A stretch of DNA of 64,000 bases from Hysterangium stoloniferum (Eukaryota > Basidiomycota > Agaricomycetes > Hysterangiales > Hysterangiaceae): the NCBI GenBank assembly GCA_015178975.1, contig WHVD01000039.1, positions 434,001 to 498,000 of the forward strand, in the 5' to 3' direction. The notes under the pieces are model-generated. The model was not told the origin of the DNA, did not search any database, and saw only the letters and a program-made list of their open reading frames with translations. Of the stretch, positions 1 to 64,000 are shown piece by piece (within the stretch, counting starts at the first letter, position 1; every line of letters begins with the position of its first letter). Both the position numbers and the translations under genes were made by a program.

Positions 1-1
1 C

Positions 2-475
2 AAAGCAAATCCTCCATAAATCGCAAGAAATACAATACCAAACAGTCACAGAAAGATATCTCTGAAGACTCTCATATCTACTGCAAAAGCTTCAAAAGAC
101 AAACATGGCTTCTCCAAGAGTACCCTTGGCTCTTATGAAAGAGCCCTCTGCCAAACCAGAAAATGGTTGCAGGAGCAACTTAAAGCTGAAGCCTCTTTTG
201 AGTGTCCACCTGGTTGTCCAGATATTATCAAACCATCAGAAAGCTGGAATTTGGAAGAACTTAGATACACTTTTGACCAGAAACAAAATGGAGCATCACC
301 AGCAGCTTTAACACTATTCATTGCAACAAGATGTTTTACAAAAGGATTTAATGGAAAAGAATTTAAGAAAGGAATTGCAGAAAAAACATATTCAGCATGG
401 AAGAAGTTCTGGGACAATTTGTTTGTGCTCCTTGGCTTTCCTTTCTTGGAAATGTTTTTGTTAAAGTTAAGGTAG
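2..475 (+). pseudogene. Crypton-like tyrosine recombinase fragment
   Basis: One frame reads as the N-terminal core-binding half of a fungal tyrosine recombinase: a helix with SYERAL and RKWLQ, a cysteine pair (FECPPGCP), a segment of the type SPAAL-TLFIATR, then GIAEKTYSAWKKFWD. This pattern is typical of Crypton-type DNA transposons, whose recombinase binds DNA with this region. The catalytic half (R..HxxR..Y) is not present downstream, and the frame has a stop near its start, so it is a truncated remnant. The best in-frame ATG is at 167, but homology-like sequence extends upstream of it. The assignment rests on pattern recognition only and could be wrong. Confidence 0.38.
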
Positions 476-865
476 GCAAGACATGATCTGGTCTTCATCA
501 TGTGATAATATTGTGACAAGTGTGATGGATTTGGCAGAGAAAATGTGTACTTACATATGGTTTGATGCCACTGCTCCCCAGTACCACAGGAGCAAATCCC
601 GTAAATGTGAAGAAATAAGTTACATTAAAACTCCAATTAGAATTCTCCTTTTCATCTTCACAGCTCTAAATTACCATATTTTGGGGAAATATTTTTTGTG
701 TGTCATGAATTTTAGAACACATTCTGAGATTGAAAATTTAGACCCCAGCTGTTACAGCTGTTCTGAGTACTTAAGGTGGAGTTCAAAATTTAAAAAAAAT
801 CCTGCCACAGACAAATTGTACCATATCTCCAGAATGAGTGGCAATTAAGACATATAACATGCTAC

Positions 866-1112
866 TGTTGGAATATGAGCCTTACATAAGCTCATAACAC
901 ATATCCCTTTGTTCTTTGTTTTTTTTTTGTTTCCTTTGTTCCATCCCTTTTGTTGCCCTGTTTAGTATTCTATTGTTTAGCAGACATAAAGTAGCCTAGT
1001 GTTCATGCATTTACTCATTCCTTTGCCTAATCTTACTACAAGATATACACACAAATGAAATTTATATACTGCTCTTATAGTTCATTCGGAGCTTCTATAT
1101 TTTATTTTAACA
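866..1112. mobile_element. Short solo LTR (family O)
   Basis: The 247-bp segment begins TGTTGG and ends TAACA and interrupts the left arm of palindrome Q. It is flanked by GCTAC at 861-865 and GCTAT at 1113-1117, a near-perfect 5-bp target duplication. No coding capacity was seen. Confidence 0.5.
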
Positions 1113-2128
1113 GCTATGTGTATGATATTGTATGGATCTATATATATGTATATATTTGGCCTTATGACAGGCTATTTAATATTCAGTGAAATATCATTGC
1201 AATGGTTTCCCTTCATTCAATTCTCTCTATATTTGCATTTAAGCTGGTGGAATTAATACTATGTATTGTATCTAAACATAACCTGAGTTGTGAGACCTAA
1301 TGCTACTTTTGAACAAGTGTGCATACAGTAAGTGGCACAATTTGTTCAAAGGGTGGTATTAAGTCTCACAGCTCAGGGTATATTCATACATAATATATAG
1401 TATTAGTCCCACCAGCCTATATGCAAATTGAGGAAGAATTGACTGAAGGGGAGGTATTGCAATGATATTTCACTGAATATTAAATAGCCTGTCATAAGGC
1501 CAAATACATACATACATATCTAGATCTATACAATATCATACACATAACATGTTGTGAGGTATCAGTATTATCTCATGAAATTTTCTTAATTTTCTTTAAA
1601 TTTATTAGTATTTTTTTGAATTTATTGTATCTTTATTTTATATTTTTATTGTGAAATCTAAGACTTAGTTCCTTTTAACTTCACATAATAATAGCATATA
1701 GCTCATATAATGCTATTATATCTTATGTAATTTATTATAATTTTTTAACTAATTTTTTATCTTTTATTTACTTAGTTATTGCTTCCTGGCACATTGCCTT
1801 GCTCCTATGTGCACATTTTTGGTGTCATGTGACCTGTTACTTAAGCCAACTTCAAAGGTTCAAGTCACTGGCATTTACTTCCATCCCAGATCTTGGCCTC
1901 TGAACCTTCAAGTTCAGGCTTAGATTGGAACCCTTGTCTCAGACATGGGAGTCATAGGATAGAAAATGTCAGGGCAATATATATAATATATATTTTTGCC
2001 ATTTATTTTTTGATTTTAGTTTATTTCATTATATCTACATGTAGCAGTGCAGGCATGGCACAAGAATGATTATGTAATCACACCACCACCACTGCCATTG
2101 AAAGCAGTCATGCCATCACAATGCACAG

Positions 2129-2310
2129 ATACACTGTGCAGTGACAATGTGCATGCACTGTGCAGCTGCAATATGCACACACTGCGCAGCTGCAATTTGT
2201 GCACACTACACAGTCACAATATGCATGCACTATGCAGTCGCAATGTGCACACACTGTGCAGACCCAAAGTGTGCACACTGCACAGTCACAATGTGTGTGC
2301 ACAGTGCAGC
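2129..2310. repeat. Degenerate tandem repeat, about 24 bp x 7
   Basis: About seven imperfect units alternate CACTGTGCAG and CAATGTGCACACA-like blocks. They generate long but meaningless Cys/His-rich frames on both strands. It lies in the material interrupting LTR X1. Confidence 0.7.
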
Positions 2311-2511
2311 AGCATTATGGCATCCTCACGTCAGTGCCAATGCAAGGGCTGCCACCACCACCTACACCCCAATGCCCATGGGGCCTCCTTGTGTACCGGC
2401 ACTGCAAATGCAGTCGGCACCTATGCAAGTGCTGGTGTGCTGCACAGGCTTACACAGTGCCGAGTGGGCTTACATAAGCACTGAGGCATGGCTATGTACT
2501 GTAGGGTGTAC

Positions 2512-3076
2512 TGTTACGACCCATTCCCGGATGTTTCAATATCCGACTTCCGATCTCTGACTTCCAACTTCTGACCTCCGACTACGGAACATCATAGTTA
2601 CCGTATCATCCGCATTCTTCCCTTGTTCCACATTTGGTAATTTGTCCGTTGACAAGTATTCACTCGTTTGTTTGTTGTATTCCCGTTTCGGAATATTGTC
2701 TCCCTAATATGTCTTATTGTATTTCCATTTTAAGAACACTTCCGTTTCCGTCTTATTATGGTCTTAGTTTGTAGTACAATAACGAGTAGACTTATATTAG
2801 TTTCCGCGAATTTGTACTTTACTTTAGATCTGATATCAACTTAGTTTCTTATTCCTCCTCCCGTCTTTCTGTACACTTGATATTTGGAACTCTTCGGAAC
2901 TCTGAATATCCATATCTTCCGTCGTAAGTTTTACTTCTGAAATTAAGGACATTGAGCATTTGCGTAGAGGTGCAGCACATAAGCTGAAGCCGACGTCCTG
3001 ACCCTATCCACGAGTTTCTGACTTCCCAGTGACTTTCCGATAGTTCCGGAATAAGTTCCCGACACGGCACTTAACA
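2512..3076 (-). mobile_element. Solo LTR, family L, copy 1
   Basis: Read on the minus strand it begins TGTTAAGTGC and ends GGTCGTAACA, matching the LTR at 16592-17094 along its length. It carries the shared hairpin block (CTTCAGCTTATGTGCTG in sense) at about 2969-2999. A target duplication is not evident here. This copy keeps more CpG sites than the 16.6-kb copy. Confidence 0.7.
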
Positions 3077-4078
3077 GGAAGATCCACCCCGAGATCCGGA
3101 ACTTAACAATAAGGAGGACCAGAAATCTGCAATAAAATAACTTATCACACACATATTTTACAGCACAGGTTAGAAGCTTATTTCATCATCCTAAGGACAA
3201 TAATAACCTTAGTCTGATATACTAACTGCAAGCACCTACACTTGCAGAATTTTGAACTCTTTGTCAGCACTCTTGAACTTAGCTAATCATCTAAGTTCCA
3301 TCAGCCTCACAGCTACCCCTTAGGCTTATTAAATACATAATAAACCTAATAAGTATCCTTACTGAAATCCCTGCCAACACTTAGATTATTCAAGGCCCAT
3401 ACCTAAGTTTATTGAATTTATCAAGTACAAGCACTCAATTAATCTGATACAAATTATTGTCTCTGTTAATAAATTATTTAACACCTTGTTAAATATCTAT
3501 TAATAATTTCAAATAAGCATCCAAAAAACTGAAGCTTTATATCAAGTCTCTGCCAAATTACTGTGCATGTATTCAGCTTCCAGCCCCTATTCTCAAGGAA
3601 TAGCTGTTTATTTGCTAAAAGAGTCATACACAGTTCTATTGAACCTTTCAATACTCAAAATAAGCATTGATTTTAGTTGTTTAAGCTTAATAGTGCAACT
3701 AATTAATCTATCAGTATTTAAATTACTGGACCTTTGCTTGTTTTATTGTTGAAGCTCTGTGACACTATAGCATTTATTGAGCTATCTGAGAGAAACCCCT
3801 AAATACATTACACATGTTATTATGTCTTAATTGCCACTCATTTTGGAGATATGGCACAATTTGTCTGTGGTGGGATTTTTTTAAATTTTGAACTCTGCCT
3901 TAGGTATTCAGAACAGCTATAACACCCTGGAGGCACCCTAAGATTTTGGGAGTTGGAAACAGCTACACCAAGGCTGCTGGCCAAAAATGGTGTCAGGATA
4001 TAGAGAGTAGGCCTTCAGGATATCAAATTCTTAGGCCTGACAGTGAATATCTTTGAGGAAATGTTGGAACTGAAATCC

Positions 4079-5201
4079 TGTTAGAATTAAGGTGCAGGTA
4101 TGTATGTCTCAGTATGTTGTGGATGCGAACAAAAAATGTTAGTATTAGTAAGCAACTGTACAGTATTTACTTATTGAAGTACAAGTTTTATTAACAAGAC
4201 AAATGCAAGATTATTATACTTCAACACACTCCCATAATCAAAGCATAATGACATGCCTTGAAGTTCAGCAACTCCCAATCCAAAATGCCTCTGCTGAAGT
4301 CTCACATGATGTGTGCGATGGCATGCAAAACGTTGATTTGGCGATACGGGAATGAATGATAAAAGGTGTGCAAACTGAGTGATGCCTTACATGAATCAGG
4401 GCTTGCACAAACTGCCTCCAGGGTCCAAAACTGAAAATACAGTGAAAGACAAAGCAGCACAAAGGTGTGAATGTCTGGTGGTCTGACAATGAAAGCAAAA
4501 AAAGAGTGGCCTGCAGCAAAAATGCATAGCAGCAAAACCATGTGGTGGTCTGAAGTTTGAAAATATTTCACATGAAACAACTATAATTCTCCTTCCGAGA
4601 AATGTCTTCAATCCACTGGAGGATAAGCAAGGCGATATCAATATGGAATAATGAACAATGAAGGAAATGGAAAATGTGGCTGTAAAATAAAATTAAAAAA
4701 GCCTAGTGCCAGACCATAAATTCAGTGCACTCCCGGTGGTTCAAAACACACCAAACAGTCTAAAATAGACCAAACAGATCCTGTGGAGCCCTTCCCACGA
4801 GAATTGATGAACTGCAGAGTCAAAGGTATTGCCCCAGAGCCCTTCCTGTGTGAATACTGCGACTTCTAAGCCCTTTAATACGGCCACCTACTCCTGCAAG
4901 TTCACTGTATCGCCCTGGAGCCCTTCCTGTGCGAATACTGCAGCTTCTATGCCCTTCTATATGGCTGCCTAAAAGGATATGATGAGTCACTACTCAAAGG
5001 AACGAAAATGCATGGCAACAAATCTGAATGATAAGTCTGCAGGGCCCATAACCTGTTAAAATTAAGGTGCAGGTATGCATCAGTATGTCGTGGACACAAA
5101 CAAAAAATGTTAGTATTAGTAAGCAACTGTACAGTATTTACTTATTGAAGTACAAGTTTTATTAACAAGACAAATGCAAGATTATTATACATACTTCAAC
5201 A
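4079..5201 (+). mobile_element. TRIM-like miniature LTR retroelement
   Basis: Two direct terminal repeats of 148 bp (4079-4226 and 5054-5201), both TGTTA...CAACA, flank an 827-bp non-coding interior. The 5-bp duplication AATCC sits at 4074-4078 and 5202-5206. It occurs once at the matching place in the parent gene (about 10067-10071), so the insertion is certain. The two LTRs are nearly identical, implying a recent insertion. With no coding capacity it must have been moved by a partner. The interior holds two related blocks of about 80 bp (about 4840-4970). Confidence 0.87.
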
Positions 5202-5222
5202 AATCCAGGCTTTTGAGATCCA

Positions 5223-5816
5223 GGAGGATAACCCAAAACTTTAAAAGTTATTTATCCACTAAAGTATATATATTTATATTGTTTGTTGTAAAATTAATAT
5301 TTAAGCAAATTCAGTCTATCAGATGACATTCTGGAGAATAAGGAAATATTTATATTTATCCTATATTTGACAAAAGTTAGTCAAACAAACATATATAGAT
5401 TATCCTTTTGGGGATAAATTCCACAACATGGATTGGTTGGCCAGATAGTTCTGGTTAACTTTCTAAACCAAATAAATTTAAATTATATGAACTATATTTG
5501 AAATTTTGCATAATATACTAGAGAATACATTTTACCCCAAATATTAAGTCATAACCCAAATAATTTTGGTTAACTATAATGTTTGTGGACATTTTAAAAG
5601 TCACAGGGATACTAGAGAATGCATTTTATCCCAAAGATTAGGTAACAACCTAGATAATCTTGTATAACCATGACATTTGTGCATATTTTAAGGGAGTGAA
5701 CAAGTCTTAAAGATGAAGTTTTGGGGCAATGAAATGCCAGAGGAAGTAGTCTCACTTAAAAATATGAAGAGTTTTTCATAAAATTTTGTATATTCAATGA
5801 AGTGTGACCATCCTCC
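5223..5816. mobile_element. MITE family A, copy 1
   Basis: A 594-bp AT-rich element with ends GGAGGATA...TATCCTCC-like (right end CATCCTCC) and the 3-bp duplication CCA on both sides, which is single in the uninterrupted gene. Copy 2 is at 20466-21084. It is non-coding and presumably mobilised by a transposase elsewhere. The 3-bp duplication fits the CACTA or a related superfamily. Confidence 0.85.
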
Positions 5817-5879
5817 CCAAAACAATTGATGGGAATTGCCCTGCAAGTGTGATGACCCCATTCGCACATCATCAAGGTA

Positions 5880-6110
5880 TGTCTTGATATTTCACTGAAT
5901 ATCAAATAGCGTGTCATAAGGCCAAATATATACATACATATATAGATTCATACAATATCATACACATAACAGGTTATTATGTCTTAATTGCCACTCATTC
6001 TGGAGATATGGCACAATTTGTCTGTGGCAGGATTTTTTTTTTAATTTTGAACTCCACCTTAGGTACTCAGAACAGCTGTAACTCAGATATTTTAAGCCTT
6101 TTGGTGTTAA
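5880..6110. repeat. Partial copy of palindromic repeat Q
   Basis: It matches the right arm of repeat Q (1465-1550 joined to 3818-3920) without the LTR X1 insertion, and so shows the empty site of that insertion (CATACACATAAC followed by TTATTATGTC). Confidence 0.6.
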
Positions 6111-6244
6111 AATTCACTAATCACTTAAATTTGAGATAGTGCAGGATAGTGCAGGATCATTCCTTGGAAACTGCTGTGAACCTGCCCAAACACCCACTCT
6201 AACCCCTTCATTGTGTCCTAAAACACCATCAGTCACACTCATAT

Positions 6245-6834
6245 GGCACATTTTTTATTGAACAAAAAAAATTGAATGAATGAATAGATCTATTTAAAAT
6301 GCACAATAATTCCCTTGAATTTCTTTTAGATCATTTTGACAAAGTCAGCAATGTAATTTTTTAATGCATGGAAAGTAAAATAGTGATCAAATAGATAGAT
6401 GTACATCTGCCTAAACTAGTTGATGACAGTTTCCCAATCTCCTTTTAAGTTGAATGCAAAGCCTAGAAATGTAAAAATTCAAACCTCAGCAGCCATTTCT
6501 CTTGTAGAATTAAATTCATACACAGGCCACTGTTCTTAGACAATTCTTAAATTTATTCAAATCTCACAATGGATGAGACTCATAGTTGGCTACATCACCA
6601 GTTTCACTGGAAATAATTTTGAATTTAATTCAGCTTTCATGTAGCATTTATCATACATATAGTTGTACAAAATGGGGTGGCTTATATTCTTCAACACTTG
6701 CTTAAGGCAATAGACTGTTTGATGAAACTTATTTGATATGTTGGGCCTGTATTGCACTTCAAATATTATATACATAACATGGGTAGTCGGCTTTTTAATA
6801 GTAAAGAAATGGTCTAGCAGCCATCTTTGTACTA
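6245..6834. repeat. Repeat P, copy 1
   Basis: This segment beginning GGCACATTTTTTATTG is repeated at 51795-53122, where a solo LTR interrupts it. Both copies contain the same 61-codon open stretch on the minus strand (6590-6775), which matches no family I recognise. In both copies a Tc1 element is inserted at the same TA, so a segment containing both was duplicated. Confidence 0.65.
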
Positions 6835-8372
6835 CAGTGGCTCAAAAAACTGTCCCAATGTTTTCTCATTTTTGAAAGGTTATGTTGGTATGGACCACTG
6901 ACATAAGCAGAAAATCTAAGTAAATTATCAAAGGTACTATAAGATCATGCCTTGAAGGTGAGCCTTGGTTCATGTGATTTGAATCAAAACCCATTGAATA
7001 ATAAATAAAACAAAACAGCTACTTATTGGGACAGTTTTTTAACTCTTTATTTTTTGACCTGCATTCCTACTGTTATACACCAGTACAAGGCAGAGAGAGG
7101 CCGTGGCAACAATAAAACATGTCACATGACTTTATTTGTATTTGTTTGACAGGTTTAAAGTGGTTCAATACATCCTGACTTCTTACCACCATCATGAGAT
7201 CTATTTTAATACTCAATGCTCTTCTATTGTCTCTCTCCTCAATGAAGGCTATTCCTATCACCAAATCCAGGAAATAACTGGTTTAGGCAAGAGTACTGTG
7301 AATAGGATTAGTAGAGAAGTGGATGGGAACAAGAAGAACAATCCTGGGTCCTTCCAAGCTTTCTGGTTGTGACAAAACAGTCAATAATCCATCAAATCAG
7401 CTCTGGACAGCTTGATAATGCAGTTCAGGCTACCCAATTCATTAATTCTATCATCTCCAACCCTGTCACTCCCCAAACAGTCAGAAATATACTGAAGTAG
7501 AATGGTTTTTACTCTGCAACAAAGCAAAAGCGACCATTGCTCAAAGCTATTCATCATCAGAAGTGGCTCAAATTTGCCCAATATCATGAAAATTGGACTG
7601 TGGAGGACTGGAAGAGGGTGTTATGGTCAGATGAGACCAAGATCAACAGGATTGGGGCAGATGGAAAGTCATATGTGTGGAAACAAAGAGGAGAACCAGT
7701 GTCTGACAGGACTACAACACCAACAGTCAAACACAGAGGAGGAAATAACCTCATGGTATGGGGTTGTATGGGTTGGACTGAGGTGGGAAAGCTCATAGAA
7801 GTGCAGGGGAGGATGGATGCTGAACAATACTTTTGGAGCTGGAGTAGTGGAAAGTTTTGAAAAGTTGGAAATGGAGGAGGCCAACTGTTACTTTCAGCAG
7901 GACAATCATCCTAAACATACATACATCTCAGCAGGCAACAACATGGTTTGAGGACAAGGAAATTCAAGTACAGTACTATCCTGGCCTCCCCAATCCCCTG
8001 ATTTTAACCCCATAGAACATCTTTGGGAACACCTCAAACGCCAACTCCAAAAATATAACACATTACCCAAGTGCCAAGATCTAATAGAAAGTATGCCTAG
8101 AAGGATCAGGGCAGTTATAAAGGAAAAAGGGGGGCATACAAAGTACTAGAAAGTAAAATAATCATAAGTCAAAAAACTGTCCCAATGAGTAGCTGTTTTG
8201 TTTTATTTATTATTCAATGGGTTTTGATTCAAATTGCATGAACCAAGGCTTGCCTTCAAGCCATGATCCTATAGTACCTTTGATAATGTACCTAGATTTT
8301 CTGCTGATGTCAGTAATCCATGCCCAACCTTTCAAAAATGAGAAAACATTGGGACAGTTTTTTGAGCCACTG
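6835..8372 (+). mobile_element. Tc1/mariner (DD34E type) element A, inactive
   Basis: The element is 1538 bp with TA on both sides (6833-6834, 8373-8374). TIRs of about 200 bp start CAGTGGCTCAAAAAACTGTC. A second copy of AAAAAACTGTCCCAAT lies at the inner end of each TIR (about 7030 and 8170), so the ends have the IR/DR layout known from Sleeping Beauty-like elements. The transposase is broken into several frames: an HTH region (about 7200-7320, GYSYHQIQEITGLGKSTVNR), the first catalytic Asp in LWSDETKI (about 7620), the second in QQDNHPKH (about 7900), and PIEHLWEHL (about 8010). Frame changes near 7370, 7850 and 7980 prevent a complete protein. Confidence 0.9.
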
Positions 8373-8374
8373 TA

Positions 8375-9343
8375 TCAAAACGTCACAAGGTCAATCTTCA
8401 AAAATTGTTGGATTGGATCTGCATACTTGTTCAAACCTGTGCCCAGAAGATAATTGGCTCCTAATCCATTCATCCTAGATTTCCCTTTAATAATTATTTG
8501 CATTGTCTCAGACCTCTGTGAGCCTTTGGGCATTTATTGGGCATTTATTTTTGTCCTTGATAATGCTTGTATGCTTCATCATAGATACTCTACTTTAGTC
8601 TGTTCACTTCTACTTAGACTGCCTTCAGGCCCACTGGACCCTGTATTAGTGTCCCAATATGGCAAATTGGTCCCCAACTTTTATCATTATTAAGATCTCT
8701 CCTGCCTGCATACAGAATTTCGGTGCGTTTGAAAGTTACTGCTCCATAGAGTACCGGAAGACTGTTGAATGGGCAATAACGGAATGTGAGCAGTTAGCCA
8801 GAACGACTTCGCCACGTATGGATACTTACTCAGTACATTTACTATCTTTTGCTGTTTTTCATGTACAATACACTATGTAAAGGAGCCATGACAATGGAAA
8901 AGCTGGGGAAATACATTTATACCACACAAAAGACCCACAAATACAAAGAAAAATTCAGTCCCAAACACTACATATCTCAGAGGGTTCCTGAGCGTCTTGC
9001 AGCAGCCTTTCTGACGCATAAAATTAGCCTTTTAGGCATGTTTATATAATGGCGGCGGAATTAGGCAGACAAATACTTGCACAGGAAGATAGCTCAATTC
9101 AAGGATGGATCGTAGAAATGAAAACGTGTAATGGAGAAAAGGAATCAACAAATGCAGCAATCATTGTGGCCTGTGGCAGGAAAATGAGACTAGGATCATG
9201 GTGACCTGTGGCAGAAAAACGAGACGAGGATCATGGTGGATATGTGTAAATGACAATCACGGGGGTTCGTTCATTAGAACATCCGAATCCGCTGTTTGAT
9301 CTACCGGATACATCTCATTGGCCTGTCACCGCATTGACATTTA
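8375..9343. other. No recognisable gene; short tandem duplication
   Basis: No family was recognised. A 35-36-bp unit around GGATCATGGTG is repeated twice at about 9165-9237. A frame near 8700-8880 looks coding-like (AFESYCSIEYRKTVEW) but is short and unsupported. Confidence 0.4.
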
Positions 9344-10953
9344 TCAATACATAAGGACAACAAGGTAGTAATCACTATTCACCTCGTTCATATTAAACTC
9401 AAATTGTTGCTGCTCGTTTTCCTCAAATTCACCGAGTGGCAGCTCACATGCGTAAACGTACGTATCCTTCCATCGGCCTGTCAGGACCTGGCGATCCCGG
9501 GCGGATTCCGCTCCGCGCATGTTTGGGCCTACTATAACCAGGCGCCACTCGACATCGCGTTTGTGATTCATGATTTTGGAAACCTCGTTGAGGCCCTTGG
9601 TCGCAGAGCTATGAGAAGCACTTATGGTGAACTGTAGTGCCCAAACAATGTTGTTGGAGCGAATGAGAGCATCAACACCTTTGAAATTGGGCTCCCGAGG
9701 TCGCCAGTAGAAGTTGAACGGCGACTGGATGGTTTGCAGCGCAGTCGTACCTGATATCACCCTACTGGGGGTGGGAATTGGGTGCGGGTTTGGGTCACCG
9801 GGCAGATATCCTTGAAGTGATGCGGGATTCGGACCAGAAAAGCGGACGCGGGCGTAACTTTCAAAGACCCATCCCGCGGCGCTGCGCAGAGACGGATGAC
9901 CGCTGAGCAACGCGAAGAAACTGTGTTGTTGGGCTGCCGTCTGCGCAGAAACGGCTACGCCAAGGGTGCTGGCCAAAAATGGCGTCGGGATATACAGAGT
10001 AGGCCTTCGGGATATCAAATTCTTAGGCCTGACAGTGAATATCATTGAGGAAATGTTGGAACTGAAATCCAGGCTTTCGAGATCCAAAAAAATTGATGGG
10101 AATTGCCCTGCAAGTGTGACGGCCCCCGTTCGCACATCGTCAAGGTATGTCTCTTCTTCACTTGGCTCGATGAGAATGCTGACGATACTCCTGGGGTTCG
10201 GCCCATATTTCTCAGAGAGGGCCATACCAACCTCAACATCGAGCCCGGAGACAATGCTGGTCCAAATGTTAGAATGGAATAACATTGTAGATGAGATGAT
10301 ACCACGTACAACAATGTTCGAAGCTCCTCCAACGACCATATGTCCATAATGTACCTGCGAGCGGTAAGGCGCTTTACCCAATCCTTCCAACGACGAGAAG
10401 ACGGCGAGCTCGTGTGTATGACGTGTGCTCGTGGACTTTGGAAGGCGTTGCAAGGCTCAAGCTGTTGACCCCAGGAATCGGAAAGTGCCCAAGCGCCCTT
10501 TGGAATGTAATCGGCGGAAGATGCCTTCGTCGAATGCATACTTATGCCGTTCATGCTGAAGAGGACGAATTCATAGGAGTCGATCTGAAAAGCGACGGGT
10601 TCCTGCTCTTCGAGTCGACGGACCAAAAGGTACAACAAGAACAGCGTTTTTCCTATCGAGTTAGATTAGTTGATGCTTTAGGGGTGTACGATCCGAGCAC
10701 CGATTCCTGGTTGACCTGTGACTAGAAAAGCAGATCTGCGCCGTCCCACCTTGAGCGTATCCGCGAGAATGGTGTCGTAAGCGAGCCTATACTCTTCACG
10801 AATGAGGAGGATGTTAGCGGGACGAGAGTTTTGTGGGATGTCGACGAGTGTTAGGTCGACAGTCGAGTAGCTCTTTCCAGCTGCGGTGACGGTGTTGACC
10901 CTGTGTTGACCCCAAAAATGTTCGTGAAGGCGTTTAAAGGTTTCGCCAGACAT
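9344..10953 (-). CDS. Crinkler-like P-loop NTPase with C-terminal nuclease-like domain
   Basis: Three exons (10953-10701, 10652-10310, 10256-9344) with introns of 48 and 53 bp join in phase to an intact 502-aa frame; the start MSGETFKRL is the first ATG of the frame. The P-loop GQPGIGKT is cut by intron 1 after its Ile (residues about 80-90). A helical region with WSLEELRTLF follows (about 195), then a C-terminal part with FKGVDALI and WALQFTIS (about 385-415), resembling the D...QxT/ExK core of a restriction-endonuclease fold. This NTPase plus nuclease-like architecture is known from Crinkler/RHS-type proteins, common in Agaricomycetes and proposed to act on nucleic acid in the nucleus or in biological conflicts. 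No signal peptide was seen. The LTR of element K begins 55 bp upstream of the ATG. The family call is confident; activity and target are unknown. Confidence 0.87.
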
Positions 10954-13900
10954 GTTGACTGAAGCGGAAGGCGGAAAGAAAAAGCTTGGTAAGCAGCAGT
11001 TTCCGCCTGTAACGGGAGCAGACGTGGTGGCGGACTTTGAATCGGGCGGATAACCGCCCTAGTCTTAGATGGTAAGGAGTAAAGAGAAGACACTGGAAGT
11101 TTTCGATCATTAAAGGGTTTCAGACTTATTAGGTGTTAGGGGATGTAGCTTACAATTGCCAGCATAAATAGGTGAACCCCCCACTAGTTAGAGGAGTCTT
11201 TTTTCGAATTGGAGCCTATTCCTACTCTGTGCGTTCCTCTTCATAAGAGCTCAACTGAAGGATTATGCTATCTACAAAGCCAAACCTTACCACTTTTTGA
11301 GTACTTTGTCTCCAACTTCATATTTTTTATATATTCTATACTAGCAGACTGATCACCCACTAGGTTTTAAACAATAAAAAACGCATGCATGCAATAAAAC
11401 TACACAAATATATTCTCGCCACAATGTCCGAGATTAATCAACCTGTCACTCATCAAGGCACTGTCCAAAGTGCAATTCCCGTGTGGAGCAAGAGAATCGC
11501 TTGACAACAGGTGGCTAGTGACGACTTGAATAGTCCCGCTACTGAAATGGTGAGTATTACCTCCTCACCTTTGAATGCCACAGGCCCCGAACCAATCTAC
11601 ACTGCACATGCAGAAAGAGAGGGGAGGATTGACTGTGATGCCGAGATGGAAGAGGTATCGCAAATTGCCTCTGATTCCTCGATAGCCACTTCCAGTGGAA
11701 ACAATCATGCTCCTGTTAGTGAAGTCTCCAATGAATCCGTTGAGAGTGGCAAAGACAACACAACATTCCCCTGTCCTAGTGAATATCTCAGTACTCAGGT
11801 CACCCTCCACAACTGGACTTGCCAGTACAGTTTGGTGTACCCTGAAGAGCTGGCAGCTCCTTGAAAGACCTTCTGGAGGAGGTTCCAAAAGGGGAAACCT
11901 CTCATTTGCCCAGAAGCACTCTTTTTTCCAGAGTGGTTTGAAGGAGAGAGCAGCAGCAATGAAGGGGAAGAAGGACTGTCCAAGGAAATGGCACTCGAGC
12001 ACCACCAGGGTGCTAAGTTTAAATGGTCGGATTGTTTGGAGTCTGATGAAGATCAGCTTGGGCCACTTTCAGAAACATGGACATTACCTTACAAAGTGAG
12101 AACTGGCAGGATTAGAGGGTTGGAAAGTTCTGGAATCTTTCCCATTCATCCATAAATCTTAGCACCATTGTCATCGAGGTGGAGGAAAATGCACCTATAA
12201 CAACCGAACCCACATCTTCTATGTTAGAGCCTGCAAATGCAGATGGATCTAAAAAGAAGTTGTCAACACAGTCCAACAAAGGGAAGGAAAGAATGGAAGG
12301 TGAACATCCCTTAAAGAACCTGCACAAAGGGAGTGAAATGCAGAATAGTCAGCTGCAAAAAGAGTGGAAGCCCAAGAAAGTTACTAGCTGTTATGTACGG
12401 GAGTCCTCACAAGTGCCAGAGGGCAGGTACTTTGCAGTAGGAGGGCAAGGGAAATTTGGACTGCCATCCCATTCAAGCAGCTCATCTTCTAGCAATGGAG
12501 ATGATGAGTCGTCAGATAGCATGTCTACTGAGTCAGACTTGTCAGCCAGCGAATGTAGCACTGACTCCCCTGAGTCTGGGTCAGGATTGGAGGGTGCTCC
12601 CCTAAGTCACTCTGAAACAGGAAGGAAGCATAGAAAGAAAAACTCACCTAACTTTCAGTGTATAAGACAGGACAAATGCAAACAGTCCATGGCTGAGGTG
12701 AAATGAACCAAAAAGCTGCTTGCTGGAGTTAAGACTAAGCAAACTGTGATCTACACAGGCACTGCTGAAATTGATGTTCTTGAAGCATTTATATATGCCT
12801 ATGATCTCTGGGCAGAGATCAATGAGTTAGATCACAAGTGGGTGGTGAAATTGATTATATACTTCGGCTCCTTCTATATGAAGCATGTAGCTTTGAGCAA
12901 ATGGAAGTGGACCTTGAAGTGGTGTATGATGGCCTATTCGATTATTGCTTTCCTGCCAATTATAAGGTGCATCTGTGAAAGCAACTTACATCCACCAGGC
13001 AGGGTAGAATGTGATTTTGTGATTTTGTGTGAGATATCGAAAATAATGTGAGGAGGTTTCCTGATATCCATGAGTGACAACTAAAGCAAATCGTGTGGGA
13101 TGGGGCATATGACTATATTAAAGAGAAATGGTTAGATAATGGACTTAATCCTGACAACACATTATGGAAGAAACTTATCAAAACTGCTACCCGGTTTGAG
13201 GCAGCACAAGAATTTCAGCTGGCAGAAAAAGGGAGAAGGGAAAATGCATCATCCAGATTGCCTCAGATATGGCCCCAAAAGAAAGACCTATAAGTCAGAC
13301 CAGGAAGAAGACTGATACCCAAGGGGTGAAAAATTACCAGTCCAAGCCATCTGGCCCGAATAGTACCACTCTCAACCATGTCCTAAATTAAGTTGGAGTG
13401 AGATGAATCAACTTTGAGCAGAGTGGCAATGTTTCTCCTGCAAGAATGAGGGTCATGAATCCCACAACTGTCCCTGTGGGAAGTTTGCTCCAGAATTGCA
13501 AGTTCTAGGACATGTGGTAAATGATAAAGGGATAAAAATGGACCCACATAAGGTGGACTCAGTCACAAACTGGAAAATTCTGACGAACAAGTTGCTGTTG
13601 GCTGGGTTTTTGGGGGCAGTAGGATATCTTGCAAACAACTGTGAAGGGATAAGGATCCCAATGGCCATCCTGGCCAATCAGACAGGGGTAAACAGGCCAT
13701 GGAGGTGGGGCACAACTGAGCAATGTGCCGTCGAAGACATTAAGTGGATTGTTCAGTCTCATCACAACAAGTATCGAATTGCATTAGATTACTCACCAGG
13801 CCATTCCACCATTAATTTGATAACAGATGCTTGCTTAACAGGAGCAAGTGGCATCCTCAGCCAAGGGGAAGACTTTCAAAAAGTGGCTGTGGTGTCCTTT

Positions 13901-15045
13901 TGGTCTGGGAAATTCAACTCGGCTCAACAGAACTATCCTGTGCATGAACAGGAGCTCCTAGCCATTGTGGAATCATTGAAACGGTTTCAGCCACAGCTGT
14001 TGGGGGTAAAATTTCGGATTTGTACTGACCATAAGGGCATAGAATATATATTTATGCAAAAAAGGTTGTCCCCAAGGCAGACACGGTGGCTAGACCTGCT
14101 AAATGAATTCAATTTTGAGATCCACTATATCCCTGGCCAGTTGAATACTTTTGCTGATGCACTCTCCCACATTTACAGTGATGAACCACTTGGAACTGTT
14201 CAGGCAGAAACAGAATACATAGGTGAGACCTTTGAGGTGGACAAGGAGGAGAGAGGAGTACCTTACAGCCCATGATGAGGCTGCCTCAACAGCGTGTCGA
14301 CACCACTGTATACAGGGTTAACAGCAGTGGTGTTAACAGAGACAACCAGACAGTCCAGCAGGCTGGCCACATGCCCACACCAATCATATGCAACACTAAT
14401 GGGATTGGAGACACGGGGCAAGAGATGTAAGGAACAATTGGGACAAGTGGTCGACAATGCAGATACAGAATGGGCTGCAGCATCTAGCTTGCAAGAAAGG
14501 CTTGGTATGTCAGGCAAGGATAGTCATCAGGACGACACTGGACATACCTCACAATTCACAATGGAGGGTGAGTTACCAGGGATTCAGACAAACTCAGGTT
14601 CCAAGTTTCCACTAGCTGGTATAATCTCAGAGGGTCACCCAGGTGTCCACATCCCAGATGCCCTTCGACAACAGTATGGATTGGACGATTTCTTTGCAAA
14701 GATATGGGCAGCACCTCTGGAGTATAAGGGGTTTATGTTACAAGACAGCCTCCTGTTTTTGAATTTAGAGAAGGTCAACTTACTGTGTATCCCAGACATT
14801 ATGGTAGGCAATTGACAGGTGCAGGAAATAATTATCTTGCATGCTCACTCAATCCTGGTGCACTTAGGGGCAAGGAAAACTGCCACATACCTATGATCTA
14901 ACATATAGTGGCCATCTTTAACCAAGAATGTTGAGTTGTTTTGCAGGTCTTGCAGTATGTGCACAATGTCAAAATCAGATACTCAGAAGCCTCAGGGACA
15001 TCTTTGCTCATTAGAGGTGCTGTCACAACCATGGGAGGCAATTGG

Positions 15046-15455
15046 AGTCTGAGGTATCAGCTTTATCTCATAAAGTTCTCTTAATTTTCTTTGAATTATT
15101 TAATATTTTCTTGAATTTATTGTATTTTTATTATATTCTATTGTGAAATATAAGGCCTAGTTCCTTTTAACTTCACATAATAATAGCATATATGAGCTCA
15201 TATAATGCTATTATATCTTAGTTAATTTATTATAATTTTTAACTAATTATTTATATTTTATTTACTTAGTTATTGCTTTTCGGCACATTGTTTGCTCCAA
15301 TGTGCGCATTTTTGGAGTCATGTGACCTATTAGATAAGCCTCCGACCTCGGGATATCATTCAGTCACGAATGTGACTGTAATGACTTACTCGAGTCATTA
15401 TTTGATTCCGCCGACTCAGCATTTGCCAGGTGTGACCCATAGGCACCCAGTAGTC
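15046..15455 (+). mobile_element. Partial LTR, family X
   Basis: It begins GAGGTATCAGCTTTATCTC and follows the first part of LTR X (compare 1555-1850 and the minus-strand copy 32469-32100), then ends within the family. It interrupts the integrase region of element K. Confidence 0.65.
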
Positions 15456-16591
15456 TAAAAATAACTTTACCTATTACAGAACAGAGGTTCTTCCCACAAT
15501 GGAATATTACTCCTATGAAGTTCTGAAGTTAGTCCTCTACTCTACATATTAGCCAGAGTGGTTGATATCCACAAGGAGAGGGAATGTGACAAAGGTAGGG
15601 GTTGGACTGTGGACTCAGGGACTTCAATGAGATGAGAAAATGGTGCTTCCTAGGGTTTGTGACAGAGAGTCCCCTGACACATGGTCCACTTAGTTCCGGC
15701 AGGTGGCAATTATACTGCTATGCAAATGGCTGAAATAATATTCAAGCATGTTTACAAGCTGCATGGCCTGCCACTCAACATAATCAGCAATCGAGACTCA
15801 CTATTTACAAGCCTGTTCTGGAGAGATCTTCACTGGTTAGTAGGAGTTGAATTGAGGATGTCTTCAGCATACCATCCTCAAACAGATGAAGCGACTGAGT
15901 GAGCAAATAGAACGATGACACAGATACTGAGGCAATGTATAGCACCAAGCCAGAAGGATTGGGTGTCAAAACTGCCTGCGATTGAGTTCACTATGAATAA
16001 CACCACCTCAGAAACAACTGGGTTCTCACCATTCTTCTTGAATTATGGCTGGATGCCACAGCCATTGCTCTGGGAAAGCAACACACTATATCCTGGTGTT
16101 CTTGCCTTTGCAGAATGCATGAAGCTGGCCATAATGAGTGCACATGATGAAATCCTTGTGGCAAGGGTCAACCAGACATGGCAGGCAAACTGCCATAGGA
16201 GGAGGGCTGCCAAGTTTAGCATCAATGACCTGTTTACATACCTGTCCATGAAAAACTTATGTTTGCCAAAGCATCAGGCATGCAAATTGCTGCTGAAATA
16301 CATTGGCCCTTTTAGGATCACCTGCATATTGGAGCCAGGTGCAACCTATGAGCTGGACCTGTCAGTGGAGCTAAAGAAACAGGGGATTAACCCCTCCTTT
16401 CATGTATCTTTGCTTCGTATCCATATCCCAAATGACGACCAGCTCTTTCCAGGTAGACAACTCAGACAAATCCCTGGCTTTGGCAGTCAGCAACGAGAGT
16501 GGGTGGTAGAAAGAATCTTAGCTCACTTGGGCAAAGACATTGATGCCTTGTTTGAGGTATTGTGGAATACAGGTGAGACAATGTGGTTACC

Positions 16592-17094
16592 TGTTAAGTG
16601 CTGTGTCAGAACTTATTTTGGAACTATCGGGAGGTCTCCAGAAACTCAGAAACTATTAGATAGGGTCAGGACGTTGGCTTCAGCTTATGTGCTGCACCTC
16701 TATGCAAATGCTCGGAAGTCCTTAATTTCGAAGATGGGACTTACACTGGAAGTTATGGATATTCAGAGTTCCGAAGAGTTCTGAATATTGAGCATACAGA
16801 AAGATGGAAGAAGGAATAAGAAATCAAGTCAATGTCAGATCTAAAGTAAAGTACAAATTCATGGAAACTAATATAAGTCTTCTTGTTATTGTACTACAAA
16901 CTAAAACCACAATAAGAAGGATAAGGGAGACATTATTCCAAAATGGGAATATAATAAACGAATGAGTGAATGCTTGTCAACAGACAAGTTACCAAATGTG
17001 GAAAGGGAAGAATACGGAAGATATGGGAACTATGATATTCCATGGTCAGGAATCAGGAATTGGATATTGAAGTATCTGGGAATGGGTCATAACA
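16592..17094 (+). mobile_element. Solo LTR, family L, copy 2
   Basis: A 503-bp LTR, TGTTAAGTGC...GGTCATAACA, with target duplication TTACC on both sides (16587-16591, 17095-17099). It sits in element K just after integrase and holds the shared hairpin block at about 16670-16700. Confidence 0.88.
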
Positions 17095-17779
17095 TTACCA
17101 TACAAGGAGATTAAACCCATGCAGCCATTACAGGCATACATGGAGGCTTTGGGTGTTTCGAGTGTCCATTTGTTGCCGTGAGGCCAAGATCAATCTTTTA
17201 GGTCTAGTACTCAAGAGGGATCTGCTATTTATGTGGGATCAGTATGTCCAAGCACCGAGCAGGCCTTACTCACCATGGATGCACAGGATCCACCCACACA
17301 GGTGTCTATGGAAATTTTGACAGTGACAATGGCTGCTGTCCGCGACAGCACACTTAGAGGGGTACAGGTTGCATGGGATTTGCACATGGGGCACCTGGAG
17401 ACCATGCATCGTCAGTTCCTTGAAGCACAGCAACATACCAACAGGCCACAAACCATCCCTATGGTTAAGCCTTGCACCAGGGAATGGAGCCAGGCCTGAC
17501 AAGAGCAATGCCAAATGCCACTAGTGGAAAGGCTGTCTCCGTGCCCAGACAGCTTCCATAGTCCCCCAACAATGCACCAACAGCACACTTTGAGTGCTTC
17601 CCATCCCCAGACCAAGCCACATAAGAGTGCCCTAATGCAGTCAGCACCATACCTTTTGCAACGCCTTGACTCTGGGTCCCACCAGGGCATGCCTTGCCAT
17701 CTCCCTAAGTCGGCAGTGAAGGGCATAGAGGGATGCAGGCCAGAATTGGAAGCAGTCACCACACATGAAAATGCAGCTG

Positions 17780-18888
17780 TGTGAAGATCCATTCCCAGAA
17801 ACTCTTCAGAGTATTTCCTGGATATTATCTCTGGGTCTGAACCATCTTCCAGACCAGTATCAAGATCCGGAATCCACTGGAACCCGACCCTCATCCCTTC
17901 AAGACTCCTGGTTAGACTCCCGGTCAGACTCCTGGTCAGACTCCCGGTCAGACTCCCGGTCAGACTCCCGGTCAGACTCCCGGTCAGACTCCTGGTCAGA
18001 CTCCCGGTCAGACTCCCGGTCAGACTCCCGGTCAGACTCCCGGTCAGACTCCCGGTCAGACTCCCGGTCAGACTCCCAGTCAGACTCCCAGTCAGACTCC
18101 CAGTCAGACTCCCAGTCAGACTCCCAGTCAGACTCCCAGTCAGACTCCCAGTCAGACTCCCAGTCAGACTCCCAGTCAGACTTCCAGTCAGACTCCCATC
18201 TCTTATCTGACTTTCCACTCCAAGTCTCTGATCCGACTTTCTGACATCCACCTCAATATCTGATATGACATCCAGCTCAATATCCAACCTCTGACTTCCG
18301 ACTATGGAACATCATAGTTCCCACATCTTCCATAGTCTTTCCTTGTTCTGCATTTGGTAACTTGTCCGTTGACAAGTATTCACTTGTCTGTTTATTATAT
18401 TCCCATTTCGGAATAATGTATCCCTAATCCATCTTATTGTATTCCCATTTCGGAATACTTCCGTTTCCATCTTATTGTGATCTTAGTTTTTAGTACAATA
18501 GTGGTAACTTCTATATAGTCTTCCATAGTCATGTACTTACTCCTTAGTTTTAATCTCGAATTAGTTTTGTATCTCTTCTGTCTTTCTGTATGCTCAATCT
18601 TCAGAACTCTCTGGACTCTGGATATCCGGAACTCCCAGAACTTCCAAGTATCTGTAACATTCCGACATATACATATTCATCCTCTGAAATATGGACACCC
18701 AAGTGAGTGCATGAGGGTGCAACACATAAGCTGAAGCCAAGTCCATCTGTACTCTGGTAATATTCCGATACTCCCATTACTAATCCCTGGAAACTCCCAG
18801 ACTAATTCTCTGAAACTCCGAAGACATATTTCTGGAAAGTGTCTGGAATATCCACCAGAAGATCTGCCCTGAGATCTGGAACTTAACA
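17780..18888 (-). mobile_element. Solo LTR, family M, copy 1 (with 12-bp minisatellite)
   Basis: On the minus strand it reads TGTTAAGTTCC...GGATCTTCACA, 1109 bp, with target duplication AGCTG (17775-17779, 18889-18893). It contains about 24 copies of a 12-bp unit (GTCAGACTCCCG and variants) at 17905-18195, where the + copy at 18956 has far fewer. The long Ser-Asp/Thr-Gly frames here are products of the minisatellite. It forms a near-palindrome with copy 2. Confidence 0.88.
17905..18195. repeat. 12-bp minisatellite inside LTR M1
   Basis: About 24 head-to-tail units of CAGACTCCCGGT; the first half mostly ends CCCGGT and the second half CCCAGT, suggesting separate bursts of expansion. The sister array in LTR M2 (19585-19692) has about 9 units. 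Confidence 0.9.
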
Positions 18889-18955
18889 AGCTGCAGCACA
18901 AGGGAGTGGTGAGTGTGCTGAGGGGATGGAAGTTGAAGTTTGGGGAGAGGGAGGT

Positions 18956-19817
18956 TGTTAAGTTCCAGATCTCGGGGCAGATATTCCGGGGATATTCCAG
19001 ACACTTCCCAGAAATATGTCCTCGGAGTTTCGGAGAATTAGTCCAGGAGTTTCTGGGGATTAGTAACAGGAGTATCGGAATATTACCAGAGTACAGATGG
19101 ACTTGGCTTCAGCTTATGTGCTGCACCCTTGTGCACTCACTCGGGTGTCCATATTTCAGAGGATGAATATGTATATGTCGGAATGTTACAGATACTTGGA
19201 AGTTCTGGGAGTTCCGGATATCCAGAGTCCAGAGAATTCCGAAGATTGAGTGTACAGAAAGACAGAAGAGATACAAACTAATTCGAGATTAAAACTGAAG
19301 AGTAAGTACATGGCTATGGAAGACTATATAGATGTTCCAGTAATTGTACTACAAATATAGAAGTATAATAAGACAGATTAGGATGAAGATTCTGAAATGG
19401 GAATACAACAAGAACAATAAACAAGTGAATGAATAACTGTTAACCTGTCAATTACTAAATATGGAACAAGGATGAGGTTCGGAAATATGGAAACTATAAA
19501 TGTTCCATAGTCGGAAGTCAGGTCGGATTTTGAGGTGGATGTCAGAAAGTCAGATCGGAGACTTGGGGTGGAAAGTCGGATCAAAGATGGGAGTCTGACC
19601 GGGAGTCTGACCGGAAGTCTGACCAGGAGTCTGACTGGAAGTCTGACCGGGAGTCTGACCGGGAGTCTGACCGGAAGTCTGACTGGAAGTCACCTTGAAG
19701 GGATGAGGATCAGGTTCCAGTGGATTCCGGATCTTGATACTGGTCCGGAAGATGGTTCAGACCCAGAGATAATATCCGGGAAATACTCCGAAGAGTTTCC
19801 AGGAATGGATCTTCACA
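18956..19817 (+). mobile_element. Solo LTR, family M, copy 2
   Basis: An 862-bp LTR, TGTTAAGTTCC...GGATCTTCACA, with target duplication GAGGT on both sides (18951-18955, 19818-19822). It is inverted relative to M1 and only 67 bp away. The shared hairpin block is at about 19100-19128, and a short 12-bp-unit array at 19585-19692. Confidence 0.88.
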
Positions 19818-20465
19818 GAGGTTACTGGAGTGATGATCTAGATGAGCTGGAGCAGGGGGTGTTAGAATTACACAGTTGACCAGTCTGCAATACTTTGCAC
19901 ACTGCCTTGCAGTGTGGAAGGGCAGGTGTAATGGGAGCAGACATGGTGGTGGACTTTGAATTGGGCAGGTAACCACCCTAGTCTTAGATGGTAAGGAGTA
20001 AAGAGAAGACACTGGAAGTTTTTGATCATTAAAGGGTTTCAGACTTATTAGGTGTTGTTAGGGGATATAGCTTACGATTGCCAGACACAAATAGGTGAAC
20101 CCCCCACTAGTTAGAAAAGTCTTTTTTCGAATTGAAGTCTATTCCTACTCTGTGTGTTCCTCTTTGTAAGAGCTCAACTGAAGGATTACACTATCTACAA
20201 AGCTGAACCTTAAACTGCCATATGTCTGGATTAGAATGGTCCTTTTCCATCTCACTGGAGGCACCCCAAGATTTTGGGAGTTGGAAAACCTTCAGAAAAT
20301 CTTGCTATTTGGCCTAATTTTCTAAGCATTTTTTGAACACAAAAACTGTTTGAAATTTTTGAGTATTAGTAGGTTTTTCTGAGGCCAAAAATTGTATCTG
20401 AAAACCCTAAGAATTTGCATCAGGAAATTGTGAGGAAACATTGTTAGAAATAGCCAATTTTTTAT

Positions 20466-21084
20466 GGAGGATAACCCAAAACTTTAAAAGTTATTTGTCC
20501 ACTAAATGATATATATTTATATTGTTTGTTGTAAAATTAATATTTAAGCAAATTCAGTTGATCAGATGACATTCTGGAGAATAAGGAAATATTAGTATTT
20601 ATCTTGTATCTGACAAAAGTTAGTCAAACAAACATATATAGATTATTCTTTTGGAATAAATTGCACAATGGGGATTGGTATCCCAGATAGTTCTGGTTAA
20701 CTTTCTAAACCAAATAAATTTAAATTATATGAACTATATTTGAAAGTTTGCATAATATACTAGAGAATGCATTTTACCCCAAAGATTAGATAACAACCCG
20801 AGCAATTTTGGTTAACTATAATGTTTGTGGACATTTTAAAAGTCACAGAGATACTAGAGAATGCATTTTATCCCAAAGATTAGGTAACAACCCAGATAAT
20901 CTTGTATAACCATGACATTTGTGCATATTTTAAGTGAGTGTACAAGTCTTAAAGATGAAGTTTTGGGTTAATGAAATATAAATCCCTAAAACATATAGTC
21001 ATAGCTGGGAGAAATAGTCTCACTTAACAATATGAGGACGTTTTCATAAAATTTTGTATATTCAATAAAATGTGACTATCCTCC
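20466..21084. mobile_element. MITE family A, copy 2
   Basis: A 619-bp sister of 5223-5816 with ends GGAGGATAACCC...ACTATCCTCC and the 3-bp duplication TAT on both sides (20463-20465, 21085-21087). It is non-coding and AT-rich. Confidence 0.85.
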
Positions 21085-21337
21085 TATGGATTTTATGAAT
21101 GAGAAAACTCTTAAAAAACCTGTATTTTGTTAGGGTTTTTCTATCCAACATAATCCTATGAAAACTATAATAATGTGCCTAGAGAAATCAATTAAAAACC
21201 ACATATTTCTACTCAATTTTGCCCCTGAGGGAATTGAGTGAAAACTGTGATTTCCTGTCTGAAAAAATCTTGTGACAAGACAAAGTTTCTTAAAGTTTTG
21301 TCAAGGGGAAAACCATAATGAAATTTAGAATTTAATC

Positions 21338-21420
21338 ACAACTTTGTGTGACACTGTGCAGCTTTGTGTGACACTTTGCGACTTTGTGTGACACTTTGTG
21401 ACTTTGTGTGACACTTTCCC
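21338..21420. repeat. Four-unit 20-bp tandem repeat
   Basis: The unit ACTTTGTGTGACACTTTG occurs four times with small changes, immediately outside the left arm of foldback S. Confidence 0.8.
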
Positions 21421-21806
21421 ACCTGTGTATCTTCTATTTGCAACCTAATTAGCTTGCCACATAGCCTCCTGAGCTCCAACCTAATTAGAATGCATAAGCT
21501 ATTTTACCACACCCTGCTAAATGGTCCTGCACTTCCTGGCAGCTAGACGAGTCACCCTTCACTTGCAATGCTCCACATGTGACAAGGCTCTCTTGTTCCA
21601 TGACCACCACCTGCCTCTGGGGTTGGGTCCCCCATGCTCGTGGTAAAAGGACAGACGGATGACAGTGAACAAGCTTGGGGAGCCTCTGAATTCACTGCTC
21701 TGTCAAAGTCAGCAGCCTTCAGCCGCACACCAGTGTCACCTGCAGACCATCACTGGCACCTCCTAAACCATGATCACAGCCTGGTAGTGGTCTTTTCTTC
21801 CTAGGA

Positions 21807-24800
21807 GGATATCTGAGAACTATTAAGTATACCAAATTCTAATATACTATAAAGGTCATTTAAATATCTGGGATGTGATTCAAACATAATTTGGTTTTTA
21901 AAACTTTCAAAAAGTTTTAAACTCTCTCATACATTACAAACTAAAGAATCTTTCCGGATACAAGTAGACAATAAAAAAGATTAGTAATTTGAAACACTAA
22001 TACTTTTAAAAAATAGATACCTTTAAATAGTCCATTCCATGCATATGTATATCATTGGCACCTCTAAATACATATGTATTACTTCGGAATAGATCTGTCA
22101 ATCTGAACAGATTTCTACTTGATCCAACATACCCAGAATATATAGGTAATTTCACTTCATAAAGAAGGCCATAGGATGAAAAATTTCCAATGACATCTCA
22201 TATATTTTACCAGGAAATAACTACAGTTTAGTTTTTAAAAAACAAATTAACAACAAAAGTATTACCAAGTATTTACATAAATTGGAAAACTATATACAAT
22301 AGGTTCTATTAATTGACTCTAAATTATTTAGGATGTAATATGAAGAATTGTTTCTTATGATTGGTGGTTAACAATATAATACTCTCAGAGGATATGTCAC
22401 TATTTAAAGATGGATTTTTGCAGCAATTTTGCTTTTATTAGTAAACATTTGATATTATAATGATTACAGACAACCTCCTTAATGAAGGTCTTGATTTTCA
22501 AATTGAAAAAAATGTAATGACAGTACTACTGTTACAGTCTCTCATGGCAAATGAGGCAATTAAAGAATGTATTGATATTATAAAAGAGTTCAGTATACCT
22601 GATGTTCTGGATACCAAATACCACAATCCTTTAGAAGCCATTAGACTATCTTTTGAACCTGCTAATACTTCACATATTTTCTGTGATAATATAATTCTAT
22701 GGTCTATTGGAGGAGACTTTAGAAATAATATATATGGAAAATGTAAAGTATATTTCTCACTTTCCTTTAAGATCAAGTTACTACACTCAGATACTCTCAA
22801 GAATAATGATATTGCACCTACAAATACTCCTTACTTTTCTTATAAAATTTCATTATCTGAGGTACCCATCAAAAATATAATAAAATTCCTAAGAGAAACC
22901 ATTTGTGATGAAATTATATTACATGATATAGATATCTCCCAAGATATATCCTATGTTACTACTAGAAAAGATGTTCTTAAGCATATATTAAATCTTGGAA
23001 TAAGAAAAGAAGATATTATAGATGATAGAAAAAAGGCTGGAGATAATTGTATATCCTTTTATAATGAAGATCACTCATGTAAGATCAAAGTATATAACAA
23101 ATTTGTACAAATGCTAGAAAGCTGTGATGTGATGACTACTTTAGGATCTAGAATCCACAATTTATATGTTGATCCTACTGAGTCAATGTCACAATCACTA
23201 GAAAGATTAAAGGATGTGGGAATGACAAGGATTGAAGTTAAGTTTTATGGTGACAAAGTATTTTCAAAATCATGGTATATAGACAACTTTATTAATATTA
23301 GAAATAATTTTAATGGATGTAGATTCTATAGAAGTTCCTTTGAAGAGCAGTGGAGAGCACTTGTAGATAGCATCTATTCCAAATCAACAATAATGGTTTA
23401 CTTAAAAGATAGAAAGTTTTTTGCATATTGCCATTGGTGGAATTCTTTAACAGGAAAGATCCAAGGAGACTTCCAAAAGAATGTAAATAAGGAAGATATA
23501 ATTCAATTAGTTTCTAACTATAGTTTTAATGGAAATACTACCAAACTTGTTAGGGTTGATGATGGGATAACCATGGTAGAGGAATACAAAAGGTCACAAA
23601 AGGGGATTACACTTATACCTGGTCCTAAAGGAGGACTCTATCCTAGGATTGAGAGTTCATTTTCACCAAGTGATATAGGACTTCTGGATTACAAAGGAGT
23701 AAAGCTTGGTTGGGTAGATACTCGTATCACTAAAGAATCAGCTCCCCTTGTCCCACTTCATAAAATTAGTAAGAATTTAGAAGAGGTGAGTGATTTGAGG
23801 GTATCTAGTTATAAGGCAGGATACTCAATTCTTAAAGAAACTTCAAAATATCAAGTTATATCAAAAGGTCAACTTTTATATAGGGGAAAGAATTGCACTG
23901 TTATAGAAGTCTTAGATAAAAATTCAGAAGTACTAAAGGTAAGGTGTGGAGAATCCTTACAAAATGCTGTAAAGGATATGAAAGATAAGACTTATATAAG
24001 AACTGGTAGAATAGTAAAAAGACATGGACAGAAAGATATACATATAAAATGAAAAAAGTTCAGTCTACTACTTCTGTACCAGAATGGATCTCCTTGAGAC
24101 CAATATCACTAACCTCAATGGACAACATATAAATAATATACATATGTGAGATAGTAGTCTTATCATTGTCACTAGATCTTAAAATGAAAAAGATCCTTGT
24201 AGCAGTTGTAGAACTTAATATCAAACTTGTCAAGAAAGGTTCTTCAAAATTTAATGAGGAATCTTGTGGTAGTGATGTTATATTCTTCCTTCTTAGGAGG
24301 GTGTTTATAATTACTATAATCTCAAATATTTACTAATAAAAGTCTTATTTTTACAAAACTCCATCTTTAAATAGTGATATCTATTCTGAAACAATTATAT
24401 CATCAAAAAATAACCATCAGAAATAGTTCTCCATATTACATCTTATACAACCCATAGTTATTTAACAAATTCCATTGTATATAATTTCCTTCCTTTTACA
24501 GATGCCTACTAATACTTTTATTAGTACTTTGTTTTTTAAAAGTTGAAATGTAGTTATTTCCATGTAAAATATGTAAAATATTATTGGAAATTTTTCATAT
24601 CACAGCAGTCTTTATTAAGTAAAACCCCCTATATATTCTGGGTATGTTGAATCAAGTAGAAATCTGTTCAGATTAACAGATCCATTCCGAAGTAATACAT
24701 ATGTATTTAGAGGTGCCAATGATATACATATGCATGGAATGGACTATCTAAAGGTATCTATTTTTTAAAAGTATTAGTATTTCAAATTACTAATCTTTTT

Positions 24801-24967
24801 TATTGTCTACTTGTATCCAGAAAGATTCTTTAGTTTGTAATGTATGAGAGAGTTTAAAACTTTTTGAAAGTTTTAAAAACCAAATTATGTTTGAATCACA
24901 TCCCAGATGTTTAAATGACCTTTAGAGTATATTAGAATTTGGTATACTTAATAGTTCTCAGATATCC
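21807..24967 (+). mobile_element. 3.2-kb element with very long TIRs and a single large ORF
   Basis: The ends are GGATATCTGAGAACTATTAA and its exact inverse. The inverted repeats are almost identical for about 345 bp (21807-22150, 24620-24967), then recognisable but diverging for another 300 bp, up to the start codon of the ORF. The mirrored right copy thus also carries the block around CACTATTTAAAGATGG that precedes the ORF. The interior is strongly AT-rich. No target duplication could be assigned. It sits within a LINE remnant in foldback S. It matches none of the common DNA transposon classes I can recognise; long-TIR plasmid-like elements or a Rep-encoding transposon are the nearest ideas. 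Confidence 0.75.
22460..24052 (+). CDS. Unrecognised 530-aa protein of the long-TIR element, possibly Rep-like
   Basis: One uninterrupted 530-codon frame from ATG at 22460, with no ATG upstream in frame, filling most of the space between the TIRs. No signal peptide or membrane segment is visible; the protein is Lys/Ile/Asp-rich, as the AT content predicts. Notable blocks: HDIDIS (residues about 155), CISFYNEDHS followed by KIKVYNKF (about 200-220), TRIEVKFY (about 258-266), FAYCHWWNS (about 322-330), and a C-terminal basic tail (TYIRTGRIVKRHGQKD). The order D-x-D, aromatic-x-K, then RxE in a beta strand recalls rolling-circle replication initiators of the Rep_trans kind, but no canonical HUH motif is present, so this is only a hypothesis. 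The intact frame in a repeat-rich region suggests recent activity. It could equally be a new transposase. Confidence 0.8.
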   Translation: MITDNLLNEGLDFQIEKNVMTVLLLQSLMANEAIKECIDIIKEFSIPDVLDTKYHNPLEAIRLSFEPANTSHIFCDNIILWSIGGDFRNNIYGKCKVYFSLSFKIKLLHSDTLKNNDIAPTNTPYFSYKISLSEVPIKNIIKFLRETICDEIILHDIDISQDISYVTTRKDVLKHILNLGIRKEDIIDDRKKAGDNCISFYNEDHSCKIKVYNKFVQMLESCDVMTTLGSRIHNLYVDPTESMSQSLERLKDVGMTRIEVKFYGDKVFSKSWYIDNFINIRNNFNGCRFYRSSFEEQWRALVDSIYSKSTIMVYLKDRKFFAYCHWWNSLTGKIQGDFQKNVNKEDIIQLVSNYSFNGNTTKLVRVDDGITMVEEYKRSQKGITLIPGPKGGLYPRIESSFSPSDIGLLDYKGVKLGWVDTRITKESAPLVPLHKISKNLEEVSDLRVSSYKAGYSILKETSKYQVISKGQLLYRGKNCTVIEVLDKNSEVLKVRCGESLQNAVKDMKDKTYIRTGRIVKRHGQKDIHIK

Positions 24968-25950
24968 CCCCTACCCACCCCCAACTCCAGCATTCACTTA
25001 TGCACTAGCAATGCAAGACTTCGGTGTGCCTGCAGCCATCATCGATGCCTGTTAGCAGGATCTCAGGTTCTTCCTGGGGCTTCAGCCCAAATGGCATGTG
25101 CTGTTCACTGGGCAAGTTCAGCACAATCACCTCTCTTTATTCATCCTGCCAACCACCACTCACTCCAACGCATCTGGCCTGCTTCCTCTTCATTCTCCTG
25201 TGGATACTATAGTAGCTATGCTCTATACGATGCTATGGAACTGCTATGTATCTTAGTTATGCGACGCAGTATATAAAAATAAATAAAAAAATGCTTCACA
25301 TGTGACCCCGAATCTCTAATTGTACACAGCTGTACATAGTTGACATAATGCATCTCTGCACTTTGCCTGTCCCCCCCACCTGCTGCCGTTTCATTCCTGG
25401 GCTTTGCTTTCCTATCATTTCATGGGCAAGAAGTGCAAATTAGGGCTTTCTTCAAAGGTCTCTGTATCTAGTATTGGGCCAAATGGATGTCTTGTAACTT
25501 CTAGGATTACTACTGCGCACATATGTCAGAATTCTGCCAATTTTATTCAAGAATGTCAGGAAAGGTTGAAATGTAAGTAAATTACACTTTATTACATATG
25601 ATAACATAATGACTTTATGATGCCAACATCAATTTGTTAAGAGATATTTCAGGGATTTTGAATGCGGAAGATTTGTATGCTGGTGTACCACACCCCTGCA
25701 GGTTTCCTGTCGATATTGAAATTTGATGCCCATGCCTTTTGACTGTTGCTCCCGAATTGTCACACACCGTCGCCCACATTTTGGATCATCGCTATCACCA
25801 TTTCCATGCTGATTTACTGGCTGTTGTTGCCACTGCATTTTTCCCGCTACATTTTGGACTGCTGCCACATCTTGCCACCAATGCCACTGTGTTTCACCAC
25901 TATTGCCCATTCCTCCAACATTTCCATGGTGTTTTTTTTCACTATCGCCA

Positions 25951-26185
25951 CATTTTCCACTCATCTTTGCATTTTCCACTCATCTTCACATTTTCCACTT
26001 ATCTTTGCATTTTCCACTTATCTTTGTATTTTCCACTCATCTTCATGTTTTCCACTCATCTTTGTGTTTTCCACTCATCTTTGCATTTTTTACTCATCTT
26101 TGTGTTTTCCACTCATCTTTGCATTTTCCACTCATCTTCGCGTTTTCCACTCATCTTCACATTTTCCACTCATCTTCACATTTCT
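25951..26185. repeat. 19-bp minisatellite
   Basis: About 12 units of CATTTTCCACTCATCTTTG with minor changes. Long Phe/His/Ser frames on the + strand are artefacts of the repeat. Confidence 0.9.
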
Positions 26186-26399
26186 CACTCAGCATTATAT
26201 TCTGGTTGCCATGCTGGAGCTAGAAAATCGAAGACTTCAAGACTTATTTGGTTGAGGGAGTAAATTTTTTTTTTCAATTGCTTTTAATTGAAAGGCTTCT
26301 ATATTTCAGGGAGTGCTTTGGGCACCTAGTTTTCCTCAAGGGAGTGTGTTAGAATATAGGGCTGTGTGAGCATGCACAAGGTGCTACACTGGCCCCATT

Positions 26400-27657
26400 T
26401 GTCACGAATCGACTATTCTTCAATAATGTCGAATAATATTCTACTGATTGAACTTGAAAGCCTCATTCGACGAAGTATTTATTCACCCTGTCAATAAAGT
26501 AAGAGGCTATTACCAGTCATGAGAACTCACGGAAGTATTTGTCAAAAAAGTTACGACAAGATAGATTACTAGTATCACTAATTTACAGATATTTCAACTG
26601 ACTTCCCTTGCTCCTTTCGTAGCCCTTTTGTTAAGATGTGCGTACACGGAGGGTTTCGGGGAACCCATGGGTAATCCGGTAGGACTTGGCTTCAGCTTAT
26701 AGGCTGCGCCCTCGCAAGATCGTGTTGTCCAATTTCAGACAGGCAGACAGGAATCCCAGGGAGTCTGGGTGGGGTTTGTGGGTGGAGGGGTCGTAGGTTG
26801 GAGGTCAAGGTTGAGAGGTCGTGAGTCGAGATAAATAAGAGATAGATGCGTCGGAGCCCATGGGCTCCGACCAGTGAGAGCGATGTAATTCAAGGAGGAG
26901 TTTAGAGTGGGAAAATGTATTAGATTACTGGGGGGGAATCTAAGCCGATTTTCTGACTGGATTGTATGTACAACATCTGCCAGTTTAAATAGACCGTGGA
27001 GTGAATGTCATACCGAATCCAGTAATAATGAAATGAAACGAGCAAAAGATAAAACAGGAATAGTAAACACCAAATTGGTGTTAAGAACGGGACGGAATGG
27101 AGCAGAGTCCAAATAGTGACAAATCATAAACCATAATGGGAAATGGAACGGAGGCAGAGTCCAAATCGTGACAGGTCATTTGACTAAAATGGGAACAGGG
27201 CTCTGTTAGAGGGAAAACGGGTATTCTGAGTGGGGTCCAGCGACTGACATGCGGGACGAGGTCAGACATAGACAGAGATGGAGTCCGGTGGGTTTTCCGG
27301 TAACTGATACACAACGTAACAAAGATGAACGTAGATGAGTCTGATGTACAGAGTCCGGTGGGAATTCTGGTGAACAGATAATGGGTGCGTATAGGGTGCA
27401 GGTGCCTATAAGTTCGTACCCGGAGTCTGGTGGGATTTCCGGTTGTAACACCTTTTATGCTTTTCTTCATATCGTTATGACTATGTTATGAACTAATAAT
27501 GAAATCATACATGACATTGAAATGAGACATGTCGAAAGAGATTCAATGGTGTCAAATAATGTTCGGATTTGTCGAGTCGAATTCAATGAGTTGAAGAGTT
27601 GTCGAAAGTTACCTTTGATTGTTCGTGACAATGTTGTGACTTGTGACGGTTGTGACA
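26400..27657. mobile_element. Solo LTR, family N, with a nested LTR
   Basis: It begins TGTCACGAATCG and ends GGTTGTGACA, with target duplication CCATT on both sides (26395-26399, 27658-27662). Without the nested G-family LTR it is about 430 bp. No other copy lies in the window. Confidence 0.78.
26629..27450 (+). mobile_element. Solo LTR, family G, copy 1
   Basis: An 822-bp LTR, TGTTAAGATGTGCG...GGTTGTAACA, with target duplication CCTTT (26624-26628, 27451-27455), inserted in LTR N. It carries the shared hairpin block at 26684-26715 and shows CpG loss relative to the 55-61 kb copies. Confidence 0.87.
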
Positions 27658-27837
27658 CCATTGTTCTTTTGATTTTTGCTGTGTTGCCACATGCTATTGT
27701 TCTCATTGTGTATATACATGAGTAGTATAGTTTTTTTGTAATTACACTATCCATTTTTCCCCTATGAGACATGGAGGTCAAACAGAAATTATATTCATCT
27801 CTGCTTATGATTTTTATAAACTTCGAGAACTGATTTT

Positions 27838-27960
27838 AACAGTTTTAATGCACTTCTCATTATCAGAGTGTGGTACAAAAATCATAACATTGAACCAATA
27901 TTCCAACAGTTTTAATGCACTTCTCATTATCAAAATGTGGTACAAAAATCATAACATTGG
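27838..27960. repeat. 67-bp tandem duplication
   Basis: Two units starting AACAGTTTTAATGCACTTC, nearly identical, inside element T. Confidence 0.8.
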
Positions 27961-28430
27961 CGGCATTATGATGTATGTGTGCAGTAGCAATCCTAGAAGT
28001 TACAAGACATCCATTTGGCCCAATACTAGATACAGAGACCTTTGAAGAAAGCCCTGATTTGCACTTCTTGCCCATGAAATGATAGGAAAGTAAAGCCCAG
28101 GAATGAAATGGCGGCAGGTGGAGGGGCAGGCAAAGTGCAGAGACGCATTATGTCAGCTATGTACAGCTGTGTACAATTCACTGCTGGGGTGGACCACTTT
28201 TGGAGCACCACAAAATCCTTTGCAGGGATGTCAAACTTTGTCAGAATTTAAAAAATGGATTTTGTGCATATGCAAGATTCTATTAATTTCCTTATAAGGA
28301 AATCAATTTGAAATTTTGTGGCAAACAAAATCCATTTCTTAAATTTCACATCACTGAGAAGGATTTTGAGTGTCCCCTACAGGGGATCAGCCCAGCAGTG
28401 ATTAGAGATTTGGGGTCACATGTGGAGCAT

Positions 28431-29219
28431 TTTTTATTTATTTTTAATACATTTGTATACCACATTGCACAATGTAGATACATAGCAGTTGGGAGCAGGT
28501 ACCCTAATGGTAGGTGGATAGGTATGTAGGTAATAGGGCGAGTAGGTGTGGGTATGTGGGTGAGATGGCAGAGGAAAAAGAGAAAAGAAAAAGGGAAGAA
28601 CCAGGGGGGGGCTATGTCTTGCCAAAGGCATTAGAGGTGTCAATGAATTTTCCTAGAGTGGTGAGCCCTTTATGGGTTCTGAGGATGGCAGAGGGGGACA
28701 GGTCCTGAGAGGTGTCGATTAGGAGGTGGTGGTGTTCCTCATATAGAGGGCACTCAGTCAAGATGTGGAGGCAGGACTGGATGACCACTGTGCCACAGGG
28801 GCAGGATGAGGATAGGTCAGGGAGAAATTGGTGGTAGTACTCACCAAAGAAACCATGGCTGATGATGGCCTGGACAATGTGAGTGTGGATATGGTGGGGC
28901 CCTCCATATTCCTTGTGGAACTTTGACAGTTGCAAGGCAGGGGGTTTGTGGAGGGCCATGGCGGCAAGGTTGGTGTGGGGGAGGTGGAGCCAATCCTTGC
29001 ACCAGTGCTTCAGAGTGCAAGCTTTCACATTCTCCAGGGCCCCAGAGGTGGTGGAATGGAGGAGGGGGGGGTGGAAGTTGACTGCCTCTTTTGCAAGAGT
29101 GTCAGCCTCCTTGTTGCCATGGAAGCCATGGTGTCCAGGGATCCAGGAGAGGGAGATGCAGTGGGAAGGGTCTGATAGTAGTGAGTCAATGCATTTCCAA
29201 AATATAATGGAAGCACCCT
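28431..29219 (-). mobile_element. 5'-truncated LINE with RNase H domain
   Basis: The minus-strand frame 29298-28612 encodes the C-terminus of a LINE polymerase. The RNase H part has LSWIPGHHGFHGNKEADTLA (near 29130), followed about 110 residues later by a cysteine/histidine knuckle SCPCG...HILTECPLYEEHH (near 28770). It ends at 28612 and is followed by about 180 bp of 3' UTR and a TAAAAATAAATAAAAA tail. The 15-bp duplication TCACATGTGGAGCAT (28416-28430, 29220-29234) marks a genuine target-primed, 5'-truncated insertion. The RNase H type suggests the Tad/I-like branch. Confidence 0.82.
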
Positions 29220-29849
29220 TCACATGTGGAGCATTGCAAGTGAAGGGTAACTTGTCTAGCTGCCAGGAAGTGCAGAACCATCCAGCAGGGTGCGGCAAAA
29301 TAGCTTATGCATTCTAATTAGGTCGGAGCTCAGGGGGCTATGCAGCAAGCTAATTAGGTTGCAGATGGATACACAGGTGATATCAGCCCCGCACACCCCT
29401 TTGAAGTATTGTGAGCAAGAAGACTAGAAGCTTAGTCAGCTGGTTCATGGGATACAGTAAGCAAAAAAAGGGTTGCAATGTTCAGTAAATTTTAACTCGA
29501 ATGCTTATAACTCCAGAAATAAATTAGCTAAAATTAGGAAAAAATATAAGTTAAAAAGCCCTGTTTCTGAAATTTAACATGATAAGCAAGTTTGTTCAAA
29601 AGTATTCACTCATTGTTGAGATATTAAATATTTTGTACAGGAGTATCATTGCAACCCTTTTTTTGCTTTCATTCTGGAGATGACAGGACAGGTTGTACTG
29701 GTGTTTCTGATCCATTGTTAGGTTGTATTTGATTGTGTAATCATGTGACATGTTCAAAACATTCAACTCATAACAAACAGATCACAACAGTCTTGTTGAT
29801 TCCAACCTGCAGCCTGTTAGATAGTGTAATACTAGCACTACTTTCCCAG

Positions 29850-29921
29850 GGTTGGATGGTGTAATGGTTAACACCTCTGTTATGTATGCAGAAGCCCTGG
29901 GTTCAATCCCCAGTCTGGCCA
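29850..29921 (+). tRNA. tRNA-like sequence inside Tc1 element B
   Basis: The 72 nt fold into a full cloverleaf by eye. The 7-bp acceptor stem (GGTTGGA/TCTGGCC) pairs throughout with three G-U pairs; D stem GTGT/ACAC; anticodon stem TCTGT/GCAGA; T arm CTGGG-TTCAATC-CCCAG; discriminator A. The A box (TGGTGTAATGG) and B box (GGTTCAATCCC) are excellent, and TTTT follows 6 nt downstream. The anticodon loop TATGTAT lacks U33, so a functional amino-acid identity is doubtful. It looks Gln/Glu-like in the D arm. It may be a captured tRNA pseudogene, a SINE head, or a Pol III promoter used by the transposon. Confidence 0.6.
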
Positions 29922-30321
29922 TTCATTTTCTACACTTTTAACACAGCCTCTTTCTACTTCTCAATAAAACACATCCTCTCCCTCTTGGATTCTGGTCATA
30001 CTGTCTACCAGATCTCATCATCCACTGGTCTACACATAAGTACCATCTCTAGACTTCACAGAAAACACCATCCTTCCCTGAAGAAGCCCACTGGTGGATG
30101 TCCTTCCAAGCTTTCTGAGGCTGATAGTCACTATGCCCAGTATCTCATCACCTCAGAAAAGGCTGAAAATGCCTCTCAGATCACCCAGATCCTTCAGAAC
30201 ACTACCAACCAGGCTGTCACATCCCAGATAACTCATAACCACCTGAAGTTAGCTGGTATGAAAGCTGTGGTAAAAGCCAAGAAGCCCCTTCTTACCAAGA
30301 GGCATAGGAAGGAGAGGGTGG

Positions 30322-32469
30322 TGTAATGTATTCAGGGGATTCTCTTAGATAGCTCAATATATGCTATAGTGTCACAGAGCTTCAACAATAAAACAAGCAA
30401 AGGTCCAGTAATTTAAATACTGATAGATTAATGAGCTGCGCTATGAAGCTTAAACAACTCAAATCAATGCTTATTTTGATTATTGAAAGGTTCAATAGAA
30501 CTGTGTATGACTCTTTTAGCAAATAAAAGAACTATTCCTTGAGAATAGGGGCTGGAAGCTGAATATATGCGCAGTAACTTGGCAGAGACTTGATATAAGA
30601 GCTTCGGATTCTTGTATGCTTATTTGTAACTATTAATAGTTATTTAACAAGGTGTTAAATAATTTATTAATAGAGAAAATAATATGTATTGGATTATCTG
30701 AGTGCTTGTACTTGATTAATTCAATAAACTTAGGGCTGGGCCTTGAGTAATCTAGTATTGGCAGGGATTTCAGTAAGGATACTTAGATACTTATTAGGTT
30801 TATTATCTAATTAATAAGCCTAAAGGGTAGCTGTGAGGCTGGGGGAACTTAGATGATTAGCTAAGTTCAAGAGTTGCTGACAAAGATTCAAGATGCTGCA
30901 AGTGTAGGTGCTTGCAGTGAGTGTATCAGACTAAGGCTATTATTGTCCTTAGGATGATTAGATAAGCTTCTGAGCTGTGTGTTACGACCGGGCAAATCCC
31001 GCCGGACTCCGGGCACTAACTCGTACGCCCCCACGCACTACAAGCACCAATCGTCTGTTTATAGGATTTCCCGCCCGGACTCCGTTACGTCAAGACTCGT
31101 TACGTTCGACCTCATTAAGACACATATCAGTCACCGGACTTCCCCCGGACCCCGTCTCTGTCTATGTCCGTCTTCGTCCCACGCATCAGTCACCGGACCC
31201 GCTTAGAATCCCGTCACCGCTCTAATCGAGCCCCGTTCCCGTTTTAGTCAAATGACCTGTCACGATTTAGGACTCCGCTCCCGCTCCGTTTCCCGTTATG
31301 GGTTATGCTTTGTCACGATTCGGACTCCGCTTCGTTCCGTCCTGTTCCTAACACCAATTTGGTGTTTACTATTCCCGTTCTATGTTTTGCTCGTTTCGTC
31401 TCATTATTACTGGATTCGGTATGTCATGCATTCCACGGTCTATATAAACTGGCAGATGTTGTACATACAATCCAGTCAGAAAATTAGCTTAGATTCCCCC
31501 CAGTAATCTAATACATTTTCCTCTTTAAAACCCTACTCTTATCAGACCGCTCGCACTAGTCGGAGCCCACGGGCTCCGGCGCATCTATCTCTCTCGACTA
31601 TCTCGATTCACGACTCTTGACTCACGACCTACGACTCACGACCCACGAACCCCCGCCCGGACTCCCCGGGATTCCCGTCCGCCTGTCTGAAATTGGACAA
31701 TACGATCTAGCGAGGGCGCAGCCTATAAGCTGAAGCCAAGTCCTACCAGATATCCCGCGGGTTTCTCCAGAAACCCGGCCTGAGTGTGTATCCTAACACT
31801 GTGCAGTAAAATGTGTGTGAGATAGATGATTTTATTGGAAACTTAGCTCTCCTTATATACATTTTGATAACTCAATGATTAGCTAACTATTTAGTTTATG
31901 AGGTTATTAGTTAGATCATAATGACCTCATATTCTACTCATTATTTACCCTGTATTTATCACATGATTCCCCTCTCTGAGACAAGGGTTCTAACCTCTTG
32001 CTTGAACATGAAGGTTCAAGGCCGCGGTCCTGGGACGGAAGCAAACGATGAGTCGGCGGAATCAATTAATGACTCGGGGAGTCACATCCGTGACTTGTGT
32101 GACATCCCGACACCAGAGGCTTATCTAATATGTCATGTGACTAGTGTTACAGTCACTCGTGTGACTGTATGAGCCGGATTAGGTAATGAGTCATGTGACG
32201 CCCAAATGCACACATACAAGCAAGGCAATGTGCCGGGCAGTAATAACTAAGTAAATAAAATATAAATAATTAGTTAAATATTATAATAAATTAATTAAGT
32301 AATAATAGCATAATATGAGTCCATATATGCTATTATTATGTGAAGTTAAAAGGAATAGAGCCTTATATTTCACAATAAAAATATAATAAAAATACAATAA
32401 ATTCGAGAAAATATTTAAAAATTCAAAGAAAATTAAGAGAAAATTATGAGATAAAGCTGATATCTCACA
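30322..32469 (-). mobile_element. Solo LTR, family X, copy 2 (interrupted)
   Basis: The reverse complement runs TGTGAGATATCAGC...ACATTACA. The target duplication GGTGG (30317-30321, 32470-32474) lies within the transposase of Tc1 element B. It is itself split by a G-family solo LTR; its own length is about 1.32 kb. Confidence 0.87.
30980..31798 (-). mobile_element. Solo LTR, family G, copy 2
   Basis: An 819-bp LTR with target duplication CTGTG (30975-30979, 31799-31803) inside LTR X2. It is very similar to the LTRs at 55465-56271 and 59968-60807, so it is probably young. The hairpin block is at 31711-31744. Confidence 0.9.
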
Positions 32470-34255
32470 GGTGGATTTTGCTCTGGCTCATTTAGATTGG
32501 ACTATTGAGGACTGGAAGACTGTTGTATGGTCTGATGAGACTAAAATCAATAAACTGGGGTCAGATGGGAAGAGGTGGGCTTGAAAGAAGGCAGGGAAGG
32601 GTCTGAGTGATAGGCTTGTGAAGGAGACTGTAAAGTTTGGGGGTGGATCTCTGATGATGTAAGGCTGCATGCTGTGGGAGGGAGTTGGGTATGCATGCAA
32701 GATTGATGGGAGGATAGATGGAGAGTTATATACCAAGATTCTGCAAGATGAACTCCAGGAAAGCCTTGCCTTCTATAGCAAGGATCACTCCACTATTATC
32801 TTCCAGCAGGATAATGATCCCAAGCACAAGTCCAAGAAAGCTACAACTTGGTTTGAAGATCATGGATATAAGGTCCTTCCTTGGCCAGCACAGTCCCCTG
32901 ACCTCAATCCTATTGAACATCTCTGGAATCATCTGAACTCCCCAGGAGGGATATTGGAGCTGTGGGAGAGGGTACAAGTAGAGTGGGATAAAATAATGCC
33001 AGAGGTGTGCCAGAATTTGATTGAAAGTATGCCTAGGAGGGTTGCAGCAGTGGTCAAGGCTAAAGGAGGTCATACCAAGTACTAGAATGCATAGCTTATG
33101 TTTATAAAATGAAAGCAAAAAAAGGGTTGCAATGATACTCCTGTACAAAATATTTAATAGCTCAACAATGAGTGAATATTTTTGAACAAACTTGCTTATT
33201 ATGTTAAAGTTCAGAAACAGGGCTTTCTAACTTATATTTTTTCCTAATTTTAGCTAATTTATTTCTGGAGTTATAAGCATTTGAGCTAAAATTTACTGAA
33301 CATTGCAACCCTTTTTTTGCTTACTGTATATTAGTCTCGTTGCTGTAGCTAGTTTTCCTTACACGTTTGGCAGAGCTCAGACAAATGCAAATATCACTCA
33401 TTGTTAACTCTCGAGGTCCACACCGAAAACTTAACACACCCTTAGGGCACCCACACCGGGAAAACCCCTATCTCCAAAAGATTTTAGGATCTGTAGTAGA
33501 GCTTTATCTTATGTAAACTCTAATAATCTCTATTGGATCCTTATGAGATTTAAAATTGGTTAAGGATCCAAAAGGTAGGTGGAGGGTGATCAGGTGTATG
33601 TAGGATCTTTTAAACATTGACCATATCATTAAATATAAACTCCTTTAACTTTGTATAGTCCAGTGGGATTCTGTGATGTATTAGCCTTATTTTAATACTA
33701 TCTTCTGAAAAAGAAGTCCAGTGCTCTATCAAAATGTGCAAATACTCAATTCACTGCAAGGTAAAATAATTTAAGTATTTGATATTAATCAGTGGCAGCC
33801 TGAATAGACTTAGAACCCCTGAAGTCAAGAGTTTACTTGAATATATGCACCCTACTTCACAAAGAAGGTTTTGAGAGCTGCTTGTGCAAGCTTGTTCTTT
33901 TTCTGTGAAAACAACTACTAAAATATGAATAACAATTCACTGATTCTGAAACTAGATTCGACTTCGATTCTAGCTAGTTTATATATATTTTATACTATTT
34001 ATCAAACAGTAAAAATATTTATAAACAGGTCAAAAGATTAGATATAGAATAAAACACTATTTGGCTAATATATGCTTTATTTACACTAACCTACAGGATC
34101 TACTGTAATACTAACTTATCAGGATCTTAATGTAGTCTTAAGGATTCTGCAAGAATATTCTCAGTATTTATTTATGCCAAAAACCAGGTAGAAATTAGAA
34201 TATATGTATTCCTAATCTCAGTATAACCTAAAATATTTATTACTTTAATTGATAG

Positions 34256-34480
34256 CCAACAACTCAACTAGAGGTGGATAAGTAATAAAAATAGCCAGCT
34301 ACTCAACTAAGAGGTGGCAAAGGGAACAGTTGATGTGTTTATTTATTTATTATTGATTGATAACCAACAGCTCAACTAGAGGTGGTTAAGGGATTCTGGG
34401 TTAGCTTAGGTCAGCAGCTCAACTAGAGGTGACTACGTGTATGTATGTATTTGTCCAACAGCCCAACTAGGGGTGGAATA
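34256..34480 (+). repeat. Five dispersed 22-bp repeats
   Basis: CCAACAGCTCAACTAGAGG followed by TGG occurs with small changes at about 34256, 34292, 34366, 34411 and 34457, at irregular spacing of 36-75 bp and in one orientation. Subterminal repeats of this sort bind the accessory protein of CACTA elements in plants; the same role here is an inference. Confidence 0.8.
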
Positions 34481-34796
34481 TAACTGCTGCTGCAGTGGCA
34501 CACTGATGTGGCTGGTTAAGATAGTTAAATTGAGTTATATTTCAGTGGTGTAGCAGAGCTCCTTATATACAGTAAAATCTGAGACATGGGAGAATGTTCT
34601 AGCTACTTGTTTTACCTATTTTCAGCTATTTTACCTGGAATCTGCTGGAATATTCCAGGAGTTTCTACTACTTTCCATTATAGTATATATGCTGATGTAA
34701 TGTTCTCGCACATCACGAAGTTGCTGAGCCTCGTGTGCGCACGCTGATTACTTAATTTTCCCACACATGTCATGTTTGTGACAAGTCGTGGCATTT

Positions 34797-36105
34797 TGTG
34801 ACGATGGTCACTTGTTGTGACGACGGTCACTTGTTGTGATGATGGTCACTTGTTGTGACAATGGTCACTTGTCTTGTTGTTGATGACGGTCACTTGTTGT
34901 GACAATGGTCACTTGTTGTGACAATGGTCACTTGTTGTGACAATGGTCACTTGTTGTGACAATGGTCACTTGTTGTGACAATGGTCACTTGTTGTGACAA
35001 TGGTCACTTGTTGTGACAATGGTCACTTGTTGTGACAATGGTCACTTGTTGTGACAATGGTCACTTGTTGTGACAATGGTCACTTGTTGTGACAATGGTC
35101 ACTTGTTGTGACAATGGTCACTTGTTGTGACAATGGTCACTTGTTGTGACAATGGTCACTTGTTGTGACAATGGTCACTTGTTGTGACAATGGTCACTTG
35201 TCTTGTTGTTGATGACGGTCACTTGTTGTGACAATGGTCACTTGTCTTGTTGTTGATGACGGTCACTTGTTGTGACAATGGTCACTTGTTGTGACAATGG
35301 TCACTTGTTGTGACAATGGTCACTTGTTGTGACAATGGTCACTTGTTGTGACAATGGTCACTTGTCGTGACAATGGTCACTTGTCGTGACAATGGTCACT
35401 TGTCTTGTTGTTGATGACGGTCACTTGTTGTGACAATGGTCACTTGTCTTGTTGTTGATGACGGTCACTTGTTGTGACAATGGTCACTTGTTGTGACAAT
35501 GGTCACTTGTCGTGACAATGGTCACTTGTTGTGACAATGGTCACTTGTTGTGACAATGGTCACTTGTTGTGACAATGGTCACTTGTTGTGACAATGGTCA
35601 CTTGTTGTGACAATGGTCACTTGTTGTGACAATGGTCACTTGTTGTGACAATGGTCACTTGTCTTGTTGTTGATGACGGTCACTTGTCGTGACAATGGTC
35701 ACTTGTCGTGACAATGGTCACTTGTCGTGACAATGGTCACTTGTCGTGACAATGGTCACTTGTCTTGTTGTTGATGACGGTCACTTGTCGTGACAATGGT
35801 CACTTGTCGTGACAATGGTCACTTGTCGTGACAATGGTCACTTGTCGTGACAATGGTCACTTGTCGTGACAATGGTCACTTGTCGTGACAATGGTCACTT
35901 GTCGTGACAATGGTCACTTGTCGTGACAATGGTCACTTGTCGTGACAATGGTCACTTGTCGTGACGATGGTCACTTGTCGTGACAATGGTCACTTGTCGT
36001 GACAATGGTCACTTGTCGTGACGACGGTCACCTGTCGTGACAATGGTCACTTGTCGTGACGACAGTCACCTGTTGTGACACTGTCACTTGTTGTGACGAA
36101 TGTCA
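34797..36105. repeat. Array of about 65 palindromic 19-bp units
   Basis: The basic unit is TTGTGACAATGGTCACTTG; its core GTGAC-AATG-GTCAC is a perfect dyad. Occasional longer units contain CTTGTTGTTGATGACGGTCA. Units in the left two thirds read mostly TTGTTGTGAC and those on the right TTGTCGTGAC, with GACGACGGTC variants at both edges, implying regional expansion. No unique spacers exist, so it is not CRISPR. Confidence 0.93.
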
Positions 36106-36369
36106 CCTGTTGTGACGAATATTCCCGCGCATTGCGCAATAAGCGCCAGATGGCTGACTTAGAAGATATTTAGATAAAAAAGAATAAACAGTAGAAATTC
36201 GATAGCTCTCCCAAAATAAATGATAAAAATATGAAATAAATTGTGATAATTCAAGTTAATTTCAGGAGACTATTGTACAATAATTTTGTCGCAATATACG
36301 TACATTTAAACTTGTTTTTATTGATTTGTTAGGGGAGATTGGTTAAAAATCGGAAAAACCTAAAAATAC

Positions 36370-36843
36370 ATAACAGATTCTGTATCCCTTTATCTTTCCT
36401 GTGACTTGTCAGAGGGTGATCCAATAAAAATCCACAACACTCCTGGATGTAATTGCAGGATTTAACATCACATAGAACATGTGTGTAATCAATCAATTTA
36501 AAATCCCATTCACATCCCTGAATTTGATGGAATTACAAAATGATATAGAATCCATTAGATGGTCCACAATTGAGTTAAGCTCTCCTTTGTTCCAATATAA
36601 ACTCCCTTTGTTCTCTACATGTCAGAACAAAGAAGAGTACTCAATTGTGGACCATCTGACAGATTTTATATCATTTTTTAATTCCATCAAAGTCAGGGAT
36701 GTGAATGGGATATTAAATTGATTGATTACACACATGTTCTATGTGATGTTAAATCCTGCAACCACATCCAGGAGTTTTGTGGATTTTTAACTGGACCATC
36801 CTCTGACAAGTCACAGGAAAGATAAAGGGATACAGAATCCCAC
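36370..36843. repeat. 470-bp near-perfect hairpin
   Basis: The arms 36370-36603 and 36612-36843 are inverted copies (from GATTCTGTATCCCTTTATC to GTCCACAATTGAGT) around a loop of about 10 bp. It abuts the right TIR of the CACTA-like element and may be a separate foldback MITE or a tail of the TIR. Confidence 0.85.
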
Positions 36844-37045
36844 TGAACTATAAAAAATTAAAGGAGTTTATATTTAATGATATGGTCAATGCTTAAAAGA
36901 GCCTATGTACACCTGATCACCCTCCTTTTGGATCCTTAACCAATTTTAAATCTTATAAGGGTCCAATAGAGATTATTGGAGTTTATATAAGATAAGGCTC
37001 TACTACAGATCCCAGAATCTTTTGGAGAGAGGGGTTTTTCCGGTG

Positions 37046-37580
37046 CCAACTTGGTTGAGCAGAACCACACAGCCTCAACGTTTCAACCTTAGTCAAATGT
37101 TGGAATGTGTACATCATGAACAACAGATTCCGAGATCGGCATCTATTTTTAGGACATACGATTGAGGATACACAAAAAGAACACTTCATCCCTTTGTTCC
37201 ACATATTGCCATTGTTCTCTATTTAAACTACGTAGTTACACCATCTACACTTCAGTCCGTTATACCACTAATACCAGACTGAGGTGAGTTTGCTTTACAT
37301 GGTATTCCATTGTTATGTTTACAGTATGTATTAGATATACTACTAGGTACATACAATATAGTCTGTTATACACTAATACAAGACTGAGATATACTACTAG
37401 GATCTTAGTTTCTAACATCAAACACCCTATCTAGGATTTTATCGAGAACAGGCCCTGTGTCCGTTTGCTTCTCTTTGGATTCAACCTTATTCTCACAGCG
37501 CATCGTCGCTAGAGAGTCGGTCTGCCTCTGTCATAGTTTTGTGAATGCCATATTCACAGATTTATCTCTTCCCACAGAAC
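37046..37580. other. Upstream region of the channel gene
   Basis: No other gene was seen. CCCACAG at 37571-37577 could be a 3' splice site of a 5'-UTR intron just before the ATG at 37581. A short repeat (GTCTGTTATACACTAATAC and ACCAGACTGAG-like) occurs near 37256-37390. Confidence 0.4.
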
Positions 37581-40500
37581 ATGGCTTCGCCGGTTTGGCC
37601 ATTTGCGCCAGCTGACGGAAAGCTAGTGGTATCCTTCAAAACCTTACTAAAGGAGAACGCCGTCTGGACTGGAAAATATCATAATCTCGAACATGACCTT
37701 CGACTCAATAAAGTGATACACTATAGGCAGAATAACGCCTTCTCCACTATATCCCTTGTCGCATCCCAAGATAACGCCTTGGTTGCCTCCTTGTCTAGAG
37801 ATGAAGGGAGTTCAGATATCAAAATTATTGTCTATCGCACTGGGGAGAACTCGCTCGAGGAAGTGTGGACCTCGACCGCCGTTTTCAAAAAAAGTCCAGA
37901 GCAGGTACTGGGGATAGCACCGTCATGTAAACGGCTGGATATCATGCGATGGAAGGAGGATGATGATCGAGTATATAATCGACTATTCAGACAGACGTCG
38001 AATCGTTACGTCCGACCAAGGTCGTACTTGGGCATCTTTCCCTATGTCAGGTGCCCAGTATTATTCCCATGGGAATATCTCCAGTGACGATAGTCACATT
38101 TTCCTCCTGCGAGACGGAGGTAGTTTTGGGGATGGTCGACATGGCCAAATCGTCGACGTGTATTCTACGGGGACCTGGACACCAAGTTCTCCAAGTTCGA
38201 ATAGGAGATGCACGAGGTATCTCACTCCTAGGCTTAACAACGGTTGCTGAGGAAAATTACGGCTTTCTTGTGACCTTTTCGATAATGACCGGTGCCTGGA
38301 AGGACATTCAAGCAGTTGAAACCTACTTCGACACCGCAGACGCGACACTCAGGGCTATCGGACGGAACCCACCGACAAAAAAGCTTGGGATTCTTCATTG
38401 GTGGACAATATCCAATGGTCCCGTCACGAGGGAGCTTAGTAATACAAGACCATTGACCACGAACGAGAGAGAACACCAACTCGCCCTTTTCAACTCCATC
38501 TTTCTCAATGACCGTTTTGCTACTTACGTGCGAAATACGACCATCATTCAAGATCGAGTCTTCCACTTGATGACTATGACCTACCCTTGGGACCATGAGA
38601 GCAAAGTGTACGTGTTCGCTGTCCGAATGGAATACGAGTATTCAATTGTTGCGATGGCCGCTGTAAAGCAGGTCACTGCAGAGCCGTATCTCATACGTGT
38701 GCTCTTTGTCTCTGAAAGATACAGCTTCATCCCGGAAACGGCGGATATTGTTCAGAATGGGCCACACTATGTGTTACAAGTTCAAGAAGAAGCAGATAGG
38801 CCCTATTCAGGGATGGCGTTACCTTCAAAGAGGGTTACCATTATTGGTCATCACTTCATGCTGAACGACGCTCCGTACGATTTTTTCGTTATAGGCGAGT
38901 CGACAAGCCCTACCATGAGGTTCGGAGACATGGACGTTTCACCAAATATCTCTCTTACTGCCAACGTTGCTGCGTACTTTCCTCCCAGGTACATAGGAAG
39001 CGGTGCAATATTAGACTACGGGCACAGAACCCGACCCAGCTACGTTATGCCTAAGTTTAAGATATGGCTTGACTATACCCATAGATCGGGGCGAAACGAG
39101 CTTTTTGACAGAGAACTCATGGACCAGCTTGGTGAACACTCGACTATGGTTTTCGACGATCCCCTCTATGACCCCCTATTTCCAAGTGGATTTGCCACAG
39201 CTGCCACGTTGGATATTCTCTCTAATAGAACATTGTTTGTCGATGAGTTTATGAAGAGGTACCATCGATCGGACGCGTTAATCATATCCAACTCGCATGC
39301 CATTAGTTACTCCCTTCCTTCAGTCTGTCGAGCCAGGCCACTGGGGGTTTTGTCTTTTATGAGGCATATTGCATTGTTAAACTTCAAGCTCGCGGAAAAC
39401 ACGGCAGTTATTGTCTCAAATCGAGCACATGAGCGGCATCACAGACCCTACTTTCCCCGAAACAAATTTTTGGCTTTCTTTCGGGATTTATTCTCCCTGC
39501 TGCTTGAGTATAAATTTATACCTCCCCCTCGAAAGAAAATGGAGAAGACGAATACAACGGCCATCACAATTCCATTAGATGGATTCTGTACATATGACTG
39601 TCATATCTACAACTTGCCCCTTAGCGATGGAGGCCGTAACAACGAGGTTTCTAAACACTTCTACAACATGGCTGAAAGTGCATACTATGATGAGGTTGTC
39701 ACGGGAGAAACCAGAAAAGGATATGCGATCGCCGACCTCACACCTCCGAGCAGACCGGGGAGGTCGATTCGAACAAGCCCATTTACCTGCCTGGTTGAAG
39801 AGCTCTTCCGTATCGACGATCATGAACTCCAATTTTCGATCGTCAAAGTAATTTGGTTCGAGAAGCTGATTGATTGGAAACTAAAGACCTTTGGTCAATA
39901 TGTTTATCTTAGCAGAATTGTGCTCCCCTCCTTGGCAAATTGGATACTACAGGTTACGCTGAGTATCCTTACCTCTGGGGGAAGAATATCGACTGCAATA
40001 CTATTACTAGGAGGAATTCAAGCATTCATCTGCGCGTACTTGATGGCTCAAAAGTTCCGCCAAGCAAGAGCAACAAGACTATTTTTCCGATCATTTTACA
40101 ACTTCATGGACATTATCGCCATCGGTCTCTCCATCGCGAATTCTGTATTGGTTCTCACGAGAAATAGCCCTCCTCGCCCTTTTGTCGCATACACGACGGC
40201 TATAGTCTGGACGGATGTTTTACTGTCTGCAAGGATGTATGAAAGTGCCGGAGTCTTGATGATTTTGCTCACGGAGATGATGAAGGGAGTCCTCCCGTTC
40301 CTGATTCTACTCGCGTTATTTATGGTCGGTCCGTAACTGGTCTAATTTCGATGAGTCTTCGGTAATGGCTAACGACTGATGCTATAGGCTTTACTTTCAT
40401 TCCGTTCCTGTTGCTCAAGGATCGGTCTACAGGGCCGTTTGTTAACTATAATCGATCGCTTGGGGAAATGATCACGTTCATGACGAATGACTTCACCTCT

Positions 40501-41585
40501 CTCGAACCATTCACAGAGAGTCTTGTTTCTATCCAAGTTTTGCGTGCTGTTTTTACTGTTCTTTTTTCGATTTTGCTCCTTAACTCTCTCATCGCCCTGT
40601 TGAATCTGAGGGTGGAGGCTGCGGATAATAGAGTATCATTATTTTTCTCTTCTTATACTCTAATTCTAACAGTCGGATCTAGAGTCGAACTATTTGGAGG
40701 CGGCAGATGGCGGCGATGATTGTTGAAATCGAAAGGGGAATCCTTACAGCTCGCGAACGGAAAAACCCACGATGGTTCCCAAGGTGGTTTACGTACAATA
40801 TCACGGAAGATGAGAAGAACCAGTGGCAGTATTACATCGATAAACAACCTCTTGGGCTCGGATATGGCCCTGACAGCAGTCCTGACCCGACTGTTACCTC
40901 ATCGCGGGTTCAAGAGGGGATCACACCTGAGAGCCCCTCCCCAGCCCCGCAGGGGTCGCCTACAAATGATACCCCGACAGTCCCCACAGCAGTCCGCTCT
41001 ACAACCGCAACATCCCCTAGCCCTACAACCACTAAGACTCCTGCCGAACGGCCCTCAGCATCACAACCTTCGACTAGACCCTCCAGCGCCAGAAAACCTA
41101 GTGTTTCTAACCCCTCGGCTACAAGTGCGCCAATCCCAACTTCTTCCACGCTAACTCCACCCAATGCGGCAACTCCAACGTCCACAATGGCTCGACCCAC
41201 TATGACCGATGCACTGCATACCCAGCCCTTGGATCCCCCAACCAAACTTCCAACGTCATCTGAAACATCTACAACCCCTCTACCAGCACCCGCATCGACA
41301 TCTACTTCTCAGCCTCCAGCAGGGTCAACAATGATAACCCAACCTTCAACTTCAACGGCAGCTACCTCCAGTTTTCAAGAGACGTTACCCCAGGTTGCAT
41401 CCCACAAGAGCGGACGAGGAGATGTAAAAGAGGAAATGATCAGTCAGAAGTGCCAGATATGCCCACTAGTTGAGACGAAGCTGTGCTCAGGCTGTCGAAG
41501 GGTTCGTTATTGTTCCGAAGAGCACCAGAAGCAAGATTGGGCTGTACATAGGAAAGTGTGTGAAAGGAAAGCCGGAGCGGAGTGA
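37581..41585 (+). CDS. TRP-like ion channel with C-terminal MYND zinc finger
   Basis: The start MASPVWPFAPADG at 37581 follows a likely 3' splice site. The N-terminal half resembles a beta-propeller with an Asp-box (SDQGRTW, about 38004-38030). The membrane part (about 39900-40620) has five to six hydrophobic helices, a pore-loop-like segment (SLGEMITFMTNDF) and a last helix LLNSLIALLNLRV, as in TRP/polycystin-type cation channels. A 59-bp intron (40329-40387) joins VG to FTFIPF in phase. A further intron near 40633-40682 leads to a Pro/Ser/Thr-rich linker and a MYND finger (CQIC...CSGC...YC...DW..H...C, 41451-41562) in which one Cys is His. The propeller coding changes frame near 37975 and near 38165 without plausible introns: either sequence errors or early decay. 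Whether channel and finger form one protein needs transcript proof. Confidence 0.72.
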
Positions 41586-42241
41586 GTCGACTTGCATGAT
41601 CATTCTACTGCTGGCGTTTCTGTCGAACTTCACCGGATTGTTGTGACACCAATAAAGTACTCGTGTCCCGTGTATTTTTTTCATGTATTATTAAAGCCTA
41701 CTTCTCAGGCTCCTGAAAGATATGTTTTTGAGCAGAGTCTTGTTGGTGCAACTGACGAAGCCTGATGTCAGACATGAGACGTGGCGTCATATGCACTCGC
41801 TAGACTCGGAAGAAAATACTGACGATATCTTGACTGCAATATTGTATTTGGTTTTTCCGGGTACAGAATTTTTCAATATCAGATTTTCACAATTGACCAT
41901 CACCATCAACGCCTCCCAAACGGTATCGTTTGCGTCTGAGTGGCCGGCCCTCAAGGATCGCTCAGCCTTTCCTTGAGTAATTTGTTTTTCCCGCATACCC
42001 TTTCCTGCTCCTTTATTGCCCTAAAACTTGTAGTTTAGATTTATTTTTCATGTATTTACTATTAGGTTGGCATGCTGTTGGGGCTCGCTCATGTCCCCAT
42101 CAGCATGTTTTGTGCAATGAAGCCTGCGGCCCCTGGATTCGCTTCCACCCAAACATGACAGAGACAAAGAATAACTGAGCTAACATCGATTAAGGATCTA
42201 ACATGTGATTTCAGGGTTTAGAATTCAACGAACTTTTGGAT
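41586..42241. other. Intergenic, no recognisable gene
   Basis: An open frame at 41722-41976 (+) lacks any family resemblance. Nothing else was seen. Confidence 0.4.
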
Positions 42242-42350
42242 ACTCAAAAGACCCCTTACCAATTTTGACTCTTTAACGATTCAATGGATGATTGTTGGAG
42301 ATTATATAAAGCAAGAAGAATCCTAACTTTTTTGGAGAGGGGGGTTATCC
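42242..42350. mobile_element. Degenerate end of the CACTA-like family
   Basis: The order ACCAATTTT, GATTGTTGGAGATTATATAA, then TTTTTTGGAGAGGGGGGTTA and CCGGTG reproduces the right TIR at about 36935-37045 with many changes. No left partner was found, so it is an old single-end relic. Confidence 0.65.
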
Positions 42351-42479
42351 CGGTGGGTAGCTTGCGTGCAAGTGGCATTATGTAAAATATTGTATAGTTT
42401 TACGATCACGTACAAGGTGCATGCCTATTGTTCGCCTATGTAGGAAGCCGGAAGCTTTTGATCCCCTTTGTGGCCACAT

Positions 42480-43418
42480 GCAGTATATCAACGGGTTGGA
42501 GCACTACTTCCCTACTATAAACTTATAAGTTAAACGGAAGGAAACATGTTCGAGTGCATGTACCATAAAATAGGACACAGATCGCTACGATAGGGATCTC
42601 CCCCGGATGTGTAAGCAACTCACTTCGCGCCTTGTCTTTCACCCTCGCTCCACTTCCACTTCTATCATCCACCTGTCTCTAAACTCTCGCCTTTCAGTGC
42701 AATGGTGAGTACACCACCACTGTTCATTTGCAACACTAAGGATTCCTGTTGCAGTCCCCAAACGAGTAGAATCGATTTGCGAGGAACCCAAGCATGTCGG
42801 GCAAGAGTTGACCGGTCGGTGAGTTGAAAGATGGCTAAACATATGACCTGCGTGACTTTTGACATCCCTTAACACAGATAAAGGACAAGAGGGGCAATTT
42901 CCATTCGAAATCTTGCAACAGATTTTGGAGGACACGATGCAGGAGAATGTCCCTGAGACGATTTCTTATGAGATGGTACCGCTTGTCTATACAACGGTGA
43001 GCCGCTACTGGAGGGAGGTTGCTGAGAAGACACCTGCATTAAGGGTGAATGTCCTTCTTGCACGCGATTTCACGCTTGATTTCTGCAGTGTAATCAAGAT
43101 GACGATGGAGAGATCACGGGGTTGACCACTATTTGGAGTACTCTCTAATGGTAGCTGGCCACATGGCTTGAATGTACAGGAAGCTATGATTCTGGTCATG
43201 AGGAATTTCAACCGCTTCTGCAGTTTTCAAGGAAAATTGGATGGCATATTGACCGCAACGCTTGTGGTGCATTCCAGGAACAGGGAAATGGTGGAGCCAT
43301 TACTAAGAGATTTAAACCTGATACTCCCGGAATATGTGGGTTTTCCTACGGATGCTACAATGGTGTGCGTTGAGGCTCCCAAACTCAAGACTATTTGGTG
43401 CGATCACCCATGCGCGAC
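42480..43418 (+). pseudogene. F-box gene, copy 1, truncated
   Basis: An F-box-like N-terminus (FPFEILQQILEDT, then YWREVAEKTPALRVNV; 42886-43050) continues in a second frame from 43150 (QEAMILVMRNF...SFQGKLDGILTATLV) to about 43415, where the gene joins an inverted second copy. The 5' flank (42510-42860) is also duplicated. The ATG found in copy 2 (MSSTTDKG) is ACA here. It has lost its leucine-rich C-terminal half and is probably dead. Confidence 0.65.
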
Positions 43419-44582
43419 TCTGAGAAGATTTTTGACCCTGGAAGTTCAACCTCCTAAGACAAGGGCAGGTGGCCAAGCTATACAAGTCCCATCTGAAGCT
43501 GAGCTTCTCTATGATCACTTCTGCGATACGACATTTGACGATTGCCAGTTCTTCAATATTTTTTGCACAATCCAAAATTGTGCAAAATATTTCCGGTCTA
43601 TCAATCGCAACACCCTCAAGATGTATCTTCTGAAGGAGCCAGAGCAATTCTTGACCATAACAACGCAAGAAGAGTTGTTCCAAACAGTGCATGTCAAGCG
43701 GAGGCTGTGGTGGATCATTGGTTGACGCTAGGGAAGGATTCTTCTTTGTAACAGTGAAGTCGCAGACGTTTGGGGCTTCAACAATGTCAAGAAAGGGAGC
43801 CGGGGAATAGTCTTCTCCAATAGTGATCAGCAGTTTTACCAAGCAGGTGAATTGGACAATTATCATCCAGAGTGTGTGACGCTAAATTCTTACGTAGCCC
43901 AATACGGAGGCATTGTACCCCCGTCAAACCTCGTAGAAAATCCAGCGAAAAATGGTGGGCACCCCACAGTTCCGAGTTTATATTGACTTCCACGATGTTC
44001 AGTCTTTCTAAGCCACTGATCAGGCCAAGGACGCATGGGTGCTCACACCAAATAGTCTTGAGTTGGGGAGTTTCAATGCACCCCATTGCAGCATCCGTAG
44101 GAAAATCCACATAATCTGGGAGTATCAGCTTCAAATCTCTTAATGGAGGTGCTGCAATTTTCCTGTTCCTTGAATACGCCACAAGCGTTGCAGTCAAGAT
44201 GCCATCCAATTTTCCTTGAAAACTATGGAAGCAGTGGAAATTCCTCACGACCAGCATCATAGCTTCCTGTATATTTGAGCGACATGGCCAGCTGCCGGTA
44301 GAAAACACTCCAGATAGTGGTTGACCCCGTGACCTATCTATCCACGTCTTGATTACACTGCAGGGATTGAGTGTGCAACCGTGCGCCACAGACATTCACC
44401 CATAATGCGGGTGTCTTCTCAGCAACCTCCTTCCAGTAGCGGCTCACCCTTGTATAGACAAGCGGTGCGATCTCGTAGGAAATGGTCGCAGGGACATTCT
44501 CCTGTATCGTGTCCTCCAAAATTTGTTGCAAGACTTTGAATGGAAACCGCCTCTCCTGTCCTTTATCTGTGGTGGAGGACAT
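43419..44582 (-). pseudogene. F-box/LRR-type gene, copy 2
   Basis: The start MSSTTDKGQERRFPFKVLQQ at 44582 is followed by an F-box-like stretch and, after a frame change near 44340, by QEAMMLVVRNFHCFHSFQGK (about 44260) and ELWGAHHFSLDFLRGL (about 43960). A further frame change near 43870 precedes a leucine-rich part (CLEQLFLRCYGQELLWLLQK, then CAKNIEELAIVKC; 43700-43500). Agaricomycete genomes carry large families of such F-box proteins, which act as substrate receptors of SCF ubiquitin ligases. The right end fuses tail-to-tail with copy 1 at about 43418. Frame changes suggest decay, though small introns could explain some. Confidence 0.6.
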
Positions 44583-45657
44583 CAAAAGTCATGCAGGTTA
44601 TATGTTTAGACATCTTTCATGCTTGGGTTCCTCGCAAATTGATTCCACTCGTTTGGGAACTACAACAGGAATCCTTAGTGTTGTAAATGAACAGTGGTGG
44701 TGTACTCACCATTGCACTGAAAGGCGAGAGTTTGGAGACAGGTGGATGATAGAAGTGGAAGTGGAGCGAGGGTGAAAGACAAGGCGTAAAGTGGGTTACT
44801 TACACATCCGGGGGAGATCCCTATTGTATCCTATTTTATGGCACGTGCACCCGAACATGTTTCCTTCCGTTTAACTTGTAAGTTTATAGTAGGGAAGTAG
44901 TGCTACTAATTCCCAGGCTCCAACCCCTTGAAACCCTTCTTCCTTCTAAATTTGGGGCCTCAAGGGTGTCAAGGGTGTCAAGAACGGCGGTCGGGGTATA
45001 GTCTGTTTTAATCATGATATAAGGAGTTCCACCAAGCCGGTGAGTTGGATATTCACATTATCATGCAGAATGCGTGACACTAAATTGTTATGTAGCCCGA
45101 TACGGAGGGACTCCCGTTTTGCAGAACATTTAATGAGACTTGGTGGGTTGTCTGTCCACAGTTCTGAATTTCATATCGCTTTCGGCAGGCGTCAGTCTCC
45201 TAAGCCACAAACCAGGTCAAGTACGCACGCACGCTCGCACGCTCGCACCGAGGAGTATTGCGTTCGGGAGGTTCGACAAGTACCGCATCAAGCATCCGTC
45301 CACATTTCCCTTGTTCCTCGAACAAGCCCACAAGCGCTGCGGTCAAGGTGGCATGCAATGTTCCTTGGAACTCACGAAGGCGGTTGTTTTTTGGTTGGGA
45401 TGTCATTCTATGGGTGGGAACCATCAATAACCTAATACAAGCGAATTGACGTAGGGAGATGTGCAATAAAATTCCAAATGAAGTCCAACATGTCCAAATA
45501 CAAAACAAAATTAAAACAGTACACTTGTGCCATCAACATTAATTATTAATACCCCCTCTTCTCTCTCTCGCCTTGCGTCTCCCCTCCCCCCTCACGCTCG
45601 CACAAAACAAAACAAAGCAAAAAGCAACAGTTAACCACAGCCACAGTCCAAAATATT
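44583..45657 (-). pseudogene. F-box gene, third, partial copy (44945-45480)
   Basis: 44945-45130 matches 43765-43920 of copy 2 (GATATTCACATTATCATGC against GAATTGGACAATTATCATCC), and the minus frame near 45300-45400 has REFQGTLHATLTAALVGLFE, matching the FQGKLDGILTATLV block. It is more diverged than copies 1 and 2. 44583-44940 is the duplicated 5' flank of copy 2. Nothing is recognised in 45481-45657. Confidence 0.5.
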
Positions 45658-47566
45658 TTAACCATTAAACGAAAACCTAAATCCGCTGTCCCCACCAGCA
45701 AACTGATGCCCCCCACTCTGCTGGAAAAACATGAACGGATGGCCTCCGCCTTGCGCGAACGGGTGCGCATATGTGCCCTGACCAGACGTGGGGTCGTTGG
45801 GATCATCGCCGTTGTCGTAGCGTGTGCGGAGTTCTGAAATGAAAGCGTAAAGCGTTGTTAGAGAGCCGAAGGAGCAAGAGGGGAAGGGTGTGATACTTAC
45901 CCTCGTTGGAGAGGACCTCATAGGCTTCATTGACGGCTGCCATTTGGGCTTGAGTTCCCCCTTTGTCCGGGTGTGATGATTTGGCGGCTTTACGGCTAAT
46001 TACGGAAGGGATGAGTGAAATGCCCCGGGAAAGGGGAACACAAGACGTACTATGCTTTCTTAATTGTGCGTGCATCGGCATCCCGTGATACACCCAGAAC
46101 CTTGTAGTAGTCCTTCTTCTTACTCTGTTTGAGAAGTCGTTGTGCTTTCTGAAGACGCTGATGAAGCTATACAACACGTCCAATAAAATAAAATATCAAA
46201 CAGCGATCCACGGTGGCATAGGCAAAAATTACTCACGTCCGAATTCGACTTCCCACTAACATCAAACGCATTCTGGAAATGCCTCACGGCACTCTCCCAC
46301 TCTTCCTTCACTAAACACACCTCACCAAGCCCCTTGAGCGCGTCCAAGTCATTGTCCCCACCCTCCATCCTCAAAACCTCCTCGCACCATGTCTCCGCTT
46401 TCCGAGGTAGCCCCATCTCAACGTACGCCTTACAGACCGCGTGGTAAATCTCTCTCCGCCTCACGCTCTTTCGGAGCGGGACAATATCCGCGGGCAACGC
46501 CTCCTTCCCCAGCGCCTTCTCCATCGCCGCATCAAATAGCGCGGCAAATTCCTCTGCGGTCTTTGCGGCGGTGTGCCAGTTTGCAGATTCGAGTGCTGAT
46601 GAGATCGAAGCGAATGTTTTGTCGAACTTTTTGAGTTGTCTGTGGGCGGGGGCGCAGAGATTTGAGTCTGGGTCGTAGTGGAGGCATTGCTTTAGGGAGG
46701 AGAGAGCTTGCGTGGATGAGGGAAGAAGGTAATATGCGAGGGATGATATTCGAAGCAGGAGGGATGTGGAAGGAGCGGTAAGGTGGGTGAGTCGGCTGCA
46801 TGGTGGTCAATTGAAGACTCGGCTGGACGAGTGAGCGTACGTACGTCAAGTCGGCAACAGTTTGTTCGATGTCGCCCTTTTCTAGCGAACAATCCACACG
46901 AGTCTGCCTTAGACTCACGGCGTGGGATGCGGTTTGCAACGCCTTTGAACTCTCCACTATACACACATCCCATTGTTTCGCCCGCTGCGCCTGCCTTGCT
47001 TTCTTCGATGCCACTTCTCCTTCCGATACAGCAAATAGCTGGTACGACAGTCAGAATATGTCGAAAGGCAACACGAGATACCCACCAGATCGCCTGCAGT
47101 TCGATCACCAGCATTCTTCCGCGAATACGACTTTATCATCTCCCTTGCCCCAGCCCACCGCCCTTCCTTGGCAAAGATCTTCCCTTTGGACAACAGCGCT
47201 TTATCAAACGACCCTCCAGTGAGTTCGAGTACCTTGTCGAAGTCTGCCAGTGCAGGCTCATGCCGACTTAAAGACAGATGAGCCGTCGCACGCTTGAAAT
47301 ACAGCAGATATGACGTCGGTGATTGTTCTAACACGCAATAAGCTCGATATTTTGGATATAATTTGTAATTTTGATTTACCTATAGCCTCTGAATAAGTTC
47401 TAGCAGCCTCGTTAAACTGTCCAGCAGATAAAAACGCGTTGGCCTTATTGATCAGGGGCAGCAATGTGGGAGGGTCTAGCGAACCGCTTCCTGCAGCTGG
47501 TTCGGCATCTACGAAGCTTGAAAGGAGAGCAAAGACAACAGATGGTATAGCGCGACCCAATCGCAT
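45658..47566 (-). CDS. ER co-chaperone, P58IPK/DNAJC3 type (TPR + J domain)
   Basis: Seven exons (47566-47380, 47327-47086, 47038-46845, 46795-46237, 46166-46051, 45995-45901, 45833-45658) join in phase to 522 aa, close to the 504 aa of human DNAJC3. A signal peptide (MRLGRAIPSVVFALLSSFVDA) targets the ER lumen. TPR-like helices run through residues about 35-370 (for example ANAFLSAGQFNEAARTYSEAI), and SEGEVASKK is a family hallmark. A C-terminal J domain (KDYYKVLGVSRDAD, then SHPDKGG) carries the intact HPD needed to stimulate the Hsp70 BiP. A Gly/Phe-rich tail follows. The protein holds misfolded clients and passes them to BiP during ER stress. All introns are GT-AG, 47-70 bp. Very confident. 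Confidence 0.95.
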
Positions 47567-48093
47567 CGTACACTGAGCTGGTGAGAAGGAAACTGCTAGC
47601 TCTAGTAGGAACCTGTGCTTGAAACTGGCAAGTAGGTGGTGACACGTTTCGACTGATCACGTGCGTTGTTACGGTTAGTTGCACGAGCGTCCTAATTAAA
47701 GAAAATGTGGAGGAATTATGACCATCGAGAATGTTCGAGGGAGCTGGTAATGTTTATAATTGAGAATACTTTATTTGATGGCTGCAGGATCTGTGCATCA
47801 CCCTTTCATAACTATCAGGTCCCTCCATAATGTCTCTTTGAGTGTTTGCATCCCATTATCACAGCCAATTCGCTTCATAAATATAACACCATTTTGTTTA
47901 TAACCGAATGGTGTGTGAACACTAGAATTGCCCTGAGTCCACGATCATTTGAATGTATGTCATTATCTCCACTGAAGTCGTTCCGAACTGATCAACATTT
48001 ACTTTGCAGCACTCGTAATAATACAGACGAGTAACAATGCGCCTATCCGAGCACCTTCGAGCCTTCTCGTGAAAGGTCTGGTTTGACTATATC
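47567..48093. other. Intergenic between DNAJC3-type and amidase genes
   Basis: The region holds the upstream flank of the co-chaperone gene and the downstream flank of the amidase gene. No gene, repeat or RNA was recognised. Confidence 0.5.
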
Positions 48094-49557
48094 TTAAGAC
48101 TTGGGCACAAAAATCGATTTCGGAAGCATCATCCCAATCTAAATTCCCGAGTAACGCGTATTAGCGATTCTCAGCCGACGAAGACAAAGACAATGCGTAC
48201 CACGTAATTGGGCATATCCACCTATCCAAAAGAAAATTAAAGGAGACTTTAGAATTCACAGAGGGCCGGTGTGATTGGTTAAAACGCACAACTTCGTGTA
48301 GTCTGAGATCCCCAGCAACGCTACAAAGCATATACGCCTCCTCTCTCGTCATCCCCCGCTCATTTACCAAATAGTCAATCATGAACCTTACAGCATCCCG
48401 GGTTGCCTCACGCATATCTACACCAAATCCATAGTTGATAAAATGTGCTATAACCAAGAGAGAACGAGACGTACCCGGACCGACCCCTGTCGTCGTATAA
48501 TATTCCTCCCCCGGCACATGAGAGACGGACGGCGCAGACGCGGTGTCGAAATGGGGCGTTTTAACGTACGGCTTATTTTTGAGCACCGTAAGGCGCACAG
48601 AGGCCGTTATGGGGGTTTCTATGGCTGTTCCTATGATATGATGGGTGGTATGTTACGTATTGATGGTGGAATGGACCCAGAGAGCTTTGACATTACTTAC
48701 CACAGACCTCTTTTGTTGATTCAATAAATGTAATTAGTGAGTCGATGGTATATCTTGGGATAACCTACCGCCATCGCCTTGTGCTGCATGCCCGTCCTGT
48801 GCAATAAATAAAAACCGTCCGGATACCATCGTGATACTTCCAAATTCACTCACACCTATAGAAAACAATGCCCCAGGAACTTTAACAGGCAAATACAGGG
48901 TCGACCCCGCAGTCAAATGTTTCGTATCAATATTACCCTTAATTAAAATGACCATCATCAACCAAAACCGTTCAGGGTATGAGGCACCCCTTCTTCCACT
49001 CACACCAGTCCTATACGGGGGAATCGTCGAATGCGCTCCCCCCTCCTCGGGCGCAACACCCATCTCCCCCGCAAACGGCCTAATCGGGATCTTCACGCCC
49101 TTCTCCTCGTCAAACCACGCATACCCCTCCTCCCGATTGATCTTCCACACTTTCAGCGCTGGCTCCGTAAATTCATCCGCAAGGAGCCCGAACCCCGGGA
49201 TGAGACCTGTCCACCCCCATTCCGCCGCCTGGACGCTGAGGACCTCGACTTGGAGGGTGTCGCCGGGCTGGGCGGATTCGATGAAGACAGGGCCGTTTAC
49301 TTGATCGAGTTGTGAGAAGATGAGGGTCTTGAGGGTTGCGGAGGTGGACGAGGGGGTGATCTGGCCGTTTGAAGCGTCAAGACAGGTGAATGAGATAGTG
49401 GCTCCGGACGGGACAGTGATAACAGGGGGAATGCTAAGGGGAGTTGAAGCACATGGTTAATGCGCGAGAGTAGACTCGGGAGAGAGGGGTGGATCTATTA
49501 CCTATTATCCCATGCAAGGTGCGTTTGTGCACGTTTCACGGAGTGTATGCTTGCCAT
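48094..49557 (-). CDS. Acetamidase/formamidase (FmdA/AmdA family)
   Basis: Nine exons (49557-49502, 49433-49004, 48937-48854, 48796-48769, 48709-48701, 48630-48475, 48417-48290, 48221-48201, 48138-48094) join in phase to 318 aa. The family hydrolyses short amides (formamide, acetamide) to ammonia and the acid, in the cytosol, for nitrogen use. Diagnostic stretches: HLAWDNSIPPVITV at the N-terminus, GGNIDTKHLTAG, GALFSIGDGHAAQGDGEVCG (built across four exons), PHFDT, TGVGPDMREA, EEAYMLCSVAGDL and the end VDMPNYVIGMMLPKS. Exon 5 has only 9 nt, and its inclusion restores the invariant GDGEVCGTAIE. All introns are GT-AG, 57-68 bp. No defect was seen. Confidence 0.95.
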
Positions 49558-49962
49558 TTGATCAAGTTGATCAAGTCTGAGGGGCGTCGTCAGAGTAAAA
49601 TATGTTATCTACTACTGACGGTGAGAAACAAAAGGTCAAGAACCACACAGGCAGAAAGATATAAATAGATGAAGATTGGCAAGCGAAAATGCATATATAT
49701 TCCCAGATCAGCATCAGCTCATCAATGGGTGAGAAAACAAAGCCGGAACGGCGATTGGATGCCCATTCGTTACGAAATTCACACTGAAATTAGATCAAAA
49801 TCAGGAGTTCCAGACAGGAAATCAAAGAGACGGCTACAAGGCAACAGCAGCGAAGTAACACGAATAAATAGCCACAGCACACACATAACGATAGGTATGA
49901 TCACAATAATACACGAGAGCTCTATACAAAACAACGGGACAAACAAGGAGGACAGCGGTGGG
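49558..49962. other. Intergenic between amidase and NF-YC genes
   Basis: No gene was recognised; it must contain the amidase promoter and the NF-YC 3' end. Confidence 0.5.
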
Positions 49963-50870
49963 CTAGGCCGGGCGATCCTGTGCTGAGCTGAGAAGAGTTT
50001 CGAGCTGAAGGAATTGATTGATATTAGCGATTGTGATTGTGAAGAGGGGACAAATAAGATGATTTACCTGGTGAAGGGCCATCATGCCAGAGTTCTCGGC
50101 CACTTGTTGGCCTTGAGGAGCTGTTACTTGTGGCTCATCGACGTCAACCATATCCGCGGGGATTTCAGCTGGTCCCACAGTATTATCTCTGATTAGCTAG
50201 AAAACATGCAATCGTGAACATGATAGTAAAGATTGACAATGACATGCCATACGTCGTCATCTTTCCTTTTTCCCCGCAATTTACTTGATCCTCCAGCACT
50301 GTTGTATGACGGTGCACTCGGAATTGGATCTTCCCGCGGTAGGATATCGATGAGAAAGTCGAACTGGTCGGACTTGGCGATGGCACGCGCGATATCTGAC
50401 CTCGAGAGGGTGCGCCGTTTGTTCGAGTCCGCGACGATGAACGCTCGAGCCGTCATTTCTGCGATGAATACTGACATAGTGAACAGAAGCGTCAGTACTT
50501 GCAATGCAATTTAATGCTATAGTTTCACAACCACCCACTCTCACAAGCCTTGCAGAATATAATCGGAGCTAATCATATTCATTCAATCTTAATCGACACC
50601 ACGGTCACACAAGCTCCTCACCATCGGCTGCGATCATCTACAAGATAAGATTCAATGTTTTCAATTACATGGCGCTACATGTACACACACCCTAACATCC
50701 GGGTCGCTCTTCATGACCTTTTTGATGCGTGCCAGAGGCAAGGGAGGATGACGAAAGTCAGGAGTTTCCTCCTCTGCAGTAGTTACTTGGCGCTGCCAGA
50801 ATGAGCGCAGGAATGACTCCAATTGGTCGCCGGATTGTACAAAAGGCTCAGACGGCGGTGAGGATGGCAT
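49963..50870 (-). CDS. hap5: CCAAT-binding factor subunit NF-YC / HAP5
   Basis: Six exons (50870-50691, 50637-50622, 50568-50539, 50470-50253, 50196-50068, 50004-49963) join in phase to 204 aa. The NF-YC pre-helix [13 protein letters not shown] precedes a full histone fold: [58 protein letters not shown], then [12 protein letters not shown]. It pairs with NF-YB and, with NF-YA, binds CCAAT boxes in the nucleus; in fungi the complex controls respiration, iron and nitrogen genes. Exons 2 and 3 are only 16 and 30 nt, yet joining them rebuilds the conserved fold exactly. The C-terminus is short and acidic. The start is the first ATG giving the conserved N-terminal block. Confidence 0.96.
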
Positions 50871-51161
50871 CGCGCGGCGATGTGGTGATTGGTCCAAGGC
50901 GAAAGTGGAACAGCGCCCGCGGACTTTGAATACATATAAACAAGAAGATATTTTCATTCATGTCACATGGATATTTCATTCTTCAATTTTGTTATACATA
51001 TCTATTGTCACAAAGGCACCGTGAAAAAATAGTTTTAACACACAGGCGCTCGTTCTCTTTGCGGTGCCGTATGTCAAAGTCAAGCAGCGCTCAGGATTCT
51101 TTGGTAGTAGTTTCAGTGAAGACATTCTTGAAGCTCTGAAAAACATGTATTTTCATCTGGA

Positions 51162-51836
51162 ATGCTGGAAGTTGTCATATTAAGCGGAGCGAGACGTTTT
51201 GGTCAAATCTTTTTCAAGTGCTATATATTAGAGAAAGTCTCGGATCGACTCTGTGAATATAAGTTCCACCACACATCGGGCATATTTAACAGCGTTCAAG
51301 TCGACTGGTTAAGGATATGCAAGGGTTCAGGGTTTTTCGAGTGTCAGACTGCATTAGACAGCAGCCTTCAGTGGCTCTTGGATTGTGAGGGATATTACCC
51401 GGTCCTAGGTGGCTTATTGAAATGCATTTGTATTTTCTATCATCCTTTCTGGAGTAAGAGCAGTCTATTTAGACATATTTTACGACGTACTAGTATACAC
51501 GCCACCGTACGCTCTCCGAACCTTTCGAAGCTTATTTCAAACCTGACAATACCTTCACGAGCCCCTCAACATCTACATAAAATACATCAGTCTACAGTTG
51601 ACGTCGAGCGTAGTACTACCAAATTCGCCATTAGGAGGATCACATCAGATTTAATGCTTCACCGCTCGCTGAGATCGCAACTGAACATTGTGGGTTCCAA
51701 CTGGGTTCAGCTTTATGGAGGAAGCGACTACGGCAGTGTGATTTCCTTAGCCGCACGAAAGCAAAGTGGCTGCGCGCCTGCCGCTGAGATGGCTACTGGC
51801 ACATTTTTTATTGAACAAAAAAAATTGAATGAATGA
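51162..51836 (+). CDS. Open frame of unknown meaning
   Basis: A 224-codon open frame without recognisable domain, signal peptide or composition typical of a fungal protein. Its last part runs into repeat P copy 2 (from 51795). No paralogue is in the window. It may be non-coding; I list it only because it is the longest open stretch between NF-YC and the next repeat. Confidence 0.2.
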   Translation: MLEVVILSGARRFGQIFFKCYILEKVSDRLCEYKFHHTSGIFNSVQVDWLRICKGSGFFECQTALDSSLQWLLDCEGYYPVLGGLLKCICIFYHPFWSKSSLFRHILRRTSIHATVRSPNLSKLISNLTIPSRAPQHLHKIHQSTVDVERSTTKFAIRRITSDLMLHRSLRSQLNIVGSNWVQLYGGSDYGSVISLAARKQSGCAPAAEMATGTFFIEQKKLNE

Positions 51837-53122
51837 ATAGATTTATTTAAGATGCACAATAATTCTCTTGAATTTCTTTTAGATCATTTTGACAAAGTCA
51901 GCACTGTAATTTTTTAATGCATGGAAAGTAAAATAGTGATCAGATAGATAGATATATGTTACAAACAGAAAACTGACTAATGTTGGTAGGCTGATGGGGA
52001 TTGATCAGAAGGACTTGGCTTCAGCTTATGTGCTGCACCCTCACAAGTTACCATCGGGTGTCCTTAAATTTTGGGCAGACAAAGACTAGTCCAATTTAAT
52101 TCCTCATGGTGAGCTGAGTGTCGGGCCAAGGAGTCAGAGGCCAAGGGTGGGCAAGTGCACACAGAGGCGGTGAGTGGGATACTTAGAGTGAGACTTATAA
52201 GAGATGTATGTGGGTGTTCTGAGTCAATATTCCGATTGCCTAGTAGCTACAATTACAGCGGGTCTATATACAAGTTATTGGCATCTAGAAAATACTAACT
52301 AAGGGAAGAGTGGAAACATTATTGACAAATAAACTTGACTAGGAACTGGAAGGTTACGATAAGTTTGAAGGCTGTGAATTAACTGAGAGCGGAATTACGA
52401 GAAAAGGAAATAGTCCACAGGTTACAAGTATATATGGGCATATGTGAAACATAGAGTAGAATGGATCATCATAATAAAAAAAGGATGTATCAAAGTATAA
52501 CAAGATAGTATGAGTATAATTTGACAGGGGCATAAATGGGGTTTGATCGCCATGAAGGCATATGTCAGTGTCGGGCAACTGACAGTGTCCAATATGATGA
52601 CTCGATCTATAACTAGAAATGTCAGTCGACAGTAATATCCTTGGGGACCGTCAGGTTGTGACACGGTTATGACATGGTCATAACAGATATACATCTATCT
52701 AAACTAGTTGATGACAGTTTCCCAATCTCATTCCAAGTTGAATGCAAAGCCTAGAAATGTAAAAATTCAATCCTCAGCAGCCATTTCTCTTGTAGAATTA
52801 AATTCATACACAGGCCACTGTTCTTAGACAATTCTTAAATTTATTCAAATCTCACAATGGATGAGACTCATAGTTGACTACATCACCAGTTTCACTGGAA
52901 ATAATTTTGAATTTAATTCAGCTTTCATGTAGCATTTATCACACATATAGTTATACGAAATGGGGTGGCTTATATTCTTCAACACTTGTTTAAGGCAATA
53001 GACTGTTTGATGAAACTTATTTGATATGTTGGGCCTGTATTGCACTTCAAATATTATATACATAACATGGATAGTTGGCTTTTTAATAGTAAAGAAATGG
53101 TCTAGCAGCCATCTTTGTACTA
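51795..53122. repeat. Repeat P, copy 2, interrupted by a solo LTR
   Basis: It matches 6245-6834 closely, including the 61-codon minus-strand stretch (53063-52878), with solo LTR H1 at 51957-52685 inside. It is followed at the same TA by Tc1 element C. Confidence 0.7.
51957..52685 (+). mobile_element. Solo LTR, family H, copy 1
   Basis: A 729-bp LTR, TGTTACAAACAG...GGTCATAACA, with GATATA on both sides (51951-51956, 52686-52691). The empty site is visible in repeat P copy 1. It holds the shared hairpin block at 52011-52041. Confidence 0.85.
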
Positions 53123-53589
53123 CAGTGGCTCAAAAAACTGTCCCAATGTTTTCTTATTTTTGAAAGGTTAGGTTGGTATGGACCACTGATATAAGCAGAA
53201 AATCTAAGTAAATTATCAAAGGCACTACAAGATCATGGCCTTGGTTCATGTGATTTGAATCAAAACCCATTGAATAATAAATAAAACAAAACAGCTACTT
53301 ATTGGGACAGTTTTTTAACTCTTTATTTTTTGACCTGCATTCCTACTGTTATACACCAGTACAAGGCAGAGGGAGGCTGTGGCAACAATAAAACATGTTA
53401 CATGACTTTATTTGTATTTGTTTGACAGGTTTAAAGTGGTCCAACTACATCCTGACTTCTTACCACCATCATGAGATCTATTTCTACTACTCAATCCTCT
53501 TCTATTGTCTCTCTCCTCAATGAAGGCTATTCCTATCACCAAATCCAGGAAAGAACTGGTCTAGGCAAGAGTACTGTGAATAGGATTAG
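53123..53589 (+). mobile_element. Tc1/mariner element C, left part
   Basis: It matches element A from its outer TIR (CAGTGGCTCAAAAAACTGTC) through the HTH of the transposase (here starting MRSISTTQSSSIVSLLNEGY at 53471). It is cut at 53589, right after GTGAATAGGATTAG, by retroelement J. The remainder must lie beyond the window. Confidence 0.8.
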
Positions 53590-55220
53590 TGTTAAGAACA
53601 GAAAACTGACTGATGTTGGTAGGCCAATGGGGACCAAACAGAAGGACTTGGCTTCAGCTTATGTGCTGTGCCCTTGCAAGTTACCATCAGGTGTCCTTAA
53701 ATTTCAGGCAGTAGTCCTATTGAATTCCTCATGGTGAGTGACCAATCAGAAACTGAAGGATAAGTCCAGTGTCAGGCTGAGGGGTCAGAGACCGAGGGTG
53801 GGTGAGCACACGCAGAGGTGGGGAGTGGGATACTTATGTAGAGTAAGGCTTATGAGAGATGTATGTGGGTGTTCTGAGTTGATATTCTGATTGCCTAGTA
53901 ACTACAATTACAGCAGGTCTATATGCGAGTTATCGGCATCTAGAAACTACTAACTAAGAGAAGAGTGGAAAATACTATTGACAAATAAACTTGACTAGGA
54001 ACTGGAAGGTTACAATAAGGTCAGAAGCCATGATTAGCTGAGAGTGGGATTACGAGAAAAGGGAATAGTCCATGGTGTTACGAACCAGAATTCCCACCAG
54101 ACTCTGGGCACTAACCTATACACACCTGCACCCTATACACACCAATTGTCAGTTTACCGGAATTCCCACCAGACTGCATACATCAGACTTGTCCATGTTC
54201 AACTTCATTACTTCATGTATCAGTCACCAGAATACCCACCAGACTCTGTCCCTTTCTATGTCCGGCTCTGTCCCTGTCTATGTCCGGCTCTGTCCCTGTC
54301 TATGTCCGGCTCTGTCCCACACATCAGTCACTGGACCCCGCTCGGAAAACCCATCATCCCTCTAACTGAGCCCTGTTCCCATTATAGTCAAATAAGCTGT
54401 CACGATTCGGACTCTGCTCCCACTCCATTCCCATTATGGTTTTATGACCTGTCATGATTCGGACTCTGCTCCGTTCCGTCCTGTTCCTAATACCAAGTTT
54501 GGTGTTTACTTATCTCGTTTTATGTTTGTTAGTTTCGTTTTCATTATTACTGGATTTGGTATATTATTCATTCCACAGTCTATATAGTTGTACATACAAT
54601 CCAGTCAGAAAATCAGCTTAGATTCTCCCCAGTAATCTTAGTATATTTTCCACTCTAAACTCCTCTTTAAATTACACTGCTCTCACTAGTCAGAGCCCAT
54701 GGGCACCAACGCATCTATCACTCAACCTCTGACTTATATCTATCTTGACTCCCTGACCTCTCAACTGACAACCCCTCGATCCATGACCTCTTGACCCATG
54801 AACCCTGCCCAGACTCCCCGGGATTCCTGTCCACCTGTTTGAAATTGGACAACATGACCTTGCAAGGGTGCACAGCCTATAAGCTGAAGCCAAGTCCTAC
54901 CAGATTTCCTGTGGGTTTCTCTGGAAACCCTCTGTGTACGCACCCTTAACACATGGGTTACAAGTATATACAGGCATATGTGAAACATAGAGTAGAACAG
55001 ATCATCATAATAGAAAGGGACGTATCAAAGAATAACCAGATAGTACAAGTATAACTTGACAGGGGCGTAAATGGGGTTTGATTACTGTGAAGGTATATGT
55101 CAGTGTCAGGTGGCCGATGGTTTCCGATACAATGACTTGATTAATAACTAGAAATGTCGATAGATGGTAGTATCCTTGGGGACCATAGGTTTGCAACAGG
55201 GTTGCAACACAGTCATAACA
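53590..55220 (+). mobile_element. LTR of element J (family H, copy 2), interrupted
   Basis: TGTTAAGAACAG...GTCATAACA, about 750 bp after removing the nested G-family LTR; similar to 51957-52685 and (minus) 62850-63569. GTATCCCCCC follows directly, as GTATCCTCCC follows the LTR in element G. The hairpin block is at 53643-53673. Confidence 0.8.
54076..54951 (-). mobile_element. Solo LTR, family G, copy 3
   Basis: On the minus strand TGTTAAGGGTGCG...GGTTCGTAACA, 876 bp, with target duplication CATGG (54071-54075, 54952-54956), inside LTR H2. A short tandem GTCTATGTCCGGCTCTGTCC repeat (3 units) at about 54257-54318 makes it longer than its relatives. Many CpG sites are lost. Confidence 0.87.
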
Positions 55221-56480
55221 GTATCCCCCCATTTGGCCGAAATCCCAAGGAGGCTGAAAATCTAGATCTTGTACATAAAACTTGTTGGGTACAGGTGGTG
55301 TGTCAAGACATCATGTGACCTGGTAAAAATTTACATATAAAAATTTGAGGGGTGCTGGCACTTAAGATTTTAACTCTTTCCCTTCAACCATGATGACCAT
55401 AAGTTCAGGATCAAAGCCTTTCCTATCCAGGCCAACCATCACCCCCGTATCGGGTCTGAGTGGATGTTAGGATACACACACAGGCTGGGACTTGGCTTCA
55501 GCTTATAGGCTGCGCCCTCGCTAGATCGTGTTGTCCAATCTCAAACGGACGGATGGGGATCCCGGGGAGTCCGGGCGGGGTTCGTGGGTCATAGGTCGTA
55601 AGTCAGAGGTCGTGGGTCGTAGGTCAGGGGTCGTGGGTCGTGAGTCAAGTTGGTTGAGAGAGGTAGATGCGCCGGAGCCCGTGGGCTCCGACTAGTGCGA
55701 GCGATGTGAATCGAGTAAGGTTTTAGAGCAGAAAATATTATTAGATTACTGGGGGGAATCTAAGCTAATTTTCTGACTGGATTGTATGTACAACATCTGC
55801 CAGTTTATATAGACCATGGAGTGAATGACATACCAAATCCAGTAATGGTGAAACGAAACTAACAAAACATGAAACAGGAATAGTAAACATCAAATTGGTG
55901 TTAGGAACGGAACAGAACGGAGCGGAGTCCGAATTGTGACAAAGCATAACCCATAACGGGAAACGGAGCGGGAGCAGAGTCCTAAATTGTGACAGGTCAT
56001 TTGACTAAAATGGGAACAGGGCTCGATTAGAGTGGTGATGGGATTCTAAGCAGGGTCCGGTGACTGATGCGTGGGACAAAGATGGACATAGACAGAGACG
56101 GAGTCCGGGGGAAGTCCGGTGACTGATATGTGCGTAATGAGGTTGAACGTAACGAGTCTTGATGTGACGGAGTCTGGGTGGGAAATCCTATAAACAGACG
56201 ATTGGTGCTTGTAGCACGTGGGGGCGTACGGGTTAGTGCCCGGAGTCCGGCAGGATTGTCCGGTCGTAACAGTATCCTCCCTTTATGCCGAAGCCCAAAG
56301 AGGCTCTAGACCTAGATAAGGTTCTTGTCGGCTACGCGCATGTGTCAAAAGTCATGTCGGTTACACGTATGTGTCAAAGAGTCATGTGATCTGGAAGGTA
56401 AGGTTCAAATGTGGCGAGCCTATATAAAAATTTGAAAAAATAGAAATTTCTTCTTCTTCATTACCCCCATCATCGTCACT

Positions 56481-57399
56481 ATGGGACCAAAACCAACAAC
56501 ACGCAAGCCAATGCCAACCGCAGGGCCCTCTGCGGGCACTCCGTATCGGGCGCCTTGGAGCACGGCCCAATTGTTGGCGTGGCAAGAAGAGCAATGCCAA
56601 CTTCATGAAGCAGCAGAGAGGGAGGCGAGGGAGGCTGAGGAGGCCCTGGACAAAGAGTACCAGGCAGCGTTGGCCGCGGAGGAAGAGGCCGCAAAGGAGA
56701 GGGAATGTGAGGTGGAGGAGGCTGCGCAAGTGGCCGCGGAGAAGGCCCGGGTGGCCGCAGACAGGGCTGCCATTGTTGCAGGAAAGGTAAGTCCCAATAT
56801 TCAACTTGTCGAACTTTACTGACTTGCATTTTTTCAGCGCAAAGCGACAGAGGTGGAGTCCGAGTCCGAGGGGGAGCCAGAGAGCCCCCAAAAGGTAGGC
56901 CTCATGTCCATGGGATAACTGTGGAAACTGACCGTATCAACAGAAGGCAAGGAAGGTGGCGCCAGTCCGTCTTCCGACGCGGAATGAGCTGCGGTGTTCC
57001 GGGTGTAGTGACCGGAACACGGAATGCAACCGAAAGTCTGGCTGGGGTCCGGGGTGTTACCAATGCGCGCACCTCAAGGCGAGGTGCTCGCTTGTGCACG
57101 AGCAGGCCATGGGGTCCGGGGCGTGAGACATAAGCGGGTTGGATGGGTTTTCCAGATTGGATGAAGTCCTGGGACAGATCACCGAGGGCATTGAGGCCCA
57201 AAACGAGTTGCTCTGGAAGAGCAACAAGGTCCACATAGTGGTGGCGAAGGAACTGTGCGGACTCCACGAGGAATTTTGGAAGTTCCTGGTGGAGTATGGC
57301 GGCTATGTATATGAGGAGCCACAAGTCGGGAGTTCCGAGGATGCCAGATCGGATGAGGACAGGATTGACGCGGAGGTCGCGGGCTTGCTGAGGAAGTAG
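56481..57399 (+). CDS. Accessory gene of element G: coiled coil plus cysteine cluster, with introns
   Basis: Starts MGPKPTTRKPMP right after the leader. A long Glu/Ala/Lys-rich coiled coil (about 56560-56780) follows, then intron 1 (56787-56837), an acidic stretch, intron 2 (56895-56943), a cysteine cluster (CSGC..., then CYQCAHLKARC) around 56990-57100, and a helical C-terminal part ending EVAGLLRK. The cluster resembles the binuclear zinc pattern of fungal DNA-binding proteins (C-x2-C-x6-C...C-x2-C-x6-C). It runs head-on against pol, 160 bp apart. The copy may not be intact. A counterpart with introns at the same two places is at 61320-62231. Function unknown; DNA binding or regulation of the element are guesses. 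Confidence 0.6.
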
Positions 57400-57559
57400 C
57401 TGAGGTGGCGGGGAAAAAATCAGTCCCATAGAAATAGATGATTAGAATAGAAATAGAACTTGATAATAATTGAACATAAAAGTAAAGCGTGAAAAACATA
57501 AAAATAAAAGTCAAAGCCAAAGTCTGTGGGGAGTCCGCTTAAAGACTTGACAAGACATG

Positions 57560-59760
57560 TCAGAACCTGTAAAAGCAAAGAGAGACATAGGGCGACAGGG
57601 AAAAATGAAAATGAGTCCAAACGTAACAAGGGGTCCACGGAGTGCGGTCAGAGAGACGATAAGGGTCCAGGTTTGAGTGGGTAGCTGTATGAAAGTCAGT
57701 AACGATTTCCGTGGCATTACCGAGTTCTGTGGCCAAAATCCATGAGGTCTCTTCATCAGTGCCCTCGTAACCCGCCCACTTGACCAAGTAAAGCAGTTTA
57801 CAAGTGCGTCGACGCTTGTCTATTTTTGAATCTAAAATCTGTGAGATTTCAAACTCGGGTTCTCCGTCAATGACGACAGGAGGAGGCGGGGATTGCATGC
57901 GATCCGGGATAGTGTTAGCAGTACAAGGTTCTAGCATAGAAACATGAAATACCGGGTGTACCGTGCACATGCTATCCGGAAGCCGTAGAGTCCAAGAGAC
58001 TGAACCTACTTGTGTGATAATTTCAAATGGGCCTAGATATTTTTCAGCAAGCTTCTTTGATGGACGTGTAGTCCTGAAGAATTGAGCTTTGACATAAACA
58101 CGGTCGCCAATCTTGGAGTTGGGTGGTGGGATCCGGTGTTTGTCCGCTGAATGTTGGTATTGCTCTTGGGCGGACAATATTGCAGTCCGGAGTTCCTCGT
58201 GGAGCTCGTGGAGGTCCGTGGTGAATCTTGAGCGCAAACAGAGGCGAGATTTCGTTCTGGATGTACTGTAATATTTGGATTATATCCTTTATTTGCAAAG
58301 AACGGGGAAACACCAGTAGTGGCCGAGGGTGCATTGTTGTAAGCAAACTCTGCAAGTGGTAACAAAGTCTTCCAATTGTCCTGTTGGTAGTTGCAATATA
58401 CGCGGAGGTATTGTTCCAATGTCTGGTTGACGCGTTCAGTTTGTCCGTCACCTTCCGGATGATGTCCGGATGTGAAATGTAATGTCATGTCCAAGGATTT
58501 TCCGAGGGATCTAAAGAAGTGAGACACGAACTCTGATCCTCTATCGGAAGTCACGTGGGACGGAACTCCGTGCTTGGAAAATACGTGGATAATGAAAAGT
58601 TCCGCTAACTGCACAGACGTAATTGTATCATAAGTAGGGATGAATATACCTTGTTTTGAGAATCTGTCAACAACGACTAGAATAGCAGAAAAGCCTTCAG
58701 AATCTGGTAGGTGTTCAATGAAATCCATAGAGATAGAATTCCACGGGTGTTCCGGTACCGGGAGTTGTTTCAAAAGGCCGTATGGCTTGTGTCGCTGAGA
58801 TTTCGAGCGGGGACAAGTAGTGCAAGATTTACAATAGTGCTTAACGAATCCACAGAGTCCAGGCCAAGTATATTCTCTTCTTATTAATGATAGAGTTTTG
58901 TTGTACCTGAAATGGCCTGAGAGTGGATGATCATGTTTGTATTGAAGGACCCTGAGGTGGAGGCCGTCAGAGTCCGGTACATAGATTTGATTGTCAAGTC
59001 TAATTAATGAAACCATGTTGATCAAGAGACCACCAAGGTTGATCGGGGTCCACGGGATTGTCCAGATGAGCTTTGGTAACTGGGTCTAGCGGAATTGCCG
59101 ATAGAATATCTTGATGTAACTTCTCGATATCCATAATGATAATTCCACGGACAATGGGATTGATGAGGAAAGTTGCATGGACCGATGCGGTAAGCTGTTG
59201 ATTCGTGAAAATAGGTTTCAGGTTGTGCGGATTTACCGTTGCATAGTCGTTGCTCCCCTCTTTAGGATAGACGTCCCATCGTCTAGTTAAAGCGTCGGGT
59301 TTGCCACCGAGATGGCCGGGTCGAAAGCAGATAATCATGTTGAAGGCAGAGAGATATTCAGACCAGCGGGCCTGCTGACGGGTCAAACGTTTTGTGGTAG
59401 AAAAGTATTCCAGGTTTTCATGATCTGTTACAATGTCAATAGGAGCTCCTGAACCTTCCAAATAGTGTCGCCACGCTTTGAAAGCTGAAAAGATTGCCAG
59501 AAGTTCTTTATCATGAACGTCGTAGTTGAGCTCTGCTCTGGTAAAAGTCTGGGACAGAAAAGCCATGGGGTGAACTTCTCTGTCGGAGTCCTGGATAGAG
59601 AGAATGGCTCCAAGTGCATAGTCGGAAGCGTCCGTTTCAACAATGAGCGGGAAGTCCGGTTTCCAATGCGACAGAATAGGAGCTGTAGAAAAAGAATTTT
59701 TTAAAAGATTGAAAGCTTTTTGACACTTATCATTAAAGTTCCACGGAGTACCCTTACGTG
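57560..59760 (-). mobile_element. Pol region of element G (RT tail, RNase H, integrase, chromodomain)
   Basis: Minus-strand frames give an RT tail and RNase H (59740-59000: VETDASDYALGAILS, then YDVHDKELLAIFSAFKAWRH), integrase (59025-58240: HHx/CPRSK zinc part, DFIEHLPDSEGFSAILVVVD, TSDRGSEF, HPEGDGQTERVNQTLEQYLR) and an integrase C-terminus with a chromodomain (58237-57570: LLYLVKWAGYEGTDEETSW). This is a Ty3/gypsy chromovirus order. Chromodomains guide integration to marked chromatin. It is a fossil: gag, protease and most of RT are absent. Confidence 0.85.
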
Positions 59761-59967
59761 TACGATGATGGGGGTAATGAAGAAGAAGAAATTTCTATTT
59801 TTTCAAATTTTTATATAGGCTCGCCGCGTTTGAACCTTACCTTCCAGATCACATGACTCTTTGACACATATGTGTAACCAACATGACTTTTGACACATGC
59901 GCGTAGCCGACAAGAACCTTATCTAGGTCTAGAGCCTCTTTGGGACTTCGGCATAAAGGGAGGATAC

Positions 59968-60807
59968 TGTTACGACTGGACAATCCCGCCGGACTCCAGG
60001 CACTAACCCGTACGCCCCCACGCGCTACAAGCACCAGTCGTCTGTTTATAGGATTTCCCGCCCGGACTCCATCACATCAAGACTCATTATGTTCGACCTC
60101 ATTACGACCCATATCAGTCACCGGACCTCCCCCGGACTCCATCTCTGTCTATGTCCGTCTTTGTCCCACGCATCAGTCACCGGACCCCGCTTAGAATCCC
60201 GTCACCGCTCTAATCGAGCCCCATTCCCGTTTTAGTCAAATGACCTGTCATGATTTAGGACTCCGCTCCCGCTCCGTTTCCCGTTATGGGTTATGCTTTG
60301 TCACGATTCGGACTCCACTCCGTTCCGTTCTGTTCCTAACACCAATTTGGTGTTTACTATTCCCATTTCATGTTTTGTTAGTTTCGTTTCGCCATTACTG
60401 GATTTGGTATGTCATTCACTCCATGGTCTATATAAACTGGCAGATGTTGTACATACAATCCAGTCAGAAAATTAGCTTAGATTCCCCCCAGTAATCTAAT
60501 AATATTTTCCGCTCTAAAACCTTACTCGATTCACATCGCTCACACTAGTCAGAGCCCATGGGCTCCGGCGCATCTACCTCTCTCAACCAACTTGACTCAC
60601 GACCCATGACCCACGACCTACGACCCATGACCTCCAACTTACGACCTACGACCCACGAACCCCGCCCGGACTCCCCGGGATTCCCGTCCATCCATTTGAA
60701 ATTGGACAACACGATCTAGCGAGGGCGCAGCCTATAAGCTGAAGCCAAGTCCTACCGGATATCCCACGGGTTTCTCTGGAAACCTGGCCTGTGTGTGTAT
60801 CCTAACA
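59968..60807 (-). mobile_element. Inverted LTR of element G
   Basis: An 840-bp LTR in minus orientation at the 5' side of the minus-strand pol, nearly identical to 55465-56271. It abuts a shortened + LTR at 60810, giving a palindromic junction; the hairpin block is at 60719-60753. Confidence 0.88.
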
Positions 60808-61319
60808 GTATTTTCTGACTGGATTGTATGTACAACATCTGCCAGTTTATATAGACCATGGAGTGAATGACATACCAAATCCAGTAATGGCGAAACGAAA
60901 CTAACAAAACATGAAATGGGAATAGTAAACACCAAATTGGTGTTAGGAACAGAACGGAACGGAGCGGAGTCTGAATCGTGACAAAGCATAACCCATAACG
61001 GGAAACGGAGCGGGAGCGGAGTCCTAAATCGTGACAGGTCATTTGACTAAAATGGGAACGGGGCTCGATTAGAGTGGTGACGGGATTCTAAGCGGGGTCT
61101 GGTGACTGATGCGTGGGACAAAGACGGACATAGACAGAGACGGAGTCCGGGGGAAGTCCGGTGACTGATACATGTTGTAATGAGGTCGAACGTAACGAGT
61201 CTTGACGTGACAGAGTCCGGGCAGGAAATCCTATAAACAGACGATTGGTACTTGTAGCGCGTGGGGGCGTACGGGTTAGTGCCCGGAGTCCGGCGGGATT
61301 GTCCGGTCGTAACAGTGGA

Positions 61320-62231
61320 CCCCTGAATGCACAAGAGCATCGTCGGCTTCTCAAAGAGAAGAAGAAGGCACACGAGGAGGAGGAACATAAGGAGAAGGAG
61401 GAGCTGGAGGTGATAGAGGTGGAGGAGAAGAGGTTGGCAGAGGCAGAGGCTGCTCACAAGCATTGGGAAGCTGTGCTTGTGAAGAAGAAGCAGTGGGAGG
61501 CCAATCGGGTGCGAGAAGAGGAGGTGAAAAAGAAACAGGAGGGTAAAGTAAGTTGGAGTTCCTGTTTTGTGTGTCCTTGCTGACAATTTGAAAGTGCAAA
61601 GTGGTGACACCAATGGAATCTGGTGACAAAGAGGATGAGGAGGACAAGGAGGAAGTGCCAGAGCCTTTGAGCCCCAAGGTATGTTCGGACTTCTAATGTT
61701 CAGTTTTTTTTTAAATTCTTTTGGTTATAGAAACAAAAATAGGCCCCAAAGGCGGGGCCTGAGAACATCCCAAAGTACAATTGATGCACTAACCGAGGTC
61801 GGACTTGCCATCCACACGCCAATGGTTGGGGCCACACCTGTCAAGAGTGTGCCAATCAAAAACTCAGCTGCGTTTTTCTGGATACCGACAGCAATGGGTC
61901 CTTTCAAGAGTGGCAGGCAGATGAGCAAAATTGACTCCTATGCATGTATTTTTCAGAAACCAGTCAGTTCCAACATGAGCAGCTGCGACAACAGGCTCTA
62001 TTCACCGAGCAAATGCAACTACTAGGTGTGGGGCTGGAGAAACAGACCAGCATCATAGAGTATGTCAGAGGACAACTCAAACAGTATTTAGAGCTGTTGA
62101 GTTCCAATGAGGCTGGGCCTGGGGTTGGGACATTGGAGAAGGTCGGTAAGGAGATGTCAGTGGCCATCAGTGTGGGGGAAATCTCAGAGGCTGGGGAAGA
62201 AGGAGAGGTTGTAGAGGAGACTTATAGATAG
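61320..62231 (+). CDS. Accessory gene of element J: coiled coil plus cysteine cluster
   Basis: The remainder of the J accessory gene right of element G; its first codons lie left of G (from about 55390). It shows a Glu/Lys-rich coiled coil (HRRLLKEKKKAHEEEEHKEK onward), intron 1 starting at 61548, an acidic stretch, intron 2 (61679-61730), a cysteine cluster with TCQECANQKLSC near 61840, and a helical C-terminus (QMQLLGVGLEKQTSIIEYV) ending at 62231. It is convergent with J pol. Layout and intron places match the G gene although the sequences are strongly diverged. It is a broken copy. Confidence 0.55.
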
Positions 62232-64000
62232 TGAATATATTGGTTTTCTTTTAAAACAAAACAAACAAAAAGCAGAAAACATAAGACATAGTCAGAAAAG
62301 GGGTCGGGAACCACATGAGATCTATAGAGAACCTAAGGGACCGGGTTTATTCAGATATGCTTGATGAAAACCTAAAATGATTTCTGATGCATTGCCAAGC
62401 TCTGTGGCTAGGATCCATGAAGTTTCTTCATCTGTTCCTTCATAGCCAGCCCATTTGACCAAATAAAGTAACTTGCATGAGCGTTAGCGATTGTTGATCT
62501 TGGAGTCTAGGATTTTCAATATCTCGAATTCGGGTTCTCCATCAATGATCATGGGTGGTGGTGGTGGTTGTATGTGATCTGGTATGATGTTAGCAACATG
62601 TGGTTCTAACATAGATACATGAAATACCAGGTGCACTGCATGCATGTTGTCAGGAAGCCAAAGTGTCCATGAAAGCGTGCCGGCTTGTGCTATAACTTCA
62701 AAAGGACCTAAATATTTTTCAGAGAGCTTCTTAGAAGGTCTAGTAGTTCAGAAAAACTCAGCTTTGACAAATATGTACTTGGTCTCCAATCTTAAAGTCT
62801 GGAGGTGGAAGTCAATTCTTATCCGCGGACCATTGGTATTGTTCTTGGGTGTTACAACCGTGTCGCAACCCTATCGGCCCCGAGGTTATCGCCACTTGTC
62901 AATGTTTCAAGTCATCCTCTCGGAAACCATCGGCCCCGAAGCTGACAAATGTTTCGTGAAGATCAAACTCCATTTACGCCCATGTCAAATAACTCGTATT
63001 GTCTGGTCAAACTTTGATATGTCCCCTTTATTATGTTGATCCGTTCAATCTTATGTTTCGCATATGTCTATCTATATTTGTAGTCCTCGAACCATTTCCT
63101 TTTATTGTAATCCCGCTCTCGGTTATCATCGGCCTCCGAACTAATCATAAACTTCCCGTTCCTAGTCAAGCTTATTGTTAATACCGTGTTCCGCCCTTCT
63201 CCCCATTAGTATTTTCCAGACGCCTGTTACTGGTATATGAACCCGCTGTAATTGTAGTTACTAGGCAATCAGAATATCGACTCAGAATACCCTCATACGT
63301 CTGTAGCAGTCTCATACTAGAAGAACCCCCTTCCGCCTTCGCGTGCACTCGCCCACTCTCGGCCCGATCCCTTGGCCCGACACTTGACCTGTCCTTCGGT
63401 TCCGATCGGTATCTCACCGAAAGGTCCTTCTTAGGATATAGTCTTCGCCTGTCCGAAATTTAAGGACAACCTACGGATATTTGCGAGGGCGCAGCACATA
63501 AGCTGAAGCCAAGTCCTTCCGATCGGTCCCCGTCGGCCACCGACATTAGTCAGTTTCCAGTTCTTAACATTGGGCCATTGTGATAGTTTTTCGAAGCTCT
63601 TGATGTAGCTTGTCAAGGTTTGTAATGAAATATTGAGTACGGATGGATGTGAGATCATATTCCAGGTGGATTGTGATATTGGGGTTGTAGCCTTTGTTTG
63701 CAAAGAAAGGTGAAATGCCAGTAGTGGCATTTGGTGCATTGTTATATGCGAATTTGGCTAGTGGTAGTAGTGATTTCCAATTATCTTGTCGATAGTTACA
63801 ATAGACACAAATGTACTGTTCTAAGGTTTGATTCATGTATTCAGTTTGCCGTCACCTTCCAGGTAATAGTCCAAAGTGAAGTGTAACTTCATGTCTAGTG
63901 CTTTTCTGAGTGACCTAAAGAAATGAGAGACAAACTCGGATCCATGATCGGATGTGACATGTGACAGAATGCCGTGTTTGGAAAATACATGGGTGATGAA
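62232..64000 (-). mobile_element. Pol region of element J (chromodomain end and integrase)
   Basis: 62300-62820 aligns with the integrase C-terminus/chromodomain of element G (DEETSWILAT-like near 62400). 63836-63570 encodes QTLEQYICVYCNYRQDNW and FAYNNAPNATTGISPFFANK of integrase. The region continues past the window end. It is decayed, with one nested solo LTR. Confidence 0.75.
62850..63569 (-). mobile_element. Solo LTR, family H, copy 3
   Basis: On the minus strand TGTTAAGAACTGG...GGTTGTAACA, 720 bp, with target duplication TTGGG (62845-62849, 63570-63574). It is the most CpG-rich member of family H in the window, so probably the youngest. The hairpin block is at 63484-63519. Confidence 0.88.

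What the first reader, a model, noticed from the sequence alone, without database searches (positions are those of the whole stretch)
21807..24967. Possible new class of eukaryotic mobile element: long TIRs around a single intact 530-aa Rep-like ORF
The element has exactly mirrored ends, TIRs that run (with growing divergence) right up to the start codon, and one open frame with no match to transposase families I know. The D-x-D (HDIDIS), KVYNKF and RIEVKF blocks recall rolling-circle initiators, yet no HUH motif is present. The right TIR also carries the promoter-like block in inverted form, so the element looks like a mirrored replicon end rather than a simple cut-and-paste transposon. The intact frame amid decayed repeats points to recent movement.
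Basis: partly seen in the sequence, partly recalled or inferred. Interest (0 to 1): 0.85.

Follow-up and report, generated by a model that had tools for sequence, protein, structure and literature searches.

The report
Transposon carrying a plasmid-type replication starter
The mirrored element is a shortened, moved copy of a larger fungal jumping gene that carries a cut-and-paste enzyme plus a protein resembling the enzymes that start copying of bacterial plasmids, a pairing that could explain how such elements keep two identical ends.

Summary
In detail: 676-nt inverted arms (86%) flank a 530-aa frame at 21804-24970, with a 3-bp target duplication (CTA); all 40 scored sibling sites are empty. 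But the long inverted repeat is derived. The parent is a ~6.45-kb element: 675-bp terminal DIRECT repeats (U), ORF1, a flip/flop palindrome, minus-strand ORFs, and a DDE transposase with chromodomain. Of nine copies read, five keep both ends, with matching 3-bp duplications and U pairs 98.5-100% identical; 15 of 16 solo U copies read have matching duplications. In the window a solo U sits inverted in ORF1's 3' flank, and the composite moved between two like U ends. ORF1 has the predicted fold and conserved catalytic pattern (D76, D158, Y212, E259) of bacterial Rep_trans rolling-circle initiators, not of HUH proteins; Pfam and profile-profile comparison do not detect this. The plan resembles KolobokP, with a different (PIF/Harbinger-type) transposase. 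Best reading: a DDE transposon with its own replication initiator, passing through a nicked, hairpin-bearing, possibly circular stage that makes its repeats identical. Anatomy is shown; nicking and the replicon stage are inferred.

The parts
21801..21803 (.). left copy of the 3-bp target site duplication (CTA)
   Evidence: sequence; empty sites
21804..22478 (+). left terminal unit U (675 bp), GGAGGATATC...ACAACCTCC; subfamily shared with the C1 copy (94%)
21897..21921 (.). small hairpin inside U (11-bp arms, 3-nt loop, state CAA); over 32 U examined the loop is CAA in 21 and TTG in 11 (three of them with imperfect arms)
22460..24052 (+). ORF1 as called, 530 aa; Rep_trans-like; conserved protein probably starts at ATG 22544 (502 aa)
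22685..22687 (+). codon for D76 (candidate motif N' metal ligand)
   Evidence: D in 50 of 51 aligned, E in 1; on strand 74-83
22931..22933 (+). codon for D158 of DID..D (candidate motif I metal ligand)
   Evidence: 51 of 51; strand 152-164
23093..23095 (+). codon for Y212 of KVYNK (candidate catalytic tyrosine, motif III)
   Evidence: 51 of 51 and 76 of 76; strand 207-213 followed by helix 214-220
23234..23236 (+). codon for E259 of TRIE (candidate motif IV metal ligand)
   Evidence: 50 of 51; strand 255-263
24053..24295 (+). 3' flank of ORF1 from the parent element, cut at TTCTTA; in seven other copies it runs on (ATATTGG...)
24296..24970 (-). solo terminal unit U (675 bp) inserted in inverted orientation; about 98% identical to the common U
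24971..24973 (.). right copy of the target site duplication (CTA)
   Evidence: sequence; empty sites

Best explanation
The window holds a non-autonomous composite derivative of a new lineage of composite-like DDE transposon that carries its own Rep_trans-like rolling-circle initiator. Parent anatomy (shown): U (675 bp, short GGAGG/CCTCC ends) - ORF1 (Rep-like) - palindrome with ~230-300-bp arms and ~120-nt loop - minus-strand ORFs (PD-(D/E)XK-like by eye) - PIF/Harbinger-type DDE transposase with chromodomain - U in direct orientation, 3-bp target duplication. Mechanism (inferred): the DDE transposase cuts at GGAGG ends, using the two outer ends of U-internal-U, the two ends of one U (solo U), or two like ends of inverted U copies (the window composite). 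ORF1 nicks a hairpin or cruciform origin (the palindrome, or the small U hairpin) through Y212 with a D/D/E-bound metal and drives copying of an excised or circular U-internal form. Tandem products give the transposase two U copies derived from one, which would explain identical U pairs and solos; hairpin processing or recombination would explain identical palindrome arms and flip/flop loops.
Confidence: 0.6

Rival explanations
1. ORF1 is a catalytically inert, TBP-like DNA-binding partner of the transposase (as the Myb-like protein is for PIF/Harbinger); the element is plain cut-and-paste, and its identical repeats come from chromosomal gene conversion and recombination.
For: TBP is among the structural hits; profile methods do not link ORF1 to Rep_trans; PIF/Harbinger elements usually carry a second DNA-binding protein (recalled); mosaicism between copies shows that recombination is common.
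Against: A tyrosine plus D, D, E, K and R set in the Rep_trans order is 96-100% conserved in 51 sequences; a DNA-binding saddle would not need it. RepSTK1, not TBP, is first for the isolated domain by VIA.
Confidence: 0.25
2. The direct terminal repeats are opportunistic: independent solo U copies happen to flank internal sequence, as in a bacterial composite transposon, with no replicon stage; solo U are MITEs.
For: U has its own inverted ends and is found alone (15 of 16 solos read have matching duplications); the window copy suggests that two U can mobilise what lies between them.
Against: Internal junctions (CCTCC|T..ATGAAGG at the 5' U and CCAGTA|GGAGG at the 3' U) recur across copies, and U pairs share subfamily and small-hairpin state in 5 of 5 copies with both ends; C1 is 98.5% within and at most 94% outside.
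Confidence: 0.15
3. Captured or hybrid virus or plasmid: ORF1 and the palindrome come from a free replicon (linear or circular, with flip/flop hairpins) into which a U transposon inserted, and the fusion now spreads. This is compatible with the best explanation and concerns origin.
For: ORF1 relatives (83) lie mostly on short contigs of unnamed source; sister transposases have no ORF1 on their contigs; perfect palindromes with flip/flop loops; the element has 30.5% GC against 43.4% for the rest of the window.
Against: No relative in IMG/VR or GTDB contigs by pattern scan; short contigs are also what repeats give; ORF1-transposase linkage elsewhere is hinted at by shared contig lengths (4 pairs against a null mean of 0.9, P 0.024).
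Confidence: 0.25
4. One reading: a stand-alone element with intrinsic long TIRs and a single gene.
For: The window taken alone and its own CTA duplication.
Against: No other copy scored has the window's two-armed form; seven other left halves continue past the point matching 24295 with parent sequence; the right arm is about 98% identical to U found elsewhere.
Confidence: 0.03

Closest known systems
KolobokP composite-like DNA transposons (PMC9587614; outline, abstract and passages read)
   Same: Internal region between long terminal direct repeats (~450 or ~660 bp there, 675 here) that have their own short inverted ends; solo repeats with duplications; DDD/E transposase plus a further gene.
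   Different: Here the transposase is DDE_Tnp_4 (PIF/Harbinger-type) with a chromodomain; no His-Me nuclease found; carries a Rep_trans-like initiator and a flip/flop palindrome; probable basidiomycete host. No (U-internal)n multimers in the copies I read.
Rep_trans rolling-circle initiators (PF02486: pT181 family, RepSTK1, inoviral Reps, ICE relaxases)
   Same: Predicted fold, tyrosine on a strand followed by a helix bearing Q/E, D-D-E and basic residues in the same order; no HUH.
   Different: No Pfam or significant profile-profile match; eukaryotic; inside a DDE transposon; 502-530 aa with further C-terminal parts.
Rep-Arvir archaeal initiators (PMC13107129; passages read)
   Same: Also linked to Rep_trans by structure only, with TBP-fold proteins and A0A345MNV4 among the hits; uses a DNA hairpin as origin.
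   Different: Archaeal viruses and plasmids; catalytic motif there is KHYYM. Direct comparison with ORF1 not done.
PIF/Harbinger transposons
   Same: DDE_Tnp_4 domain, 3-bp target duplication, GG... ends (the last recalled for the family).
   Different: Chromodomain on the transposase, long direct terminal repeats, no Myb-like partner found, duplications not limited to TWA.
Helitrons and Replitrons (HUH eukaryotic rolling-circle transposons; recalled)
   Same: Would also use a tyrosine nickase.
   Different: They use HUH enzymes and no DDE transposase; here no HUH and a 3-bp duplication.

Membership tests
Rep_trans (PF02486) | match to the family HMM | tested here: not met
   none for the window protein at E<=10; 0 matches in the genome (control B. 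subtilis found); not among the 25 of 39 families shown for 51 sequences, the rest having best E of 0.1 or worse by the order of the table
Rep_trans (PF02486) | crescent-shaped TBP-like catalytic fold | tested here: met
   Foldseek and VIA top or near-top hits are 4cwc, 4cwe, 4cij; predicted model, modest scores, TBP also hit
Rep_trans (PF02486) | motif III YxK with Q/E on the next helix, tyrosine on a strand | tested here: met
   Y212 51/51, K214 49/51, Q217 49/51; strand 207-213, helix 214-220; reference from PMC4797284 passages
Rep_trans (PF02486) | D-D-E metal site on three separate strands | tested here: inconclusive
Rep_trans (PF02486) | profile-profile similarity | tested here: not met
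   hhalign probability 2.4%, E 0.02
Rep_trans (PF02486) | site-specific nicking with covalent attachment | not testable with these tools
   needs biochemistry
HUH endonucleases | conserved His-hydrophobe-His | tested here: not met
   no HxH among invariant or nearly invariant columns of 51 sequences
PIF/Harbinger | DDE_Tnp_4 catalytic domain with D-D-E | tested here: met
   parent transposase E 4.9e-10; triad in 18 of 18; [quoted passage not shown]
PIF/Harbinger | 3-bp target duplication | tested here: met
   15 of 16 solo U and 5 of 5 copies with both ends
PIF/Harbinger | target duplication restricted to TWA (recalled) | tested here: not met
   TAA 5, TAT 2, ATA 2, AAT, TAG, TGA, TGG, AGA, CAT 1 each among 15 solos
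KolobokP | internal region between long terminal direct repeats, with solo repeats | tested here: met
KolobokP | Kolobok transposase and His-Me finger nuclease | tested here: not met
   Pfam finds DDE_Tnp_4 and Chromo; no His-Me domain in the five element ORFs scanned
LTR retrotransposon | reverse transcriptase, RNase H or integrase in the internal region | tested here: not met
   five internal ORFs scanned with Pfam, none

The most novel reading that the evidence does not exclude
A transposon-replicon hybrid: the first eukaryotic branch of the Rep_trans-type rolling-circle initiators, working inside a DDE transposon. It replicates as an excised circle or hairpin form from its own flip/flop palindromic origin, makes tandem copies, and the DDE transposase then integrates U-internal-U, solo U or composites, so that LTR-like identical ends arise without reverse transcription.
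Probability: 0.35. Interest if true: 0.92.

Novelty: new variant of a known kind. Interest (0 to 1): 0.8.

Why it matters
Rep_trans-type initiators were described as bacterial and, in 2026, as extended to archaea (PMC13107129, passages). A fungal branch would give all three domains and a second tyrosine-nickase origin of eukaryotic mobile DNA beside HUH. The KolobokP paper says the molecular pathway of composite-like elements is unknown (passages); an element with its own replication initiator, open copies and distinguishable U, loop and palindrome states makes the question of how two identical direct ends are restored directly testable in yeast or in the host fungus.

Tried and rejected
Rejected: intrinsic long TIRs (seven other copies continue past the point matching 24295). 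HUH fold (no conserved HxH). LTR retrotransposon (no RT in five ORFs). Independent palindromic MITE: palindrome matches lie mostly on contigs where ORF1, the minus ORF or the transposase also match close by, though not every place was checked (C553, C525 and C290:236 kb not assigned).

Led nowhere: PF02486 in the genome; PHROGs; PDB sequence search with the profile (0 hits); IMG/VR and GTDB scans with A1 (no relative); NCBIfam (nothing above cut-off); Rfam on the parent element. hhalign to Rep_trans was not significant. The minus ORF is called PD-(D/E)XK-like by eye (PDF...ENK); its only library hint is TnsA-like N on one of two relatives scanned, E 0.0043, below cut-off. My first palindrome-arm identities (85-93%) included part of the loop and are replaced. 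VIA lists many ribosomal S6 and ACT-like matches; most cover about half of the fold. In one search the script that picked the Rep_trans reading frames required [RK]xDxxxD and YxK, so those two motifs are partly there by construction; the frames come from PF02486 matches, 15 of 16 loci.

Print searches: (listings). Read: PMC9587614 (outline, abstract, passages), PMC13107129, PMC5714925 and PMC4797284 (passages). One search (Rep_trans + fung + eukaryotic) listed one paper, not opened; I found no report of Rep_trans-like proteins in eukaryotes, in this library and these searches only.

Full report
OBSERVATION. The window is G000:C323:434001-498000 of an unnamed 111-Mb assembly. Inverted arms of 676 nt, 86% complementary, lie at 21804-22479 and 24295-24970, around a 530-aa frame at 22460-24052. 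CTA stands directly outside both ends. Joining the flanks with one CTA and searching the assembly gave 213 candidates, of which 40 were scored; all 40 match through the junction at 90-95%: the element sits in a high-copy host repeat whose scored copies are empty.

THE LONG INVERTED REPEAT IS DERIVED. The own-genome search (only the best 40 of 1093 candidates scored) returned 87 matches. No other scored copy has the two-armed form. Seven further copies (L002-L008) match from the left end to position 2489 and then continue with another sequence (ATATTGG...), whereas the right arm is about 98% identical to many 675-bp units elsewhere. Each unit, U, runs from GGAGGATATC to CCTCC. Of 18 apparent solos I read 16 with flanks; 15 have a matching 3-bp duplication, and six are identical to one another at different sites. 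In the window a U lies in inverted orientation at TTCTTA|GGAGGG (24296), and the unit bounded by the like ends of the left U and the inverted U has its own CTA duplication. Inference: a solo U inserted backwards into a full element, and the transposase later moved the part between two like ends.

THE PARENT. Following the copies beyond 2489 gave a ~6.45-kb element (C113: L022 474-6919): U - ORF1 (502 aa) - palindrome - two minus-strand ORFs (117 and 204 aa) - 451-aa protein with DDE_Tnp_4 (E 4.9e-10) and Chromo (E 2.1e-6) - second U in the SAME orientation. I read nine copies. Five keep both ends with matching outer duplications: C113 ATT, C152 AAT, C1 TAT, C71 AAT, C441 (111 kb) AAT; of these C152 has ORF1 split by an insert and C1 a broken transposase. 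The other four: C212 has a truncated 3' U, C367 breaks off at about 2.9 kb, a second C441 copy abuts an inverted copy, and the window copy is the composite. C332 duplicates part of C152 and is not counted. U pairs within elements are 99.1, 100, 98.5, 99.85 and 100% identical (order C113, C152, C1, C71, C441); in four of five the partner is the closest of the U compared, and in C113 a solo is slightly closer. The C1 pair shows the point best: 98.5% to each other, at most 94% to any other U. So the terminal repeats behave like LTRs although no reverse transcriptase was found in five ORFs.

TRANSPOSASE. D158, D232 and E284 are invariant in 18 aligned sequences. Eight full-length copies without stops were scored in the genome. 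316 relatives were found (120 listed), the named ones listed being Mortierellomycotina and Mucorales. 3-bp duplications, GG ends and DDE_Tnp_4 put it with PIF/Harbinger-type enzymes; target duplications are AT-rich but not only TWA. Sister transposases at 42-50% identity on C356, C141, C268, C2 and C20 have no ORF1 match on those contigs, so ORF1 may be an accessory of this lineage.

ACTIVE SITE. Carr et al. (PMC4797284, passages) give RepSTK1 as metal D9, D116, E196; R177, Y179 and K181 by the active site; Q184 on a helix. In ORF1 the corresponding order is D76, D158, K210-Y212-K214, Q217 on the helix after the tyrosine strand, R257-E259 on a later strand; conservation in 51 sequences is D76 50, D158 51, D162 51, K210 50, Y212 51, K214 49, Q217 49, R257 51, E259 50. 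Fifteen bacterial Rep_trans proteins fetched here (PF02486 matches) read mostly RIDxAxD, YDK or YNK, and RxE at the same ordered places (the script required the first two motifs, so they are partly by construction); ORF1 reads DIDISQD, YNK, RIE. Against this, PF02486 does not match (not among families shown) and hhalign gives only 2.4% probability, E 0.02, the reversed control giving E 0.071 and the 29 shuffled controls E 0.13-0.91. I therefore call ORF1 Rep_trans-like, not a member of PF02486. It evolves under constraint: dN/dS 0.20-0.35 in 17 of 21 copy pairs; the four pairs with dS below 0.02 give 0.59-1.41 (seven of eight loci gave an open frame, L004 did not).

PALINDROME AND FLIP/FLOP. 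Between ORF1 and the minus ORFs lies a palindrome whose arms are identical in C113 (289/289), C1 (301/301), C441 (246/246) and C152 (227/227), nearly so in C71 (288/289), and 91.5% in C212; arms of different elements differ by 2-18% over the parts that align, and about 95 of the 246 bases of the C441 arms do not align with the others. The ~120-nt loop was found at 15 places. Relative to the element's strand, taken from ORF1 or transposase on the same contig, it is in one orientation in seven (C113, C152, C537, C177, C464, C1, C71) and inverted in five (C212, C323:285 kb, C27, C173, C410); C332 (duplicate of C152), C525 (strand unknown) and C146 (79%, weak, first orientation) are left out, and at C323 the palindrome lies 2.7 kb from the nearest element gene. 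A small hairpin inside U shows the same: loop CAA in 21 and TTG in 11 of 32 U (three with imperfect arms), both members of each of the 5 pairs agreeing. Such inversions can be passive at short hairpins (recalled), but together with identical arms they fit an element that passes through hairpin or cruciform processing.

MOSAICISM. Between C113 and five others the transposase is 97.9-99.9% identical while the minus-ORF block is 72-98% and U 85-98%: modules have recombined. Contig lengths hint that ORF1 and transposase are linked elsewhere (4 shared lengths against 0.9 expected, P 0.024, 78 against 120 rows; weak), and the minus ORF and transposase relatives share one (2983).

MECHANISM. Shown: mobile units, ends, duplications, direct repeats, gene content, constraint, flip/flop, mosaicism. 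Inferred: the DDE enzyme integrates any pair of compatible U ends; ORF1 nicks a hairpin origin and drives copying of an excised U-internal form; tandem products offer U-internal-U or single U to the transposase. This would explain solos, identical pairs and identical arms with one cycle. It is not shown that circles or tandems exist.

COMPARISON. KolobokP (PMC9587614; outline, abstract and passages) has the same composite-like plan in animals with a different transposase and a His-Me nuclease; its authors call the pathway unknown. Rep_trans enzymes were called bacterial until an archaeal branch was described in 2026. Searches for eukaryotic cases in the held library listed none that I recognised. 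I rate it a new variant of a known kind (composite-like DDE transposon), with a bolder reading, a transposon-replicon hybrid, left open.

HOST. The minus ORF has five relatives, of which the two named are Ramaria rubella and Hysterangium stoloniferum, so the host is probably an agaricomycete of that group; not proven.

Noticed in passing
G000:C441:4685-9656 (L008:1-1127 and 1890-3016): Two element copies lie tail to tail; 1127 bp of each are 100% identical in inverted orientation, a long fresh palindrome or possibly an assembly effect.
   Followed up: partly
U unit, outer half versus inner half (window 21804-22143 versus 22144-22478): Between subfamilies the outer half of U is 96% identical and the inner half 76%, suggesting binding or origin sites in the outer half.
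   Followed up: partly
window 21804-24970: The lowest-GC 2.5-kb stretch of the window starts near 22000 (29.5%; mean of such stretches 42.8%); the parent element is 30.5% GC, which may reflect an origin in an AT-rich fungus.
   Followed up: no
window 21500-21803 and 24971-25300: The insertion site is itself a high-copy host repeat (40 scored copies of 213 candidates at 90-95%).
   Followed up: no
window 17412-18287 (-): A 291-aa frame with a long GSLT tandem repeat.
   Followed up: no
window 25739-26263: Tandem TTCCACTCATCTTTG-like repeats read open in overlapping frames.
   Followed up: no
window 13496-14275, 58033-59025, 28612-29298: Retrotransposon remains: RT RNase H, integrase H2C2 and rve, and an RNase H domain.
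   Followed up: partly
window 40707-41585: 292-aa frame ending in a MYND finger (E 1.8e-10), probably a host gene exon.
   Followed up: partly
L022:4163-4777 (-), parent element C113: 204-aa minus-strand ORF with PDF...ENK; one relative weakly hits the TnsA-like N-terminal model (E 0.0043, below cut-off). A DDE enzyme beside a TnsA-like nuclease would recall Tn7.
   Followed up: partly
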